From: Niabella ginsenosidivorans
Lineage (GTDB): Bacteria; Bacteroidota; Bacteroidia; Chitinophagales; Chitinophagaceae
DNA length: 64,000 bases
Assembly: GCF_001654455.1 (NCBI RefSeq)
Contig: NZ_CP015772.1
Coordinates: 2,356,001-2,420,000 of the forward strand
Reading direction: 5' to 3'
Position numbers and translations under genes: made by a program. Below the pieces are notes generated by a model. It did no database searches and was not told where the DNA came from. It saw only the letters and a program-made list of their open reading frames with translations. Each line of letters starts with the position of its first letter. Positions within the stretch are counted from its first letter, which is position 1. This document shows positions 1 through 64,000 of the stretch, one piece after another.

Positions 1-155
1 TATTATATAAAAGCGCATATGTTTTCAGGCAAATGATCCTTTGGCATAATTTGTGTTTCCTATGATAAATGACATCCAATACATATTTATTTTTTATATA
101 TTGTTTGGGGTATCTATAACACATAAAACTATTATTATTAAAATTTTGATGAATT

Positions 156-1157
156 ATGGCAAACACGAATTATCCATCTGCATCTTCGCAAAGTTCCGGT
201 CCATCTTCCCGAACGCCCAATAGCAACAACACTGGCAGGAATGTATTGATCGGCCTGTTGGTGGCAGCACTATTAGGCACCTGGGGCTATATCCTCTGGA
301 GCAAAAATTCGCCTTCGGCGCCTGGCTCTTCTGAAAGCAGCAGCACTGAGGTTGCAACGGCCATGTCAGAGTCAGACTCTTTAAGGCAAATGTTTAACCT
401 TGCTGAAATGCGCCTGGATTCAATAACCGGAGCCAATAACAGTTTACAGGGAGAAAAGACAGCTTTACAGAAAGAGATCGATAGCCGTAAGGCTGAAATT
501 ACAAGAATCCTGAACGATAAAAACGCTACCGCTTCTGACCTGCAGAAAGCCCGTCATTTGATTGGCGAATTAAACGGCCAGATCGGAAAACTGGAAGCAC
601 AGGTGGCACAGTTAAGAGGCGAGAACCAGGAACTGACTGCTAAGAACACCCATCTTACACAGGAAAAAGATGTACTGAGCCAGAACCTGGACACAAGAAC
701 AAAAGAAAATGATGCCCTGGCCAATACAGTGGATGTAGGAAGTACCCTATCCGCCTCAGGAATGACGATCACCCCTTTAAAAGAAAAGAAAAACGGAAAG
801 GAAAAGGAAACCAGCTTTGCGCGCAGGGTAGATATTTTACGTGTTTCCTTTAATGTTGAAAACCGGATCACTACTTCCGGCCCGGCCGACCTTTATGTGA
901 TTGTTACAGACCCCAAAGGCAATGTTATTCAAAATGCACAACTGTCTTCCGGCTCAATGACCACACGCCAGGATGGCGACAGGAATTTTACAGCAAAAGT
1001 TCCTGTTGAATATGAGCAGGGCACCCGCAAGGGAGTGTCCTTCCCGATCCAGAACCCCGATGGTTTTATTCCGGGTGACTATAAAATTGAAGTGTACCAC
1101 AACGGTTTTAAAATTGGTGAAGGTGTGCGCAGTTTAAGAAAAGGAATTTTCGGTTAA
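156..1157 (+). CDS. Membrane-anchored coiled-coil protein of unknown function
   Basis: A 333-residue protein I cannot assign to a named family. The N-terminus is Ser/Asn-rich and polar, followed by one clear membrane segment at about residues 29-48, so the rest probably lies in the periplasm. Residues about 70-190 are rich in Glu, Lys, Gln, Leu and Asn in a heptad-like pattern and should form a long coiled coil. The last 130 residues look like a beta-rich domain, with a stretch reading DLYVIVTDPKGNVI and repeated Gly/Thr turns. It is a single gene ending just before a bidirectional terminator. A promoter-like AAATTTTG (one mismatch to TAnnTTTG) ends 7 bases before the ATG. A scaffold or envelope-spanning role is possible but is inference. 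Confidence 0.8.
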   Translation: MANTNYPSASSQSSGPSSRTPNSNNTGRNVLIGLLVAALLGTWGYILWSKNSPSAPGSSESSSTEVATAMSESDSLRQMFNLAEMRLDSITGANNSLQGEKTALQKEIDSRKAEITRILNDKNATASDLQKARHLIGELNGQIGKLEAQVAQLRGENQELTAKNTHLTQEKDVLSQNLDTRTKENDALANTVDVGSTLSASGMTITPLKEKKNGKEKETSFARRVDILRVSFNVENRITTSGPADLYVIVTDPKGNVIQNAQLSSGSMTTRQDGDRNFTAKVPVEYEQGTRKGVSFPIQNPDGFIPGDYKIEVYHNGFKIGEGVRSLRKGIFG

Positions 1158-1180
1158 TCCCCGGCAGGAATTAAGATTAA

Positions 1181-1217
1181 AAAAAGGTGTCTCATATTTT
1201 GATGAGACACCTTTTTT
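1181..1217. terminator. Bidirectional intrinsic terminator
   Basis: A perfect 10-bp stem (GGTGTCTCAT / ATGAGACACC) with a short loop is flanked by an A-run on the left and a T-run on the right. It can end transcription in both directions, which fits its place between two convergent genes. Confidence 0.9.
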
Positions 1218-1236
1218 AATACATAAAAGCGATGAT

Positions 1237-2490
1237 CTATAATTGCAATGGCAACAGGATCTGATCAATTTTATGCAACGTTCCGTTTACATAAAACTGG
1301 TCACTTGAGCCATTCGGTTCAGGGAGCGGGTTGATGATTACATTCGCTGGCGCAGGATTCACGGCTCCTTTAACGGTAAGGGTGCTTACAGACGGACCAG
1401 TAAAACTTGCCCTGATTTTCAATTTCGGGGCTTCAGCGCCTAAAGCCAGGCTTAAGAGTGTGGGTATATCTGTTTCTGCGGATGGGAAATTGTTGGTAAA
1501 ATAAGTGGCGCCAACTATATGATACGCCAGCAATCCTCTTATAGTTTGGGCCGTTAAAATGTTGATCACTGTCGGGTTGGTAAATACAGCAGGAGTAGAA
1601 GCAATCGCCGTTGCCTGCTCAATTGCCGCTGCCGCAGGAACGCCAGCCAGTGCCAACTTCTGGTAGATCAATCCTGTAAGCGTTGTTTTAAATACGGCGT
1701 CAGTAGGCGCCAATAAGGTAATATTGGGCCCAAACGATGAAAATAACGCAACCATTGATTTTTCAGGGTCTTTTGCGTCCTGCGCGTTCAGGCCGCTGTC
1801 GGCCCTTTCCACTGCAGCCTTTAAATAAGTGAGATCCGGTGCTTCGCTGATACGCTGCCACAATACTCGTTGTGGCGGCATTACTACTGCGCCCGTTGGA
1901 TAATAAACGCCGTTGCCGGCTTCCTTTTTTGCTCCTGTTACCGGCACATTATTCACATAGCTGAATGTACCTGTTTTTGACAGGAAAACGGACAGCCGGG
2001 CCAGCGCGCTTAGCTGTGGAGCTGGATTGATCATTGTAGGATACATAAAATTAAAGCCGGTTGCTGAAAGCGTGGTTACGTCCACACTTTGCGGAACTGT
2101 ATTATATTTTACCAGCCCGTTTGCCAAATTTGCAGGGAAATTGGCACTTTGTATAAACCCGGTAAACACTGCATCCGGCGCATCCAGCGGCACCGCACCG
2201 CCGCTGAGCAGATTAATAGCAGCTTTTACTGCTGCATTCGTGGGCACAAACAGCGTCATCGCCATTTTCTTATTGTTCAACGTATCTGAATAGCCCGATT
2301 TTTTTATAACCTCATTGTACAGGCTGTAATCAGCATCGGCTGTAATTGTTGCTGCCAGGCCGGGCTGGCTGCTGGTATCAGCCGGCATTATATCCGGGAA
2401 CTGCTGTACATCCTTGTTACAGGAACATATTAAAATAAGCAGCAACAGGCTGGCAACACTGTATCTTATGATGAATGGAAAGAATGTCAT
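1237..2490 (-). CDS. Fasciclin (FAS1) domain lipoprotein
   Basis: A 417-residue lipoprotein. A hydrophobic signal ends in a lipobox, with Cys24 (ICSC) as the likely lipidated residue. Two FAS1-like modules follow, roughly residues 55-205 and 215-415. Each shows the family's H1-like phrase: MTLFVPTNAAV in the first and ITLLAPTDAVF in the second. The second also has a YHIV motif and ends in NGTLHKIDQILLP, typical of the FAS1 H2 end. FAS1 domains mediate adhesion or ligand contacts at the cell surface. The gene lies 18 bp downstream of a TonB-dependent receptor on the same strand, so the two are probably co-transcribed and may form a surface uptake pair. The ligand is unknown. Confidence 0.88.
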   Translation of the reverse strand: MTFFPFIIRYSVASLLLLILICSCNKDVQQFPDIMPADTSSQPGLAATITADADYSLYNEVIKKSGYSDTLNNKKMAMTLFVPTNAAVKAAINLLSGGAVPLDAPDAVFTGFIQSANFPANLANGLVKYNTVPQSVDVTTLSATGFNFMYPTMINPAPQLSALARLSVFLSKTGTFSYVNNVPVTGAKKEAGNGVYYPTGAVVMPPQRVLWQRISEAPDLTYLKAAVERADSGLNAQDAKDPEKSMVALFSSFGPNITLLAPTDAVFKTTLTGLIYQKLALAGVPAAAAIEQATAIASTPAVFTNPTVINILTAQTIRGLLAYHIVGATYFTNNFPSAETDIPTLLSLALGAEAPKLKIRASFTGPSVSTLTVKGAVNPAPANVIINPLPEPNGSSDQFYVNGTLHKIDQILLPLQL

Positions 2491-2508
2491 AAACCGATTT
2501 TTAAAAAA

Positions 2509-5241
2509 TTAAAACACGTTGTAGCCAAAGCTGATATAATACAAGCCGCCAACACGCGCATTTCCTATAGCATTTACATAATACTGGTTCAGCAGGTTGT
2601 TGGCGCCCAGCTTAATGACGGATTTAGCCTCCGGCAACTTATAGCTTACCTGAGCATCCACTACATTAATATGAGGCACCTGGCCGTTTGCAAAATCACC
2701 GTTATAATAAAAATCATCCTGCCACCTGTAGGCAATATTAAAGGCAAAGCGATCCTTTGATCCAAAGCCCGTATTGGAGATACTTAAGTTGGTCCTGTAT
2801 TTGGGTGAGTTGAAGAAGGATACAAAGCCCGGAGGCAGGTCAGACAAACGGTCTGAAGAAAGGTTGCCGCCCAGCATAAAATTCCCGTATAGCCGGTAAT
2901 CAAGGCTAACGCCAAAACCATAGGTTTTTACTTTGTCCTGGATATTGGTAGGCACAGAATAGATATTATCCGATAAAGCAGTGGCCTGTGTGGGTGGTTC
3001 ATTTTCCTTACCCTGAACCAGCAAAGTACGGGTCAAAAAGTTCCGGTACTGGCCATAGTAGCCATAAACATCCACCATTAAACGATCATCGGCCAGTAAT
3101 CCTTTATAACCCAGTTCAAAACTGGAAACACTTTCCGGCTTGTATTTTACAAAATCATAAGGCACCAGTTGATTATTATTGACCAGCTCATTCAGGTAAT
3201 ACACCTTATTGGTTCTGAAATTATAAAAATCCCAGAACTGAGGCTGCCCGCCTATCAGCATAGTATTACCGCCCACATTCAGGTTGATCCATTGCTGCTG
3301 TGTAGACGGAAAGCGGTAAGCCGTCTGGTAACTGAAGCGGATATTATTATTGGGCACCACTTTAAATACGGCCGTGGCCCTTGGCGTAAAACGCCCCTTA
3401 AAGTTTTGATTCTTGTCATAGCGCCCTGCGAAAGTCAGCTTCACCACATCGCCTATATTCCTGCTGGCCTGTACATAAGCTCCATATTCATTAATAGGAA
3501 TGGTACCTGCTGAGTCTGCAAATAACGTTCCCTCTGAGTTCAAAACATACCGCTTATAATTACCTCCTACCAAAAGATCAACGACCTTCCCGGTTATATG
3601 CGAAAAATTATACTGCCCCTCTACGGAGTACAGATCGGTTTTATCTACAAAAAGCCCCCCTCCTTTTGAAATGGGAATAGATCGTACACTGTCAAACATC
3701 CTCTTAAACACAGCGCTGTTGGCATCAGGGCGATCTCTGTCTGCAAAGGCTCGGGCAACTGTATGCGCATCGGGGTCGCTCATTCCCGCAAGTTTTGCAT
3801 TCAGGTAGGCCTGGCCGTATTGCGCGTACCAGCCGGTAGCGCCACCACTGGCCAGCCAGGCTTCATTGGTTAAGCGGGTGGTAACGGTTGCATTAAAGGA
3901 CTCTCCTGCATTTTCCTGCGTGGTCCAGGCTCTTACAAACCAGTTCCTGTTCACCAGCTCCAGCTTGTATTGCCCCATCTTCAGGTCCTTTAAAGAATAG
4001 CGGTCGCTGCCGGTATAAACAGTATTCCCGGTTCCCCAGTTGCCGGCCAGGATCATTTCCGTATTGGGAGTAATTTTCCAGTTGACGGAACCGCTTAATT
4101 TAAAGTTTTTAGTAGTGGGATCAATAATATCTGCCTCGTTATAACCGGTACGTGATACATTGATCGGGCTTCCGGTTAACGTATTAATATAGGATGCCAG
4201 AAAAGGTGCCTGCCCCGCAATTCCGGTCAGTACCTGCCGGAGATCAGCCGTGGTTTCATCTCCATAAACATTAATACCATCGTAATTGGGATCTGTCTGG
4301 CGGGAACCGGGAATGGGCCTGCCATCCGTGCCAATGCGCTGATAGTTCCGGTAATCCTGCGCCACCCAGTCTTTTGCAGAAGTATATTCTGCAGCTATTT
4401 TGTAGGCGAATTTATCCGATACTTTCTGTCCCCAGCGCAATGCATAATTGTTAAACATAGAGGCTCCCCGGGCATCATCTCCCATATGCATCACGCCTTC
4501 TTTTAACTCAAATGATAATCCCTGATAGCGGAACGGGTTCTTGCTGTTAATGACCAGCGTACCGTTCATTCCACCCGGGCCGTATAAGGCAGAGGAAGCG
4601 CCGGGCAACAGTTCCATGCTTTCAACATCCAGTTGCGTGGTTCCAATAACACTGCCCACAGAAAAGTTCAACCCCGGGGCCTGGTTATCCATTCCATCTA
4701 CAATCTGGTTAAACCTAAGATTACCGCTGCCCATAAAACCGCGGGTGGTAGGGGTCTTAAAAGTGAGCGAGGAAGTTACCACGTCTACCCCTTTCAGGCT
4801 GGCCACCACATCATAATAATCTGCAGCGGGCGCGTTTTGAATAGCCGCGGTGCTTACCCGCTCCACGGTAACGGGTGATTCAATAAGCCGTTCTGATGTT
4901 CTGCTGGCAGCAACCACCACTTCCTGGCCCAGTACATTTCTGGGAACAAGGCTTACCGCTACAGGCGTGGCATCAGATACTGTTAGCTCCAGCGCTTCAT
5001 AGCCTACAGAAGATACAGTCAGTTTAACAGGCAATGCGTTCACCTTCAGCTCAAAACTTCCATTGGGCTTTGTATAGGTTCCTGTGGTACCACCCGTAAC
5101 GGTTACAGAAGCGGCGTTGATGCCTTCGCCGGTTTCACTGCTCTTAACAGTACCGCTAACGGAAACTGACTGGGCAAATACAACCGTTGAGCACAGGGTA
5201 AACAAGATCCCCATGGCAAATAATCGGGTCAATAGTCGCAT
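2509..5241 (-). CDS. TonB-dependent outer-membrane receptor
   Basis: A protein of about 910 residues. The start is placed at the ATG followed by MRLLTRLFAMG, which gives a normal signal peptide ending near VVFAQS; an upstream in-frame start would add 18 unlikely residues. An N-terminal carboxypeptidase-regulatory-like beta-sandwich (VSGTVKSSETGEGI) comes first, then a plug domain (ALYGPGGMNGTLVI), then a long 22-strand-type beta-barrel ending in the aromatic YYISFGYNVF expected of an outer-membrane protein. Such receptors import siderophores, cobalamin, peptides or glycans using TonB energy. It lacks the usual signs of a SusC (no SusD follows); its operon partner is instead a FAS1 lipoprotein. 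The substrate cannot be read from sequence. Confidence 0.93.
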   Translation of the reverse strand: MRLLTRLFAMGILFTLCSTVVFAQSVSVSGTVKSSETGEGINAASVTVTGGTTGTYTKPNGSFELKVNALPVKLTVSSVGYEALELTVSDATPVAVSLVPRNVLGQEVVVAASRTSERLIESPVTVERVSTAAIQNAPAADYYDVVASLKGVDVVTSSLTFKTPTTRGFMGSGNLRFNQIVDGMDNQAPGLNFSVGSVIGTTQLDVESMELLPGASSALYGPGGMNGTLVINSKNPFRYQGLSFELKEGVMHMGDDARGASMFNNYALRWGQKVSDKFAYKIAAEYTSAKDWVAQDYRNYQRIGTDGRPIPGSRQTDPNYDGINVYGDETTADLRQVLTGIAGQAPFLASYINTLTGSPINVSRTGYNEADIIDPTTKNFKLSGSVNWKITPNTEMILAGNWGTGNTVYTGSDRYSLKDLKMGQYKLELVNRNWFVRAWTTQENAGESFNATVTTRLTNEAWLASGGATGWYAQYGQAYLNAKLAGMSDPDAHTVARAFADRDRPDANSAVFKRMFDSVRSIPISKGGGLFVDKTDLYSVEGQYNFSHITGKVVDLLVGGNYKRYVLNSEGTLFADSAGTIPINEYGAYVQASRNIGDVVKLTFAGRYDKNQNFKGRFTPRATAVFKVVPNNNIRFSYQTAYRFPSTQQQWINLNVGGNTMLIGGQPQFWDFYNFRTNKVYYLNELVNNNQLVPYDFVKYKPESVSSFELGYKGLLADDRLMVDVYGYYGQYRNFLTRTLLVQGKENEPPTQATALSDNIYSVPTNIQDKVKTYGFGVSLDYRLYGNFMLGGNLSSDRLSDLPPGFVSFFNSPKYRTNLSISNTGFGSKDRFAFNIAYRWQDDFYYNGDFANGQVPHINVVDAQVSYKLPEAKSVIKLGANNLLNQYYVNAIGNARVGGLYYISFGYNVF

Positions 5242-5376
5242 AAAATACAATGGTTTTGTAATTCCGGATGTTAAAATAACACTTGTTAGCATCATTCGGA
5301 AATTTATTTTGTATTATTTTATTACTGCATCAAAAAAAATTTACGGTCAACGGGTTGTTATACCTCAAAGCCTGAT

Positions 5377-5384
5377 TATTTTCG
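5377..5384 (+). promoter_or_regulatory. -7 promoter element of purC (TATTTTCG)
   Basis: TATTTTCG differs from the Bacteroidota consensus TAnnTTTG at one base and ends 4 bases before the purC ATG. GTTG lies 19 bases upstream, a 3-of-4 match to the -33 TTTG. Transcription would start at or next to the A of the start codon. Confidence 0.6.
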
Positions 5385-5388
5385 CAGC

Positions 5389-6303
5389 ATGTCTAATTTC
5401 CAGTTTCCACAGCAAACCGCTTTTTACAGGGGCAAAGTAAGAGATGTTTATACCATTAATAATGACCGGCTGGTGATGATCGCTTCTGATCGCATTTCAG
5501 CGTTTGACGTCATCCTGCCCCGGCCCATTCCCTTCAAAGGGCAGGTGCTGAACCAGATCGCTGCCTATATGCTGAACGCAACCAGGGATATCTGTAAAAA
5601 CTGGCTGCTGAAAGTGCCGGCTCCCAATGCTTCCGTAGGGCTGCTGTGTGAGCCGTTCAAAATTGAAATGGTGGTACGCGGACATTTGACCGGGCATGCC
5701 TGGCGCACCTATCAGTCCGGTAAAAGAAGCCTGTGCGGGGTACCGCTGCCGGAAGGGATGAAGGAGAATGAAGCCTTCCCCACTCCCATCATCACCCCCA
5801 GCACCAAGGCGGCTGAAGGCCATGATGAGGATATCAGCAAAGACGAGATTATTCAGCAGGAACTGGCTACTGCTGACGAGTGGCAGCATCTGGAGCAACT
5901 GGCGCTGGCCCTGTTCCGGCGGGGGCAGGAGCTGGCTGCAAAACGAGGGCTGATCCTGGTAGACACCAAGTATGAATTTGGAAAGCACGATGGTACAATT
6001 ATCCTGATGGATGAGATCCATACACCAGACAGCTCCCGTTATTTTTATGCCGATGGTTTTGAAGAACGGCTGAAAGCAAACGAAAAACAAAAACAGTTGA
6101 GCAAGGAGTTTGTGCGGGAATGGCTGATCGCTCATGATTTTATGGGCAAAGAGGGACAGCAGGTGCCGGAGATGAGCGATGAATGGGTGCAGACCATCTC
6201 CAACCGTTATATTGAACTGTATGAAAAAGTGATCGGGGAAAAATTCCGGCCGGAAACGCTGAGCAATGAGGAGTTATACAACCGTATTGTACAGTCTTTG
6301 TAA
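5389..6303 (+). CDS. purC: Phosphoribosylaminoimidazole-succinocarboxamide synthase (SAICAR synthetase)
   Basis: A 304-residue cytosolic enzyme of de novo purine synthesis that joins CAIR and aspartate, with ATP, to give SAICAR. The N-terminus [10 protein letters not shown] is the family's nucleotide-binding signature; it is followed by [12 protein letters not shown] and [12 protein letters not shown]. Later motifs include [13 protein letters not shown] and [11 protein letters not shown] with [14 protein letters not shown]. The length matches the longer PurC class of about 300 residues, rather than the 240-residue form of E. coli. It is monocistronic, with a start codon set by the promoter element ending 4 bases upstream. 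Confidence 0.97.
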
Positions 6304-6739
6304 GCAGCCCACCCTGCCGTTATAGTTTCAGAATAACGACAGGTCGCCCCTACGGGGCTTCAGTATTATCCCCTGCAATTTTTTAGCTTTTGCCCTTCCC
6401 CGCCGGGACTTCAATAATGCAGTTTTTAGGGCGCTGCAAAATGCGCTGCAGGGCGCAGGCAGGATCGATCATTACAAAGGGCCTAAAACCGCTATTGGGC
6501 AACGCTCATCTTTACCAACGGAAAACTGGATTCCACTTATACCCGGCTGGAGAAGTATCAGTAGACCAATGCTGCCTTTGCAGGTATTTCTCTTCGACAA
6601 TCGTTTAGTGCTCAAAAGTGAAAAACTAAGCCTGTCTGCGGTAAGCAGGTTCATTAAAATGTCAAGTAAGTTGCTAAAACAAATGCTATGTGAGCCTCAA
6701 ATAAACAGGGTTTAAGTTCTTTGAAAGATTAATAGTTAT

Positions 6740-6942
6740 CCCCGACGCAGCATAGCGATTCCGACCCTTCGTTCCGAAGGATCTCTGTAATAGCAGAGAT
6801 TACCTTCGGTGAAATAGTTCCTCCGCTTGTTTTGCTTTTGGGGCAAAACTTCGGTCGGATCCGGCAATTCGGATGATGCTCCTTATGTAGATTCATCTCC
6901 AATAACTTACAGCACTTGTCATTAACAGCGTGTTGAAGTATG
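6740..6942 (-). repeat. Degenerate dispersed repeat, copy 1
   Basis: Read on the minus strand, about 60 bases here (roughly 6875-6935) match 29323-29385 at about 75 percent by eye. Both copies contain a motif translating as A-V-x2-K-C-x-K-L-x-E-M-x-L-H-K-x-H-H, and several of the differences are silent. The remainder contains short inverted repeats such as TCCTTCGGAACGAAGG. It may be a small decayed coding element or a structured non-coding repeat. Confidence 0.5.
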
Positions 6943-6943
6943 A

Positions 6944-7114
6944 TCCCATTATGGAGGAGGTTCAGAATTTGGTGAATACCCAACATGGGAAGTATATAAA
7001 ACTGATGCAAGTGTTCCAACACAATCACTGTTAATAAGCAATAGAGATGGAACTACTTCATATGGAATCTCTTTAATAACAGCAAAATTTAAATTGAATA
7101 TAAAGCATAAATAG
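6944..7114 (+). pseudogene. 3' remnant of an unidentified gene
   Basis: The frame ending at TAG 7112-7114 reads as a convincing protein tail of 56 residues with segments HYGGGSEFGEYPTWEVYK, LLISNRDGTTSYG and LITAKFKLNIKHK. A stop codon and the dispersed repeat sit directly upstream, with no start codon, so the 5' part seems to have been lost. A second short protein-like frame (7125-7193, MGVPMGSKDFNYEY) follows. I do not recognise the family. Confidence 0.45.
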
Positions 7115-7263
7115 AATACCAGCCATGGGTGTACCTATGGGAAGTAAAGATTTTAATTATGAATATACTCTTTCTTCAGGACCCAGAAGGTGATTTATAC
7201 AAAGCCAATTAAAAGACTAGATACATTTGAAAAGCAGCTAGGAAAACGAAGAAATTATAGCAA

Positions 7264-7295
7264 CAAAAAAGGAGCCGCTCTTACGAGACGGCTCC
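7264..7295 (-). terminator. Intrinsic terminator
   Basis: On the minus strand, a GGAGCCG / CGGCTCC stem is followed by TTTTTTG. It lies just downstream of the 157-residue lipoprotein gene. Confidence 0.85.
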
Positions 7296-7319
7296 ATAGG
7301 GAACGGACTAAAAAAGTTT

Positions 7320-7793
7320 CTATTTAATAGTATTCGTAGTATTTGCTGACCGCATAATATTTTTTTGATTTTTAATAAGTATCCGATTGGCTTTTTTACT
7401 ATATCCCATTGCAGCATCATATTCATCACAATAATCATTAAGTGCTGCATTAGCATCAACTGAATTATAAATGCCATTCTCTCTAACTTTCATTTGTGTT
7501 CTAAAATTCTGAGTGATATTTTTTATATAGTGAAACCCAATATCTTCAGAAAAATTGCCATACAATTCATCATGATCAGCAAGCGGGTCTTCCATGTATT
7601 TGCTTTCAACAATGCCATAGGTATTGTCAATTCCATATTGTACAATGCAAAACGGGTATCCATCATAAAATCCGTCTACATAGGCATATTCATTACCAGG
7701 ATCATCATCGTCCCAATGATCATGTTTTGAACAAGAAGCAAAAATTACGGTTGCCAAAACGGCAAGCAGTGAAAAAGTAAGAATCCGTTTCAT
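7320..7793 (-). CDS. Small acidic lipoprotein of unknown function
   Basis: A 157-residue lipoprotein: the signal MKRILTFSLLAVLATVIFAS runs into Cys21, the likely lipidation site, followed by an acidic linker (HDHWDDDDPG). The mature part is polar, with many Asp, Asn and Tyr and no recognisable domain. It is a single-gene unit with a strong terminator at its 3' end. The function is unknown. Confidence 0.82.
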   Translation of the reverse strand: MKRILTFSLLAVLATVIFASCSKHDHWDDDDPGNEYAYVDGFYDGYPFCIVQYGIDNTYGIVESKYMEDPLADHDELYGNFSEDIGFHYIKNITQNFRTQMKVRENGIYNSVDANAALNDYCDEYDAAMGYSKKANRILIKNQKNIMRSANTTNTIK

Positions 7794-8235
7794 GGTAGTT
7801 GATTTTAATTGCCTGCTCTGTGGCAGACGGGTTTTGATTATTTAATTTTTCCCAACACTCAATCCTGTTGTTATTCTAAAGAAGGTAGAATGAATAACAA
7901 AATTGCATGCTATTTGTTAAAAAACAGATAAATCAGCACAGGATACATGCTGTTTTCAACAGGGCTGTTCCAATTCTTTACAGGATCACTTTGCAAATTT
8001 CAAACCAGTTTTTGTGCGTTGATATTTCAATTGTCGGTCATTAGCTATCAGTTGTCAGTTTGTGCGATGTTGCCCGCTTGCTATTCACTACCTACCACTC
8101 TCTGCTTGCCGGTCCTTATTCTTCCCTCGTTCTTCACTTTTCACTTTTGACGATTCCCTATCCATCATAAGAAAAAAACTTATCTGCAATAAATAGCTTT
8201 TCTGTAGGTTTGCCTGTCAACATAAAATCATACGG
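7794..8235. repeat. Intergenic stretch with low-complexity heptad-like words
   Basis: No gene is seen. About 8025-8150 carries short reiterated words (CATTAGCTATCAGTTGTCAG and CTTCACTTTTCACTTTTGAC) that recur at 22.4-22.7 kb in permuted order, pointing to a dispersed degenerate short-repeat family. Confidence 0.5.
8205..8212 (+). promoter_or_regulatory. -7 promoter element of the lactonase gene (TAGGTTTG)
   Basis: A perfect TAnnTTTG match, 23 bases before the ATG at 8236, gives a predicted leader of about 20 bases. No clear -33 TTTG is seen. Confidence 0.55.
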
Positions 8236-9342
8236 ATGAAACCGATCTTAGCTTTATGGCTTTCTTTCTTATTTACAATGACCAATCCCTTATTAGCACA
8301 ATACCTGGTAGTGGGCACTTATACCAATAATAACAGCACCAGTAAAGGCATTTATATTTATAGTTTTAACAAACAGGATGGCAGCCTGGAACAGGTGAGC
8401 ATGATTTCCACCACCAACCCCTCCTACCAGGTGGTGGCAAAAGATCAAAAAACAGTGTATTCGGTCAATGAAACAGCAGCCGGAAAAATAAGCGCTTTTG
8501 CTTTTGATGCTGCAAGCAAACAGCTTTCATTACTGAACACGGTAGAAAGCCTGGGCGATGATCCCTGTTATCTGGAGCTGGACCAGACCGGCAGGTGGCT
8601 ATTCTGCTCCAATTACTCAAGCGGCAGTTTTTCTATTTATGCCATACAACCGGATGGCTCTCTGGGCCCCTTATCCCAGTTCATCAAACATGCAGGTCAC
8701 GGGCCGGATACAAGCCGCCAGGAAGGACCTCATGTGCACAGCACCACCATTTCACCGGACAATCATTTTTTATTTGTGTGCGATTTAGGTACAGACCAGA
8801 TCACTTCCTACCCTTTTGATGCTGCCACAGGAAAAGTGGATACGGCAGCCACTTTTATTACGAACACAACACCGGGCACCGGCCCCCGTCATATAGCCCT
8901 TTCAAAGAACGGGCGGTTTCTTTATAACGTTACCGAAATGGGAGGAACCGTAAGCGCTTATGCTCTTACCAATGGAAAACTGCAGCTACTGCAAACAGAA
9001 GACCAGCTAAAAGCTGAAAAGGGTAAAGCCGCCGGTGCGGATATTCATTTTTCACCCAACGGGAAATTCCTGTACGTTTCCCAACGCAGCAACAGCACCA
9101 TTGAGATTTACAAAGCCAACAGGAAAAACGGAAAACTTTCATTTGCTGGCACACAGTCTACCAACGGAAATTTTCCCAGGAATTTTACGATCGGCCCCTC
9201 CGGCACCTGGCTGCTGGCGGCTAATCAGAAAAGCGATAATATTACCATCTATAAAGTCAATAAAAGAACAGGGTTGTTAACCGCTACCGGAAAGGAAATA
9301 AAAGCGGGCATCCCTGTTTCATTAAAATGGATCTTAAAATGA
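8236..9342 (+). CDS. Secreted lactonase-family beta-propeller (6-phosphogluconolactonase-like)
   Basis: A 368-residue protein with a signal peptide ending near LLAQ, followed by a seven-bladed propeller of the YbhE/Pgl lactonase type. The start YLVVGTYTNNNSTSKGIYIY is characteristic, and repeated blade phrases include FSPNGKFLYVSQRSN, SKNGRFLYNVTE and SGTWLLAANQKSDN. Cytosolic members hydrolyse 6-phosphogluconolactone; this copy is exported, so its real substrate may be another lactone. The stop overlaps the next gene's start (ATGA at 9339-9342), which indicates translational coupling. Confidence 0.92.
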   Translation: MKPILALWLSFLFTMTNPLLAQYLVVGTYTNNNSTSKGIYIYSFNKQDGSLEQVSMISTTNPSYQVVAKDQKTVYSVNETAAGKISAFAFDAASKQLSLLNTVESLGDDPCYLELDQTGRWLFCSNYSSGSFSIYAIQPDGSLGPLSQFIKHAGHGPDTSRQEGPHVHSTTISPDNHFLFVCDLGTDQITSYPFDAATGKVDTAATFITNTTPGTGPRHIALSKNGRFLYNVTEMGGTVSAYALTNGKLQLLQTEDQLKAEKGKAAGADIHFSPNGKFLYVSQRSNSTIEIYKANRKNGKLSFAGTQSTNGNFPRNFTIGPSGTWLLAANQKSDNITIYKVNKRTGLLTATGKEIKAGIPVSLKWILK

Positions 9343-10040
9343 ACAGACTGATGAAACGATCTTTTACGCTCCTGTGTTTACTGGCTTCCTTTTTTGTGAG
9401 CAGTGCCCAACAGGCTGCATTACCTGTACAGGAGTTTTATAAAGAAGTAACAGGCAGCACTGCAAAGAATCTTATTGATGTCCGTACACCGGAAGAATAT
9501 GCTGGCGGGCATGTGGCCGGGTTCATCAATATTAACTGGAATGATTCCGCTTTTGCAAAGAAAACGGACCTGCTGCCGAAAGACCAGCCTACCTATGTAT
9601 ATTGCCTTAGCGGCGGAAGAAGTGCCAAAGCTGCCGGGTTCTTAAGGCAGCATGGGTTTACCCGGGTCTATGAAATGGAGGGCGGCATGATGAAATGGCG
9701 CGCAGCAGGGCTTCCGGAAGAAAAGCGGGAAGGAAAGAAAGACCTGCTGACCAGGGCTGATTTTGATAAGGCCATCGGCTCCGGTAAAAAGGTGCTGGTT
9801 GATTTCTATGCGGACTGGTGCGCCCCCTGTAAAAAAATGGCGCCCTACCTGATGGAAATTGCAAACGAAATGGCAGCTACAGTTACAGTGCTGCGCATTG
9901 ATGCAGATAAAAACGAAAAGCTGGCAAAGGAGCTTCATATTGATGCCCTGCCAGTGCTGCATATTTATCAAAAAGGAAATTTACTGTGGTCGCACCTGGG
10001 CTATATTGAAAAAGAGAAAGTAGTTGCTAATCTGAAGTAG
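9339..10040 (+). CDS. Exported rhodanese-thioredoxin fusion
   Basis: About 233 residues from the ATG that overlaps the lactonase stop by 4 bases. A signal peptide ends near SSAQQ. A rhodanese domain (about residues 28-125) carries LIDVRTPEEYAGGHVAG and the active-site loop CLSGGRS with Cys89. A thioredoxin domain (about 135-233) carries DFYADWCAPCKKM, with the redox pair Cys161/Cys164, and a cis-Pro in LPVLHIY. The fusion suggests periplasmic sulfur transfer or thiol-disulfide exchange. Its 3' end overlaps the convergent yigZ-like gene by 14 bp. Confidence 0.92.
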   Translation: MNRLMKRSFTLLCLLASFFVSSAQQAALPVQEFYKEVTGSTAKNLIDVRTPEEYAGGHVAGFININWNDSAFAKKTDLLPKDQPTYVYCLSGGRSAKAAGFLRQHGFTRVYEMEGGMMKWRAAGLPEEKREGKKDLLTRADFDKAIGSGKKVLVDFYADWCAPCKKMAPYLMEIANEMAATVTVLRIDADKNEKLAKELHIDALPVLHIYQKGNLLWSHLGYIEKEKVVANLK

Positions 10041-10641
10041 TTTCCTTTAAGCTCAGGTTCCTGACATCATTCAGCCGGTTAAGGGTTTCCGTTAACCGGT
10101 TTTTAGGTATGCCGATATCCATAGAACAGAATAATTGCAGCTCCTGCTTCAATACCACGCAGTCAAATTGTTTAAGAATATTCATGACCTCGTTCAGCTG
10201 GGTATAATCAAACTGCAGGTTCAGCTTTTCCAGTATGGGCTTGCGTACTACCGGGGTTACCTGCAAAGCCATTGCAGCCGCTGATTTATACGCATTGATC
10301 AGCCCGGGCACTCCCAGCAGGGTACCTCCGAAATACCGTACCACCACCACAAGGATATCTGTCAGGTTCTTACTGTCGATCTGTCCCAGGATCGGCCGGC
10401 CGGCTGTTCCGGAAGGTTCACCGGCGTCACTGGACCGGAAAATCGTTCCATCTGTTCCCAGCCGGTAGGCAAAACAATGGTGGTTGGCTTTTGGATGTTC
10501 CTTTTTTACAGTTGCCAGTATCTTCTTAAAATCATCTGTATTCTTAACCGGGTAAGTATACGCAATAAACCGGCTGCCCCTGTCCTTAAATTCAGCCCGG
10601 CCGCTGGTTTCAATCGTTTGATAATAATGCGCTTTCTCCAT
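10027..10641 (-). CDS. YigZ/IMPACT-family protein
   Basis: A 204-residue cytosolic protein of the YigZ (UPF0029/IMPACT) family. The signature is clear: SRFIAYTYPV, HPKANHHCFAYRLG, SSDAGEPSGTAGRPIL and VVVVRYFGGTLLGVPGLINAY. A smaller C-terminal domain (about 135-204) is usual. The exact role in bacteria is uncertain; the eukaryotic relative IMPACT regulates translation through GCN1. The gene overlaps the 3' end of ribD by 32 bp on the same strand, so they share a transcript. Confidence 0.93.
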   Translation of the reverse strand: MEKAHYYQTIETSGRAEFKDRGSRFIAYTYPVKNTDDFKKILATVKKEHPKANHHCFAYRLGTDGTIFRSSDAGEPSGTAGRPILGQIDSKNLTDILVVVVRYFGGTLLGVPGLINAYKSAAAMALQVTPVVRKPILEKLNLQFDYTQLNEVMNILKQFDCVVLKQELQLFCSMDIGIPKNRLTETLNRLNDVRNLSLKETTSD

Positions 10642-11704
10642 CAGAATTGATCAGTTGGTTCTTATCGTTTTTATAAACAGCTATTTCATCTGTTACCAGA
10701 TGTTGCACTTTTATCAATTGGTGCCGGTGCAACTTTGGGGCTTCGAGCCCGCCATGTGCCAGCATAACAGTATTGGTAATAACCCTGGCTTCGTCCCACA
10801 GGCCCGCATCAATAAAGGATTGCAACAATCGCTGCCCTCCTTCCACCAGAATACTCTGTACCTGTAGCCGGTACAACCGGTTCAGCATGTCTTCCAGGAA
10901 CTGTGCAGCGCTTACTCTCAGAAACCGCTTTCCGTTCTGCTCCTCTTCCTTTCTGGTGTTGAAAATAAATGTGTCGGCACCGGATTGAAACATCCGCAAA
11001 CCTTCCGGGAGCTTACCGGATGCGGAAACAACAATTTTAAGCGGCGGCCTGCCATACCAGTTGCGGTTGTCCAGCAAAGGATCATCTTTCATTGCGGTTC
11101 CGGCGCCCACCATTATTGCTGACTCTTCTGTTCTCCACCGGTGCACCAGGCGGTTGGTTATTTCAGAAGTGATCATTAAACGCGTATCTGTGCCTGAAGC
11201 AATAATCTGGTTCCGTGTCTGCGCCCATTTCAAAATAATATAAGGCCGCTTCAACCGGTGAAAGGTAAAAAAACGTTTATTCAGCTCAATCGCTTCCTTT
11301 TCCAGCACGTGCTCAACAACAGTAATGCCTGCATTTTGTAAGCGCTCTACGCCCTTACCATTCACCGCTGCAAAACTGTCGCGGCAACCGATGACCACTT
11401 TAGGTATTTTGTGCCGGATGATCAGATCAGCACAGGGAGGCGTTTTACCATAATGGGAACAAGGTTCCAGCGACACATACAGGGTAGCTTTTCCGATCAG
11501 CTCCGCATGGTGCTCCAGCGCCTTATTAATACAATTAACCTCAGCATGTGCCTCCCCGTATTTCTGATGATAGCCCTCACCTATGATCACATCGTTATAC
11601 ACTAAAACGGCACCTACCATAGGATTGGGCGCCACATTACCTGCTCCCTGCAAGGCCAGCTGAAAGCAACGCTGTAAATAATCTCTGTCTTTATTGGTCT
11701 CCAC
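10610..11704 (-). CDS. ribD: Bifunctional riboflavin deaminase/reductase
   Basis: A 364-residue enzyme carrying out two steps of riboflavin synthesis: deamination of the GTP-derived diaminopyrimidine and NADPH-dependent reduction of its ribosyl side chain. The N-terminal deaminase domain shows NPMVGAVLV, the zinc/catalytic motif HAEVNCI and SLEPCSHYGKTPPC. The C-terminal reductase domain shows PYIILKWAQT, MVGAGTAMKDDP and ILVEGGQRLLQSF. The start is GTG at 11704, supported by a perfect TACATTTG promoter element ending 4 bases upstream. Confidence 0.96.
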   Translation of the reverse strand: METNKDRDYLQRCFQLALQGAGNVAPNPMVGAVLVYNDVIIGEGYHQKYGEAHAEVNCINKALEHHAELIGKATLYVSLEPCSHYGKTPPCADLIIRHKIPKVVIGCRDSFAAVNGKGVERLQNAGITVVEHVLEKEAIELNKRFFTFHRLKRPYIILKWAQTRNQIIASGTDTRLMITSEITNRLVHRWRTEESAIMVGAGTAMKDDPLLDNRNWYGRPPLKIVVSASGKLPEGLRMFQSGADTFIFNTRKEEEQNGKRFLRVSAAQFLEDMLNRLYRLQVQSILVEGGQRLLQSFIDAGLWDEARVITNTVMLAHGGLEAPKLHRHQLIKVQHLVTDEIAVYKNDKNQLINSDGESALLSND

Positions 11705-11708
11705 TTTA

Positions 11709-11716
11709 CAAATGTA
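11709..11716 (-). promoter_or_regulatory. -7 promoter element of ribD (TACATTTG)
   Basis: A perfect TAnnTTTG on the minus strand, 4 bases before the GTG start, predicts a leaderless mRNA. It lies within 8 bp of the oppositely directed prmC element. Confidence 0.65.
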
Positions 11717-11723
11717 AATGAAT

Positions 11724-11731
11724 TAAGTTTG
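11724..11731 (+). promoter_or_regulatory. -7 promoter element of prmC (TAAGTTTG)
   Basis: A perfect TAnnTTTG ending 4 bases before the prmC ATG predicts a leaderless mRNA. It is divergent from, and almost touching, the ribD element. Confidence 0.65.
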
Positions 11732-11735
11732 CAGA

Positions 11736-12569
11736 ATGAACCTGCAGGAGTTACAAGAGGAATTTATAAGCGCTATCAGCGCTGTTTATGAAACAACAGA
11801 AGCCTGGAACATCTGGAACCTTATTGTACACCACATCCATGATAACGAAAAAAAAGGCATTACCATAGCAGGCGGATCACCCCAAAAATACCTGGAAGCC
11901 ATTAAACGTCGGTTGTTACAGCAGGAACCTGTACAATATATTTTGCAGGAAGCCTGGTTTTATGATTGCCCGTTTTATGTTGATAAAAATGTTCTGATAC
12001 CAAGACCTGAAACAGAAGAACTGGTGCACTGGGTGATAAAAGAGCACCAACACCGGAAAGAATTAAAAATACTGGATATTGGCACGGGCAGCGGTTGCAT
12101 TCCCTGCATCCTGAAAAGAAAGCTGCCGCAGGCTGCCGTTTTCAGCTGCGATATCAGCAAGGCAGCAATTGAAGTTGCCCGCCGAAACGCGGCTGCGTGC
12201 CAGCTTGCAATAGCATTTTTTGAGCTTGATTTCCTGAATCCTGAAAACTGGAAGCTGCTCCCGAAGGTCGATGTTATTGTCAGCAACCCTCCTTATATCC
12301 CCGGAAAGGACCGGGGCTTTATGCACCCAAATGTGCTGGACTATGAACCATCGCTGGCTTTATTTGTGCCGGATAATGACCCATTGCTCTTTTATAAAAA
12401 AATTGCGGAAGCCTCCGGAAGTCTATTGCAACCCAATGGCGCCGTTTATGTGGAGACCCATGAAGAGCTTGCGGTTGCAAGTGCAGAAGTTTTTGAGCAA
12501 GGAGCCTTTACTACTGTTATCAGGCAAGATCTGCAGGGTAAAAACCGCTTTGTAAAAGCCAGCAACTGA
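11736..12569 (+). CDS. prmC: Release factor glutamine methyltransferase
   Basis: A 277-residue SAM-dependent enzyme that methylates the Gln of the GGQ motif in peptide-chain release factors RF1/RF2. The N-terminal helical domain (about 1-75) recognises the release factor. The methyltransferase domain has motif I ILDIGTGSGCIPC, an acidic post-I region (FSCDIS) and the catalytic NPPYIP at residues 184-189. The length is normal. The ATG sits 4 bases after a TAAGTTTG promoter element, and the gene is divergent from ribD. Confidence 0.95.
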   Translation: MNLQELQEEFISAISAVYETTEAWNIWNLIVHHIHDNEKKGITIAGGSPQKYLEAIKRRLLQQEPVQYILQEAWFYDCPFYVDKNVLIPRPETEELVHWVIKEHQHRKELKILDIGTGSGCIPCILKRKLPQAAVFSCDISKAAIEVARRNAAACQLAIAFFELDFLNPENWKLLPKVDVIVSNPPYIPGKDRGFMHPNVLDYEPSLALFVPDNDPLLFYKKIAEASGSLLQPNGAVYVETHEELAVASAEVFEQGAFTTVIRQDLQGKNRFVKASN

Positions 12570-13064
12570 TAACCGCAGTCAGTTTTTTAAAATGCCCACA
12601 TCAAAAGTGGTTTGTGCAGCCATCAACCACGGCCAGAGCTGCAGTCAATGGCTGCCTGGCTGGTAGCAGGTCCTTAATGGCTGAAAGAAATAGTTTTGAT
12701 ATCGCTTCGATATAAATACCGCGTATTTTCTTTGCGAATTTCATTTTGGCGGTTTTATTCAAGTGTTTTCAAAAATGTACTGCTATTTTTGATTCTTTAC
12801 TATAAAGGAAAGATCTAAAACCAACGCGGGGAAGACCTGCACTCAATGCTGTAATGCCCATGCCCTACAAACAATTTTCAGGAAAAACAGACCGGCTGCT
12901 GAAGAAATTAAACAAGGGGTAAGCACACCGCTTTGTAAATACATTGCTCCCTGTACAGGAGATTGAACGCGTAAGCGCTAATACTTATGAACACCAGGCT
13001 GGCACCATCGCCAGCCATTTTTTATAAAACTGTTCTCAGGAATCAGAACCGTTGTCATAAATGT
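12570..13064. other. Intergenic stretch with an orphan terminator
   Basis: No confident gene. A small frame on the minus strand (12601-12744, 47 residues, starting MKFAKKIRGIYIEAISKLF) is open but has no support beyond being open. A plus-strand terminator near 13 kb has no obvious gene upstream except prmC, more than 400 bp away. Confidence 0.45.
12997..13024 (+). terminator. Intrinsic terminator
   Basis: A GGCTGG / CCAGCC stem followed by ATTTTTTAT on the plus strand. It could end a long prmC transcript or a small unannotated RNA. Confidence 0.65.
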
Positions 13065-14015
13065 TTAGGGCTGGTTTTGCTGCTGGGCAGCAGGAGCTCC
13101 GGAACGCATCATCATAGCCTGGAACTGTTTCATGGTGTGCTCCATTCCTTCTGTGCTTCCGTCAAGGAAAATAACATTCCCTTTTCCGTATTCCGCAAAG
13201 TTCTTAATGGCTTCTGTCCACATGCTGAACAAAATAAAATTGGTGTCCAGGTTGGCCTGGCGCAGCTCCACTGCCGCGGAAGACAGCCCCTTTGCCACTT
13301 CTTCCCGGAACAGGGCAATACCCTGCCCTCTTAATTTTGCGGCCTCCCTCTCTGCTTCAGCGCTGATCTTTATAGCATTTCCTTCTGCTTCGGCCGATTT
13401 GGTTTTGGTGATCAACAAGGCCTGGCCTTCATTTTCTGCGGCTGCTTTCAGGTTATTGCTGGCCACCACCTTGCTCATGGAATCAAGAATCATTTTATCA
13501 AAAGTGATATCATTGATCTGAAGGTCCAGCAGATGGTAACCCCATTCTTCCAGGGTATGGTCGATTTCTACCTTTACGTATTGCACAATTTCACGGCGCA
13601 GTCCCAATACTTCTGCCTGCTTCTTTGTTGCCACAAAAGCCCGTATATTCCCTTCAATAGTTCTTACCAACGCCTGCATCAGATCGCGGTCGCCGATAAA
13701 TTTGAACGCTACTTTCTTAATGGTTTCCTCTGATTCATTTTGCACTGCATACAACAGCATGCTTTTGAAATAAACATTTGCCTGGTCCTGGGTAACCGCC
13801 TGGAACTCCAGTTCAACCGAACGGTTCTGAATGGAAATCTTTTTCATGACCCGCTCAAAAAAGGGGATCTTCAAATGCAGACCAGGCCCCACTATCCGGC
13901 GGTAGCCTCCAAACAATGTGATTACACCAATATACCCCTGGTTAATGGTAAACAGCCCGCTGAGGATGGTTATTAAAACAATCGCCCCGATGATGTACAG
14001 AGGATTTACGTCCAT
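13065..14015 (-). CDS. SPFH/band-7 (stomatin-like) membrane protein
   Basis: A 316-residue protein with one N-terminal membrane segment (about residues 6-24) followed by an SPFH domain: NQGYIGVITLFGGYRRIVGPGLHLKIPFFERV is the classic opening (two segments, about residues 25-56). A charged coiled-coil region rich in Glu, Ala and Lys follows (about 195-245, KSAEAEGNAIKISAEAER), then a Gln/Met-rich tail. SPFH proteins oligomerise into membrane microdomain scaffolds and often control proteases. No NfeD or FtsH gene is adjacent, so the partner is unknown. Confidence 0.92.
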   Translation of the reverse strand: MDVNPLYIIGAIVLITILSGLFTINQGYIGVITLFGGYRRIVGPGLHLKIPFFERVMKKISIQNRSVELEFQAVTQDQANVYFKSMLLYAVQNESEETIKKVAFKFIGDRDLMQALVRTIEGNIRAFVATKKQAEVLGLRREIVQYVKVEIDHTLEEWGYHLLDLQINDITFDKMILDSMSKVVASNNLKAAAENEGQALLITKTKSAEAEGNAIKISAEAEREAAKLRGQGIALFREEVAKGLSSAAVELRQANLDTNFILFSMWTEAIKNFAEYGKGNVIFLDGSTEGMEHTMKQFQAMMMRSGAPAAQQQNQP

Positions 14016-14067
14016 AAGCTTGTCATTTATTGTTTAACGTTGTAATGAATGATTTTGTTATTTTTTG

Positions 14068-15318
14068 CTAAGAAGATTTTTCTTCCCAGACCTGTACAAG
14101 ATGGATCAGCGTTTCCACGGACTTCTGCATATCCTGGATGCTTACATATTCCTGTTTTCCGTGAAAAGCCATTTCACCCGTAAAGATATCCGGAAAAGGA
14201 ACGCCCATAAAAGACAGGCGGGACCCGTCTGTACCGCCCCTGGCGCTGTGCTTTTTAAAAACAACACCACTTCTTTCCATAGCTGTTTTTACATATTCCC
14301 CAATCTCCGGGTGCCTGTCCACAATTTCTTTCATATTGCGGTATTGCTCCTTGCTTTCAAATTCATACCGGCTGCCGGTATACCTTCCAACGGCCTGTTT
14401 GGCAAACTGCTCCAGCCGTGCTTCATGCAACTTTAGCCGGGCCGTTTCAAAATCACGGATAATAAAGGAAACCACGGCTTTTTCGGCGGTTCCTTCCATA
14501 TGAACCGGGTGCACAAATCCCTCCCTGTCTTCAGTGGTTTCCGGGCTGAATGAATCTTTCGGCAACAGATCCAGGAAGGTGGCAGCAACTTTCATAGCAT
14601 TTACCAGTTTGTTCTTTGCATATCCCGGGTGAATGCTGTTGCCATAAAAGGTAACCGTAGCACCATTAGCGCTAAAGGTTTCATCTGTATAGCTGCCCCT
14701 TTCACCACCGTCCAGTGTATATCCAAAATCAGCCCCCAGGCGCTCCAGGTTTACATGATCCACGCCCCGGCCAATCTCTTCATCCGGCGTAAAAAGGATC
14801 CGGATCGTTCCATGCTTTACCTCCGGGTGCGTTGTTAAATAATGGGCCAGATCCATTATAATAGCCACACCAGCCTTATCATCTGCCCCCAGGAGCGTGG
14901 TGCCGGAAGCGGTGATGATATCTTCTCCTTTTTTTGTTTTCAGGTAAGGATGATCTGCCGGCCGGATGACCTGCTTTGGATCGTCCGGTAATACAATATC
15001 TTTTCCGTCATAATTCTGATGAACAATCGGTTTTACATGGGTACCTGAACAATCTGATGAGGTATCCATATGACTGCAAAAGCAGATCACCGGAACCTTT
15101 TTATCAGATGTGGAAGGAAGGGTGGCATAAACATACCCCTGATCATCCAGCTCAGCATCGGCTACTCCCATAGATCTTAGCTCATCTGCCAAAACCCTGC
15201 CCAGCTCTTTTTGTTTTTCAGTAGAAGGAACAGTTGTTGAGTGGGGATCACTTTGGGTATCAATAGTTACATATTGTAAAAACCGCTCTGCAACCGTAAA
15301 ACTATAGTCTGCATCCAT
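14068..15318 (-). CDS. pepT: Peptidase T (tripeptide aminopeptidase)
   Basis: About 416 residues, M20 metallopeptidase family; it removes the N-terminal residue of tripeptides in the cytosol. Motifs are VICFCSHMDTSSD (zinc ligand His and Asp), TTLLGADDKAGVAI (bridging Asp) and ILFTPDEEIGRGVDH (catalytic Glu pair), with a dimerisation insert between and SARGGTDGSRLSFMG near the end. The start is placed at ATG 15318; the frame opens at a TTG 9 bases earlier. TAATATTG, one mismatch from the -7 consensus, ends 6 bases before this ATG, supporting the choice. Confidence 0.94.
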   Translation of the reverse strand: MDADYSFTVAERFLQYVTIDTQSDPHSTTVPSTEKQKELGRVLADELRSMGVADAELDDQGYVYATLPSTSDKKVPVICFCSHMDTSSDCSGTHVKPIVHQNYDGKDIVLPDDPKQVIRPADHPYLKTKKGEDIITASGTTLLGADDKAGVAIIMDLAHYLTTHPEVKHGTIRILFTPDEEIGRGVDHVNLERLGADFGYTLDGGERGSYTDETFSANGATVTFYGNSIHPGYAKNKLVNAMKVAATFLDLLPKDSFSPETTEDREGFVHPVHMEGTAEKAVVSFIIRDFETARLKLHEARLEQFAKQAVGRYTGSRYEFESKEQYRNMKEIVDRHPEIGEYVKTAMERSGVVFKKHSARGGTDGSRLSFMGVPFPDIFTGEMAFHGKQEYVSIQDMQKSVETLIHLVQVWEEKSS

Positions 15319-15411
15319 ACATCGCAATATTAAATTAAATTTAATATAAATAAAAATTAAATATTTTAAATCAATACATTATATAATGTTACATTAACTT
15401 TAAAGCAATAT

Positions 15412-15437
15412 AAAAGCAGCTCCTGAAAGCTGCTTTA
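15412..15437 (-). terminator. Probable intrinsic terminator
   Basis: An AAAGCAGC / GCTGCTTT stem with an 8-base loop lies just downstream of the FKBP gene on the minus strand. The T-tract is short and interrupted (TTTATATT). Confidence 0.55.
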
Positions 15438-15457
15438 TCAATAGTGTTTTGCTCAAT

Positions 15458-15913
15458 TTATGGCATAATGATCAACGGGCTGCCTCCTTCAATTTCCACC
15501 AGTTCCAGATCAAAAACAAGATCCTTTCCGGCTAACGGATGGTTAGCATCCAGTACGATTTTATCATCGGTGATCTCTTTTACCACTACCTGGAACTGCT
15601 GTCCCTGCGGATCGCTCATCACCAATGGCATACCTACTTCCACTTCCATGTCTTTAGGCAGGCGATCTTTGGGCATTTCGATTACCATATCAGGGTTTAC
15701 CTGCCCGTATGCTTCGTCAGCAGGAATGGTGATGGTCTTTTTTTCGCCAACTGTCATGCCGGTTACCCCCTCATCAAAACCTTTAATAACCATGCCGCTC
15801 CCGATTTCAAAAGGTAACGGATCTCTTCCCTCTGAAGAATCGAAGGTTTCTCCGGTAGTCAGTTTGCCATGATAATGTACCTTTACCTTATCGCCCTTTT
15901 TTGCTTGTTGCAT
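15458..15913 (-). CDS. FKBP-type peptidyl-prolyl isomerase (SlyD-like)
   Basis: A 151-residue cytosolic foldase. The FKBP fold is shown by [48 protein letters not shown] and a C-terminal FDLELVEIE. The sequence between about residues 65 and 130 ([19 protein letters not shown] through [18 protein letters not shown]) is the IF (insert-in-flap) chaperone domain arrangement of SlyD. It lacks the His/Cys-rich nickel-binding tail of E. coli SlyD. A single gene with its own terminator. Confidence 0.94.
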
Positions 15914-16117
15914 TGAATGAATTTAAAAATGAAAAAACTTATTTGAAAGGCAAGGTAACCATTTTTAGCCAGATGCCATAATTTGAGGCGTCGGGGCTGT
16001 ATTTCCACGGCCATCGGGGATGAAGCGCTATAATGGTTTATGCCAATAACAATCTGGTAAATAGCGCTATGCGCTTCTTTACCCAATTAAAAATAATATA
16101 TCCCCGTATTTTCTTGT

Positions 16118-16125
16118 TATTTTCG
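16118..16125 (+). promoter_or_regulatory. -7 promoter element of fmt (TATTTTCG)
   Basis: TATTTTCGCAGC precedes the ATG, the same 12 bases that precede purC. It has one mismatch to TAnnTTTG and a 4-base gap to the start. Confidence 0.6.
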
Positions 16126-16129
16126 CAGC

Positions 16130-17062
16130 ATGCTATATCAAGAATTGCGTATTGTATTTATGGGAACCCCTGAATTTGCAGTAGCCAGCCTGGAAGCGTT
16201 ACTGCATGCAGGATGTACTGTTGTTGGCGTAATTACAGCACCGGATAAACCCGCAGGCCGTGGGATGGAATTGCAGCAAAGCCCGGTAAAAAAATATGCT
16301 GTTCAAAAGGGTTTGCCGGTATTGCAGCCGGAAAAGCTAAAAAACCCTGATTTTTTAAATGCCCTGCGCTCACTGAAAGCGGATTTACAGGTATGTGTTG
16401 CGTTCAGGATGCTGCCAGAGATCGTATGGAATATGCCGCCTATGGGAACTATTAACCTGCATGGATCACTGCTGCCGCAATACCGTGGAGCGGCCCCCAT
16501 TAACTGGGCAGTGATCAATGGTGAAAAAGAAACCGGGGTAACGACGTTCAGATTACAGCATGAAATTGATACCGGCAACATCCTGCTACAGGAATCGTTT
16601 CCGATTGGTACGGAAGATACTGCCGGAACGGTACATGACACCATGAAGAAAACAGGCTCACAGTTACTGGTAAAAACAATAAAAGGAATAGCAGACGGTA
16701 CCATTACAGAAACCCCTCAAATAATACCCGCAGGAGCATCAGTACATCATGCACCAAAGTTATTTACTGAAACCTGCCTGATCAGTTTTAATAAGCCCGT
16801 GGAGCAGGTATACAACCTGGTACGCGGCCTTTCACCCTATCCGGGTGCCTTCACTTATCTGAACGGAAAAAAGCTGAAGATCTTTAAAGCTGTTGTTGGG
16901 CAGCTACACCCTGATGAGGATCCGGGAGAATATAAAACCGATGGTAAAACGTTTCTGGCTTTTGCATGTGCTGACGGATATCTATATTTAAAGGAAGTAC
17001 AACTGGAAGGTAAAAAAAAGATGCTGATTGATGATTTCCTGAGAGGTTACCAGTTTAAATAG
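16130..17062 (+). CDS. fmt: Methionyl-tRNA formyltransferase
   Basis: A 310-residue enzyme that formylates initiator Met-tRNA using 10-formyl-THF. The N-terminal Rossmann-like domain begins LRIVFMGTPEFAVASLEAL and has the catalytic region NLHGSLLPQYRGAAPINWA (Asn/His), followed by GVTTFRLQHEIDTGNIL (catalytic Asp). A linker leads to the C-terminal tRNA-binding OB-fold (about 210-310), containing VRGLSPYPGAFT. Length is normal. The start is fixed by the promoter element and by the conserved LRIVFMGTPEF opening. Confidence 0.97.
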   Translation: MLYQELRIVFMGTPEFAVASLEALLHAGCTVVGVITAPDKPAGRGMELQQSPVKKYAVQKGLPVLQPEKLKNPDFLNALRSLKADLQVCVAFRMLPEIVWNMPPMGTINLHGSLLPQYRGAAPINWAVINGEKETGVTTFRLQHEIDTGNILLQESFPIGTEDTAGTVHDTMKKTGSQLLVKTIKGIADGTITETPQIIPAGASVHHAPKLFTETCLISFNKPVEQVYNLVRGLSPYPGAFTYLNGKKLKIFKAVVGQLHPDEDPGEYKTDGKTFLAFACADGYLYLKEVQLEGKKKMLIDDFLRGYQFK

Positions 17063-17204
17063 GTCGGTTCCCTTAGTTCATCTTTTAAACCAAACAGAAC
17101 GTTATTATCCATTACTATATTTGCTAAGAAATTATAGGCCGTTAGCACTTCTATTGACGTAAAATGGAAATCTTTTATATTTTTGGTTACAATACAACTG
17201 CAAA

Positions 17205-17234
17205 TGAAAAAAGGAGTCTTTTTGAGCACTCCTT
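17205..17234 (-). terminator. Intrinsic terminator
   Basis: On the minus strand, an AAGGAGT / ACTCCTT stem is followed by TTTTTTCATTT. It lies 23 bp past the stop of the LysM/SH3 gene. Confidence 0.8.
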
Positions 17235-17256
17235 CTACCCTTTGGTTTCAATATTG

Positions 17257-19095
17257 TTAATGCGTAACTACCAGGTCAAAATCGCTTTCATTGATTCGTA
17301 AAGCAGTGGCAGCAGCATCGCTGATGCGGGCGCCCAGCTGATCTTTTTGCTTCAGGCTTTTTACATCACCTAATACTTTAGCATAAATGGAAGTATTGTT
17401 ACCGGGATTGGATAATTTTACAATAGTACCTGCGGGCACACCATCAATAAGTGCATAATATTTACCATCGGCCCATCCTTTATCTGTCTTAAAGGTACCG
17501 GCACGTACCGGTTGATCGGTTGTAGAAGCATTCCCGCTCTGACTTTCATAGGCAGTTTTAAAAAAGCCGCTCTGATCATAATTGGCTGCTGCAGGCGTTA
17601 CGTCTGCCACAGGTGCGGAAGACACTTCCTGGTTTGTACGGGTATTGGAGCGGGTAGCCGTTTCCGGCTTTTTAACTGCGGCTACTTCTTCATTATTTTG
17701 CGCAGTTGCTTCATTGCCCGGTGTAAGGTATTGCGTAGCCGCATAGCCTTCCACCCCGCTGCCTGTACGCACGGAAGACCATTCACCATTCACCTGTTTC
17801 AGGATCGTGATGGTTTCGTCTTTCTGTATTCTCCCAATTACGGGCTGATCAGTACCCGGGCCTTTACGGAGATTTACGGCTGTACCCACTGTTACTTTTT
17901 GGGCTTCCGGTTTGGCTGCCGTCTCATTTCCGGCCGGCGCCGGCACCAGGTATTGGGTAGCCGCATAGCCCTCAACACCATTGCTGGTGCGCACAGACGA
18001 CCACTCATCATTAACCTGCTTAATAATGGAAATCGTTTCATCTTTTTCGATCCTGCCTACAACAGGTTGGTCGGTGCCAGGGCCTTTACGCACATTGACG
18101 GCTGTTCCTACCTGCACTTTTTGAACAGTTGTCTTAGCCGTATTTTCGTTTTCATTCGCTGCGGGTGCCGGTGTCAGATACTGGGTAGCCGCATAGCCTT
18201 CAATCCCTTTACTGGTACGAACCGAAGACCACTCTTTATCAACCTGCTTAATAATAGTAACGGTTTCATCTTTTTCAATCCTGCCAACAATGGGCTGGTC
18301 AGTGCCGGGGCCTTTGCGTACATTGATTGCGGTTCCTACCTGTACTTTTTCGGTAGCCGGCTTTGCCGGTTCTTCGTTTACATTGGATGCCGGCACCAGG
18401 TATTGGGTGGCCGCGTAGCCTTCCACTCCCTTACCGGTGCGGACAGATGACCATTCCTTATTGACCTGCTTAATAATAGTAACCGTTTCATCCTTTTCGA
18501 TCCTGCCAACAATAGGCTGATCGGTGCCGGGCTTCTTTCGTATATTGATGGCCGTTCCTACCTCTATGCTTTTGCCTGTTGCAGCTTTTCCTTTTTTCTG
18601 CTCCTTTTGGGCAACAGCATCACTTTTCTTTTGGTCATCTGTTTTATCATCCTTACTGGCTGCATTATTTACCAGATAACCTACCAGCAGATCCTGGCCT
18701 TTTACAACCACATCCTTTTTCAGATTGTTCCAGCTTTTTAGGGTCTTAACAGCTACGCCGTTGAACTTATGGCTGATAGTGGTCAGATTATCTTTACCGG
18801 ACACCTCATAATAAACCGGTATTCCCTTTTTTGACCGGGTAAGATTGTTTGCCGTAAGCGGCACTTTAATAACAGCGCCTGTTTTTAAACCCTGGCTGGT
18901 TTTCAGGCCATTTGCTTTTGCCAATGCAGTAAGGGGAACATTGTATTTTTTACTTAAATAATTCAATGATTCACCCGATGTAACAACGTGCGTTACCACA
19001 GCACCCCTGGAGGAAGCTGTTGCAGTTAATTTCTTTTGAGCATGTGCTGATGTCATCAACAGAACAAATCCGGCCGTAGCAAAAAACGATTTCAT
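17257..19095 (-). CDS. Secreted LysM and SH3-repeat protein with a DPBB-like C-terminus
   Basis: A 612-residue exported protein. The signal peptide ends near AHAQ. A LysM domain (about 36-80, HVVTSGESLNYLSKKYNVP) is followed by a weaker LysM-like segment (about 93-140). Four bacterial SH3 domains (about 175-235, 247-307, 323-383, 396-456) each carry near-identical phrases: GTAINIRKKPGTDQPIVGRI in the first and variants of it later, and EGYAATQYL at each end. Low-complexity linkers separate them. The last 105 residues (about 505-612) resemble an RlpA/DPBB fold (KYYALIDGVPAGTIVKLSN, ARISDAAATAL). The architecture points to peptidoglycan binding and possibly cell-wall processing. No catalytic residue is obvious. 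Confidence 0.88.
   Translation of the reverse strand: MKSFFATAGFVLLMTSAHAQKKLTATASSRGAVVTHVVTSGESLNYLSKKYNVPLTALAKANGLKTSQGLKTGAVIKVPLTANNLTRSKKGIPVYYEVSGKDNLTTISHKFNGVAVKTLKSWNNLKKDVVVKGQDLLVGYLVNNAASKDDKTDDQKKSDAVAQKEQKKGKAATGKSIEVGTAINIRKKPGTDQPIVGRIEKDETVTIIKQVNKEWSSVRTGKGVEGYAATQYLVPASNVNEEPAKPATEKVQVGTAINVRKGPGTDQPIVGRIEKDETVTIIKQVDKEWSSVRTSKGIEGYAATQYLTPAPAANENENTAKTTVQKVQVGTAVNVRKGPGTDQPVVGRIEKDETISIIKQVNDEWSSVRTSNGVEGYAATQYLVPAPAGNETAAKPEAQKVTVGTAVNLRKGPGTDQPVIGRIQKDETITILKQVNGEWSSVRTGSGVEGYAATQYLTPGNEATAQNNEEVAAVKKPETATRSNTRTNQEVSSAPVADVTPAAANYDQSGFFKTAYESQSGNASTTDQPVRAGTFKTDKGWADGKYYALIDGVPAGTIVKLSNPGNNTSIYAKVLGDVKSLKQKDQLGARISDAAATALRINESDFDLVVTH
17710..18560 (-). repeat. Internal tandem repeat (four SH3 units)
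   Basis: Four copies of a unit of about 220-230 bp inside the LysM/SH3 gene. The copies keep near-identical protein cores but differ at many silent positions, so protein-level selection or gene conversion is likely. Confidence 0.8.
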
Positions 19096-19218
19096 GGTAT
19101 TTAATGTGTCTTAAAATATATCCAATAAAGTACGAATTTACAATATTATTTACAACTAAACGTACTTAGGATTTGTTAACTATAAACCATTTTTTAACAG
19201 GATAGTACAGGAAAACTG

Positions 19219-19226
19219 TAATTTTG
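19219..19226 (+). promoter_or_regulatory. -7 promoter element of panD (TAATTTTG)
   Basis: A perfect TAnnTTTG ending 6 bases before the ATG at 19233, with a T-rich match to the -33 box about 20 bases upstream. The leader would be only a few bases. Confidence 0.6.
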
Positions 19227-19232
19227 CACCCC

Positions 19233-19577
19233 ATGTTTATAGAAGTCTTTAAATCTAAGATACACAGGGCCACCGTTACCGAGGCTTTTTTAAATTATAT
19301 GGGCAGCATTACCATTGATGAGGACCTGATGGACGCTGCCAATTTAATTGAAAATGAAAAAGTTCAGGTAGTAAATGTGAACAACGGTGAGCGCCTGGAA
19401 ACCTATGTTATCAAAGGGAGGCGTGGTTCCGGGACGGTATGCCTGAACGGCCCTGCCGCCCGCAAAGCCCAGGTAGGAGATATTGTCATCATTATTTCCT
19501 ATGCCGCTATGGATTTTGAGGAAGCCAAAAAACACAAGCCTACCATTGTTTTTCCAAAAGAAGGAAACAGGCTATAA
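19233..19577 (+). CDS. panD: Aspartate 1-decarboxylase proenzyme
   Basis: About 114 residues, starting at ATG 19233 ([18 protein letters not shown]); an in-frame TTG three codons earlier lies inside the promoter element and is unlikely. The enzyme decarboxylates aspartate to beta-alanine for pantothenate and coenzyme A. It self-cleaves at Gly-Ser to form a pyruvoyl group; the site is visible in [36 protein letters not shown] and the later YAAMDF stretch are family-typical. Length is normal. No other pan gene is adjacent. Confidence 0.96.
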
Positions 19578-19759
19578 TTGTTACACTACGGGATTACCTG
19601 ACCTAACGGCAGGTACACGAATAAGCCCAACGGCGCTATTTATGCCCATTTGAAAAGTACAGAATGGTATTTTACTGGTGCCGGCTGTCCGTTCTGCACT
19701 GTGCATGGCTGCATTAGCAGTATACATAGTATCTTGCAGGGTACGAAACCTTATATGCA

Positions 19760-21946
19760 ATGAAGAGATTGTGTGCCGTGCTTTTGTTATTTTCTTTCTA
19801 TTCTTTCTTAAAAGCCCAGCAATTGCCGGTTTGGAATGAAAGCCAGAACCGGTGGAACGAAAAAGACTGGCTGGTAGCGCCTGTAACAAATAAAGCCGGA
19901 GTTTACGGTACTCCTGATAAAAAGGAGATCGTTCTGGATAACGGGCTGATTGAGCGCAGATTCCGCCTTTACCCTAATGTAGCCTGTATTGATTTTAAAA
20001 ACAAGATCAATAATCAGCAACTGTTAAGAGCCGTGAAAGCCGAAGCCCGCATTACGATCAACGGTACCGATTATAATATAGGCGGCCTGTATGGGCAGAA
20101 AGAAAATGCCTATCTTCTGTCGGAATGGGTAGATGCCTTTCAAAAACACGACAGTGATTTTATATTTGTGAAATACGAAGTCAGCGAACTGCCTCCTTAT
20201 CTGCATCCGCAAACAAAAATGTGGGCTTCCAATAGCAAGGCGGCTACCGGTAAATTACTTACATTTCATTATCAATCCGGTTTGCCCGGTTTAAAGGGTA
20301 TTATTGTTCTTATGCATTATGAATTATATGATGGACTGCCTCTCATTGTAAAATGGCTGAGCATTTGCAATCAATCGGGCCAGCCGGTTCATTTGAACCG
20401 TGTAGTGAACGAAATACTGGGTATGGCAGAGGAACAAAGTGCCGTAACAGGAAGTGCAGATAAAATGGAAAAGCCTAGTGGCTTATACCTGGAGACCAAC
20501 TACGCGTTTAACAATGCTATGCGGTATAGCCTGAGCGATCAGACCACACACTGGAAAACGGACAGCAGTTATACTTCGCAGGTAAATTATGAACTGCAAA
20601 CGCCCTGTCTGCTGGAAGTATATCCTGAATATGGCCCGGGTATTGACCTGCAGCCGAATGCGATTTTCACTTCTGTAAGAACTTATGAACTGGCCATGGA
20701 CAGTTATGACCGTCAGCGGCGGGGAATGGCTATCCAGAAAATGTACAGCACTATCGCGCCCTGGGCCACAGCAAACCCGATATTCATGCACCTGGTAAGC
20801 AAAAATGACAATGAGGTTTATAATGCAATAGACCAATGCGCCGCTACAGGATATGAAGCGCTGATCCTGAGTTTTGGCAGCCACATCAACATGGAAGATG
20901 TTACTGGCGGCAACCTGGAACGATGCAAAAAGCTGGCCGGCTATGCGCATAAAAAAGGAATTAAAATAGGCGCATACTCTTTATTCAGCTCAAGAAAGAT
21001 CAGCGAAGAAGATGATGTTATCAATCCGCAAACCGGTAAGACCGGTGGTAGTTTTTTTGGGAATGCGCCATGTTTTGGTAGTAAATGGGGGCTTGCTTAC
21101 CGTAATAAAATAAAACAATTCTTTACAGTAACCGGCTTTGATATCTGGGAAAATGACGGGCCTTATCCCGGTGACCGCTGCGCTTCTGTGAAACACCCCG
21201 GCCATAAAGGGCTTGAGGATAGTCAGTGGCGGCAAATGGAGCTTCAGAAAGAATTATATCACTGGCTCAACAGCAGGGGCATTTATATTAATGCACCAGA
21301 CTGGTATTTTCTGGACGGCACCAATAAAATTGCCCTGGGTTACCGGGAAGTTAATTTTTCATTGCCCCGCGATCAGCAGAAAATACTGAACCGGCAGAAT
21401 ATCTTTGACGGTACCTGGGATAAGCTGCCTTCTATGGGCTGGGGCTTTGTACCATTGACCCGTTACCAGGGTGGTGGGCCCGAAGCCATACTGGAGCCTC
21501 TTTCTGAACATCTGGATGATTATGAGCAACTGATGATGCAATACTATGGTGCAGGGGTGCAGGCCTGTTACCGCGGGCCAAGGCTCTATGATACCAACAC
21601 AACCAAAGAACGTGTAACCGCGGTGATCAGTTGGTATAAAAAATACCGTTCAGTCTTAAATGCACCGATCATACATTTACGCCGTGCCGACGGAAGATAC
21701 TGGGATGGCTGGCTGCATACAGATCCTTTACAAAAGGAAAGAGGGTTACTGTTATTGTTCAACCCAACAGACCGGTCCTTACAACTGACCATTCAACTCC
21801 CGCTTTATTATACGGGCCTTACCAGTACCGCCCGTGTCCGTGAAAAAGAAGGCCCGTTACAAACCTACCGGCTAAACAGGAACTTTGAGATTGAACTACC
21901 TGTTGTATTAGCACCCCATGCTTATTCCTGGTGGGTTATAGAGTAG
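19760..21946 (+). CDS. Secreted putative glycoside hydrolase (alpha-galactosidase-like, clan GH-D)
   Basis: A 728-residue exported protein with a signal peptide ending near FLKAQQ. The first 290 residues form a beta-rich supersandwich-like domain (IVLDNGLIERRFRLYPN). Next comes a probable TIM barrel (about 340-620) with GYEALILSFGSHINMED, GIKIGAYSLFSS, FDIWENDGPYPGDRC and INAPDWYFLDGTNK. The Asp in DIWENDGP is where clan GH-D enzymes have their nucleophile. A beta-sandwich C-terminus follows (LLLLFNPTDRSLQ). This layout resembles alpha-galactosidases of GH27/36/97 type, but the exact family and substrate are uncertain. No polysaccharide-utilisation genes flank it. Confidence 0.75.
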   Translation: MKRLCAVLLLFSFYSFLKAQQLPVWNESQNRWNEKDWLVAPVTNKAGVYGTPDKKEIVLDNGLIERRFRLYPNVACIDFKNKINNQQLLRAVKAEARITINGTDYNIGGLYGQKENAYLLSEWVDAFQKHDSDFIFVKYEVSELPPYLHPQTKMWASNSKAATGKLLTFHYQSGLPGLKGIIVLMHYELYDGLPLIVKWLSICNQSGQPVHLNRVVNEILGMAEEQSAVTGSADKMEKPSGLYLETNYAFNNAMRYSLSDQTTHWKTDSSYTSQVNYELQTPCLLEVYPEYGPGIDLQPNAIFTSVRTYELAMDSYDRQRRGMAIQKMYSTIAPWATANPIFMHLVSKNDNEVYNAIDQCAATGYEALILSFGSHINMEDVTGGNLERCKKLAGYAHKKGIKIGAYSLFSSRKISEEDDVINPQTGKTGGSFFGNAPCFGSKWGLAYRNKIKQFFTVTGFDIWENDGPYPGDRCASVKHPGHKGLEDSQWRQMELQKELYHWLNSRGIYINAPDWYFLDGTNKIALGYREVNFSLPRDQQKILNRQNIFDGTWDKLPSMGWGFVPLTRYQGGGPEAILEPLSEHLDDYEQLMMQYYGAGVQACYRGPRLYDTNTTKERVTAVISWYKKYRSVLNAPIIHLRRADGRYWDGWLHTDPLQKERGLLLLFNPTDRSLQLTIQLPLYYTGLTSTARVREKEGPLQTYRLNRNFEIELPVVLAPHAYSWWVIE

Positions 21947-22132
21947 TATTAATATCATTGAACACACGGCAACTATTCTTTATTGAAACCGATAAATGAA
22001 TTACTGCCTGTGAGATCATTTAAAGGCACAGACAGCAGTTCATCTGTTAAAAAACAATTACATAATTACATTTTAGCATGGAGTTTGTGGTTTTTGTATA
22101 ACTATAATCCCTGATCTTAAATGACGCTTATC

Positions 22133-22393
22133 ATGAAGAAAACAATTATTCTCATAGCTCTTTTCTATGTAATAGCTTTCCTCATCGTGTTTGCATTTGC
22201 CAAGTTAAGCCCGGACGGGGATGGCAACGATCTGGGAATGGGAAGTATGGCAGTTATTTTTTTTATGGTATTGATAGCCCTGCTTGCAGTTATTAATTTT
22301 ATAAAAGGGATCACAATGAGCAAGAACTTTTTCATTGTAGCGTTGATCCATACAGTAATCCTTGTATTTGTCTATTATTTTATTTACCAGTGA
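22133..22393 (+). CDS. Small membrane protein with three transmembrane segments
   Basis: 86 residues from ATG 22133 (MKKTIILIALFYV); an ATG at 22121 would add four residues. Three hydrophobic segments, at about 3-22, 39-56 and 66-84, are separated by a short acidic loop (SPDGDGNDLG). No family is recognised. It stands alone. Confidence 0.65.
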   Translation: MKKTIILIALFYVIAFLIVFAFAKLSPDGDGNDLGMGSMAVIFFMVLIALLAVINFIKGITMSKNFFIVALIHTVILVFVYYFIYQ

Positions 22394-22731
22394 CAATAGA
22401 GAATTGAGATGTGAGACCTGAGATACCCGTAACTATGAAGAATTGTTTTTAGTGATCAGTTTTCAGAATCGAAATCTCAGCTATCAGTCATTAGTTGTCA
22501 GCTTTGCCTTATACCCAGATTCCTGCTTCCTATTCGCTAATTGACCCTGGACTATGGACCATCGACCATGAGCCCAGTGGTCAGTTTTCAGAATTGAAAT
22601 AAACTATTCACTATTGACCTTTCAGTCTTCAGTTATAAGTGCTCACTTATCAGTGTTTTGCTTATTGCTTACTTCCTATTGACCATAGGACCTGTCATAA
22701 CCATTGACTATCGACCATGGACTATGGGCTA
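22394..22731. repeat. Intergenic short-word repeat island
   Basis: A gene-free stretch built from reiterated seven-base-like words: GACTATG, GACCATC, GACCATG (about 22541-22570 and 22701-22735) and CTATCAGTCATTAGTTGTCAG (about 22470-22505). Similar words occur at 8.0 kb and 26.6 kb. It resembles short tandemly reiterated repeat islands known from other bacteria. Confidence 0.6.
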
Positions 22732-23466
22732 TCAGAAATATTGCTCAATCAATATACCGTAGGTCAGCAAAAGATTTTCTTTATCCGTGCGGCTGATGCG
22801 GTTATAATTGAGCCGTGTAGATAAAGAAAGCCATTTCATCAGTTTTATGGATAGCCCCATTTGGGTGGTAATGATATAATCACCGATATTTTTTACAGAC
22901 GGCTGCCAGAAAGCAGTGCCATCGAACGAAACTCTTTGCACAGGAAACAGCCTTAACTGGAGCCGCAATGAGTTACGGAACGTTGTATAAATATCCGGTA
23001 TGCTATCGTTAATCAGCAGGTTACTGTGCTCAAAAAGTATTCCGTCGCTCACTCGCAGGTACATATGTTTTGTATCTACCAGCTTATAGGCCACTCCCAG
23101 CCCTGCCTGGAACTGGTTATTGATCTTTAAGGAATAGCTGGAGGTATAACCTGCCAGTCCCCAGTAATTAATACGGGCAGCAGTGTCCCTGTAAATATTA
23201 AAGTCGACCGAAGTGCTGAAATCATTGTTGGTAAGCCCGTCCTTATTTTTCCCGTAGATCCAGCCGGAATTAAAATTCAGTTCCGATTTTCTTTTATAAT
23301 ATTTATACTTTATAAAATTATTGAGCAAATAATTTCTGTCGCCGGAAGCATTATTTAATGTTCCGGCCAGGTTAATGTTTAAATAATGATGCAATGAATC
23401 ATTAAACTGGGCCGCTGCCGCAAGCTTCAGTTGCAGCAATAAAGCGAGCAAATAGACCTTTTTCAT
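22732..23466 (-). CDS. DUF481-like outer-membrane beta-barrel protein
   Basis: A 244-residue exported protein. The signal peptide ends near AAAAQ. The mature part alternates amphipathic beta-strands with short turns and ends in the aromatic YGILIEQYF typical of outer-membrane barrels. The pattern (YKYYKRKSELNFNSGWIYG, SVDFNIYRDTAARINYWGLA) fits DUF481. The role is unknown. A TATTTTCG promoter element ends 9 bases before the ATG. Confidence 0.85.
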   Translation of the reverse strand: MKKVYLLALLLQLKLAAAAQFNDSLHHYLNINLAGTLNNASGDRNYLLNNFIKYKYYKRKSELNFNSGWIYGKNKDGLTNNDFSTSVDFNIYRDTAARINYWGLAGYTSSYSLKINNQFQAGLGVAYKLVDTKHMYLRVSDGILFEHSNLLINDSIPDIYTTFRNSLRLQLRLFPVQRVSFDGTAFWQPSVKNIGDYIITTQMGLSIKLMKWLSLSTRLNYNRISRTDKENLLLTYGILIEQYF

Positions 23467-23475
23467 GATACCCTG

Positions 23476-23483
23476 CGAAAATA
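23476..23483 (-). promoter_or_regulatory. -7 promoter element of the DUF481 gene (TATTTTCG)
   Basis: The same TATTTTCGCAG as at purC and fmt, on the minus strand, 9 bases before the start codon. Confidence 0.55.
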
Positions 23484-23581
23484 ATCATCTCACCTTCTTT
23501 ATCCAACCATCCGGGCCTATAATTAATCTCACTTTTACAAATGCCGAAACATACGTATCTTACGGGCAAAAGCATTGAAAC

Positions 23582-24967
23582 ATGCAGTTATCTAACGGTT
23601 CATTATCTGCCGCCAGGGGCGGACAAAATCTTTTAGGCATTTCAATAATAGCAGCGCTTGCCGGATTTATTTTTGGATTCGATACGGTAGTTATTTCCGG
23701 TGCCAATCTTCCCATAAAAGAATTGTGGCATACCTCTCCCTGGTTTCATGGCTTTTTCATTATGTCCATGGCATTATGGGGAACGGTGATCGGCGCGATA
23801 TTTGGCGGCATTCCAACTGAAAAATACGGAAGAAAGAAAATATTGCTTTGGGTAGGCATCTTCTTCAGCCTGTCGTCCATCGGGTCTGCTTTTGCCCCTG
23901 ATCCTTATTCGTTTTCATTTTTCCGGTTTATTGGCGGGGTTGGCATTGGTATTTCCTCTGTTGCCGCGCCAACGTATATTTCAGAAATATCAACGCCTGC
24001 AACAAGAGGCCGCCTGGTAGCCATGTACCAGTTCAATATTGTGTTTGGCATCCTGATCGCGTACCTCTCCAATTATTTTTTAAAGGGGGTTGGGGGCGCC
24101 AACGACTGGCGGTGGATGCTGGGAGTAATGGCCCTGCCTTCCTTATTGTATACCCTGCTGGTCATTGGTATTCCGGAAAGCCCCAGATGGCTGATCGCCA
24201 AAAAGAGGAATGAGGCCGCTGCAAGAAGCATTCTTCAAAAGCTGGGCGTTATGAACATTGATGACGAAGTAAAAACCATACTGTCTGCTCTTGAAACGGC
24301 ACCCGATAAGAAACAGAATGGCGCCGGTTTTTTCAGCTCAAAATACAAACGGATCATCTGGCTGGCCTTTTTTGTAGCTTTTTTCAATCAATGGTCTGGT
24401 ATTAACTTTATTTTATATTATGCGCCTGAGATACTGGAGCGGGCCGGTCTTGCCGCCAGGGATTCTTTAAAGAACTCCATCGCTTTAGGTGGCACTAACC
24501 TCATCTTTACATTTGCTGGACTTTACCTTATTGACCGGCTCGGAAGAAAAACATTGCTGCTTATAGGTTCTGTAGGTTATATTGTAAGCCTTGCAATGGT
24601 AGCCTGGTCTTTTTACAGTGGTGCTCCTGCAGGCTTCCTGTTACTGTTCCTCCTGTTATTTATTGCATCCCACGCGGTGGGACAGGGCGCCGTGATCTGG
24701 GTATTTATATCGGAAATATTCCCTAACAATATCCGTGCCTTGGGCCAGTCTTTCGGGGCAAGCATTCACTGGGTCTTTGCCGCCATTATTACTTTAATAA
24801 CGCCTGTATTCCTGGATGCAGACAATGGTATATTCAAAGACAATCCCTGGCCTATCTTTGCCTTTTTTGCTTTTATGATGTTCCTGCAATTGCTGTGGGT
24901 GCTCATTAAAGTGCCGGAAACCAAAGGTGTTTCACTGGAAGAGCTGGAAAAACGGCTGGTACGGTAA
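23582..24967 (+). CDS. Sugar-porter MFS transporter
   Basis: A 461-residue inner-membrane carrier with 12 predicted membrane helices. The sugar-porter signatures are present: GFIFGFDTVVISGA in helix 1, GGIPTEKYGRKK (loop 2-3), RFIGGVGIGISSVAAPTYI with SEISTPATRGRL (helix 4/5), PESPRWLI after helix 6, QWSGINFILYYAPEI in helix 7, DRLGRK (loop 8-9), and the C-terminal VPETKGVSLEELE. The family imports hexoses or pentoses by proton symport. The gene is monocistronic and divergent from the DUF481 gene. Confidence 0.95.
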   Translation: MQLSNGSLSAARGGQNLLGISIIAALAGFIFGFDTVVISGANLPIKELWHTSPWFHGFFIMSMALWGTVIGAIFGGIPTEKYGRKKILLWVGIFFSLSSIGSAFAPDPYSFSFFRFIGGVGIGISSVAAPTYISEISTPATRGRLVAMYQFNIVFGILIAYLSNYFLKGVGGANDWRWMLGVMALPSLLYTLLVIGIPESPRWLIAKKRNEAAARSILQKLGVMNIDDEVKTILSALETAPDKKQNGAGFFSSKYKRIIWLAFFVAFFNQWSGINFILYYAPEILERAGLAARDSLKNSIALGGTNLIFTFAGLYLIDRLGRKTLLLIGSVGYIVSLAMVAWSFYSGAPAGFLLLFLLLFIASHAVGQGAVIWVFISEIFPNNIRALGQSFGASIHWVFAAIITLITPVFLDADNGIFKDNPWPIFAFFAFMMFLQLLWVLIKVPETKGVSLEELEKRLVR

Positions 24968-25129
24968 CTACAGCCGTTCAATTACTTATCAGCGCTCCTA
25001 TCCGGCTGTTGGTGAAAACTGAGCTGTCGCAGCTATACCCCCGTCTTGTGCCGGCCCTGGTCCGTGCATAACTGTTACTATGTTGCTGCAATACATGATT
25101 TTCCTATTTTAGCAGCTGATTTTGATTTT

Positions 25130-26560
25130 ATGAAAAATTGTTTATTCCTGTTATACGCGCTGCTTATAATGGTTGTAAGCTATGGTCAGGAGCAGATCGC
25201 CTCTCCTGTACCAGACCTGTCGCCGCCTGTTTATCCAACAGAAACCCTGCCGGAATCAGAAATTAACATCCCGGTACAAATTGACCTGACGCCTTTTTTT
25301 GCGCTGGCCAATAAAAAAGTGGACACTTTATTTACCTCACCTGATTTTCCCAATGCCTGGGTGCAGGATGGCTGTGCTATCCGGTATAAATACAGTTTCA
25401 GAAGAGGCCCCCTTCAGTTTTCCCTGAAAAATACAACGCTGGACATTTCTTTTACGGGGTACTATAAAATCATAGGTTCCACCAGGGGCTGTGTAAACGG
25501 AAAAGCCATCACACCCTGGACGCCCGCCTGCCAGTGCGGCTTTGAAGAGGGCGAACGGAAGGTAAAGGTAGGTTTCACCATTGATATTGCTTTACTTACC
25601 AATTATACCATTAAGATGCAGGTAACCCGCAGGGAGCCGGAGCCTCTTGATCGTTGCAATGTGTGCTTTTGGGGGCAGGATATTACATCCTCCATTCTGG
25701 ATGCGTTAAAAAAAGAGCTGGATCAGTCAAAAGCAGCTATGGAAAAGGCTTATGGGCGCATCGACTTAAAACCTCGCTTTCAGGATCTGTGGAACCGGCT
25801 GAACAGCCCCTATAATGTCAGTAACATGGGATGGTTACAGGTAAACCCGCAAAAGATCAGGGTCAACAGCATCAGCACTGCCAATAACCTGCTGCAGCTA
25901 AGTGTAGGTCTGGCAGCCAAGCCTGTTGTACGCTTTGAAAAACCTGCAGCAGTAGTTACACCGGTCCCGCACATCAGCAATTTCAGCCGGGAAAAAGGTT
26001 TCCAGGTCTATGTGGATATGGTAATGAACTATGATTCGCTCAGCAGGATACTGACCAGCCAGATCAAAGGAAAAGAATTTGTATTCAGCAAAGCTTTTAT
26101 AAAAAAACGGTTTGTATTTCAGGAATGCAGATTATTAGGGAACCAGGATAACCGGCTGGTCATGCAGGTAAAATTCACAGGAACAGACAACGGCTTTTTT
26201 TATGTAACGGGCAAACCTTTGTATTATGCAGATACCCGGGCACTACAGGTAACTGATGTGGATTTTGATCTGAAATCGAAGGATGCCCTGTTAAAAACGG
26301 CCGACTGGCTATTTTCAAAAAAGATAACCCACGAAATTGAAAAAATGGCAAAATATGATCTTACAGAAACGCTGAATACCGTTAAAGACAATATCCGCCA
26401 GCAGCTCAATCAGGAGTTTATAAAAGGTGTATCAGGCACCGGAAGCGTCAATGATATTTCGGTAGCCGGTATTTTCCCGCAAACCAACTGGCTGGCGGTG
26501 CGTGCTTATTGCAATGGTAATCTGATACTGAACATTTCCGGTATGGATCTGAGTTTATAG
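25130..26560 (+). CDS. DUF4403 family protein
   Basis: About 476 residues from ATG 25130, which opens a normal signal peptide (MKNCLFLLYALLIMVVSYGQ); an upstream frame extension of 28 residues is not signal-like. The mature protein matches DUF4403: INIPVQIDLTPFFALANKKV at the start, WGQDITSSILDALKKELDQ in the middle, and a C-terminal RAYCNGNLILNISG. Two similar beta-alpha halves suggest a lipid-binding TULIP-like fold, which is inference. Likely periplasmic or outer-membrane. Confidence 0.85.
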   Translation: MKNCLFLLYALLIMVVSYGQEQIASPVPDLSPPVYPTETLPESEINIPVQIDLTPFFALANKKVDTLFTSPDFPNAWVQDGCAIRYKYSFRRGPLQFSLKNTTLDISFTGYYKIIGSTRGCVNGKAITPWTPACQCGFEEGERKVKVGFTIDIALLTNYTIKMQVTRREPEPLDRCNVCFWGQDITSSILDALKKELDQSKAAMEKAYGRIDLKPRFQDLWNRLNSPYNVSNMGWLQVNPQKIRVNSISTANNLLQLSVGLAAKPVVRFEKPAAVVTPVPHISNFSREKGFQVYVDMVMNYDSLSRILTSQIKGKEFVFSKAFIKKRFVFQECRLLGNQDNRLVMQVKFTGTDNGFFYVTGKPLYYADTRALQVTDVDFDLKSKDALLKTADWLFSKKITHEIEKMAKYDLTETLNTVKDNIRQQLNQEFIKGVSGTGSVNDISVAGIFPQTNWLAVRAYCNGNLILNISGMDLSL

Positions 26561-26703
26561 GTCATGGGGCTCGCTGCCGAATGCTACCGGCTGAAAACCA
26601 TTCGCGGCCAATAGTCAATAGCACATATCAATGCCTGCTTCTCACTTCTGAAAAACTGATCCTGATAGATCCGATACGGATCTCAGGTCTCAAGCTCCGG
26701 ACC

Positions 26704-27225
26704 TCATTCTTCCTCTTCCAGATAGCTGGGCTCTGCATCTTTCTTAAAGCTGAAATGCCGTTGGGCCAGGTAGCTGAACAATACTACAATAACTGTAGTG
26801 CCTATCTGTGCAAATACCGGGTAAATGTGCCAGCTTTCCACTGATATCTTCAGCAATACATAGTTGAGCGTGAGGTTAAATACACAAACCAGCAGGTAAC
26901 GGAACAATTGCACCCGGCCCCGTATTTTACTATCGTCAAAAACCACGTATTTCATCAGGAAAAAGCCTACCACGAAACTTACAAAAAATGAAACGACCAG
27001 GGCTGCTATATGCGATTTAAAGGCATAGAACCCAAAATGAAAATCCCGCCCTTCCAGGAGAAACTTATAAGTAATATAATAAGCCAGTAATCCTAAAAAA
27101 GTATTTCCGGCGCCGGAAACCGCGTAACGGAAGGTTTGCAGTGGCATTACACGCTTAAAAGGCGGGTAAAAAAAATCAATCACGGGAAGAACAAAATCCC
27201 GCACATGGTGTAAATGCTGCCTCAT
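26704..27225 (-). CDS. GtrA-family membrane protein
   Basis: A 173-residue inner-membrane protein with four predicted helices. The GtrA signature is visible: FRYAVSGAGNTFLGLLAYYI at the first helix and a C-terminal SYLAQRHFSFKK. GtrA proteins are proposed to help move lipid-linked sugars across the membrane for surface polysaccharides. No glycosyltransferase is adjacent. The acidic tail (LEEEE) is unusual but harmless. Confidence 0.9.
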   Translation of the reverse strand: MRQHLHHVRDFVLPVIDFFYPPFKRVMPLQTFRYAVSGAGNTFLGLLAYYITYKFLLEGRDFHFGFYAFKSHIAALVVSFFVSFVVGFFLMKYVVFDDSKIRGRVQLFRYLLVCVFNLTLNYVLLKISVESWHIYPVFAQIGTTVIVVLFSYLAQRHFSFKKDAEPSYLEEEE

Positions 27226-27461
27226 CAGCGGCGAAGATATTCCTTATTCTACTTTAAAGAACATAAAAAAATGTAAAACCGGGCGCACAGGTACCGTTTC
27301 CTGCTTAACCCGGTTCCCTCTGCCGGTTGCAGCCTCTTTTTCCGGCAGGCTTGCCAGCGCTTTTACCGCAATAACAACTTCTTAAGGTTCAGATTATATA
27401 ATACGGAGATCACTGTTTAACACTAATAGTAACAATACCTGCATTTCTGCGCCTGTGTCCT

Positions 27462-27469
27462 TAAATTTG
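27462..27469 (+). promoter_or_regulatory. -7 promoter element of argS (TAAATTTG)
   Basis: A perfect TAnnTTTG, 20 bases before ATG 27490. The short leader contains GAAAGGA, a possible weak ribosome site. Confidence 0.6.
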
Positions 27470-27489
27470 CACCAAAATTGAAAGGAATA

Positions 27490-29265
27490 ATGAGTATTAT
27501 AGATCGTCTGAGGCCTATTGTTTCAAAAGCATTAAAGGATTTATATCATAAGGATTTTGATCCGGCGTCCATTGCCATTAACAGCACCAAACCGGAATTT
27601 GAGGGCGATTATACGGTCGTATTATTTTCATTTGTAAAAGAATTAAAAAAGCAGCCGGAAATATTGGGAAAGGAGATCGGCGAAAAGCTGGTCACCGATT
27701 ATCCGGCGCTTATTACCTCCTGTAATGTGATCAAAGGTTTTCTGAACCTGACCATTGCGGAACGTTTCTGGCTGGAATGCCTTAATGCAAATTTCGGTAA
27801 CCCCTCTTTAGGCAAACAGGAAAAAAACGGCTCTAAGGTAATGGTGGAGTATTCCTCTCCCAATACCAATAAGCCCCTGCACCTGGGACACCTGAGAAAC
27901 AATTTCCTCGGATGGTCTATTGCAGAAATACTGAAGGCTACAGGAAGCGAAGTGCAGAAATGCTGCATTTCCAACGACCGGGGTATTCATATATCAAAAT
28001 CAATGATTGCGTGGCAGCTCTACGGGAATGGAGCCACACCCGCTTCCACCGGTATCAAAGGCGATCATTTGGTGGGAGATTATTACGTGCTCTTCGGGCA
28101 GAAGCATAAGGAGCAAATTGCGGAATTAGTAGAGAAAGGCATGAGCCGGGAAGCTGCTGAAAGAGAAGCCCCTATTATGAAAGCGGCGCAGCAGATGCTG
28201 GTGGACTGGGAAGAAGGGAAACCCGAAGTGCTGGAATTATGGAAGCAGATGAACACATGGGTTTACACCGGCTTTGATGAAACCTATCAACGCATCGGTA
28301 CCGATTTTGACAAGGTCTATTATGAAAGCGATACTTATATCCTGGGCAAAAAATTTGTAGAACAGGGATTGAAAGACGGGGTATTCTTTAAAAAAGAAGA
28401 CGGCAGTGTATGGATTGACCTGACTGATGAAGGGCTGGATGAAAAACTGGTATTGCGCAAAGACGGCACCGCCGTTTATATTACACAGGACCTGGGCCTG
28501 GCAGATGAAAAATACAAGGATTTTCCCTATGATCAAAGCATCTATGTAATTGCTGATGAGCAGAACTATCATATGAAGGTGCTGCAACTGATTTTACAAA
28601 AACTGCATAAACCTTATGCAAACGGTATCTATCATCTCAGCTATGGCATGGTGGAGCTGCCCAGCGGCCGCATGAAGACCAGGGAAGGCACCGTGGTTGA
28701 TGCCGATGATCTTTTGGATGAGCTTGTGAAAGTGGCAGCCGCCAAAACAGAGGAACTGGGGAAAGTAAAGGACTTTTCAGAAAAGGAATTAAAAGAGCTC
28801 TATGACACTATTGCACTGGGTGCCTTAAAGTTCTTTCTTTTAAGGGTCGATCCCAAAAAACGGATGATCTTTAATCCTGAAGAAAGCATCGACTTCCAGG
28901 GGTTCACAGGCCCGTTTATTCAGTATACCTATGCCCGTATCCGGTCCATTTTAAGGAATGAACCGCTGGCAGAGGGCGTAACAGGAGCTGAAAGCCTGCT
29001 TCCGCTGGAAAAGGAACTGATCGTACTGCTGGAGCAATTCAATACTATTGTAAAACAGGCAGGCAGCGAGCACAACCCTTCTCTGCTGGCAATTTATGCT
29101 TTCAGCGTAGCAAAGCTCTTCAATAGCTTTTATACCGTTCATTCCGTACGGAATGCAGAAACTCCCGAAAAGAAAATATTACGTCTGAAACTATGCGCAC
29201 TGACCTCCGGAACCATCAAGGCTGCAATGGCATTGCTGGGCATCCGGGTTCCGGAAAGGATGTAA
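27490..29265 (+). CDS. argS: Arginyl-tRNA synthetase
   Basis: A 591-residue class I synthetase charging tRNA-Arg. The N-terminal Add-1 domain (about 1-100) is followed by the HIGH-type motif SPNTNKPLHLGHLRNN and a KMSK-like site in SGRMKTREGTVV. The anticodon-binding DALR domain occupies the C-terminus and ends ALTSGTIKAAMALLGIRVPERM, the usual ArgS ending. The start is ATG 27490; the frame opens at a TTG 12 bases earlier that lies between the promoter and the GAAAGGA site. Confidence 0.97.
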   Translation: MSIIDRLRPIVSKALKDLYHKDFDPASIAINSTKPEFEGDYTVVLFSFVKELKKQPEILGKEIGEKLVTDYPALITSCNVIKGFLNLTIAERFWLECLNANFGNPSLGKQEKNGSKVMVEYSSPNTNKPLHLGHLRNNFLGWSIAEILKATGSEVQKCCISNDRGIHISKSMIAWQLYGNGATPASTGIKGDHLVGDYYVLFGQKHKEQIAELVEKGMSREAAEREAPIMKAAQQMLVDWEEGKPEVLELWKQMNTWVYTGFDETYQRIGTDFDKVYYESDTYILGKKFVEQGLKDGVFFKKEDGSVWIDLTDEGLDEKLVLRKDGTAVYITQDLGLADEKYKDFPYDQSIYVIADEQNYHMKVLQLILQKLHKPYANGIYHLSYGMVELPSGRMKTREGTVVDADDLLDELVKVAAAKTEELGKVKDFSEKELKELYDTIALGALKFFLLRVDPKKRMIFNPEESIDFQGFTGPFIQYTYARIRSILRNEPLAEGVTGAESLLPLEKELIVLLEQFNTIVKQAGSEHNPSLLAIYAFSVAKLFNSFYTVHSVRNAETPEKKILRLKLCALTSGTIKAAMALLGIRVPERM

Positions 29266-29317
29266 TATTATTGAACATTAAAAGAACACTGTCAGGAGCT
29301 TGCCGAAGAGTGATCAG

Positions 29318-29480
29318 GCTTCGTCAGGCTGTTCATAACAAATGTTGGAAGTTGTCGGAAATGCATCTACATAAGAGACATCATTCCGGATGGAGCGGAA
29401 TGATCGGGGGAACCTCATTGATAATACACAGTTCCCCTGGTTTCTCCCGCTATCGCGGGATGCGCCCGGGATGACGATTG
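29318..29480 (+). repeat. Degenerate dispersed repeat, copy 2
   Basis: The first 65 bases match the minus strand of 6875-6935 at about 75 percent by eye, with the translated core CWKLSEMHLHKRHH. A GC-rich part with the inverted repeat CCCGCTATCGCGGG follows, resembling dispersed elements seen in other Chitinophagaceae intergenic regions. Confidence 0.5.
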
Positions 29481-29595
29481 AAAAAATTATCATCCCAATC
29501 AGCTTAAAGGCAACGCTTTTATGATTGCCTCAGCCTGGCATATCTTCGCCTGGTGCTGGAAGATCAGACCGGTTCAAATAAAAGAGACTGCCTCA

Positions 29596-29655
29596 AAAGT
29601 TGTCATCGTTTCATTGCTTTTGCAACGCAAATAAATATCTCGAAATGACAACTTT
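29596..29655. repeat. 11-bp inverted repeat
   Basis: AAAGTTGTCAT (29596-29606) and ATGACAACTTT (29645-29655) are perfect inverted copies 38 bp apart, downstream of the helicase gene. There is no T-tract on either side, so it is not a simple terminator. Confidence 0.6.
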
Positions 29656-29680
29656 GACACACCCTCTGCAATTACTTTAA

Positions 29681-31330
29681 TTATCTTCTTCTGCCACCGC
29701 CACTATCGGCGTCATTCATCCGGATCCGCCTGCCGCGATAATTCTTGCCATCCAGGGCCTTGATCATGATCCGGGCAGAAGCGGCGTCCACTTCCACCCA
29801 ACTGTTCATTTCCTTCATGTCAATACGGCCAAGGTTTTCCTTGCTCAGGCGGCTCATGTCCAGAATAAACTGCAGGAAACTGGCTTTATAGAAACCGTCC
29901 TTGGTTCCCAGGTTCACAAACAGCCGCTGGTACTGCCCGCTGCGGCCGCCACGGCTCTCACGCGCCGGGCTTCTGCCCTCTTTCCGGTCCCCCTTGCGGT
30001 CTTCCCGCAGGTTCAGATCCACTGAATTTTCATAATATTTTAAAAAGCGGTCAAATTCCAGGGCAGCTACCCTTTGTAATACCTCTTCTTTGGTAACCGA
30101 TTCAAATTTTTCCTTTAATACCGGAACATAGGCTTCATATTCGCCATTGCTGATGTCTGCATTCAGCATTTTATCAATAAAATGGAAAAATTGTTTCCGG
30201 CAAACATCTTTCCCGGAAGGAATATCAATTTTATTAAAGCGGGTGTTGACCAGCTTCTCAATCTGGTGCAGCCGGTACATTTCCCTGGGTGTAATAATAG
30301 ATATGGAAATACCGCTCAGCCCGGCTCTGCCTGTTCTGCCGCTCCGGTGCGTATATACCTCTGTATCATCCGGCAGCTCATAATTAATTACATGGGTAAT
30401 ACCCTGTACATCAATGCCGCGCGCTGCCACGTCTGTTGCAATCAGCAACTCCAGCGATTTTTCACGGAAGCGTGCCATCACCTTATCGCGCTGTGCCTGC
30501 GTCAGATCACCATGTAGCGCTTCAATATCATAGCCTTCCCGGATCAGTTGTTCTGTAATCTGCTGGGCATCGGCTTTGGTTCGCGTAAAAATAATGCCAT
30601 ATAAACCCGGATTAAAATCAATGATCCGTTTTAATGTTTCATAACGGTTGATATGCTGTGTTAAATAATACTGATGCGCAATGTTCACGTTTACGGAATT
30701 GGCCTTGCCAACGGTTATTTCATGGGGCTGCTCCATATACCGCTTGCTTACCTGCCGGATCTCTTTGGGCATGGTAGCGCTGAACAGCCAGGTGCTCTGG
30801 CGGTTTGGGGTCTCTTTTAATATGAATTCAATATCGTCCTTAAAGCCCATGTTCAGCATCTCATCTGCCTCATCCAGCACCACATAATGAATATCATTAA
30901 GGTTGATCGCTTTGCGTTCAATCAGGTCAATCAAACGGCCGGGAGTAGCCACAACAATATGAGTACCCCGCTTTATTTCACGGATCTGCTGGCTGATAGC
31001 CGTGCCACCATAAACAGCAGTAATATGTATCGCTGCATTTTTTTGTTTAAATGCGTTCAGATCGCTGGCAATCTGAAGGCACAATTCCCTTGTAGGGCAA
31101 ATAATTAACGCCTGAGGCGATGGAAATGATCTGTCGATCAGCTGCAAAAGCGGCAAACCAAAGGCAGCCGTTTTACCAGTGCCGGTTTGTGCCAGCCCTA
31201 TAAAATCTTTTGTTCCCTGTAATAGAACAGGTATTGCCTGCTCCTGTATGGGGGTGGGCGTCTTAAACCCGATTTCCTGTAAAGATTGAAGTAAACCTTC
31301 CTCTATACCCAACGATTCAAATGTAACCAC
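29681..31330 (-). CDS. DEAD-box RNA helicase (DbpA/CsdA-like)
   Basis: About 549 residues from GTG 31330 (read as MVTFESLG). An in-frame ATG at 31414 lies inside the previous gene's terminator hairpin, and a perfect TACCTTTG promoter lies between the two, so the GTG is preferred. Helicase motifs in order: Q motif TPTPIQEQAIP, AQTGTGKTA, PTRELC, ATPGRLIDL, DEADEML, SATMP and HRSGRTGRAG. The C-terminal 75 residues form a DbpA-type RNA-binding domain (LFVNLGTKDGFYKASFLQF). It probably remodels rRNA or aids cold adaptation. Confidence 0.94.
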   Translation of the reverse strand: MVTFESLGIEEGLLQSLQEIGFKTPTPIQEQAIPVLLQGTKDFIGLAQTGTGKTAAFGLPLLQLIDRSFPSPQALIICPTRELCLQIASDLNAFKQKNAAIHITAVYGGTAISQQIREIKRGTHIVVATPGRLIDLIERKAINLNDIHYVVLDEADEMLNMGFKDDIEFILKETPNRQSTWLFSATMPKEIRQVSKRYMEQPHEITVGKANSVNVNIAHQYYLTQHINRYETLKRIIDFNPGLYGIIFTRTKADAQQITEQLIREGYDIEALHGDLTQAQRDKVMARFREKSLELLIATDVAARGIDVQGITHVINYELPDDTEVYTHRSGRTGRAGLSGISISIITPREMYRLHQIEKLVNTRFNKIDIPSGKDVCRKQFFHFIDKMLNADISNGEYEAYVPVLKEKFESVTKEEVLQRVAALEFDRFLKYYENSVDLNLREDRKGDRKEGRSPARESRGGRSGQYQRLFVNLGTKDGFYKASFLQFILDMSRLSKENLGRIDMKEMNSWVEVDAASARIMIKALDGKNYRGRRIRMNDADSGGGRRR

Positions 31331-31356
31331 TAAACTATTTTTATAAAATGAAGCGG

Positions 31357-31364
31357 CAAAGGTA
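31357..31364 (-). promoter_or_regulatory. -7 promoter element of the helicase gene (TACCTTTG)
   Basis: A perfect TAnnTTTG on the minus strand, 26 bases before GTG 31330. It decides between the two candidate starts. Confidence 0.55.
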
Positions 31365-31403
31365 TGATATTTACTGCACAATGCTGAAATATCCCCTTTC
31401 AAA

Positions 31404-31435
31404 TAAAAAGCCATCCCGCTGCAGTGGGGATGGCC
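31404..31435 (-). terminator. Intrinsic terminator
   Basis: On the minus strand, a GCCATCCC / GGGATGGC stem is followed by TTTTTATTT. It ends the small lipoprotein transcript upstream of the helicase gene. Confidence 0.85.
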
Positions 31436-31460
31436 TTCATTATTGCCGAATATAAATGAA

Positions 31461-31691
31461 TTATTTTTTGGAAGTAGTGTCTGCCTTTGTTGCGGCAGTA
31501 TCTGTATGAGTGGCCGCGTTGGTATCCAGATTTACGGTATCACCGGCTGCTTTTTCAGGCGCATTAATAGAATCCGGAGTTGTAGGAGCCACCGCAGTTG
31601 AATCGCTGCTGTTTGCATCTCCGTTAGAACCGCTGTTACAAGCTACAAAACCTACTGAACTGATTACCAAAACAATAAATAACTTTTTCAT
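31461..31691 (-). CDS. Small Thr/Asp/Ala-rich lipoprotein
   Basis: 76 residues. The signal MKKLFIVLVISSVGFVAC carries a lipobox with Cys18; the mature part is a low-complexity, disordered stretch rich in Ser, Thr, Asp and Ala. No domain is seen. A single gene with its own terminator. Possibly a surface or periplasmic spacer protein. Confidence 0.75.
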   Translation of the reverse strand: MKKLFIVLVISSVGFVACNSGSNGDANSSDSTAVAPTTPDSINAPEKAAGDTVNLDTNAATHTDTAATKADTTSKK

Positions 31692-31828
31692 TATTTTAAA
31701 CTTTTAATTTACAATATTGCGTTTTATACAGAAAAAGAAGAAAGGTAACCCCGTAACCTGCAAAAAAGTTTTTCTTAATGATAAAGGGTTACTATTTTTA
31801 AAAAAAAGTATTATAAACTGAATAAGGC

Positions 31829-32404
31829 GTGAAAGATACGATTTTAGAACAGGAGATACTGCTACTGAAAGGATTAGCGCGTAATGACAGGAAGGCGTCC
31901 GAGGAAATATACAAACAGAATTACAACCTTATTCAGGCTTTAGTTGTCAATAATAATGGTACTGCTGATGATGCCCGTGATATTTTCCAGGAATCAATGG
32001 TAGTGCTCTTTGAAAAAGCCCGTTCAGGAACATTTGAGCTCAACTGCCAGATCAAGACGTATTTGTACTCTGTTGCCAAGCGGCTATGGCTTAAGAAGCT
32101 GCAACAACAGAACCGTTTTACGGAAGAATGGAACGACAGCGGGATGCAGGTAAGAGTGGATGATGATATAGAGGTTCATGAACAAAAAGACCAGGAGTTT
32201 AATCTGATGCATCAATCGATCCAGAATCTTGGTGAACCCTGCAAAAGCCTGCTGGAGGCATTTTATTTTAAAAAGAAAAGCATGCAGGAAATTGCTGAAA
32301 GTTTTGGGTATACCAATTCTGAAAATGCTAAAACGCAGAAATACAAATGCCTGATGCGCCTGAAAAAATTATTCTTTTCTCAATATACTAAAAAGGAGCC
32401 GTAA
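31829..32404 (+). CDS. Sigma-70 family RNA polymerase sigma factor (ECF-like)
   Basis: 191 residues from a GTG start. Region 2 covers about residues 20-95 (EIYKQNYNLIQALV, DARDIFQESMVVLFEK, IKTYLYSVAKRLWLKKL) and region 4 about 125-185 (LGEPCKSLLEAFYFKKKSM, then the helix-turn-helix EIAESFGYTNSENAKTQKYK). It directs RNA polymerase to an unknown regulon. Its stop overlaps the start of the next gene (TAATG), which encodes a membrane-bound protease with a possible anti-sigma head, so the pair probably works as one signalling unit. Confidence 0.93.
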   Translation: MKDTILEQEILLLKGLARNDRKASEEIYKQNYNLIQALVVNNNGTADDARDIFQESMVVLFEKARSGTFELNCQIKTYLYSVAKRLWLKKLQQQNRFTEEWNDSGMQVRVDDDIEVHEQKDQEFNLMHQSIQNLGEPCKSLLEAFYFKKKSMQEIAESFGYTNSENAKTQKYKCLMRLKKLFFSQYTKKEP

Positions 32405-33540
32405 TGCACGAGCATGACAATATACTATTAACGGAGGCAGTTGAGCGGTACATTTCCGGGGAAATGACCCCTGATGAGCGTCTGCAGTTTGAAAACTTAA
32501 GAAAGGCGGACAGCGAAGTGGATCAAATGGTGGTGACCCATACGATGTTTCTGCAAAAAATGAATCGCTATAACGAGTGGCAAAAGTTTCAGGTTTCATT
32601 AAATGAAATTCATGATGATCTTGCCACGCAGGGTAAAATAGACTCTCCGGCTTTAAAAGGAAAAGCCAAAATTGCTTACCTGTTCAATAAATATAAAAGA
32701 GTAGGTTCCATTGCAGCTTCTATTGCAGGGCTTACCGCGCTGCTGGTTTCTGCCATCCTGTGGTCCGTTACCCCTAAAACACAAAGGGCACAGCTGGATC
32801 TTTTAAACCGCAATATTCACAACCTTGCCAACAAATCACGCCAGCAGGACCAGGAGATCTATAATCTGAAAAATAATCAGAGCACAACAAGTATAGTAAA
32901 GCCCGCAATCAACTACAGCTCCGGCGGTACCGGCTTTATTATTGACAGCAAGGGATTACTGGTTACCAATGCGCATGTAATACAAAATGCCCAGAATATT
33001 GCTGTAGCCAATGCGGCTGGTGATGAATATGAAGCTAAAGTTGTTTATACGGACCCGGTAAGAGACATTGCTGTTCTGCGGATCATCGATAAAAATTTTA
33101 AAAGCCTGCCTCCTGTCCCTTACGGGTTTACCAAAAAAACGGCAGAGATGGCAGAGCCCCTGTTTACATTAGGATATCCGCGGGAGGACATTGTTTACAA
33201 CGAAGGGTACCTGAGCTCCAAGACCGGATTTAACGGCGATACATTAAGCTGCCAGATAGAAATTGCCGCTAACCGCGGCACCAGCGGGAGCCCCATCTTA
33301 AATAATGAAGGCGATGTGATCGGCATACTGAACAGCCGCCAGAAAGACCAGGAAGGCGTTGCTTTCTTTATCCGGTCCAGAAATCTTTACACTATTTTAA
33401 ATGAAGTGAAGGAAAAAGAAAAAACAGACGCTGCTATCCAGAATGTGAAGCTGAATACCCGCTCTTCTATAGCTAATCTGAATCGCCAGCAGCAGGCGAA
33501 GAAAATACAGGATTATGTATTTATGGTAAAAGTAAATTAA
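32404..33540 (+). CDS. Membrane-anchored trypsin-like protease with an anti-sigma-like N-terminus
   Basis: 378 residues. The cytosolic N-terminus (1-98) resembles the start of Bacteroidota anti-sigma proteins (AVERYISGEMTPDERLQFE). One membrane segment (about 101-121) is followed by a coiled-coil stalk (125-160) and an HtrA/trypsin-like domain facing the periplasm. The catalytic triad is readable: His191 (TNAHVI), Asp221 (RDIAVL) and Ser295 (GTSGSPIL). There is no PDZ domain. Translational overlap with the sigma gene suggests that it controls that sigma factor in response to envelope stress; this is inference. A terminator follows. Confidence 0.9.
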   Translation: MHEHDNILLTEAVERYISGEMTPDERLQFENLRKADSEVDQMVVTHTMFLQKMNRYNEWQKFQVSLNEIHDDLATQGKIDSPALKGKAKIAYLFNKYKRVGSIAASIAGLTALLVSAILWSVTPKTQRAQLDLLNRNIHNLANKSRQQDQEIYNLKNNQSTTSIVKPAINYSSGGTGFIIDSKGLLVTNAHVIQNAQNIAVANAAGDEYEAKVVYTDPVRDIAVLRIIDKNFKSLPPVPYGFTKKTAEMAEPLFTLGYPREDIVYNEGYLSSKTGFNGDTLSCQIEIAANRGTSGSPILNNEGDVIGILNSRQKDQEGVAFFIRSRNLYTILNEVKEKEKTDAAIQNVKLNTRSSIANLNRQQQAKKIQDYVFMVKVN

Positions 33541-33572
33541 TCTTTAACAATAGCAACCAAAACCAATTTTTT

Positions 33573-33603
33573 CCCCGGCCCACTGCCGGGGATTTTGTTT
33601 TTA
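33573..33603 (+). terminator. Intrinsic terminator
   Basis: A CCCCGGC / GCCGGGG stem followed by ATTTTGTTTTT ends the sigma-protease operon. Confidence 0.9.
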
Positions 33604-33649
33604 GAGGCGCCAGCCCCATATATTGCAGCCATATGGAAAATGCCGGCCA

Positions 33650-36145
33650 TTAATAGGGATCCACATCCGGTATCACTACAACAGACCTGTACCGTTTTTC
33701 CTGATGCATTAAAGCAATATTATAAAGCACTTCTTTTTTACAGGAGTCAATAATCTTCGAGCTGCGGGGCAGCTTCAGCAACAGTTCCATCAGGTATTGA
33801 TTCCGTACCCTGTTAATAACAGGCTCAGATGGTCCTACAATAAAATCCTTATAACGGTTCTGTAAGCTATTGAAAAACCAGGCAGCGGCATCCTGCACTA
33901 CTTCCCGGATCTTATTTTTAAAGGTAAGTCGGATCAGCCGGGTATAAGGCGGGTAGCCAAATTGTTGCCGTTTGGGCATTTCATCATTAAACAGCTTTTG
34001 ATAATCGTGCTGCTGCACTTCCAGCAATACCGGGTGGGTGGGCTGGGCGGTCTGAATCATTACCTGGCCCGTACCATGCTTTCTGCCGGCACGGCCGCTC
34101 ACCTGCTCCATCAGTTGAAAGGATCGTTCATTTACGCGGAAATCCGGAAAAGACAAAATCCCATCCGCATCCACAATACCTACTAACGATACATACTCAA
34201 AATCCAACCCCTTTACCACCATCTGCGTTCCTACCAGTATATCCAGTTTTTGCTGTTCAAAGGTCTGTATCAGCTGATCATGCGCATGCTTTCCCCGCAC
34301 CGCATCAATATCCATACGACCGATCTTTGCAGCAGGGAACAGCTCCTGTAAAAGCTCTTCTATTCTCTCCGTACCAAACTGTTTCTGTACAAAATCATGG
34401 CCCCCGCAGCTGGGGCAGGTTACCAGTGGCGGATAAGTGGTACCGCAGTAATGACAAACCAGCTTATTATAGAATTTATGATAATTGAGCGACACATTGC
34501 AATGTTTGCATTGTGGCACCCATCCGCAGGTATTGCAACGCTGGTAAGGTGTATACCCCCTCCTGTTCTGAAAAAGAATCACCTGCGTTTTATGCTCCAG
34601 CGCCCTGTGAATGCTCTCTACCAGGGGTGGATAAAGAATGGTACCGGCAAATTCCTTTGTCCGGTAACGACGTGTATCGGCTATTGCTATTTCCGGCAGG
34701 GCCAAATTGCCAAAGCGTTCAGCAAGGCTCACCAATCCATATTTTTGATGCATCGCATTGCTGAATGATTCAAAAGAAGGGGTAGCGCTTCCTAATACCA
34801 CTTTACAATCTTCAAAAAGCGATGCAAAATAAATGGCTGCATCCCTGGCATGATAGCGGGGTGCCGGCTCCATTTGCTTATAGGAAGTATCATGCTCCTC
34901 ATCACAAACAATCATTCCCAGCTCCTGAAACGGCAGGAATAAGGAAGAACGTGCGCCCAGCACTATCTTTAATGAGCCGTCTTTTACCTTGTTCCATACC
35001 TCTACCCGCTCATTCTGCGAAAAGCGGGAATGGTACACACCAATATGACCTCCAAAATGCCGCTGCAACCGCCTGATCGTCTGGGACGTTAACGCAATTT
35101 CGGGCAACAGGTATAAAACCTGTTTTCCCATACGTAACTGCTCTTCGATCAGATGAATATATATTTCTGTTTTACCGCTGGAGGTGATCCCATGCAAAAG
35201 ACAAACATCTTTTTCCTTTAAAATCCCTCGGATCTCATCCAGTGCCTTTGCCTGCGCAGGAGACAGTTCAAAGTTTACATTGATCTCTTTTGGCAAAAAA
35301 CGGATCCGGTCAACAGCCCTTTTTTCCAGAAACAGTACCCCTTTATCCACCAGCCCTTTCAGCTGGGCTTCTGTAGCGCCTGCTTTCTTTAGCAATGCGC
35401 TTTTTGTAATAGCACCCTCTGTTTTCTGAAAATGCAGGTAGGCCAGCAGCAATTCCAGCTGCTTTTCCGCTCGCTGCAATTTCTTATCTGTATTCAGTAA
35501 CTGTTCCAGGGCCACTTCATCAGTATAGGCAGGGCTTAGCAGCACATAGGTCTCTTTTTTGGGGCTATACCGCTCCTTTAAAGATTCCCATACATAGCAG
35601 ATCTTTTGCTGGATCAGGTAATTTACAACAGGATAAACATGAGTGCTGTCCAGTATTTGCTGCACCTCTGTTAACTTCAGCTCCTTCCGGAGCAGCAGCG
35701 CTTCCGCAACAAGGAAGGCCTCATTACCCAGTTCAGTAAAATCCTCCCCTGCCTCTTCGTTAAAAACAAGGATAGTTTCACTGCTCAGCTTAAAATGAGC
35801 CGGCAATGCGGCAGCCATTACCTCGCCCTCGGTACACATATAATATTTTGCGATCCATTCCCATAATTGCAGCTGGCTGTCAAACACTACCGGCTCTGCA
35901 TCCAGGACATTTACGATTTCCTTGGCCTCAAAAAATTCAGGCGGCTTTTTATGGATTCTTTTTATAACCCCGGCATATCTTTTTGATTTGCCCAGATTTA
36001 CCTCCACCCTGCAGCCCACAACGGCCGCCTCTTTCAATCGCTCCGGTATTGCCCAGGTGTAATTGAGCGGTAGTGCCAGGGGGATTACCACTTCTGCATA
36101 ATCTGTTATGAGATCAGTTGTATATGCAATTTCGTTTTCAGTCAT
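33650..36145 (-). CDS. priA: Primosomal protein N' (replication restart helicase)
   Basis: About 831 residues from ATG 36145 (MTENEIAYTTDL). This start overlaps the plsC stop by 8 bases; an earlier frame extension is not supported. PriA recognises stalled forks and reloads the replisome. An N-terminal 3'-end-binding domain precedes the helicase core with GITSSGKTEIYIHLI (Walker A), DEEHDTSYKQ (Walker B), VLGSATPSFES and QVSGRAGRK. A zinc-binding insert carries paired cysteines in CNTCGWVPQCKHC and CHYCGTTYPPLVTCPSC. Length is a little above the E. coli 732 residues, as usual in Bacteroidota. Confidence 0.96.
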   Translation of the reverse strand: MTENEIAYTTDLITDYAEVVIPLALPLNYTWAIPERLKEAAVVGCRVEVNLGKSKRYAGVIKRIHKKPPEFFEAKEIVNVLDAEPVVFDSQLQLWEWIAKYYMCTEGEVMAAALPAHFKLSSETILVFNEEAGEDFTELGNEAFLVAEALLLRKELKLTEVQQILDSTHVYPVVNYLIQQKICYVWESLKERYSPKKETYVLLSPAYTDEVALEQLLNTDKKLQRAEKQLELLLAYLHFQKTEGAITKSALLKKAGATEAQLKGLVDKGVLFLEKRAVDRIRFLPKEINVNFELSPAQAKALDEIRGILKEKDVCLLHGITSSGKTEIYIHLIEEQLRMGKQVLYLLPEIALTSQTIRRLQRHFGGHIGVYHSRFSQNERVEVWNKVKDGSLKIVLGARSSLFLPFQELGMIVCDEEHDTSYKQMEPAPRYHARDAAIYFASLFEDCKVVLGSATPSFESFSNAMHQKYGLVSLAERFGNLALPEIAIADTRRYRTKEFAGTILYPPLVESIHRALEHKTQVILFQNRRGYTPYQRCNTCGWVPQCKHCNVSLNYHKFYNKLVCHYCGTTYPPLVTCPSCGGHDFVQKQFGTERIEELLQELFPAAKIGRMDIDAVRGKHAHDQLIQTFEQQKLDILVGTQMVVKGLDFEYVSLVGIVDADGILSFPDFRVNERSFQLMEQVSGRAGRKHGTGQVMIQTAQPTHPVLLEVQQHDYQKLFNDEMPKRQQFGYPPYTRLIRLTFKNKIREVVQDAAAWFFNSLQNRYKDFIVGPSEPVINRVRNQYLMELLLKLPRSSKIIDSCKKEVLYNIALMHQEKRYRSVVVIPDVDPY

Positions 36146-36908
36146 TCTTTTTTTCCGAATTATTTTCAGGTGTTGCCCATGCTGCTTTGCAGGCAAGCAA
36201 TTTTTGCTCCATAAGTGCATATACCTGCTGTTTCAGCGCTTCATGATCATTTTCACGGAACCCATCCACAGGCACTTCCTCCAGGAATACTACTCTGCAT
36301 TTTCCGGGGTTCAGCGAAAATAATTTTGTATACGGCATCCTGTTATAAGTATCCAGGAACAGGACCGGCCTTATGGGTGTACGGGTTTCCAGCGCTAATT
36401 TAAAGGCGCCATTATAAAACTGTTTTAACGGCTGACGGGTTTCATTAAAAGTTCCTTCCGGGAACACAAAAACCGAAATGCCTTTGTTGATGATGGAGCG
36501 TAAAAGACGGATACTTTTTGCCCTTGCCGCTGCAGAATTCCTGTCTACGCTAACAACTACCCGGTTATAGATAAAGCCAAATACGGGCACTTTGCCCATT
36601 TCAGCTTTTCCTAAAGGACGCATAGGCTTACGGAACACATTTACCATGACGGGGATATCCAGGTAAGATATATGATTCGCAATAAGGATATATTTCTTAT
36701 CGTCCTCAAAAGGAGCATCAAAGATCTTTTCCACCCTGATGCCCATCAATGTAAACCATATATCAGACCAGATAATGCAAAGCCGGTACATCCAGTTACC
36801 GCCTCTGACCCGGCCCCCAAAAGCAGCTACCACGGCAAACGGGAAAATAAGCAGCAGAATGACCACAAAAACAAAAGCCGCCCAGATATTGTACATCAAC
36901 CGAAACAT
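36138..36908 (-). CDS. 1-acyl-sn-glycerol-3-phosphate acyltransferase
   Basis: A 256-residue PlsC-type membrane enzyme that adds the second acyl chain in phosphatidic acid synthesis. A hydrophobic N-terminus (about 8-32) is followed by the catalytic HX4D motif in ANHISYLDIPV (His79, Asp84), the acceptor-binding FVFPEGTFNETR, and TPIRPVLFLDTYNRMPY. Its end overlaps priA by 8 bp, so the two form one transcript. Confidence 0.92.
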   Translation of the reverse strand: MFRLMYNIWAAFVFVVILLLIFPFAVVAAFGGRVRGGNWMYRLCIIWSDIWFTLMGIRVEKIFDAPFEDDKKYILIANHISYLDIPVMVNVFRKPMRPLGKAEMGKVPVFGFIYNRVVVSVDRNSAAARAKSIRLLRSIINKGISVFVFPEGTFNETRQPLKQFYNGAFKLALETRTPIRPVLFLDTYNRMPYTKLFSLNPGKCRVVFLEEVPVDGFRENDHEALKQQVYALMEQKLLACKAAWATPENNSEKKND

Positions 36909-37000
36909 ACTCTTAGTTCTTCAAAAATAAAAGGTTATCCATAATTTGGTCTTTATATTTTCACCAGCTGCAAAAACACACTGCCTTCAGTTATTTTTTG

Positions 37001-37008
37001 TAATTTTG
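37001..37008 (+). promoter_or_regulatory. -7 promoter element of mtaB (TAATTTTG)
   Basis: A perfect TAnnTTTG ending 8 bases before the ATG; the leader would be about 4 bases. Confidence 0.6.
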
Positions 37009-37016
37009 CAGCCTTT

Positions 37017-38306
37017 ATGCAGGGCGCAAAAACAGTAGCATTTCATACACTTGGCTGTAAGCTCAATTTTTCTGAGACCTCCTCGCTCTCCCGTTTAATG
37101 GAGCAGGAAGGTTTTGAAAAAAAGGAATTTACAGATGTTGCGGACGTTTACGTCATCAACACCTGCTCCGTTACGGACAATGCAGACAAGGAGTGCCGGC
37201 AGCTGGTGCGCCGCATTCAGCGTAAAGCGCCGGAAAGCATGGTGATCATCACCGGTTGTTATGCACAGCTGAAGCCAAAAGAAATTGCAGCAATACCCGG
37301 AGTGGACCTCGTGCTTGGCGCTGCGGAAAAATTCAACATTGCAAAGCACATCAAAGAAATTTCCAAGAATGATGCTACCCGGATCTGCAGTTGTGATATT
37401 GAAACCGTAACCGGCTTCCACAGTTCCTACTCTGTTAATGACCGCACCCGCACCTTTTTAAAGGTACAGGATGGCTGCGACTATAATTGTTCTTTTTGTA
37501 CCATTCCAATGGCCAGGGGCAAAAGCAGGAGCGCCTTAATAAACTCTGTTATAAAGGATGCCGAAACGCTGGCCGCATCAGGTGCCAAAGAAGTGGTGCT
37601 TACAGGTATTAACCTGGGCGATTTTGGCAAAGGCCCGGATGGTAATGCGCCGGCGGCCATCAACGGACGAACAGAGAACTTTTATGCGCTGATACAGGAA
37701 CTGGAACAGGTTGCAGGTATTGAACGTTACCGGATCTCCTCCATTGAGCCAAATTTGCTCACAAATGAGATCATTGAATTTGTGGCCAACAGCAAAAAAT
37801 TCATGCCCCATTTTCATATTCCGCTGCAAAGCGGCAGCAATACTATTCTTGGCGCTATGCGCAGAAGGTATAAAAGAGAACTTTACGCCGACCGTGTTGG
37901 TGTTATAAAAACACTGATGCCGCATTGCTGTATTGGTGTGGATGTAATTGTGGGATTCCCCGGAGAGTCTGATGAACATTTTGAAGAAACCTATCATTTC
38001 CTGCACCAGCTGGATGTATCTTATTTCCATGTATTTACCTATTCAGAGCGGGCCAATACCCATGCGTTGAACCTGCAGCCGGTGGTACCTGCTGCTGTGC
38101 GTCATGAGCGCAACAAAATATTGCGCAACCTTTCCTATATGAAAATGCAGTACTTTGAAAACCAGCATGCCGGAACTACCAGGAACGTATTATTTGAAAA
38201 TCATAATAAGAAGGGCATGATGGAAGGCTATACGGATAACTACATCCGCATCACCACCCCATACCGTGCAGAATGGGAAAATCAGATCGTTAAATGGAAA
38301 CTCTGA
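37017..38306 (+). CDS. mtaB: tRNA t6A37 methylthiotransferase
   Basis: A 429-residue radical-SAM enzyme that converts t6A to ms2t6A at position 37 of tRNAs reading ANN codons. The UPF0004 domain opens FHTLGCKLNFSE with further cysteines in INTCSVTDNADKECR and IITGCYAQL. The radical-SAM cluster motif CDYNCSFC is followed by TIPMARGKSRS. A family PLQSGSNTILGAMRRRY and VDVIVGFPGESDEHF follow. The C-terminal TRAM domain is short. MtaB fits better than MiaB or RimO from the FHTLGCKLN opening, but this was judged by eye. Confidence 0.93.
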   Translation: MQGAKTVAFHTLGCKLNFSETSSLSRLMEQEGFEKKEFTDVADVYVINTCSVTDNADKECRQLVRRIQRKAPESMVIITGCYAQLKPKEIAAIPGVDLVLGAAEKFNIAKHIKEISKNDATRICSCDIETVTGFHSSYSVNDRTRTFLKVQDGCDYNCSFCTIPMARGKSRSALINSVIKDAETLAASGAKEVVLTGINLGDFGKGPDGNAPAAINGRTENFYALIQELEQVAGIERYRISSIEPNLLTNEIIEFVANSKKFMPHFHIPLQSGSNTILGAMRRRYKRELYADRVGVIKTLMPHCCIGVDVIVGFPGESDEHFEETYHFLHQLDVSYFHVFTYSERANTHALNLQPVVPAAVRHERNKILRNLSYMKMQYFENQHAGTTRNVLFENHNKKGMMEGYTDNYIRITTPYRAEWENQIVKWKL

Positions 38307-38640
38307 TGCATTAAAAATTTTATTTACCAGTTATTCTTTTCTTTCTTAAGCACTTATATTCTACCCGCTTTACATTAACATTTTCTTTTTTGCCATTCTG
38401 CCAAAATGGTATCGTATTTGTATTTCATTTAAAAGCAGTATAATTTATTTTATAGTTCTTTATATCACTGGATATAAACTTTAGACGCTTTACACAGCTG
38501 GTTTACAGTAAAAAATGTTTTAGTATTTTTTATACTATTTATTAACATAACCTATATATCAATTACATTTTTTCATCGTTTATAGAATAGGTGAAATCAA
38601 CTTTTTTTATTTAATAATTTTTATCTTAAAAACTTTTATC
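38307..38640. other. AT-rich intergenic stretch
   Basis: 334 bases with no frame of note and very low GC. It probably holds the promoter and leader of the small secreted protein downstream, but no perfect TAnnTTTG is seen on the plus strand. Confidence 0.5.
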
Positions 38641-38919
38641 ATGAAAAAAACTACAAGAACATTAATGTTAGCATTGGCAGCAACAGTGATCACAGGAAGC
38701 GCTTACGCACAGGTAGACAGCACAAAATCTGATTCAACAGATTCTACTGTTATTAAATCAGATTCTACTTCAACTCCGCCAACAGAGGACAAAAAGAAAG
38801 ATGAAAAAACTCCTCCGCATGCCTTTGTAGCACCTCAGCAAAGCAATACTCTTGCCTGGGTTGCAACAAGAGAATTAATGGGTAATAAGGCTGTAGAAGT
38901 AGAAAAAGAAGAAGCATAA
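38641..38919 (+). CDS. Small secreted protein of unknown function
   Basis: 92 residues. The signal peptide MKKTTRTLMLALAATVITGSAYAQ is clear. The mature part is Ser/Thr/Asp/Lys-rich and mostly disordered, then LAWVATRELMGNKAVEVEKEE. No domain is known to me. It has a long AT-rich upstream region and a strong terminator after it, typical of an abundantly expressed monocistronic gene. Confidence 0.8.
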   Translation: MKKTTRTLMLALAATVITGSAYAQVDSTKSDSTDSTVIKSDSTSTPPTEDKKKDEKTPPHAFVAPQQSNTLAWVATRELMGNKAVEVEKEEA

Positions 38920-38949
38920 TTTTTTAACCCCTAAAATAATCATGTTTAA

Positions 38950-38981
38950 AAGACCACGTGCTTACGCACGTGGTTCTTTAT
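38950..38981 (+). terminator. Intrinsic terminator
   Basis: A CCACGTGC / GCACGTGG stem with a TTAC loop is followed by TTCTTTATTAT. It ends the small secreted protein gene. Confidence 0.85.
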
Positions 38982-39171
38982 TATCGTCCCTTCTTTTCTA
39001 AAGAATCGCCACCCGTAAGTTTATTTCATTGTGTGTGGGGAACAGTATTACCTGCACTCCTATTCAGTCTTTTCAGCAGTTCTTTTCCTGAAACTACCAT
39101 TGATTTTCATTTCTATCCCTTGTCAGCAGTCGGGGCCTGAAAGAACTTTGCCTTATCGAAAAAATATTTTT

Positions 39172-39459
39172 ATGATAAAGGCATATCTGGAAATCACACT
39201 ACAGGTTGAAGAAGCAAACCGGGCAGGTGCTGCCGGCATTTATAATAAGTATAAGACCCCGTTTTTAGAAACCATCAGTGGAGCTGTATCAAAAGAGCTC
39301 CTGTTACATGTGGAAGATGTACAGGTTTTACATGGGTTTAACAGCGTTGAAAGCGCACAGGAATACCTGATGAGTGATCTTTTTAACAACGGCGTGGTGA
39401 CTGCACTAAAACCGTATTTAAAAGGCCACCCGGATATTAAGATCTACCATGTAGCTTAA
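39172..39459 (+). CDS. Small protein, possible dimeric alpha/beta-barrel
   Basis: 95 residues from ATG 39172 (MIKAYLEITLQVEEANRAG); the frame is open for 47 more codons upstream but that part is not protein-like. The alternation of strands and helices (AYLEITLQ, LLLHVEDVQVLHGFNSVESA, IKIYHVA) resembles the ferredoxin-like fold of small monooxygenase-type proteins. The function is unknown. Confidence 0.7.
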   Translation: MIKAYLEITLQVEEANRAGAAGIYNKYKTPFLETISGAVSKELLLHVEDVQVLHGFNSVESAQEYLMSDLFNNGVVTALKPYLKGHPDIKIYHVA

Positions 39460-39553
39460 CCGGCTTTCCTTAAAACAAACAGCCAATACCGCATCAATGC
39501 TGCTGCCGGCAGGCGCTTATAAAAATTGAACGATAGTCTTTACCACACCGGCA

Positions 39554-40201
39554 TTAATAGCCCGCGGTAAAACGCTGACGGATGTGCTGTCCGTTTTCTG
39601 CTTCATCAAGGATCACCACGGCCAGGTCTTCTACAGATAAAACGCTTTTCCCATTGTTGTCAAATACAGGGCTGTCGGTTCCCAAACGGTACTTACCGGT
39701 GCGGCCGGTTTGAACATGAGGTCCCATTTCTATTGCAGGGCTGAAAAAAGTCCAATCCAGCAGTTGATTCTCCTTAAGAATATTCAGGTAATCCCTTGCA
39801 GCACTGGCTCCTGCCCTGAATTGCTCAGGAAAACCATCACTGTCCACCAACTGATGCCCGTTTACTTCCAGACTGCCTGCTCCGCCAATAACGATCAGGC
39901 GCTTTACACCTGACGCCTCCACAGCTTTCTCAATCTCTTTTGAGCCTGTAAGGAAATCCTCATAAAGATTGGGATTGCCCCAGCCGGCATTAAAAGCGCT
40001 GATCACCGCGTCATTCCCTTTAATTACCGTTGCCAATGCCACATCTGCCACATCCTGGTCTTTCACTGTCAGATTCGGATCGGATATCCGGATCTTTGAG
40101 GTATCTCTTGCCAAAGCCGTTACCTGTTGCCCTCTCTGTAATGCTTCCTTTAAAATGGCGTTCCCTACAAACCCGGTAGCGCCGATCAGTACGATTTTCA
40201 T
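39554..40201 (-). CDS. NAD(P)-binding protein (atypical SDR, YwnB-like)
   Basis: A 215-residue Rossmann-fold protein. It begins MKIVLIGATGFVGNAILKEA, the glycine-rich dinucleotide motif, and has the NAD(P)-binding region RGQQVTALARD, DAVISAFNAGW and LIVIGGAGSLEVNG. It belongs to the NAD(P)H-binding/NmrA-like group of atypical short-chain dehydrogenases. It lies 68 bp downstream of an Rrf2 regulator on the same strand, with a regulator-type inverted repeat between them. The B. subtilis ywnA-ywnB pair has the same layout. The substrate is unknown. Confidence 0.9.
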   Translation of the reverse strand: MKIVLIGATGFVGNAILKEALQRGQQVTALARDTSKIRISDPNLTVKDQDVADVALATVIKGNDAVISAFNAGWGNPNLYEDFLTGSKEIEKAVEASGVKRLIVIGGAGSLEVNGHQLVDSDGFPEQFRAGASAARDYLNILKENQLLDWTFFSPAIEMGPHVQTGRTGKYRLGTDSPVFDNNGKSVLSVEDLAVVILDEAENGQHIRQRFTAGY

Positions 40202-40231
40202 TGTTATTGGATTTATTATCTAAAAATTAAA

Positions 40232-40254
40232 ATTGTAGTATTTTTTATTACAGT
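40232..40254 (-). promoter_or_regulatory. Probable second operator for the Rrf2-type regulator
   Basis: An inverted repeat ATTGTAGT-N7-ATTACAGT. One half is identical to, and the other matches 6 of 8 positions of, the perfect site at 40672-40696, and the spacing is the same. It lies 31 bp before the NAD(P)-binding gene. Confidence 0.55.
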
Positions 40255-40269
40255 TATGGCTCCAAAGAA

Positions 40270-40671
40270 TTAAATCGGGTCTGCCAGATCTTTAATGGTG
40301 ATTGACTGAAACCGCTTCAGCAATGCTGTTTCTGCTTCCCTATTGATCTGCTCCATAATACCGGTGATTTTTTTCCCGACCACGCATTGCTGGTTAGGCA
40401 GGTTTTTTGAATGCGCAAATAATCCTTCCTTATAAATTGCTTTATAAATATCAGATAAACGGATTTTGGCAGGCGTCATTGCCAGCGCATTTCCCCCGTT
40501 TTTACCTTCCTGCGTCTGTACAAAACCTGCTTCCTTTAAAATGCTGATTTCTTTACGTACTAAAACCGGGTTGATATTAATACTGGACGCTATATATGCG
40601 GACGACACCCCTTTTTCCCTGCTTAGAAGGGTTAAAATATGTATTGCGATCGCAAAACGTCCGTTGATCAT
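40270..40671 (-). CDS. Rrf2-family transcriptional regulator (YwnA-like)
   Basis: 133 residues from ATG 40671 (MINGRFAIAIHILTLL); a TTG four codons earlier lies inside the operator and is rejected. The winged helix-turn-helix covers about residues 1-80: SAYIASSININPVLVRKEIS is the recognition region and KEAGFVQTQEGKNGGN the wing. Only one conserved cysteine (QQCVV) is present, so an iron-sulfur cluster of the IscR/NsrR type is unlikely. A perfect inverted repeat covers the region just before the start, so it probably represses itself and its downstream partner. Confidence 0.92.
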   Translation of the reverse strand: MINGRFAIAIHILTLLSREKGVSSAYIASSININPVLVRKEISILKEAGFVQTQEGKNGGNALAMTPAKIRLSDIYKAIYKEGLFAHSKNLPNQQCVVGKKITGIMEQINREAETALLKRFQSITIKDLADPI

Positions 40672-40696
40672 TACTGTAATCAATTTTATTACAGTA
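40672..40696 (-). promoter_or_regulatory. Operator of the Rrf2-type regulator
   Basis: A perfect palindrome TACTGTAAT-N7-ATTACAGTA sits between the -7 element and the start codon, covering the predicted transcription start. This is a classic autorepression position. Confidence 0.7.
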
Positions 40697-40704
40697 CAAA
40701 AATA
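40697..40704 (-). promoter_or_regulatory. -7 promoter element of the Rrf2 gene (TATTTTTG)
   Basis: A perfect TAnnTTTG on the minus strand, directly adjoining the operator; the predicted start of transcription lies inside the palindrome. Confidence 0.55.
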
Positions 40705-40809
40705 ACAAAGAGGGACTGGTTATAGAGATCTATTTCCGTTAATTTTTTATTAAAGCGGTGATTTTTATCTTTATATCTGTGTTTACTTTGCTTCCTTAAA
40801 GTTTTTACT

Positions 40810-41247
40810 ATGAAAGTGCAGCATTATAAAAATCATATCCGGTACTACCCGCCGCATCATTTTGTTTTTTACCCGGTAGTTTTATTGCTGGAAGGGTTTG
40901 CTATTTACCGGGCTATCACCAATGAATCGTTACGGGAGTTATGGGTTTTCATAGCGCTTATAGTGTTACTGGTTGCCTGGCTTTCGTACATGACCCGGCA
41001 GCATTATGCTTTGCAATTGCAGGACCGGCTGGTACGGCTGGAAATGCGGCATAAATATGCAATGCTTACCGGGAAAGATTTTGAACCGCAGGAGCAGAAG
41101 CTATCCTTTGGCCAGATAGCAGCATTGCGCTTTGCATCGGATGATGAACTGGTTCCCCTGATCAATAAGGCTATTAAAGAAAATCTCCCGCCTAAAGCCA
41201 TCAAACAAATGATCCGGCACTGGAAAGCAGATTATATGCGGGTATAA
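40810..41247 (+). CDS. DUF6526-like membrane protein
   Basis: A 145-residue protein with two membrane helices (about 18-34 and 44-61) and a cytosolic C-terminal half with KLSFGQIAALRFASDDELV and LPPKAIKQMIRHWKADYMRV. It resembles the Bacteroidota DUF6526 family. The function is unknown. It ends 6 bp from the convergent proline dehydrogenase gene. Confidence 0.8.
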   Translation: MKVQHYKNHIRYYPPHHFVFYPVVLLLEGFAIYRAITNESLRELWVFIALIVLLVAWLSYMTRQHYALQLQDRLVRLEMRHKYAMLTGKDFEPQEQKLSFGQIAALRFASDDELVPLINKAIKENLPPKAIKQMIRHWKADYMRV

Positions 41248-41253
41248 CCGGCA

Positions 41254-42486
41254 TCAGTGGCTACGCCGTTGCAATTCTTTTTTGATCAGCCCCAGTTCCC
41301 GGCCCGTTTGTCCTTTTACAGACGTATTTTCCTGCGCACGCCGCATCAGGTAGGGCACTACATCATCAATAGGCCCAAAGGGGAGGTATTTACTTACGCT
41401 GCAACCTGCAGCAGCAAGGTTAAAAGTAATGTTATCGCTCATGCCATATAACTGGCTGAAATGCACATGGGGATGGTTAAACGGCAGGTGATGCTTATAT
41501 AAAAAATCCACGGCCAGCAGGTTGCTTTGTTCATTATGGCTTGCTACCACCAGGGCAATCCGGTCCAGCCGCTCCAGGCTGAATAAAAGGCCCGCATTGT
41601 AATCCCTGTCTGTGCTTTCCTTATCCGGCTGGATGGGTGAAGGATAGCCTTGTTCAGCCGCACGCGTACGCTCCTTTTCCATATAGGCTCCGCGTACCAG
41701 CTTTACGGCCAGAATAAAATTCCGTTCCGCTGCGGCATCATAACAGTCTTTTAAAAATTGCAACCGGTCGCGGCGGTATAGCTGAATAGTATTATAAATA
41801 ACCGGAACGCTTTTATTAAAAGTGTCTGACATCAGAACGGTCAATGCATCAACCGGGTCCTGTATCCAGGTTTCTTCAGCATCAATCAATACGCCTATAT
41901 TCTTTGCCGCAGCCCGTTCGCATATACGCAGCAATCTTGTACGAACCCGGTGCCATTCTTCTTTTTCCGCCGGTTCAAGCTGTTCTGTTACCTGTAAATA
42001 TCTTTTGATCAATGTACCTTTTGCCTCATTCATCAGCCGGTCAATTTTCTCCAGCAAAGAGAACCGGGAGAACCCGGTAACCTTTACGCTCATAAAAGGG
42101 ATATTGGGCTGGGTGGCCGCATAATCGATCACCCTGATAAATTCCTCAGCTGCATGATCATATTCTTTATCCCCGACTTCACCGCCTTCTACACCATAAT
42201 CAAGGATTACCTTAACATTATACCGGCCCAGCTTTTCAGCTACCTTTGCGGTTTCTTCCAGCGTTTCGCCTCCTACAAACTGCTTAAAAATGGTATTGCG
42301 TACCAGTGCTTTTACAGGCAGGCCGCTTTTAATGGCCCAGGGCGTCAGCCGGGTGCCCAGTTGTACCAGCGCAGGCCTGCCCATTACAGCAAAAAGAAAT
42401 TTTGCCCGCTTCAACTCTTTATCCGTTTTATATTGAAATGCCAATTCAGTGTTATCAAATGATACAGGTAAATTGTTCTGTTGCAT
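41254..42486 (-). CDS. Proline dehydrogenase
   Basis: A 410-residue FAD enzyme oxidising proline to pyrroline-5-carboxylate. The TIM-barrel core shows FVGGETLEETAKV, VKVILDYGVEGGE, IGVLIDAEETWIQDP, VIYNTIQLYRRDRL, LAVKLVRGAYMEKER, VASHNEQSN and FSQLYGMSDNITFNLA, all typical of short monofunctional PutA-like enzymes. The aldehyde dehydrogenase partner is not in the window. Confidence 0.95.
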   Translation of the reverse strand: MQQNNLPVSFDNTELAFQYKTDKELKRAKFLFAVMGRPALVQLGTRLTPWAIKSGLPVKALVRNTIFKQFVGGETLEETAKVAEKLGRYNVKVILDYGVEGGEVGDKEYDHAAEEFIRVIDYAATQPNIPFMSVKVTGFSRFSLLEKIDRLMNEAKGTLIKRYLQVTEQLEPAEKEEWHRVRTRLLRICERAAAKNIGVLIDAEETWIQDPVDALTVLMSDTFNKSVPVIYNTIQLYRRDRLQFLKDCYDAAAERNFILAVKLVRGAYMEKERTRAAEQGYPSPIQPDKESTDRDYNAGLLFSLERLDRIALVVASHNEQSNLLAVDFLYKHHLPFNHPHVHFSQLYGMSDNITFNLAAAGCSVSKYLPFGPIDDVVPYLMRRAQENTSVKGQTGRELGLIKKELQRRSH

Positions 42487-42596
42487 ATAACCAAAAAATA
42501 TCCGGCAAAGGTAAGATTACAGTCACTGCTTATCATAAAAAAATTGAGCGTACGCAACCGTTTGTTCAAAAGCTTTTTAATATCCTTCGATCCGTT

Positions 42597-42604
42597 TAAT
42601 TTTG
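42597..42604 (+). promoter_or_regulatory. -7 promoter element of the thioesterase gene (TAATTTTG)
   Basis: A perfect TAnnTTTG, 15 bases before the ATG at 42620. It overlaps an in-frame TTG, which argues against that alternative start. Confidence 0.6.
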
Positions 42605-42619
42605 CACCAAATTTTAAAA

Positions 42620-43129
42620 ATGGCTAAAAATCCTGCGGATAGTTTAATTGTGATGACAGAGCTGGTTTTACCAAATGATACCAATACATTCGGCAACCTT
42701 ATGGGAGGGCGTTTAATGTACTGGATGGATATTGCCGCTGCTCTTTCTGCACAGAAACATGCTACCCTTCCGGTAGTTACCGCATCAGTTGATAATATTT
42801 CCTTTGAAAATCCCATTAAACTGGGGAACGCGGTGCACATTGAAGCCAAAGTGACCCGGGCCTTTCACACGTCCATGGAAGTGCACCTGATGGTGCATGG
42901 AGAAGACCTGGTAAACCGTTATCGTTATAAAAGCAATGAAGCCTATTATACTTTTGTAGGACTGGACCCGCATGGCAAGCCGGCGGCCGTACCTTCCATT
43001 GAGCCGGTCACTGACCTGGAAAAAAGCCTGTTTGACGGGGCATTACGCCGCAGGCAATTGCGCCTGATCCTTGGTGGTAAAATGAAGCCCAACGATGCAA
43101 TTGAATTGAAAGCTATATTCGGCATTTAA
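42620..43129 (+). CDS. Hotdog-fold acyl-CoA thioesterase
   Basis: 169 residues from ATG 42620 (MAKNPADSLIVMTELVLP). The hotdog fold and the YciA/Acot signature are clear: NDTNTFGNLMGGRLMYWMD, then AALSAQKHA, VDNISFENPIKLGNAVHIEA and a C-terminal RRRQLRLILGG. It hydrolyses acyl-CoA esters in the cytosol; chain length is not evident. A short leader follows the TAATTTTG promoter. Confidence 0.94.
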   Translation: MAKNPADSLIVMTELVLPNDTNTFGNLMGGRLMYWMDIAAALSAQKHATLPVVTASVDNISFENPIKLGNAVHIEAKVTRAFHTSMEVHLMVHGEDLVNRYRYKSNEAYYTFVGLDPHGKPAAVPSIEPVTDLEKSLFDGALRRRQLRLILGGKMKPNDAIELKAIFGI

Positions 43130-43169
43130 CCATCCGGTAATCTTATAAGAAAGACTGCTTCCGTTTATA

Positions 43170-43718
43170 TTAAAATTGCCGGACCCACCGCGCATAAGAT
43201 TGCAGGAAATTATTCAATAACTCCTTTAATTGATCGCTGATCATATTACCCTGCTCATCAAAACAACCCGCAATATTGCTGATATAAGCTTCCGGCTGCT
43301 GCATCACAGGAACATTTAAAAACACCATCGATTGTCTTAAATGATGGTTGGCTCCAAAAGCACCTAAACCACCGGGAGTTACACTGGCTACAGCGCCCGG
43401 TTTTCCATTCCAGATACTTTTCCCGTATGGCCGGGATCCCACATCAATGGCATTCTTCAGCAAACCGGGCACAGAACGGTTGTACTCCGGTGTTACAAAG
43501 ATCATTCCGTCCTTTTCCCTCATTGTATCTCTGAAAACCTTCCAGGCATCCGGCACTGCTTTTTCAAGATCTTCATTATACAGCGGAAGCTCTCCTATTT
43601 CCACAATTTTCAGTTGCAGGCCTTCCGGAGCCAGCCGGATCATTTCCCTGGCCACTTTGCGATTGTATGATGCTTCCCTGAGGCTTCCTACCAGTACGGC
43701 AATATTCTTTACGCTCAT
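43170..43718 (-). CDS. NADPH-dependent FMN reductase
   Basis: A 182-residue flavodoxin-fold oxidoreductase. It opens VLVGSLREASYNRKVA (phosphate-binding loop) and has FVTPEYNRSVPGLLKNAID and WNGKPGAVASVTPGGLGA, the standard flavin-binding residues of the FMN_red family. It reduces quinones, chromate or flavins. A single gene. Confidence 0.93.
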   Translation of the reverse strand: MSVKNIAVLVGSLREASYNRKVAREMIRLAPEGLQLKIVEIGELPLYNEDLEKAVPDAWKVFRDTMREKDGMIFVTPEYNRSVPGLLKNAIDVGSRPYGKSIWNGKPGAVASVTPGGLGAFGANHHLRQSMVFLNVPVMQQPEAYISNIAGCFDEQGNMISDQLKELLNNFLQSYARWVRQF

Positions 43719-43930
43719 GCTTGAAATCTTTCTTTAAAATTAATTCATCACCGGCAACTACGCAAAATTTCAAACGGTAAATTGCTTTTTTCAAAAGGCA
43801 AATGTTTATATTAGCCATCCGAAAAAATGTATATATCCGGTAAGAGCAGAATCTTTCTATTGCCCCTGGTAAAATGAGCATTCTGCATATACATTCCTGT
43901 CCGGCCATTAAAACAAATAAAAAAATACTG

Positions 43931-44374
43931 ATGCAACTTGCTATCATCAATGGGCCCAATCTGAATTTGCTGGGTAAGCGCGAGCCAGGCATTTATGGTA
44001 ATGCCAGCTTTGAATCCTTTTTTACAGAACTGAAGAATCATTTTCCGGACATTCAATTTCATTATTTTCAGAGTAATATTGAGGGAGAGCTGGTGAATGC
44101 GCTGCAAAAATTCGGGTTTGATTGTGATGGCATTATCCTGAACCCTGCCGCCTATACCCATACTTCCGTTGCAATTGGCGATGCCATTGCCAGTATAAAA
44201 GCTCCTGTTATTGAAGTGCACATCAGCAATGTGCACGCAAGGGAAGATTTCAGGAAAATATCGCATGTAAGCGCAAAAGCCGTGGGTAGCATTATCGGGC
44301 TCGGATTAAAAGGCTATGAACTGGCCGTGCAATATTTTAAAGACGCTCCCACCCAAACCCGATCTTCTTTATGA
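43931..44374 (+). CDS. aroQ: Type II 3-dehydroquinate dehydratase
   Basis: 147 residues from ATG 43931 (MQLAIINGPNLNLLGKREPG), the normal family start; a 19-residue extension is rejected. It dehydrates 3-dehydroquinate in the shikimate pathway. Catalytic Tyr lies in GIYGNASF; NPAAYTHTSVAI holds the substrate-binding Asn, and EVHISNVHAREDFR the catalytic His. The stop overlaps the next start (ATGA), so the MFS gene is translationally coupled. Confidence 0.96.
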   Translation: MQLAIINGPNLNLLGKREPGIYGNASFESFFTELKNHFPDIQFHYFQSNIEGELVNALQKFGFDCDGIILNPAAYTHTSVAIGDAIASIKAPVIEVHISNVHAREDFRKISHVSAKAVGSIIGLGLKGYELAVQYFKDAPTQTRSSL

Positions 44375-45603
44375 GCACCCCGAAACAGGCCTCGCTTTTC
44401 AGCTTAACGGTTATTGTAGCTGCACTGGGCTACTTTGTAGACATTTATGATCTTTTGATCTTTGGTATCATCCGTATTCCCAGTTTAAAGGAGCTGGGCC
44501 TTACAGCCGATGCGATTACAACAGAGGGAGAATGGATCTTATCCGCACAAATGACGGGCCTTCTGCTTGGCGGCATACTCTGGGGTGTTTTGGGCGATCG
44601 CAAGGGCCGTGTAAAAGTATTGTTCGGCTCTATCCTCATCTATTCAATCGCCAACATTTGCAATGGCTTTGTACAGAATATCCCCCAGTATGTTATCATC
44701 CGTTTTTTTGCCGGCATCGGCCTTGCGGGCGAACTGGGCGCCGGCATTACCCTGGTGGCAGAACTGCTGCCCAAAGAAAAAAGAGGCATCGGCACTTCTC
44801 TTGTTGCAGGTTTCGGCGTGCTTGGCGCAGCGATTGCGTTCTTAATAAAAGAAACCTTTCACTGGCGCACCTGTTATTTTATCGGCGGAGGGCTGGGGAT
44901 CCTTTTGCTGCTGTTGAGAATATCAGTGCTGGAATCGGGCATGTATCATCAAATGAGCAAATCCAATGTGCAGAAGGGCAACCTGTTTATGTTATTCAGC
45001 AATAAGGAACGGTTTACCAAATACCTTAAAAGCATCTTTATAGGGCTGCCTACCTGGTTTGTGATCGGCATTCTGATCACCTTCAGCAATGAGTTCGGAA
45101 AACATTTCGGCATCAGGGAAGACATCGATCCGGGTAAATCGATCATGTATGCTTATATAGGACTGGCAATAGGCGATATCAGCATCGGGCTGGTAAGCCA
45201 ATGGCTGAAAAGCAGAAAAAAAGCGCTTTACCTTTTTTACGCACTTACCATTATTTCCATAGTCCTGTTCTTTGCCATACAGTGGAACGGCTCTGCAGCG
45301 GGTATGTACATGCTGTGTTTTTTGCTGGGATTTAGTATTGGCTTCTGGGCCATTTTTGTAACGGTAGGAGCAGAACAGTTTGGCACCAATCTGCGTGCCA
45401 CAGCCGCTACAACCGTCCCCAATTTTGTAAGAGGGCTGCTTCCGCTTATTATTTTCATTTTTAAAGAAATACGGGAGCTGAATAATGTGGGCTATGTCAA
45501 TGGCGCCATCATTACGGCTGCTATTGTGATGATCGTTTCCACCGTTTCCGTCATTACCCTTCCGGAAACCTTTCATAAGGACCTGAATTATGAAGAAGTC
45601 TGA
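44371..45603 (+). CDS. MFS transporter
   Basis: A 410-residue carrier with 12 predicted helices, of the metabolite:H+ symporter/sugar-acid type. Signatures are GILWGVLGDRKGRVKVL (loop 2-3) and RFFAGIGLAGELGAGITLVAE with LLPKEKRG (helix 4/5). Its ATGA overlap with aroQ suggests a shared function, for example moving an aromatic-pathway or carboxylated metabolite; this is inference. Confidence 0.9.
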   Translation: MSTPKQASLFSLTVIVAALGYFVDIYDLLIFGIIRIPSLKELGLTADAITTEGEWILSAQMTGLLLGGILWGVLGDRKGRVKVLFGSILIYSIANICNGFVQNIPQYVIIRFFAGIGLAGELGAGITLVAELLPKEKRGIGTSLVAGFGVLGAAIAFLIKETFHWRTCYFIGGGLGILLLLLRISVLESGMYHQMSKSNVQKGNLFMLFSNKERFTKYLKSIFIGLPTWFVIGILITFSNEFGKHFGIREDIDPGKSIMYAYIGLAIGDISIGLVSQWLKSRKKALYLFYALTIISIVLFFAIQWNGSAAGMYMLCFLLGFSIGFWAIFVTVGAEQFGTNLRATAATTVPNFVRGLLPLIIFIFKEIRELNNVGYVNGAIITAAIVMIVSTVSVITLPETFHKDLNYEEV

Positions 45604-46199
45604 TTATAAGGGGACCAGGGATAATAACGCCCGCTGAATCCTCTGACGAACGCAGACCTTCCATCCCTCTTCTGCGAAGTTCCCTGCCTCGCCGGCAACT
45701 ATGCTGTACACACAACTTTTTTCTCATATTACCTGGGCTTGTACAATAATTGTGATTGTTGTCTTTATTGAGTTGCGGAGTATTGATACAATGACAAACC
45801 TTCAACTCTTCTATTTTTTTCAACCTTTTGCCAATCGCCACAAAAGGCTTGGCCAAAAGAACGCTCCGCCTTTTGGCCTCCCACACACATGAAGATTCTA
45901 ATTGAAAAGCAACTCCCAAATGCTAATGAAGGGGCAGGCAGTAGACTCTTCTGCCGGGTTGTTGTACAGTCAGTACTTCCCTACTTTTTTACAGGAATGG
46001 TTTGTTAAAAAGATAAACATCCGTTGTGTAAAAAAGAGGCGCTTTGAAGCCGATTGGCTGCAGTAGTTGCAATTGTGTTCCGGAATTGAAAAACAAGAAA
46101 AAGCAGCGCATAATAATCAGAAACGCTTATATCTGTTAGCAAAAGATATGTATACCGGATAGCTCGCCTGCAGGCAGGCGCGTTTTTCTGCAGGAACCT
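45604..46199. other. Intergenic stretch with hairpin
   Basis: 596 bases without a convincing gene. A perfect 9-bp hairpin, GGCCAAAAG / CTTTTGGCC (45851-45878), sits in a stretch whose minus strand reads as a short frame with EAKRRSVLLAKPFVAIGK; this may be part of a dispersed repetitive element. A palindrome GCCTGCAGGC occurs near 46168. Nothing else is seen. Confidence 0.5.
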
Positions 46200-47180
46200 T
46201 TAATACTGACTACAGAAATCAACGATCTGCTTCTCATCAATATCTTTCATACATTTAAAATGCCCCAGGGGGCATTTTGGCAGTCCATATTTTGAGCAGG
46301 GGCGGCAACTGATCGTAACGCCGGCTACCAGTGAGTGATCAATTTTATAGGGCTGTACGCCCAGCAACTCCGGAATGGTGCTACCCCATATAGATGCGAT
46401 CGGTTTATTAAACGCTTCCGCAATATGCGTAAGCCCGGTATCAAAGCCGATGACCGCATCTGCTTTAGCCACCAGGAATACTGATTCGTCCAGCGATGTG
46501 CTGCCACAGGCATTAAATACTTTATCGCCTGCAACATCGGCCACATATGTTCCGTTTTCTTTAACATCATTGCCGCCTAAAAGCACTACGGGCTTGTTCA
46601 GCCGCCGGCAAACAGCAACGATCTTATCATTGGGCATCCTTTTGGTAAAGTGCGCCGCACCAATAATAAAAGCAATATACCCGCCGGCATGTACAGCAGG
46701 TAAAAGCGCATTTAAATTATATGCTTTTTTTATAAAATAATCAATAGGCTTATTGTCATTTTTGATCCCCAGCGGGGCCACTGCCTTTAAATAGCGATCC
46801 ACCAGATGCACCGGCGGTAATAACTGCCTCCTCAATTTAAGGCTCAGCCACTTTTTTATCGTTTGTTTATTATAGGTATATGATTTCAGTCCTGTTTTTA
46901 ATTTGATAATGGCTGTGCGCAGGTTGCTGTGCAGGTCTACCAGACAATCATACTGCTCCTCCCGGATCTCCCGGATGGTAGCATCCAGCGTATCTTTCAG
47001 CAGCAGCAGTTTATCTACATAAGGGTTGCCTTCATAAATATACCTGAAAGCAGGCTTGGTCAGAAAATGCACCTCTGTTCCGGGCAGTTGCTCTTTCAGG
47101 CATCGTACAACGGGCGTTGTGTAAATAATATCGCCCATTGAACTGAACCGGATCACTAATATCTTTTGGGGCTGCTGCAT
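46200..47180 (-). CDS. Glycosyltransferase family 9 (heptosyltransferase-like)
   Basis: A 326-residue GT-B enzyme. It opens KILVIRFSSMGDIIYTTPVVR, the donor/acceptor signature of GT9, with ADAVIGFDTGLTHIAEAFN and IASIWGSTIPEL in the C-terminal half and RPCSKYGLPKCPLGHFKCM near the end. It most likely transfers ADP-heptose to the LPS inner core, consistent with the two heptose genes directly upstream. The start directly follows the preceding stop codon. Confidence 0.93.
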   Translation of the reverse strand: MQQPQKILVIRFSSMGDIIYTTPVVRCLKEQLPGTEVHFLTKPAFRYIYEGNPYVDKLLLLKDTLDATIREIREEQYDCLVDLHSNLRTAIIKLKTGLKSYTYNKQTIKKWLSLKLRRQLLPPVHLVDRYLKAVAPLGIKNDNKPIDYFIKKAYNLNALLPAVHAGGYIAFIIGAAHFTKRMPNDKIVAVCRRLNKPVVLLGGNDVKENGTYVADVAGDKVFNACGSTSLDESVFLVAKADAVIGFDTGLTHIAEAFNKPIASIWGSTIPELLGVQPYKIDHSLVAGVTISCRPCSKYGLPKCPLGHFKCMKDIDEKQIVDFCSQY

Positions 47181-47681
47181 TTATTTACCAGTACGTATTT
47201 TTTCAATAATAGCACTGCTGGATATGCCAGGCAAAAAAGGCATCAATTCCACTGCTCCGCCGTTTTCCAGCACTTCCTTTGCACCGGCAATCTGCTCTAT
47301 TGTATAATCAGCAGATTTTACCAGCACATCCGGCATTAATAATACGATCAATGAACGGGGTGTTTCCTCTTCAAATAAAACGATCGCATCTACAAAGAAT
47401 AAAGCAGCCAGTAAACAGGCACGATCGTCCTGTCCGATGACCGGACGTTCCGGGCCTTTCAATTTTCTTACAGAACTATCTGCATTCAGCCCTACGATCA
47501 GCCGGTTGCCGCAGGCCGCCGCCCGGGCAAGGGATTGTACATGCCCTGCATGCAAAATATCAAATACGCCGTTTGTAAATACCACTTTTTTACCAAGCGC
47601 TTTCCATTCGTTACGCTTTCTGAGGGCATCTTCTGCGGAAAGTATTTTTGCTTTTATTATCTTTTCCTGTTCGGATAACAT
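47181..47681 (-). CDS. rfaE2: D-glycero-beta-D-manno-heptose 1-phosphate adenylyltransferase
   Basis: About 166 residues from ATG 47681. A cytidylyltransferase-like fold with VVFTNGVFDILHAGHV (HXGH motif) and RLIVGLNADSSVRKLKG. It activates heptose-1-phosphate with ATP to give ADP-heptose, the donor for LPS core synthesis. It lies between the kinase (4 bp upstream) and the GT9 gene (no gap). E. coli fuses the kinase and this domain as HldE; here they are separate. Confidence 0.95.
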   Translation of the reverse strand: MLSEQEKIIKAKILSAEDALRKRNEWKALGKKVVFTNGVFDILHAGHVQSLARAAACGNRLIVGLNADSSVRKLKGPERPVIGQDDRACLLAALFFVDAIVLFEEETPRSLIVLLMPDVLVKSADYTIEQIAGAKEVLENGGAVELMPFLPGISSSAIIEKIRTGK

Positions 47682-47685
47682 TTCC

Positions 47686-48675
47686 CTATTTTTTATTTTG
47701 GGCGGCAATTGCCGCTATTTCATCAATGGTTACAGCTACGCTGCCCACTTTGCTTACTGCCACTGCAGCGGCATAATTGGCCAGCTCACAGGCCGTTTTA
47801 ATATCCAGGCCGATAGCCAGGAAATATCCCAGCGAAGCAAAAACCGTGTCGCCTGCACCTGTAACATCAAAGACTTCATTGGCTTTTACCGGAAAATTAT
47901 GGTACTCTTTTTTTGAGATCAGATCCAGGCCTTCTTCTGATTTGGTTACCACCAGGTAGTTGCACTTTATTTTTGCAAGCATTTTTTTTGCAATAGCGTC
48001 CAGCTCCTTATCATTGGCGATCCCCTCTACAACAGCGGCTTCTGCCAGTTCCCTTTTATTAGGCTTTATAAGATATGCCCCGGAATATTTTTCATAATAC
48101 AATCCTTTGGGATCTACTATTACTTTTTTCCTTTTCTTGGTGCACAGCCTGATCAGCTTTTGAGTAAAGGAAGGCGATAATACGCCCTTATTATAGTCAG
48201 AAAGCAGCACCATATCCGCCGCCTCCAGTTCTTTTTCAAGTCCCGCCAGCAGTTGTTGCTCCAGGGCGCTGTTCATATTCTCCGTTACCTCCTTATCCAC
48301 CCGCAGCAGTTGGTGATTGCCTGCCATCATCCGCGATTTAATGGTGGTAGGGCGGCCAGGATCTACCAGGATACCGGCCGTATTGATCAGTTCATCATCC
48401 AGTTGTTTCACCAATGCCCTTCCCGCATCATCATTGCCCACCAAACCGCCTATGGCAACCCGGGCATTCAGTTGCAGCAGGTTTTGTGCAACGTTGCCTG
48501 CTCCACCCGGGGTAACCGTTTCATTCTTTGCGCTTAACACGGGCACGGGTGCTTCCGGCGACAGCCTTTTTGCTGCGCCCCATATATAATGATCCACCAT
48601 CAGATCGCCCACTACTAAAAGGGCCGGCCGCTTTTTTGATCGTATGACGGTTTTCAATACCTCCTTTATTCCCAT
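47686..48675 (-). CDS. rfaE1: D-glycero-beta-D-manno-heptose-7-phosphate kinase
   Basis: About 329 residues from ATG 48675 (MGIKEVLKTVIRSK); the frame's earlier TTG is rejected. A PfkB-family sugar kinase with LVVGDLMVDHYIWG, TPGGAGNVAQNL, VIVDPKGLYYEKYSG and the catalytic FDVTGAGDTVFASLGY. It phosphorylates heptose-7-phosphate at O1. First gene of the three-gene heptose operon on this strand. Confidence 0.95.
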   Translation of the reverse strand: MGIKEVLKTVIRSKKRPALLVVGDLMVDHYIWGAAKRLSPEAPVPVLSAKNETVTPGGAGNVAQNLLQLNARVAIGGLVGNDDAGRALVKQLDDELINTAGILVDPGRPTTIKSRMMAGNHQLLRVDKEVTENMNSALEQQLLAGLEKELEAADMVLLSDYNKGVLSPSFTQKLIRLCTKKRKKVIVDPKGLYYEKYSGAYLIKPNKRELAEAAVVEGIANDKELDAIAKKMLAKIKCNYLVVTKSEEGLDLISKKEYHNFPVKANEVFDVTGAGDTVFASLGYFLAIGLDIKTACELANYAAAVAVSKVGSVAVTIDEIAAIAAQNKK

Positions 48676-48808
48676 AACTACTTGTAATTTCAGCAAAGTA
48701 ACGTTTTAATGGGAGAAAATCCATGTTCCCGGGCGCATTGTCCAGGCTATTCAAAAATTATTTTTACAGTAGGGCATTAATGATTAATTTTTCAGAAAAT
48801 ATTGTTCC

Positions 48809-50509
48809 ATGCCTTTTAAGAGATATATTTTAATCCCTATCCTATATATGACCCTTTTTACTGCCTGCAGCCGAAAAGACAAGAACAGCAATGTAACAAC
48901 ATCTGCATTGACAACACAGCACTTACTGGCAGATTCTCTATTCCTGTATGCAAAGCAGATCTATTACTGGAATACCGCATTGCCTGACCAGACAGCATTT
49001 CAACCGGACGGCTATGTGCAAAGCGATACCTTGAGCGGCTTGCAGAGTGAGTTGCTGGCTTTAACACGGTATCCCAAAAACCCGGCTACAGGTTTGCCCT
49101 ATGAACAGGCGATCTATTATGATGATACCGGGGTGGCCCGAAATGACAATACGCAATGTAAATATTCTTATATTGAAAAAACGGCGGATCTATACGGTGG
49201 GGGCCTCACTTCTGTGATTGCTGACCCCCAAAAAACCGGAACCCTGAAAATGACACTGGACGGAAAGGAAAATGAACTGGGTTTTGCCATAGGCTTTATA
49301 CCAGTTTCCCTTTCCGCTGACACGAAGGAAAAGATCCCTTATTCCGATAAAGACAGCTCCGTTGCATATGTCCGTTTTGTAACAAAAGGATCACCGGCCT
49401 ATAATGCCGGTTTAAGAAGAGGGCAGATCATTTCAAAGTTCAACGGCAATAGATGGAGCTACGATAATAATTCTGCTCAAATTACCAATGCGCTTAACGG
49501 GTCTTCGATTACCTTAACAATTTATAAACCCAGTAAAGACTCTTCCTGGGATATCAGTTTCTCTAAATCCCTGTATACCTTCAACCCGGTATATAAAGAC
49601 ACGGTGCTGAATATTGCAGGAAAAAAAATCGGCTATATCGCCTTTAAATCTTTTACCAGCCCCGCCAACGCGCAACCCGCGCTTGATGAAAGTTTTGGTA
49701 AATTCAATGGAATTACAGACATCGTGGTAGATCTGAGGTACAACGGTGGCGGTTATGTGGAAACAGCCACGTATTTTGCCAATCTTCTTGCGCCTGCTTC
49801 GGCCACAGGAAAAGTTTTATTTGCGGAATATTATAACCAGCTTATGCAACAGGGTCAGGCCACCCTGCTGAAGAACCAACCGGTATATGATGACAACAAC
49901 AGTCCCAGAGATTATACCTATTTCGACATCGACTACTCTGTCAGCAAGAATACTGCTAAAATAGCCAAAACAGGAAATGTGAACAGCAGCAGCACTATCA
50001 AGAATATTTACTTTATTGTGAGCAGTGCCACTGCTTCTGCCAGCGAGCTGCTGATCAATTGTCTCCGCCCCTATTTTAACAGTGTCTATCTTATTGGTGC
50101 AGCCTTCAGCGATGACGGAACAAAAACCTATGGCAAGCCCGTGGGCTTCTTTGAGATCCGGCTTGGCAAATACAGTGCTTTTTTAGCCAATTTTGAAACC
50201 AAAAACGCCAGTCAGCTTGCAGGCACACAAACAGACAGTTATTACGATGGAATGACCACCAATCTGCAAAAGTTTGACGATGTGCGCTATGATTTTGGTG
50301 ATCCGAATGAGCTCTGCCTCCTGTATGCAATAAGACAGATTACAGGAAACAGCAGCTACATTCCGGCACAATCCCAATCACGGGCGGCATTTTCGGGTAT
50401 CTCATCCAGTGATGACAATATCCGGCTTCCGATCGGCCACGGTATTGGTACCGTTACCACGATACATGATATGATTACCACCCCTGATCAAAAAAGTATC
50501 AGGCGCTGA
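48809..50509 (+). CDS. S41-family C-terminal processing peptidase, lipoprotein
   Basis: 566 residues. A lipoprotein signal ends MTLFTACSRK with a lipobox Cys. An N-terminal helical region is followed by a PDZ domain (about 180-255, SPAYNAGLRRGQIISKFNG) and the S41 catalytic domain (about 265-480): IVVDLRYNGGGYVETATYF and the Ser in SATASASELL. S41 proteases trim or degrade periplasmic proteins. The tail after about 500 is Ser-rich. A terminator lies just past the stop. Confidence 0.93.
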   Translation: MPFKRYILIPILYMTLFTACSRKDKNSNVTTSALTTQHLLADSLFLYAKQIYYWNTALPDQTAFQPDGYVQSDTLSGLQSELLALTRYPKNPATGLPYEQAIYYDDTGVARNDNTQCKYSYIEKTADLYGGGLTSVIADPQKTGTLKMTLDGKENELGFAIGFIPVSLSADTKEKIPYSDKDSSVAYVRFVTKGSPAYNAGLRRGQIISKFNGNRWSYDNNSAQITNALNGSSITLTIYKPSKDSSWDISFSKSLYTFNPVYKDTVLNIAGKKIGYIAFKSFTSPANAQPALDESFGKFNGITDIVVDLRYNGGGYVETATYFANLLAPASATGKVLFAEYYNQLMQQGQATLLKNQPVYDDNNSPRDYTYFDIDYSVSKNTAKIAKTGNVNSSSTIKNIYFIVSSATASASELLINCLRPYFNSVYLIGAAFSDDGTKTYGKPVGFFEIRLGKYSAFLANFETKNASQLAGTQTDSYYDGMTTNLQKFDDVRYDFGDPNELCLLYAIRQITGNSSYIPAQSQSRAAFSGISSSDDNIRLPIGHGIGTVTTIHDMITTPDQKSIRR

Positions 50510-50527
50510 ACAGGGCGATCATTTACT

Positions 50528-50893
50528 TTAATGGTTTAAAGAATCCTTCAAAACAGAAGGATTGGCTTTTTCTACGGGTTTTACCGGCCGCTCCAGCCTG
50601 GGATCCCTGGTATTACGGTCTTTTAACACATCCTTTGCAGCGCGCTTATCAGCCTTTTTACCCTGCCGGCAGTTCTTTTTCTTTTTTGAGCACCGGGTTT
50701 TAGACACAGCAGCCCTCTGCTGCTTTGAATCCTTAATTATTTTTTTGTTACTGATATTATCCGGATTGTTTCTCCGGTTGGCCAACTGTTCCTTTAAAGC
50801 TTTGCTGGCAGATTTTGCTGCACCACTATCTGATTGGGCAGCTCCGGCTACGGAGAATGCACAAAATAAAACAGCTATAACAATAGTTTTCAT
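50528..50893 (-). CDS. Small basic exported protein of unknown function
   Basis: 121 residues with a signal peptide ending near GAAQ. The mature protein is very rich in Lys, Arg and Ala (KTRCSKKKKNCRQGKKADKR), so strongly basic and probably disordered. Two cysteines could form a disulfide. It has no known domain and could be a nucleic-acid- or cell-wall-binding protein; that is a guess. Confidence 0.7.
   Translation of the reverse strand: MKTIVIAVLFCAFSVAGAAQSDSGAAKSASKALKEQLANRRNNPDNISNKKIIKDSKQQRAAVSKTRCSKKKKNCRQGKKADKRAAKDVLKDRNTRDPRLERPVKPVEKANPSVLKDSLNH
50542..50572 (+). terminator. Probable intrinsic terminator of the S41 gene
   Basis: An AATCCTTC / GAAGGATT stem is followed by GGCTTTTT on the plus strand, lying within the 3' end of the convergent small basic gene. 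Confidence 0.55.
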
Positions 50894-50927
50894 AATCTTT
50901 TTTTTAAAGATGCATTGGAGTGGCCGG

Positions 50928-52121
50928 TTACTCTTTCAGTTTTGTTAAATCTGTTGATACCGCCAACCATGCCATCATGCCCATGCCTATTTCAATAGCA
51001 TTCTCATCAATATCAAAAGTTGGGGTATGCACACCGGAAACAATCCCCTTTTCTTTATTCATGACACCCAGGCGATAGAAACAACCGGGGATCTGCTGGG
51101 TGTAATATCCAAAGTCTTCAGCACCCATCCGTATTTCTGTTTCTTCTACCCGTTCATGGCCCCAATACTCTTTTGCCTGCTCCAGTGCCTGCCCTGTTAA
51201 TATCTCATTATTATAAACGCTCGGATAGCCAACATCTATGTGAAGATCCAGCGTTCCTCCCATTCCTCTCACCAGGTTCTCAGCAATGCTCCGGATGATC
51301 TCATGCGCCTCAAAACGCCAGGCTTCATTCAGCGCACGGAAGGTTCCCTTTAGTTTCACTTCGTTGGGGATCACATTAGTAGTGGTTCCTCCATTAAAGG
51401 CAGTTATTGACAGCACTGTAGGATTTTGAGGGTTATTTCTCCGGCTGATCACCTGCTGCAAAGCCACCACCAGGTGCGATGCAATCAGGATCGGGTCAAT
51501 ACATAAATTGGGTGCTGCGGCATGCCCCCCTTTTCCTGATATGGTAAAATACAATTCATCCGCACTGGCCATCACCTTTCCGCCTCTGAAGCTTAGTTTG
51601 CCTACCTCCAGCCCCGGATGCACATGCAGCCCCAATATAGCTGCCGGCGCAGGGTCTTCCAACACCCCCTCTTTGATCAAAAGACTGGCACCACCCGGGT
51701 TTTTTTCTTCACCCGGCTGAAAGATAAGCTTTACCGTACCTTCCCATTCCTCTTTTGTCTGGCTTAATATTTTTGCAGCGCCCAGCAAGCAGGATGTATG
51801 CACATCATGCCCGCAGGCATGCATCACCTCTTCGTTAACGGATTTATAAGGCACTTCATTTAATTCCTGTATGGGTAATGCGTCAATATCCGCCCTTAGT
51901 GCAATGATCCTTGCATCCGGGTTTTTTCCCCTGATGAGGCCCACCACACCAGTAGTGGCCTTTATTTCAAAAGGAATGCCCAGGTTGCATAATTGCTGCT
52001 GAATATATTTTGAAGTTTCAAACTCCTGGTAGCTCAATTCCGGATGCGTGTGCAAATGACGCCTTACGGCAATAAATTCCGGGGCGTACTGTTTAGCCAG
52101 CGATTGTATTCTTTTGATCAT
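50928..52121 (-). CDS. M20-family amidohydrolase (aminoacylase/hippurate-hydrolase-like)
   Basis: About 397 residues from ATG 52121 (MIKRIQSLAKQYAPEFIAVR); the 25-residue upstream extension is rejected because TATTTTTG ends 4 bases before this ATG. Motifs: RRHLHTHPELSYQE, IIALRADIDALPIQE, MHACGHDVHTS (zinc ligand), LIFQPGEEKNPGGA (catalytic Glu) and EIRMGAEDFGYY. It hydrolyses N-acyl or N-aminobenzoyl amino acids. Cytosolic. Confidence 0.93.
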   Translation of the reverse strand: MIKRIQSLAKQYAPEFIAVRRHLHTHPELSYQEFETSKYIQQQLCNLGIPFEIKATTGVVGLIRGKNPDARIIALRADIDALPIQELNEVPYKSVNEEVMHACGHDVHTSCLLGAAKILSQTKEEWEGTVKLIFQPGEEKNPGGASLLIKEGVLEDPAPAAILGLHVHPGLEVGKLSFRGGKVMASADELYFTISGKGGHAAAPNLCIDPILIASHLVVALQQVISRRNNPQNPTVLSITAFNGGTTTNVIPNEVKLKGTFRALNEAWRFEAHEIIRSIAENLVRGMGGTLDLHIDVGYPSVYNNEILTGQALEQAKEYWGHERVEETEIRMGAEDFGYYTQQIPGCFYRLGVMNKEKGIVSGVHTPTFDIDENAIEIGMGMMAWLAVSTDLTKLKE

Positions 52122-52125
52122 CCGG

Positions 52126-52133
52126 CAAAAATA
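52126..52133 (-). promoter_or_regulatory. -7 promoter element of the M20 hydrolase gene (TATTTTTG)
   Basis: A perfect TAnnTTTG ending 4 bases before ATG 52121 predicts a leaderless mRNA and fixes the start. Confidence 0.65.
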
Positions 52134-52359
52134 ACTGATAAACCAATGATACGGAAATCCTGACAGCATACGCATCAACCTATAAAAACCCGCCACAAAT
52201 GCACGAATAATAATAAAAAAAGGTTCCCGGTCAGAATAACACCAATAAGGCGCCTTTAGCTACTATTTTTTTAGCGTTTTGAAACAATTCGCCCCCATTG
52301 ATCGGAATTCGTGACAGATGTATGCGTCTGCCATTATTGCTTTTAAATAGAAACAGGCA

Positions 52360-52803
52360 CTACAAACTATCTGATGAAGCAGTGGCCTCAGGGTTTACCT
52401 CAACCACATCGTTCATTAAAAAAACACCACCGGGGAAATAAGGCGCCAGCTTCTTTTGATAGGCCTGCGCGTCCTGACGGGAGGTAAAATTCCCCACTTT
52501 TACCTTATAATAAGGCGACTGGTGCCACATATAGGGCTTGAGCTCCGGGAAGGAGGAGTAGATCTTTGTGCGTGCCGCTATTGCTTCCTGCTTACTGTTG
52601 GTGCTGATTACCAATAAACGATAGCCCGGGGCGGTTCTACGCCTGGTGGAGTTACGGGTAGACACATCATTTACATCCGCCTGCTTTTTAAGCAGCAGAT
52701 CCACCCGGGCATCCTTGTAAACATTTACAGATGCATGATCCGATTGCTGCGCATACAAGCCCGATGAAAGCAATAATAAAAAGGCGGAAATAAGATTCTT
52801 CAT
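52360..52803 (-). CDS. SPOR-domain protein
   Basis: 147 residues with a signal peptide ending near GLYAQQ. A C-terminal SPOR domain (about 60-130) has YRLLVISTNSKQEAIAART and SPYYKVKVGNFTSRQDAQAY. SPOR domains bind denuded peptidoglycan at the septum. No enzymatic domain is present. Probably periplasmic and linked to division or cell-wall remodelling. Confidence 0.9.
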   Translation of the reverse strand: MKNLISAFLLLLSSGLYAQQSDHASVNVYKDARVDLLLKKQADVNDVSTRNSTRRRTAPGYRLLVISTNSKQEAIAARTKIYSSFPELKPYMWHQSPYYKVKVGNFTSRQDAQAYQKKLAPYFPGGVFLMNDVVEVNPEATASSDSL

Positions 52804-53025
52804 ATTTTTCTACCGGTTAAAACTGAATGATTAGGCGTCAACTCCGTTCCTGATAACTTTTCTATTAATAGAATAGAATCTATTATAAAAAGTTGCATGC
52901 AAATATAATGCTACAATAAATAGATTTTGCCGGTTTCAGAAGTTATAAAAACAAAATAAAGGTTAACCGGCTGATTACGAGCCGATCTGTCTCCTCTCAT
53001 TCCGCTCTCCAACTATCGTGAACCC

Positions 53026-53235
53026 ATGGCTGAAATAGTTCTGAGAACAACGGGCATAAAGCTTATAGTTTCGTCAGAAGCATATCCTCCGCTCACTGAC
53101 CGCGCTGTCAACCATACTTTTAATATAATATTTATAATATTGCGGCGCTACGCACTTTTGGGGACTGTAGTGGTTTTACTGCTGTTACCATCCTGCCGCA
53201 GGCGGGAGTTCACAACAGCATTACAGGAGGTTTGA
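53026..53235 (+). CDS. Possible very small lipoprotein
   Basis: An open frame of 69 residues; a shorter form starting near 53140 would give about 31 residues with a hydrophobic stretch (LLGTVVVLLLLPSCRRR) ending in a lipobox-like LPSC. A terminator overlaps the stop codon, which is the main support. It may be a spurious frame. Confidence 0.3.
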   Translation: MAEIVLRTTGIKLIVSSEAYPPLTDRAVNHTFNIIFIILRRYALLGTVVVLLLLPSCRRREFTTALQEV

Positions 53236-53272
53236 AAGCCCGCTTTATTTACAAAAACGGGAGGGCTTTTTC
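53235..53272 (+). terminator. Intrinsic terminator
   Basis: An AAAGCCC / GGGCTTT stem with a long loop is followed by TTCTTCTT on the plus strand, just after the small lipoprotein frame. Confidence 0.6.
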
Positions 53273-53386
53273 TTCTTAAAGAAAATTGGCGGGAAAAAAT
53301 TAAAACGAATATAATTTATAGGGACAGGCTTTTTCATTTTCCGGCAACATTTGCGAAAATTAATCTGAAAAATTACGGTTTAAAGA

Positions 53387-53408
53387 ATTGTTGGCAAATT
53401 GTTGGCAA
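53387..53408. repeat. Tandem 11-bp direct repeat
   Basis: ATTGTTGGCAA twice in tandem, about 60 bp left of the tRNA fragment. It may be a recombinase-arm site. Confidence 0.55.
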
Positions 53409-53412
53409 ATTT

Positions 53413-53448
53413 GGATAAAAAAGAAAAGGCTCACTTTCGTGAACCTTT
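53413..53448 (-). terminator. Intrinsic terminator after the tRNA fragment
   Basis: On the minus strand, an AAAGGTTCAC / GTGAGCCTTT hairpin (one G-T pair) with a GAAA loop is followed by TCTTTTTT. It lies just downstream of the tRNA-Leu 3' fragment and probably once ended the tRNA transcript. Confidence 0.7.
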
Positions 53449-53467
53449 CCATCTGATTGATCATCAG

Positions 53468-53524
53468 AGCCCCAGGCGGGACTTGAACCCGCACGGACAT
53501 TGCTGCCCACAGGATTTTAAGTCC
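53468..53524 (-). pseudogene. 3' fragment of tRNA-Leu(TAA); probable attachment site
   Basis: The minus strand carries the second half of a leucine tRNA: anticodon loop CTTAAAA with TAA anticodon, a long class II variable arm (GTGGGCAGCAATGTCC), the T-arm GCGGGTTCAAGTCCCGC and an acceptor strand. The 5' half (acceptor, D-arm) is absent: the sequence beyond 53524 is unrelated and AT-rich, and the anticodon stem pairs only partly. Tyrosine recombinases cross over in the anticodon region of tRNA genes and leave such fragments, so this is the distal junction of an integrated element extending to the right. Confidence 0.85.
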
Positions 53525-53649
53525 AATCAATAACTTAATCCCATTATAATCTACTTTATCTAAATTTCACCTAACTGTTTGATTGCCAATATTTTTAAAA
53601 GAATTTACGAATTTCGTTTAGCACCTTTATAGGTCGTTTAACCGTGGTT

Positions 53650-53672
53650 TATGTGCAAATCTATGTGCAAAT
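53650..53672. repeat. 11-bp direct repeat with 12-bp period
   Basis: TATGTGCAAAT occurs twice (53650-53660 and 53662-53672) between the tRNA fragment and the integrase-like gene. It is a candidate recombinase arm-binding site. Confidence 0.55.
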
Positions 53673-53709
53673 TCTCCGGAGAATTTTTTAATTCTCAAAA
53701 CAAATAGCG

Positions 53710-53796
53710 ATGTTGACAGTTACAATTATTTTAGACACCCGAAGGGTAAAGAAAGAGAACAAATATCCAAATTGCGCCTTTATGAAAAAGGGGTAA
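53710..53796 (+). pseudogene. Frameshifted N-terminal segment of the integrase-like gene
   Basis: From ATG 53710 the frame reads MLTVTIILDTRRVKKENKYP, the usual opening of Bacteroidota tyrosine integrases, and stops at TAA 53794. The expected continuation (LRLYEKGVREYYP) lies in another frame that begins at 53772. One base (or two) has therefore been lost or gained between about 53767 and 53772. Confidence 0.65.
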
Positions 53797-54848
53797 GGGA
53801 ATACTATCCCCTTATCTATGATCTTTCGATACAGGACTATGAGAAACTTTCTGCTTCCCATATTAATGCTGATCTTCAAAAAATCCGCGATGATTTAGAG
53901 ACGATAGAAGTAAATGCAAAAAAAGCGGTTAAAGAGATCAAACCATTTGATATAAAAATATTTGAACAAAATTTTATAAAAAATCATCCTCTCTTTAAAC
54001 AGAAAAAGAAGAAAATCGTAGAAGAAGAAAATGCGTTTGAATTTGATTTTACCCCTTACGAAAAAAGGTTTCGTATTCTTAAAGAAGTCCCTTTAAGCAC
54101 AGATCACATTTCTGCTACATACAAAAAGGTAATTTTGGGTTTAATAGAAGAAAAGAGAATTGGATTGGCGTTGACAACGGATGGCAAGCTTGTCGGACAA
54201 TATGAGAGTATGTACCAGGCTGGAAAGGTTAATGGCTTTAATGGACGAGCAATTGCTGCTGTCGCCAGTGACAAAAAGGGTTATCTTTTTAAGGGGTTTG
54301 TCTGGCAACTGAGCAAGCGAAAAACATTGAAACGGGATACCTTGCCCCTAAAAGAAGAAAAAGACATCATTAATAGAAGTCTAATGAAAAAGCTGGCGAT
54401 AAAACGAACTCCAAAATCTTTACCGGCTATATTGGATCTGTCTGTGAAAACCCGTCCTGACGAGCGATGGAAGGATATTCCGGGTTATGAAGGGCTTTAT
54501 ATGGTTTCCAGTCAAGGAAGGGTAAAGGCTTTAAAAAAGGTGTCTGATGGGAAACAACATAAGTGGTACCCAGAAAGAATAAAACAACTGACTGTCGAGG
54601 TAACGGAAGAACCCTCCGGAAAAATCAAAACAACCACACCGTTGGTAACTTTATGCAAGGACCACAACAAGAAAACCGTGCAGGTCGCACGTTGGGTCTA
54701 TTTTTTATTTGTTGATTCCTTTAATATTAAAGATGCTACGCTGAGGGTATATTACAAGGATGGGGATAATCGAAATATTGATTCGGGTAATCTTGAACTA
54801 AAAAATGCGGCATGGAGCATCAATCGTATGCACCGGTTACATGTTTAA
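53772..54848 (+). CDS. Chimeric protein: integrase arm/core N-terminus joined to NUMOD1, NUMOD4 and HNH-like segments
   Basis: 358 residues in the main frame (TTG start). Residues 1-130 match the N-terminal arm-binding and SAM-like core-binding regions of Bacteroidota tyrosine integrases (LYEKGVREYYPLIYDLSIQD, IKPFDIKIFEQNF, TYKKVILGLIEEKRIGLA). No recombinase catalytic domain follows. Instead residues 134-180 look like a NUMOD1 helix-turn-helix (DGKLVGQYESMYQAG to GFVWQL), 230-256 like NUMOD4 (RWKDIPGYEGLYMVSSQGRV), and 289-345 like an HNH-3 domain whose usual NHxDG is YYKDG, so the key His is missing. NUMOD domains belong to homing endonucleases. The gene sits beside the tRNA scar where an integrase is expected. 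Whether it is active or a decaying fusion is open. Confidence 0.7.
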   Translation: MRLYEKGVREYYPLIYDLSIQDYEKLSASHINADLQKIRDDLETIEVNAKKAVKEIKPFDIKIFEQNFIKNHPLFKQKKKKIVEEENAFEFDFTPYEKRFRILKEVPLSTDHISATYKKVILGLIEEKRIGLALTTDGKLVGQYESMYQAGKVNGFNGRAIAAVASDKKGYLFKGFVWQLSKRKTLKRDTLPLKEEKDIINRSLMKKLAIKRTPKSLPAILDLSVKTRPDERWKDIPGYEGLYMVSSQGRVKALKKVSDGKQHKWYPERIKQLTVEVTEEPSGKIKTTTPLVTLCKDHNKKTVQVARWVYFLFVDSFNIKDATLRVYYKDGDNRNIDSGNLELKNAAWSINRMHRLHV

Positions 54849-55458
54849 TATTTTCCGAAATGAAATAGCTTCCTGTATTTTGATCTGTTTTATTTTTCCT
54901 GGACTTGACCAGGTCTGGGATTTTTTTATCCAGGAATAACGGTGCAGCTTAAAAAGCGTTTCGTAATAAAATGGGGGAGCTGTTTTATGATTCCATGAGG
55001 TCTATGAAAACATTCTTTAAAAGCGCAAAAAATAATTTTGGAATCTGAAATAGTTTTGTATTTTTAATTCGAATTTGAAATAAACACCTCAAAACAATAA
55101 ACGCATGTATAAAAAAGAAACCTTAAACCACTAAGACAAACTGCCTAACAGGTATTGAAAAATGTTGTAGAACAGAACTGAGCTGCTGATTATCATTTTC
55201 AACATTTTAACGGCAAAATAAATCAGAAGTAAATTTCTAAACGCCCTGTCATAATTGAAGGGTAATATTTATGTGCATGTTGTTTTATACATGCGCGTTG
55301 TATTCGGAGTGCTATATAGATCCATCATGCCCAGGAAATTTACATAAAATATGCAAAAAATCACCCTATTCGGCTGCTTTGGTATGGGTTTGTAGATATG
55401 TCAATGACAATTGCAGGAAGACAATCAATCAATAAAATAAAAAGCAATTATAATACCG
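54849..55458. other. AT-rich intergenic stretch
   Basis: 610 bases without a gene; no remnant of an integrase catalytic domain is seen. It contains a terminator (54898-54928), two TAnnTTTG matches (55033-55040 and 55051-55058) about 400 bp before the next gene, an inverted repeat AAAATGTTG / CAACATTTT (55159-55208), and a hairpin GTGCATGT / ACATGCGC (55273-55296). Confidence 0.5.
54898..54928 (+). terminator. Probable intrinsic terminator
   Basis: A CCTGG / CCAGG hairpin is followed, after seven bases, by TTTTTTTAT, 50 bp past the stop of the chimeric gene. Confidence 0.5.
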
Positions 55459-56355
55459 ATGAAACCAAGAACCCCATGTAGGATGGCGTTGATCCTTTGG
55501 CTATTTGTGGCTTTTACTCAGCATGAAACTTATGGCCAGAACTATAATAATATCCTGAATCACAGAGGTATGGCGACACCAGTAAATGGAGTGAAGATCA
55601 AAACTAACCTACCCTATATCAGCGGTAGTTATATGCCGACGATTTTCATAGATGGTTATAGTTATGGTAAAGCGAAGACGATCAGTCTTAAATTCTCATT
55701 TTATATCTATAACGGTAATTTTATTAGTTCTACAATTTCGTCGTCGGGCGGAGATGTCCCCAAGGTCCAGCTTTCAAATGAGGATAATAAAGTGGTGATC
55801 TTTATCGATAACAAGGTCTATTTCCAGCAACTTACCGTAAGTGCATTTTGTATGGTCAATCCTGCTACCGGGGCTTTTCAAGGGTGGACGGTTGCTGATG
55901 AGGCGATAACGGGAACCAACACTGTTGAAATACCGTATTCCAATGCTTTTGGCGGGGATGTGAATTTTAAAGATGGTATATGGTCCAAGACGGGCAATGT
56001 AGGCATAGGAACGATTACTCCTGCTGAGAAACTTTCTGTAAATGGTAATATCCGTGCAAAAGAAGTAAAAGTAGAAACGGCGAATTGGCCGGACTATGTG
56101 TTCAAACCTTCTTATTCTCTTATGCCCTTAAGTAAAGTAGAAAGCTTTATCAAAGCCAATGGGCATTTACCGGATATCCCATCTGCTAAAGAAATAGAAC
56201 AAAATGGAATGGAAGTAGGAGCTAACCAGGTGGTGTTGCTAAAGAAGATTGAAGAACTGACATTGCATTTGATCGAGATGGAAAAAAAAGTTGAAAATAT
56301 AAGCAAAGATAATGAGCGGATCAAAAAGCAATTAAATCGGCGGCTAAAGCAATAA
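55459..56355 (+). CDS. Secreted protein with tail-fibre-like C-terminus
   Basis: 298 residues; a signal peptide ends near TYGQN (start at 55459 or the ATG at 55483). The first half is beta-rich and unrecognised. The second half has the Bacteroidota tail-fibre pattern: TGNVGIGTITPAEKLSVNG, IRAKEVKVETANWPDYVF, FIKANGHLPDIPSAKEIEQ and a C-terminal coiled coil (VVLLKKIEELTLHLIEMEKK). Such proteins often sit next to Rhs-type genes. It is the first gene of a three-gene cluster; 32 bp separate it from the next. Confidence 0.85.
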   Translation: MKPRTPCRMALILWLFVAFTQHETYGQNYNNILNHRGMATPVNGVKIKTNLPYISGSYMPTIFIDGYSYGKAKTISLKFSFYIYNGNFISSTISSSGGDVPKVQLSNEDNKVVIFIDNKVYFQQLTVSAFCMVNPATGAFQGWTVADEAITGTNTVEIPYSNAFGGDVNFKDGIWSKTGNVGIGTITPAEKLSVNGNIRAKEVKVETANWPDYVFKPSYSLMPLSKVESFIKANGHLPDIPSAKEIEQNGMEVGANQVVLLKKIEELTLHLIEMEKKVENISKDNERIKKQLNRRLKQ

Positions 56356-56387
56356 AAAGCATTTTAAAATAGAGATTAAACCAAGAT

Positions 56388-59300
56388 ATGAGAAAGCTAT
56401 TTTTTTTAAATTTGTTCCTGCTTGCTTTTTTAGTAAATGTATATCCTCAAAAGGATAACCCCAAATTTTATCCTCCATCGCCTGAAGCATACGCACTTGG
56501 CAAGTATGGAGATGTCCCGGTAAGTTTATATACAGGCATACCGGATATTAGCATTCCGCTCTATAAGCTTACTGAAAAAGAACTATCTGTGTCAGTTACG
56601 CTATCCTATCATGCTTCAGGCATAAAAATCGACGAAACCTCATCGAATGTGGGCCTGGGATGGGTGATGAATTCGGGAGGGCTGATCACACGTTCTGTCA
56701 GAGGGAAAGCAGAATACCTGGTCAACGGCGTTCTAAAGCCGGACAGATCGAACATCCCCGAATGTACAAATTGTACCAATAATACTGCGGTATCAACATT
56801 CATTAATAACAATGGATTAGCAATGTCGGTGGATGGTGGACTGGATCCGGAACCAGATGTCTTTTATTATAATTTTAACGGGCGAAGCGGAAAATTCTAT
56901 TTTGATAAAAATGGAGTAGCGCAATTGAATAAGGATGAAGCAATTGCTATTTCGTGGAGAGCGGGTTCAAATCCGCAAGAAGAGATTTTTACGATTAAGG
57001 ATGAACTTGGATTTAAATACGAATTTTCTGATCATGAAAAGACATTTTATGGGACCAATGAAGGAGCAAAAGTATCTGCATGGTATTTGTCGAAAATTAC
57101 GTCCCCTGCCGGGAATTCTGTTTTGTTCACTTATGAGGGTAACTCATTTAATGAAACAATTCGATCTTATGCAGATGGGCTTGTAGAGGTTGTAAATGGC
57201 AGTGCAGGAAATATAAACCCGCCATTGAATTACACGAACACTAATACGAATGTCTCCGGTATAAGGTTAAAGAAAATAACAGGCACGTGGGAGGCAATTG
57301 ATTTTATATATGCTGCTACAGCCAGATTGGATTTGCCAGGAGTGCCGAGACTTCAAAAGATCTCAGTAAAAAATGCACAAACCAATCAAGAGATAAAGTA
57401 CTTCAATTTGTATGCAGGTTATTTTGAGGCCAATAATGTCAGAAAATATGACGGAGCTCAACCTGAAAGTAATAAACATCTGAATTACCGGCTTCGATTA
57501 GATTCGCTCGAGGAGCGAAGCGCACTTGATGCAAGTATCGGAGGGGTATACAAGTTCTATTATCTGGGCGATAATGATCCTGCCACAGATGATCCTTATA
57601 CCTTGCCCTATCGGCTAAGTCCTTCTCAGGATTTTTGGGGGTATTATAATTTTACAAAAAATACGCATTTGTTGCCTGGTATCCAGGGACAAATATCGCA
57701 AAATACGCTGTACACATCCTTTTTCCCCGATGCCAGCGAAGAAAGCCTGGGCGGTTCGGCTTTTTTTACACTAGGAGGAGGAGCTGATCGAAGTGCAAAT
57801 GCAGTTGCGGCAAAGGCCGGTATGTTGTCCAGAATCGTATACCCAACGGGAGGTAGAAGCGAATTTACATTTGAGCTTAATGATCAGTCAGTATTCCAAG
57901 GTGGGTTAAGGATTAAGAAGATCAGAAATTTTTCATCGGACAACATTCCTAATGAAATAAATTACAAATACTTCAGTTCACCATCGTCTCAGCAGCTTGA
58001 TCCCATGAAATATAGTTTTCAGTATTTTAATGTTGCCTGGGATGGAGCATATCACCGCCCAATACCTGGCGAATCCGTGCTGAGTACATTTGGGCTTCCT
58101 ACTCCGGCCAGTGCGACCAAATTTGTAAGGATTTCTGCTCAGCCTACAGCAATTCTCGGGAGCCTTAATGATGTTGGCCACTCAGTGGTTGAGGTTTCAC
58201 GGACCGGTAATGGTAAGACAATAAATAGCTTTATCAGTTCTTCATTGTATAGCGATTATGCCACAAGAGACTTGTTTAATGAAGGAACCGCGCAGGAAAA
58301 CTCTCTTGTTGGAAGTTTATATCTCAGTGAAATTCTTGATCCCACGCCCTCAAACGACTATGGATATGTTAGCAAGTATGTTAGTTACGGAGAATTTCCG
58401 TATCCTGAACTGTATCAGAACGAATGGAAAAGGGGGGTTCTGCTTGAAACAAAGACTTATGACCAGTTAGATTCTTTAATACAAACTGAAAATTTTGACT
58501 ACTATCGAACACTAAAAGCGGTCATTCCAGGCTATAAGGTTATACGGGTGGGAACGCCGTCATCAAATGCCTATCTATATACCAAATATTTGTTACCGCA
58601 TGCGTGGTCGCAATTGAAATCGAAGACAACTACGATTTACTACAAAAATGGATTGAATCCGCTTATTACAGAATCTAAATATTATTATGATAACGCAGAA
58701 CATTTACAAGTGACGCGAATAGAAACGATGAACAGCCGCGGCGAAAAACAAACCAGCTACACCAGCTATCCAATGGATTTTGCTTCCGGAACAGATTTTA
58801 TTGATTTAATGAAGACAAATCATTTATGGGCTTATCCGGTAGAAAATGTAACCTATTTGACCAAAGCATCATCGTCGTACATCAGTTCGGGATTAATAAA
58901 AGAATATACTCCCAATACAACCGGGCTGGTTGCAAAAGAATTCAGATTGGAAACGGCAAGGAATATTCCACTTTCAAATTTTAAATTTTCAAACCGGGCC
59001 GCTGGAGTACTGCCAACCACAGGAAGTCCATTAACCTACCAAAAAAATGCGCAATACAAACTCTCTTATCTCTATTCCAGATATGACAGCCGGGGCAATA
59101 TTATTGAAGCACAAAAAGCTGGTGATCAAAGACAAACACTTTTATGGGGCTATAAAGGACAATTTCTTGTCGCCGGAATTGCTGGTAAAGATTTTACAAC
59201 TGTCAGTTCGGTAATTGATACGAGTATTCTGAACAAAGGAGGAAGTAATGAGGCGGCCATGCTAACGGAGCTTGGCAAATTGCGAACTGATAGTCGTACT

Positions 59301-60251
59301 AAAGATGGAGTCGTGACTTCATTTACTTATGACCCCGTGTTCGGATTAATATCCAGGCAGGATGGCGCCGGGCGGACGACCTATTATGAATACGACGGTT
59401 TAGGACGGTTAAGCGTTTCAAAGGATAATGAAAAAAAGGTAATAAAAAAGAATGCTTATCAGTATGCAGATAGGGCGCTTGCAGGTGCTGGAAAATATTT
59501 TTTCAATGAAGAACAAAAGAAGACTTTTTATAAGAAGGATTGTTTGGAACAGGGAACGGCCGGACCAACTGATTATGTGGTTCCCGCCGGTACTTATTTT
59601 TCCGGTATAAGTGTTGAAGATGCCAACCAAATTGCTTGGGACGATATCAACACCAATGGCCAACAGTATGCTAACGAAAACGGCTATTGTACTTATATAA
59701 ATGATGCCATGTCCAGGGAATTTAATAAAACCGACTGTCTCTATGGTACAGGCACATGGGTTAGGTATGGCGTCGGTGCGGGCTGGCATATGTCAACAAT
59801 CAGCAAAGCTGATGCGAATCGTAAGGCCGAACGTGATCTATATTTTAATGGCCCTGTTTACGCCAATATGCATGGACAATGCCAGGGAACTGGTCCCGCC
59901 CAAATTGAGCTGGCAAATGTTTTTCCCAGTTATATGGAACATTATCCGGAGCAAATAAAAGTGGAGTTTCTGAAAAATGGCCTTGTTGAGCAAACTGCTT
60001 ACTATCCTCAAAGCCGGGAATCAAGTACTACAATTTCCTTAACTCACGCCGGGACTTATCAACTTCGGTTTACCATGCCGGACTGGCCATGGTTTCAGAC
60101 GAATTTTTGGGTTTACTATAATTTCTTTTATGGAGTCGATTTGCGGAATGTTTGGAGTAATAATGGGAAAGGGATAATCCTTACTACCGGTGAAGTTACA
60201 TTTGAACAGGGACTTAATTATTCAATTAAAGCTTCCAATTCTACGTTTTAA
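56388..60251 (+). CDS. Large secreted YD-repeat/Rhs-like protein with DUF5977 domains
   Basis: 1287 residues with a signal peptide ending near NVYPQ. The N-terminus (GDVPVSLYTGIPDISIPLYK, VSVTLSYHASGIKI, SSNVGLGWVMNSGG) is typical of Bacteroidota Rhs-related wall proteins. YD-type repeats occur near residue 999 (YYEYDGLGRLSVSKDN). Two DUF5977 modules follow (about 1036-1105 and 1106-1165), each with a Lys-Asp-Cys start and an ending such as YANENGYC. The last 120 residues look like an Ig-like or carbohydrate-binding sandwich. It lacks an RHS-core cleavage site. It probably works with the Rhs protein encoded 58 bp downstream. Confidence 0.87.
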   Translation: MRKLFFLNLFLLAFLVNVYPQKDNPKFYPPSPEAYALGKYGDVPVSLYTGIPDISIPLYKLTEKELSVSVTLSYHASGIKIDETSSNVGLGWVMNSGGLITRSVRGKAEYLVNGVLKPDRSNIPECTNCTNNTAVSTFINNNGLAMSVDGGLDPEPDVFYYNFNGRSGKFYFDKNGVAQLNKDEAIAISWRAGSNPQEEIFTIKDELGFKYEFSDHEKTFYGTNEGAKVSAWYLSKITSPAGNSVLFTYEGNSFNETIRSYADGLVEVVNGSAGNINPPLNYTNTNTNVSGIRLKKITGTWEAIDFIYAATARLDLPGVPRLQKISVKNAQTNQEIKYFNLYAGYFEANNVRKYDGAQPESNKHLNYRLRLDSLEERSALDASIGGVYKFYYLGDNDPATDDPYTLPYRLSPSQDFWGYYNFTKNTHLLPGIQGQISQNTLYTSFFPDASEESLGGSAFFTLGGGADRSANAVAAKAGMLSRIVYPTGGRSEFTFELNDQSVFQGGLRIKKIRNFSSDNIPNEINYKYFSSPSSQQLDPMKYSFQYFNVAWDGAYHRPIPGESVLSTFGLPTPASATKFVRISAQPTAILGSLNDVGHSVVEVSRTGNGKTINSFISSSLYSDYATRDLFNEGTAQENSLVGSLYLSEILDPTPSNDYGYVSKYVSYGEFPYPELYQNEWKRGVLLETKTYDQLDSLIQTENFDYYRTLKAVIPGYKVIRVGTPSSNAYLYTKYLLPHAWSQLKSKTTTIYYKNGLNPLITESKYYYDNAEHLQVTRIETMNSRGEKQTSYTSYPMDFASGTDFIDLMKTNHLWAYPVENVTYLTKASSSYISSGLIKEYTPNTTGLVAKEFRLETARNIPLSNFKFSNRAAGVLPTTGSPLTYQKNAQYKLSYLYSRYDSRGNIIEAQKAGDQRQTLLWGYKGQFLVAGIAGKDFTTVSSVIDTSILNKGGSNEAAMLTELGKLRTDSRTKDGVVTSFTYDPVFGLISRQDGAGRTTYYEYDGLGRLSVSKDNEKKVIKKNAYQYADRALAGAGKYFFNEEQKKTFYKKDCLEQGTAGPTDYVVPAGTYFSGISVEDANQIAWDDINTNGQQYANENGYCTYINDAMSREFNKTDCLYGTGTWVRYGVGAGWHMSTISKADANRKAERDLYFNGPVYANMHGQCQGTGPAQIELANVFPSYMEHYPEQIKVEFLKNGLVEQTAYYPQSRESSTTISLTHAGTYQLRFTMPDWPWFQTNFWVYYNFFYGVDLRNVWSNNGKGIILTTGEVTFEQGLNYSIKASNSTF

Positions 60252-60309
60252 ATGGGAATGATGGAACTATATAGCCTCTGCTAACAGTTAAAATTTAAAA
60301 AGAAAACAC

Positions 60310-63300
60310 ATGCATTTCAATAGATTACCAGTTTTGCTGCTGTTGCTAACAGGAACTATTAACATTCAAGCTCAGAAGCCAACGGATCTGCCAACCTATC
60401 CTACTGGCGTGCCGGTCAATTATATCCGTGAGTGGACGGCGACGGCGCCGGTAACGACGCCGGCGGCCTTGATGCAGGGAAATCTCTTGCAGAGCAAAGA
60501 GACGACGCAGTATTTTGATGGGTTGGGCAGGCCGTTACAAACGGTGGTAAAGAAGGGTTCGATGGTCACCACGACAACGGCGAGTGTGGGAACGGATACG
60601 GCTGGTGCGCGGGACCTGGTAACGCCGGTATTGTATGATGAATTTGGGAGGGAGCAGTATCATTTTTCACCTTTTGCGGCGAACAATGCGGATGGCAATA
60701 CGTCTTTATCAGATGGTTTGTTTAAGATGAACCCCTATGCACAGCAGCAGCAGTTTATGACGGGCAAGTATGGGACATCGCAGGGGGAGGATAATTTTTA
60801 CAGCCAGACGCTTTTTGAAGCCTCGCCGTTAAACCGGGTACTGGAGCAGTTTGCGCCGGGTAAAAGCTGGGCGGGGAGCTATGCGGCCACCACGGAAGCT
60901 ACGCGCCATAGTATCAAGAGCAAATACTGGATCAATACGGCCAGGGACAGTGTGCGGATCTGGGAGGTGACGGACGGTACCCCCGGTGATGGCTCAGGCG
61001 GCACGCCAGCAAATCGTACGGAAAATAACTATAGCGGGCAATCAGAGATAAGCGCAACAGAAAGCATTACATTGGGTAATGGCTTTACCGTACCATCGGG
61101 CAGCAACTTCCGGGCTTATATTACGAGCACCCCCAGTGCACCGGGAGCCATCATCACCAGTACCTATGCGAGCTCCAGGCTGTATGATGCGGGGGAGCTA
61201 TATAAGAAAGTAACGGTAGACGAGGTTGGCCGCCAGGTGATCGAGTTCAAGGACAAGGAAGGGCAGCTGATCCTGAAAAAAGTGCAATTGGAAAGCACAG
61301 CCACAGACAATGGGCTGGGCAAAGGACACTGGGGCTGGTTATGCACCTATTATATCTATGACGACCTGGGGAACCTGCGCTGTGTGATCCAGCCGGAGGG
61401 GGTAAAGACGATGAATGATGCCAGGAACTGGGCATTGACCCCGACCTTACTCAAAGAGCAATGTTTTCGTTATGAATACGATGGCCGGAACCGGATGACA
61501 GTAAAGCAAGTGCCAGGCGCTTCGGAAGTAGCGATGGTGTATAATATCAAAGATCTGCCAGTAATGACCCAGGATGGGAATCTGAGAAATGCCGGTATGT
61601 GGAACTATACCCAATATGATACGCTGAACAGGCCGGTTGCGACGGGGGTGTTCAGTAGTTCAGTAGTTCTTTCTACCCATTGGCAGACGGCGGCTGCCAG
61701 CACCAGTTACCCGACTGCGGCAATGCTTACGGGCGTACAGCCCCTGACGGAGACGTTTTATGATGATTATAGCTGGGTAGGCAAAACACCCTATTCGAAC
61801 GATCTGACAGGTAAAATAAGTGCTACTTTTACCGTGACAGATACTGCAGGCAACCTGCTACCTGTCAGCAATACGATCTGGCCATACGCCCAGAAACCGG
61901 CAATGGACAGCCGTACCAAAGGGATGGTTACGGGCAGCCGGGTAAAGGTTCTCAATAGCGCTGTGTATATCTACACTTTAACGCTCTATGATGATAAAAA
62001 CCGCCCGGTACAGGTAAAAACACTCAATCATACAGGTGGGGTGGATGTAGCCACCACTCAATACAGCTGGGCTGGCCAGCCATTGACGGTACTCAGCCGT
62101 CAAACCAAGGGAGGTGCAGACGCCACTTCTGTATTAACTATAACCAGGAATACTTATGATGCATTGGGCCGTGTGGTAAAGGCGACCAATCAGATCAAGA
62201 GAGATGGGGGGGCATTGAGTGCGGAAAAAGTCCTCGCGATCAATAAATACGATGAGCTGGGTCAGCTAACCACCAAAACATTGGGAGCAACAGATGCCAC
62301 AGGTACAACAGGCGTAGAAAAGCAGGTATATGAATACAATATCCGGGGTTGGCTGCTGGGGATGAACCGGGCTTATGTGAATAGTGCCACGGGAGCAACG
62401 ACCAATTTCTTTGGTTATGACCTGTCCTATGACAAAGCCAATAATAATATAGCGGGTCAAACCAATGTTGCTATCAGCAACTATAGTAACCTTCAATATA
62501 ATGGCAACATAGCAGGTATGAGCTGGCGAGGACAGAGCAACAGCGCACCGATCAGGAGGTACAGTTTCAGTTATGACAATACCAACCGGTTGCTGAAGGC
62601 GGACTTTGGTCAGCTGAGTGGAAGTGCTTATGTAGCTACCACAGCGATGGATTATAGTGTAAAAATGGGCAGTACAGGAACAGATGTCAATGTGGCCTAT
62701 GATTACAATGGTAATATTAAGGGGATGCTGCAAAGAGGTGTGTACAACAATACTGCCATTGATATGGATAAGCTGGTGTATAGTTACCTGCCGGGCAGTA
62801 GTAAGCTGGCTAAGGTCACGGAAACCGGGGTAAACACAAAGACCTATGGGTTGAGTGATTTTAATGACGGAACTAATGGTACAGCTGATGATTATGCGTA
62901 TGACTTAAACGGGAATTTGACAAAAGACCAGAATAAAAGTATCAGTAGTATAACGTATAATATCTTAAATTTACCGGAACAAATCACGGTAACGGGCAAA
63001 GGAACGATCAGTTACCAGTATGATGCGGCAGGTAATAAATTACAGAAGAAGGTAACAGAGGGATCAGCGACAAAGATAACGGATTACCTGGGTGGAATGA
63101 TTTTTGAAAATAGTGTATTACAGCATATAGGCACTGAAGAAGGACGAATGCGTCCGACAACACCAACGGCTACCACATTTGTGACGGATTATTTTCTGAA
63201 AGATCACCTGGGCAATGTCAGAGCAATGGTACAGGAGAATAAAACCTTGCTTGAAGAGACCCATTATTATCCGTTCGGGTTGGTACAAAGAGGAATATCC

Positions 63301-64000
63301 ACGCAGGCCTCAGGGATTTTAGCTAATAAGGATAAAACGTTCCAGGGGCAGAAGTTTGATGATGACTTAGGGCTGAACTATTACAGCTACAAATACCGTA
63401 ATCATGATCCGCAGATAGGGAGGTTTATAGAAATAGACCCATTAAGTCCCAAATATGCACACAATAGCCCCTACGCATTTAGCGAAAACAAGGTAACTAC
63501 CCATATTGAGTTGGAAGGTCTTGAAGGTGAATGGATGGGATTTGTCATAAACAAAGCTCGAAAAGAAATAGAACGAAAAGAAGGACCTAGTGCTGCCAGA
63601 GAATATGATAGAGGAGTGAGAACAGGTGGAGCAATCACGGGTGCTGCGTTAATAGATGTTTTTGTAACTAAAGGTTGGGCTACTAGGATATTACTTGCAT
63701 CACAGACGGCAAGTTTATTTGAACATAATAGGCTTGATCCTAATACTCCTCAGGGGCAAGCACAGCAGCAAAGATTTAAAGATAATGCTACTGATTTGTT
63801 TATATCGGCCGGAACCGGCTATATGTTGGGGAAATCAATCAATGTACTAACATCGTTAATGACAGAGGCCGGAAGTTTAGTTACAAAAACTTTTAGTTCT
63901 AGTTCAATTAGGTTTTCTCAATCTTCTGTTAATGGATTAGATGATATTGTTACATCGATGAAACAAAGTGGATGGAAAGGAGATCCTATTGATATTGTAA
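60310..64000 (+). CDS. DUF6443/RHS-core protein with variable C-terminal tip (3' end outside window)
   Basis: At least 1230 residues, open to the window edge. A signal peptide ends near IQAQKP. A DUF6443 region (about 25-170) contains YFDGLGRPLQTVVKKG and LVTPVLYDEFGREQYHF. Many YD-repeat segments follow. The RHS core ends at about residue 1065, with LKDHLGNVRAMVQ, THYYPFGLVQRG, LNYYSYKYRNHDPQIGRFIE and IDPLSPKYAHNSPYAFSEN. From about residue 1066 (base 63505) the sequence changes to an AT-richer tip with a hydrophobic segment and then RFSQSSVNGLDDIVTSMK. This is the polymorphic-toxin layout, where a core shell carries a replaceable toxic tip. The tip has a ParB-like look (SMKQSGWKGDPIDIV), which is inference. 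Confidence 0.88.
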   Translation, partial: MHFNRLPVLLLLLTGTINIQAQKPTDLPTYPTGVPVNYIREWTATAPVTTPAALMQGNLLQSKETTQYFDGLGRPLQTVVKKGSMVTTTTASVGTDTAGARDLVTPVLYDEFGREQYHFSPFAANNADGNTSLSDGLFKMNPYAQQQQFMTGKYGTSQGEDNFYSQTLFEASPLNRVLEQFAPGKSWAGSYAATTEATRHSIKSKYWINTARDSVRIWEVTDGTPGDGSGGTPANRTENNYSGQSEISATESITLGNGFTVPSGSNFRAYITSTPSAPGAIITSTYASSRLYDAGELYKKVTVDEVGRQVIEFKDKEGQLILKKVQLESTATDNGLGKGHWGWLCTYYIYDDLGNLRCVIQPEGVKTMNDARNWALTPTLLKEQCFRYEYDGRNRMTVKQVPGASEVAMVYNIKDLPVMTQDGNLRNAGMWNYTQYDTLNRPVATGVFSSSVVLSTHWQTAAASTSYPTAAMLTGVQPLTETFYDDYSWVGKTPYSNDLTGKISATFTVTDTAGNLLPVSNTIWPYAQKPAMDSRTKGMVTGSRVKVLNSAVYIYTLTLYDDKNRPVQVKTLNHTGGVDVATTQYSWAGQPLTVLSRQTKGGADATSVLTITRNTYDALGRVVKATNQIKRDGGALSAEKVLAINKYDELGQLTTKTLGATDATGTTGVEKQVYEYNIRGWLLGMNRAYVNSATGATTNFFGYDLSYDKANNNIAGQTNVAISNYSNLQYNGNIAGMSWRGQSNSAPIRRYSFSYDNTNRLLKADFGQLSGSAYVATTAMDYSVKMGSTGTDVNVAYDYNGNIKGMLQRGVYNNTAIDMDKLVYSYLPGSSKLAKVTETGVNTKTYGLSDFNDGTNGTADDYAYDLNGNLTKDQNKSISSITYNILNLPEQITVTGKGTISYQYDAAGNKLQKKVTEGSATKITDYLGGMIFENSVLQHIGTEEGRMRPTTPTATTFVTDYFLKDHLGNVRAMVQENKTLLEETHYYPFGLVQRGISTQASGILANKDKTFQGQKFDDDLGLNYYSYKYRNHDPQIGRFIEIDPLSPKYAHNSPYAFSENKVTTHIELEGLEGEWMGFVINKARKEIERKEGPSAAREYDRGVRTGGAITGAALIDVFVTKGWATRILLASQTASLFEHNRLDPNTPQGQAQQQRFKDNATDLFISAGTGYMLGKSINVLTSLMTEAGSLVTKTFSSSSIRFSQSSVNGLDDIVTSMKQSGWKGDPIDIV

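Follow-up and report, generated by a model that had tools for sequence, protein, structure and literature searches.

In the window, by which we mean the whole 64,000-nucleotide stretch of the Niabella ginsenosidivorans genome that was analysed, about 134 codons resembling a tyrosine integrase are followed, in the same open reading frame, by about 223 codons of a NUMOD1-NUMOD4-HNH-like sequence. We interpreted this frame, with a probability of about 85%, as a gene relic, formed when a deletion fused the integrase gene of an island with a NUMOD/HNH-like gene close by and left that island grounded. The features are collected in Table 1.

Table 1. Features at the left end of the tRNA-Leu island (window positions)
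Feature	Position	Strand	Basis
GTTGGCAAA repeat pair just outside the duplicated tRNA part	53390-53409 (exact copies at 53390 and 53401)	+	
Duplicated 3' part of tRNA-Leu(taa) and sequence just downstream, left attachment-site scar	53440-53524	-	99% identical to G000:C1:2422759-2422843
11-bp direct-repeat pair TATGTGCAAAT, 12 bp apart, candidate arm-type sites	53650-53672	+	
First part of integrase arm domain, other frame	53710-53771	+	residues 2-20 against L038 residues 3-21
Rest of arm domain, linker and first ~18 core-binding residues	53772-54173	+	alignment to L038 integrase
Junction of two unrelated gene pieces	54168-54185	+	match ends, codon view
NUMOD1-like segment and linker	54177-54450	+	alignment to homologues matching NUMOD1
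NUMOD4 motif	54462-54587	+	PF07463, E 9.4e-12, residues 231-272
HNH-like (I-HmuI-like) segment without catalytic Asp-His, Asn retained	54588-54845	+	
Island cargo, 298-aa protein	55459-56355	+	no Pfam match at E 0.01
Island cargo, 1287-aa protein	56388-60251	+	DUF5977 and sub-cut-off RHS repeat match
Island cargo, 1318-aa protein	60310-64000, continuing past the window end to 64266	+	DUF6443/RHS repeat

The fused open reading frame

The original prediction that a single frame joins the N-terminal part of an integrase to a NUMOD/HNH-like part was borne out by the open reading frame list, which contained a frame of 358 aa at 53772-54848 on the plus strand. Its TTG at 53772 is the first in-frame start past the upstream stop. 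The frame is broken near its beginning but otherwise stays open over the junction and through the end of the NUMOD/HNH-like gene.

The closest integrase matches stopped at residues 134-136. The closest NUMOD/HNH-like matches began at residue 135 or 136, and in the closest relatives the C-terminal match extended to residue 353 of the fused frame. One of the eight integrase queries (L006) gave a tblastn alignment that crossed the junction (residues 18-230). When the integrase residues beyond 158 were compared with the second half, the score was below the shuffled mean and was reached by 378 of 500 shuffles. NCBIfam gave no match to the three pieces of the fused frame that were submitted.

The differences from relatives at the three codon positions were 0.39/0.26/0.58 in the integrase piece and 0.38/0.29/0.61 in the NUMOD/HNH-like piece. 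The excess at third positions suggested that both pieces had been coding for much of their history. It is no evidence for selection on the fusion itself.

The integrase piece

The integrase used for comparison (L038:7634-8998) contains, by Pfam, Arm-DNA-bind_5 at residues 9-73, Phage_int_SAM_5 at 141-227 and Phage_integrase at 246-423. Residues 10-134 of the fused frame aligned with its residues 33-158 at 54% identity over 125 codons. The piece had been described as the arm- and core-binding half of an integrase. The arm was supported by homology; the core-binding half was not, since the match ends at L038 residue 158, which leaves about 18 of the 87 residues of that domain.

Pfam gave no arm-domain match in the window frame; by homology the domain is present, divided between two frames. 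The frame that starts with the ATG at 53710 ends after 28 codons and is separate from the frame of the remaining integrase piece. The predicted need for a frame correction was real, and the break lies between about 53760 and 53780.

The catalytic domain of tyrosine recombinases carries the R-H-R-Y set. Eight tyrosine-integrase queries revealed no integrase C-terminal part in the 16.5-kb stretch holding the island (one match at E 0.51 was judged to be noise), and the truncated gene was the only integrase gene that they detected there. Of the six island frames scanned with Pfam, none contained an integrase domain. As predicted, no catalytic part was found in the fused frame, and none was found elsewhere in this stretch. 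The integrase gene is damaged twice, by the N-terminal frame break and by the missing catalytic part. Compared with the tyrosine integrases of Bacteroidota that have Arm-DNA-bind_5, Phage_int_SAM_5 and Phage_integrase (such as L038), the window copy is alike in the arm sequence, the linker and the paired direct repeats upstream; it differs in its frame-broken N terminus, in lacking a catalytic domain and in retaining little of the core-binding domain.

The copies of TATGTGCAAAT lie 60 and 48 bp upstream of the ATG at 53710. Eight relative integrases, which were part of those fetched, some of them closely related and some with estimated starts, were tested for similar repeats. A 10-12-bp repeat pair containing GCAAA was present within 75 bp upstream in seven of them (L007, L008, L009, L011, L012, L038 and L064, with the repeats 11-12 bp apart), and the miss was L080. 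In the control, 126 of 5000 random 260-bp segments had an exact repeat of at least 10 bp that near. These paired repeats are candidate arm-type sites. The shared arrangement places the integrase piece in a native-looking context.

Past the window end, at the opposite end of the island, there is a TGTGCAAAT pair (66710 and 66721), and a fifth TGTGCAAAT copy lies outside the island at 52049. The GTTGGCAAA pair may mark a different or older element at this site, possibly as its arm-type sites.

The NUMOD/HNH-like piece

The order of NUMOD1-, NUMOD4- and HNH-like segments was partly confirmed in the window protein itself and partly through its homologues. NUMOD4 was found by Pfam directly (45.4 bits, against a curated cut-off of 23.4). 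NUMOD1 was unmatched by Pfam in the window protein and was placed by alignment to homologues, in which it scored below the cut-off in L037 (E 0.0047) and L062 (E 0.0027) and above it in L065, L069 and L074. HNH_3 was also unmatched in the window protein, and among the homologues five of the eight scanned gave weak matches below the cut-off (E 0.016-0.066).

The HNH-like segment was recognized by the family profile, which matched I-HmuI (1u3e) at E 5.2e-13. The window protein alone matched 1u3e at just E 0.0098 across 25 residues. An AlphaFold model of the NUMOD/HNH-like half, built with 17 sequences, had a mean pLDDT of 82.9, and Foldseek placed 1u3e first for this model (E 2.7e-6, with TM scores of only 0.35/0.44). 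The fold of the entire fused frame without an alignment reached a mean pLDDT of 35.3 and was not used. The piece resembles the HNH homing endonuclease I-HmuI in its NUMOD-type motif, its HNH-like fold and its conserved Asn. It differs in that the counterparts of Asp74 and His75 are replaced and that integrase sequence is attached.

The closest named relatives were in Taibaiella helva (52% and 51% identity), Chitinophaga eiseniae (44%), a Bacteroidetes metagenome genome (42%) and C. tropicalis (41%), the identities being those of the best tblastn segment per relative. The relatives have two NUMOD4/HNH-like modules with a NUMOD1-like segment in between, and the first module is lost in the window copy. 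The tandem proteins of T. helva, C. eiseniae and C. tropicalis (L081-L083, L085) share the NUMOD1-NUMOD4-HNH-like half, likewise without the catalytic His, whereas the window copy has integrase sequence in place of their first NUMOD4-HNH-like module.

T. helva (G017) also carries a truncated NUMOD/HNH-like gene with stops (L061:7117-7859), about 330 bp downstream of tRNA-Leu(caa). It is 96% identical to the species' own NUMOD/HNH-like gene. Two TTTGCAAAC repeats lie between the tRNA and this remnant. The T. helva remnant matches from near residue 171 and the window copy from near residue 162. A common breakage hot spot in the gene was considered and dropped, two cases being too few.

The catalytic His in the NUMOD/HNH-like family

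In the window protein, Tyr-Tyr stands opposite I-HmuI Asp74 and His75 (numbered along the 1u3e chain in the profile alignment), the columns that we take to be the I-HmuI active site. The comparison was widened to 44 distinct modules, picked by motif from 44 sequences; identical modules, which arose because some genes were retrieved twice, and the T. helva remnant L061 were left out, and one module was unreadable at the His column. None of the 42 readable Bacteroidota modules (the window copy included) had His at the His75 column, in a set that was drawn by similarity to the fused frame or its relatives and is biased to their own subfamily. The single Ligilactobacillus module had it. The Asn was retained in 40 of the 43 readable modules.

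Because the His is also missing in the other 41 readable Bacteroidota modules, its absence from the window copy is, by this alignment, a property of the sampled Bacteroidota family and not local decay. The lack of the catalytic His in the sampled relatives suggested that even an intact NUMOD/HNH-like protein of this kind is probably not an ordinary HNH nuclease. Bacteroidota NUMOD4 proteins in which the Asn is mostly kept and the catalytic His is missing were seen at L081-L100, L102 and L062-L079. Such proteins may be DNA-binding proteins that are annotated as nucleases.

The tRNA-Leu island

The complete tRNA-Leu(taa) (L034:14786-14872, minus strand) lies about 13.3 kb to the right of the scar, beyond the window end. 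The predicted tRNA scar was confirmed, in that 53440-53524 repeats the 3' part of this tRNA gene. A 13.3-kb element sits in the 3' part of tRNA-Leu(taa), and the integrase remains adjoin its left attachment site. Apart from the proteins in Table 1, its cargo includes a 179-aa protein and a helix-turn-helix protein. A 153-aa piece that matches part of an outer-membrane beta-barrel family (L034:13430-13888, window positions of about 65430-65888, past the end), apparently a fragment, was also seen in the island.

The island is flanked by amidohydrolase- and glycosyltransferase-type genes (named by sequence reading), which are 15.2 kb apart here. In two congeners (G005 and G010; L120 and L121), the same two genes are within 3.3 kb of each other and enclose a tRNA-Gly/tRNA-Leu pair and no island. 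A 147-aa gene to the left of the scar (52360-52803) had no match in these two stretches. The other 8 of the 10 congener stretches contained the 147-aa gene and both flanking genes close together, and yielded no complete tRNA. The absence of the gene in the former and of the tRNA in the latter indicated that the neighbourhood has been rearranged within the genus. The empty-site comparison is consistent with the island but does not fix its exact ends.

In 8 of the 10 congener stretches (L116-L125 compared with L034), the glycosyltransferase-type gene is reversed relative to the amidohydrolase-type gene, G000, G005 and G010 having the other orientation. An inversion within the genus seems likely.

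NUMOD/HNH-like genes occurred in varied gene neighbourhoods. RHS/DUF6443-type genes were seen near them at L081, L082, L083, L086, L087, L096, L098 and L079 and in the window (56388-64266). Of 23 named loci, 7 had RHS-type genes close to the NUMOD/HNH-like gene, in genomes where RHS is common (18 match pieces in this one). Serine-recombinase-like sequences, assigned by sequence reading, have a tRNA and a NUMOD/HNH-like gene nearby at L035:6865-8484 (a 539-aa frame) and L079:8820-9346 (broken pieces).

Search for the fusion in other genomes

Matches to the fused frame were found in 22 of 59 genomes of relatives at E 1e-3, a count that includes spurious ones, in 43 of 394 family genomes at E 1e-12 and in 5 of 395 phylum genomes at E 1e-10, this genome being counted in each. 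Matches at all or part of query residues 198-306 in several genomes (E 4e-5 to 9e-4), which are included in the 22, were rejected as relatives: the one in this genome (L002) lies in a 610-aa frame that reads as an arginyl-tRNA synthetase.

The matches formed two groups. Most of those to the integrase part ended near residues 134-138, and the open frames around them were usually 450-490 aa long; those to the NUMOD/HNH-like part started no earlier than residue 132. In the family search (394 genomes), some of the integrase matches extended to residues 150-209. Individual inspection covered 25 loci fetched from the family and phylum searches, seven of which had overlong or slightly overlong matches. 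In 18 of the 25, the N- and C-terminal parts of an integrase lie side by side; the other seven contain a NUMOD/HNH-like gene alone, and none contains both kinds. Two more overlong matches lay outside this set (11-151 in a 452-aa frame and 3-150 in a 457-aa frame), as did the matches without a locus.

No match spanning both halves was seen outside this genome among the 394 family and 395 phylum genomes. Homologues with the same junction, which the original prediction had proposed to look for, were absent from the relative matches seen, the 25 fetched loci included. The scan of genome contigs gave nothing with the single protein and 23 loci with the family alignment A3; the scan of viral contigs gave nothing with the integrase part and 12 loci with A3. 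Among plasmids (2 records) and phages (20 records) no place covered 80% of the query. To date, this genome is the only one in which the integrase-NUMOD/HNH fusion has been seen.

The literature search, which had most subscription journals outside its scope, contained no integrase-NUMOD fusion in the titles and abstract starts among the matches listed. Homing genes are described as recombining and swapping domains with other genes (PMC10448857). The swaps of phage homing genes at boundaries of genetic exchange are alike in that nuclease-associated DNA-binding domains are exchanged by recombination. In the passages available from that source, the examples are T5orf172/CapR-type genes of phages and satellites, and no integrase-NUMOD fusion appears in those passages.

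Origin of the fused frame

We propose that a deletion occurred between the integrase gene of the island and a downstream NUMOD/HNH-like gene on the same strand, and that the remainders were joined in frame. The deletion, or another illegitimate recombination, would have cost the integrase its catalytic two thirds and the NUMOD/HNH-like gene its first NUMOD4-HNH module. The frame change at the N terminus, where the break itself is observed, could have come before or after it. Loss of the catalytic domain would have grounded the island and left a relic product. In the tyrosine integrase family, an island without this domain should not excise by itself.

Several observations favor this reading. 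The two separate sets of relatives meet at one point, and none of the fetched loci holds both kinds of gene. A part of tRNA-Leu is duplicated at the two ends of an island in which no integrase C-terminal part was found, and the tRNA pair of the two congeners lies in a far shorter interval between the same flanking genes. The N terminus of the integrase piece is broken, and another truncated NUMOD/HNH-like copy lies near a tRNA-Leu in T. helva. The original prediction had offered a recombination product in decay as one of two possibilities, and it is this one that was supported, by a fusion in one genome of two unrelated halves with separate relatives, no catalytic half and a frame break. The open frame over the junction would be explained by a fresh in-frame join, but also by selection. 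A genome with both genes intact and adjacent, as a copy from before the deletion, was not found in these searches, and neither was the integrase 3' part.

One alternative is that the frame encodes a functional chimera. Such a protein, made from the TTG at 53772, would bind the arm sites of the island and, through NUMOD, a second DNA site, and could act as a repressor or blocker of related integrases. The 358 open codons, the arm-like repeats kept upstream of the integrase and the fair confidence with which the NUMOD/HNH-like half was modelled (mean pLDDT 82.9) are consistent with this. We consider it unlikely, as the first arm part is out of frame, the first in-frame start past the upstream stop is that TTG, the core-binding domain is nearly gone, and neither the family nor the phylum genomes gave another match spanning both halves. 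A locking protein, in which the integrase part on the arm repeats and the catalytically dead NUMOD-HNH-like part, as a second contact with DNA, would hold the tRNA-Leu site against excision or newcomers that use it, appears quite improbable. The other possibility in the original prediction, a homing-type nuclease with a captured integrase domain, would use that domain to cut attachment sites. The NUMOD4 motif, the I-HmuI-like fold and the location at an attachment site agree with it, but the protein has Tyr-Tyr at the positions of Asp74 and His75, the arm is split, the core-binding domain is nearly gone and the junction recurred in none of the relative matches seen. No His was present in the 42 Bacteroidota modules, and a passage of a review describes the HNH active-site His as absolutely conserved (PMC3943268). 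An active nuclease of this kind is unsupported and, from the sequence, scarcely credible.

Two other origins of the junction were weighed. A NUMOD/HNH-like gene, or a cargo module that included it, may have been inserted into the integrase gene, the 3' part of which would have been lost later. This would fit the varied neighbourhoods of these genes and the domain swaps reported for homing genes (in the passages available of PMC10448857). It is unlikely in view of the island downstream of the fused frame, where no integrase 3' part was found, and of the 5' side of the NUMOD/HNH-like gene, which is itself cut, as a simple insertion would not predict. A misassembly that joined two separate genes would account for a fusion known from one assembly only. 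We judged this very improbable: the genome is a single contig, and neither half was found in it in a further copy by which an assembler might be misled. The other two matches within the genome were the arginyl-tRNA synthetase, identified by its translation, and a distant integrase (27% identity).

Implications

The relic left by the proposed deletion shows how a tRNA island may have been stranded by the loss of its integrase. The paired repeats upstream of these integrases provide a testable guess for their arm sites. If the absence of the His holds in a wider, unbiased set, the annotation 'HNH endonuclease' would be misleading for these NUMOD4 proteins of Bacteroidota, and their role would perhaps be DNA binding only.
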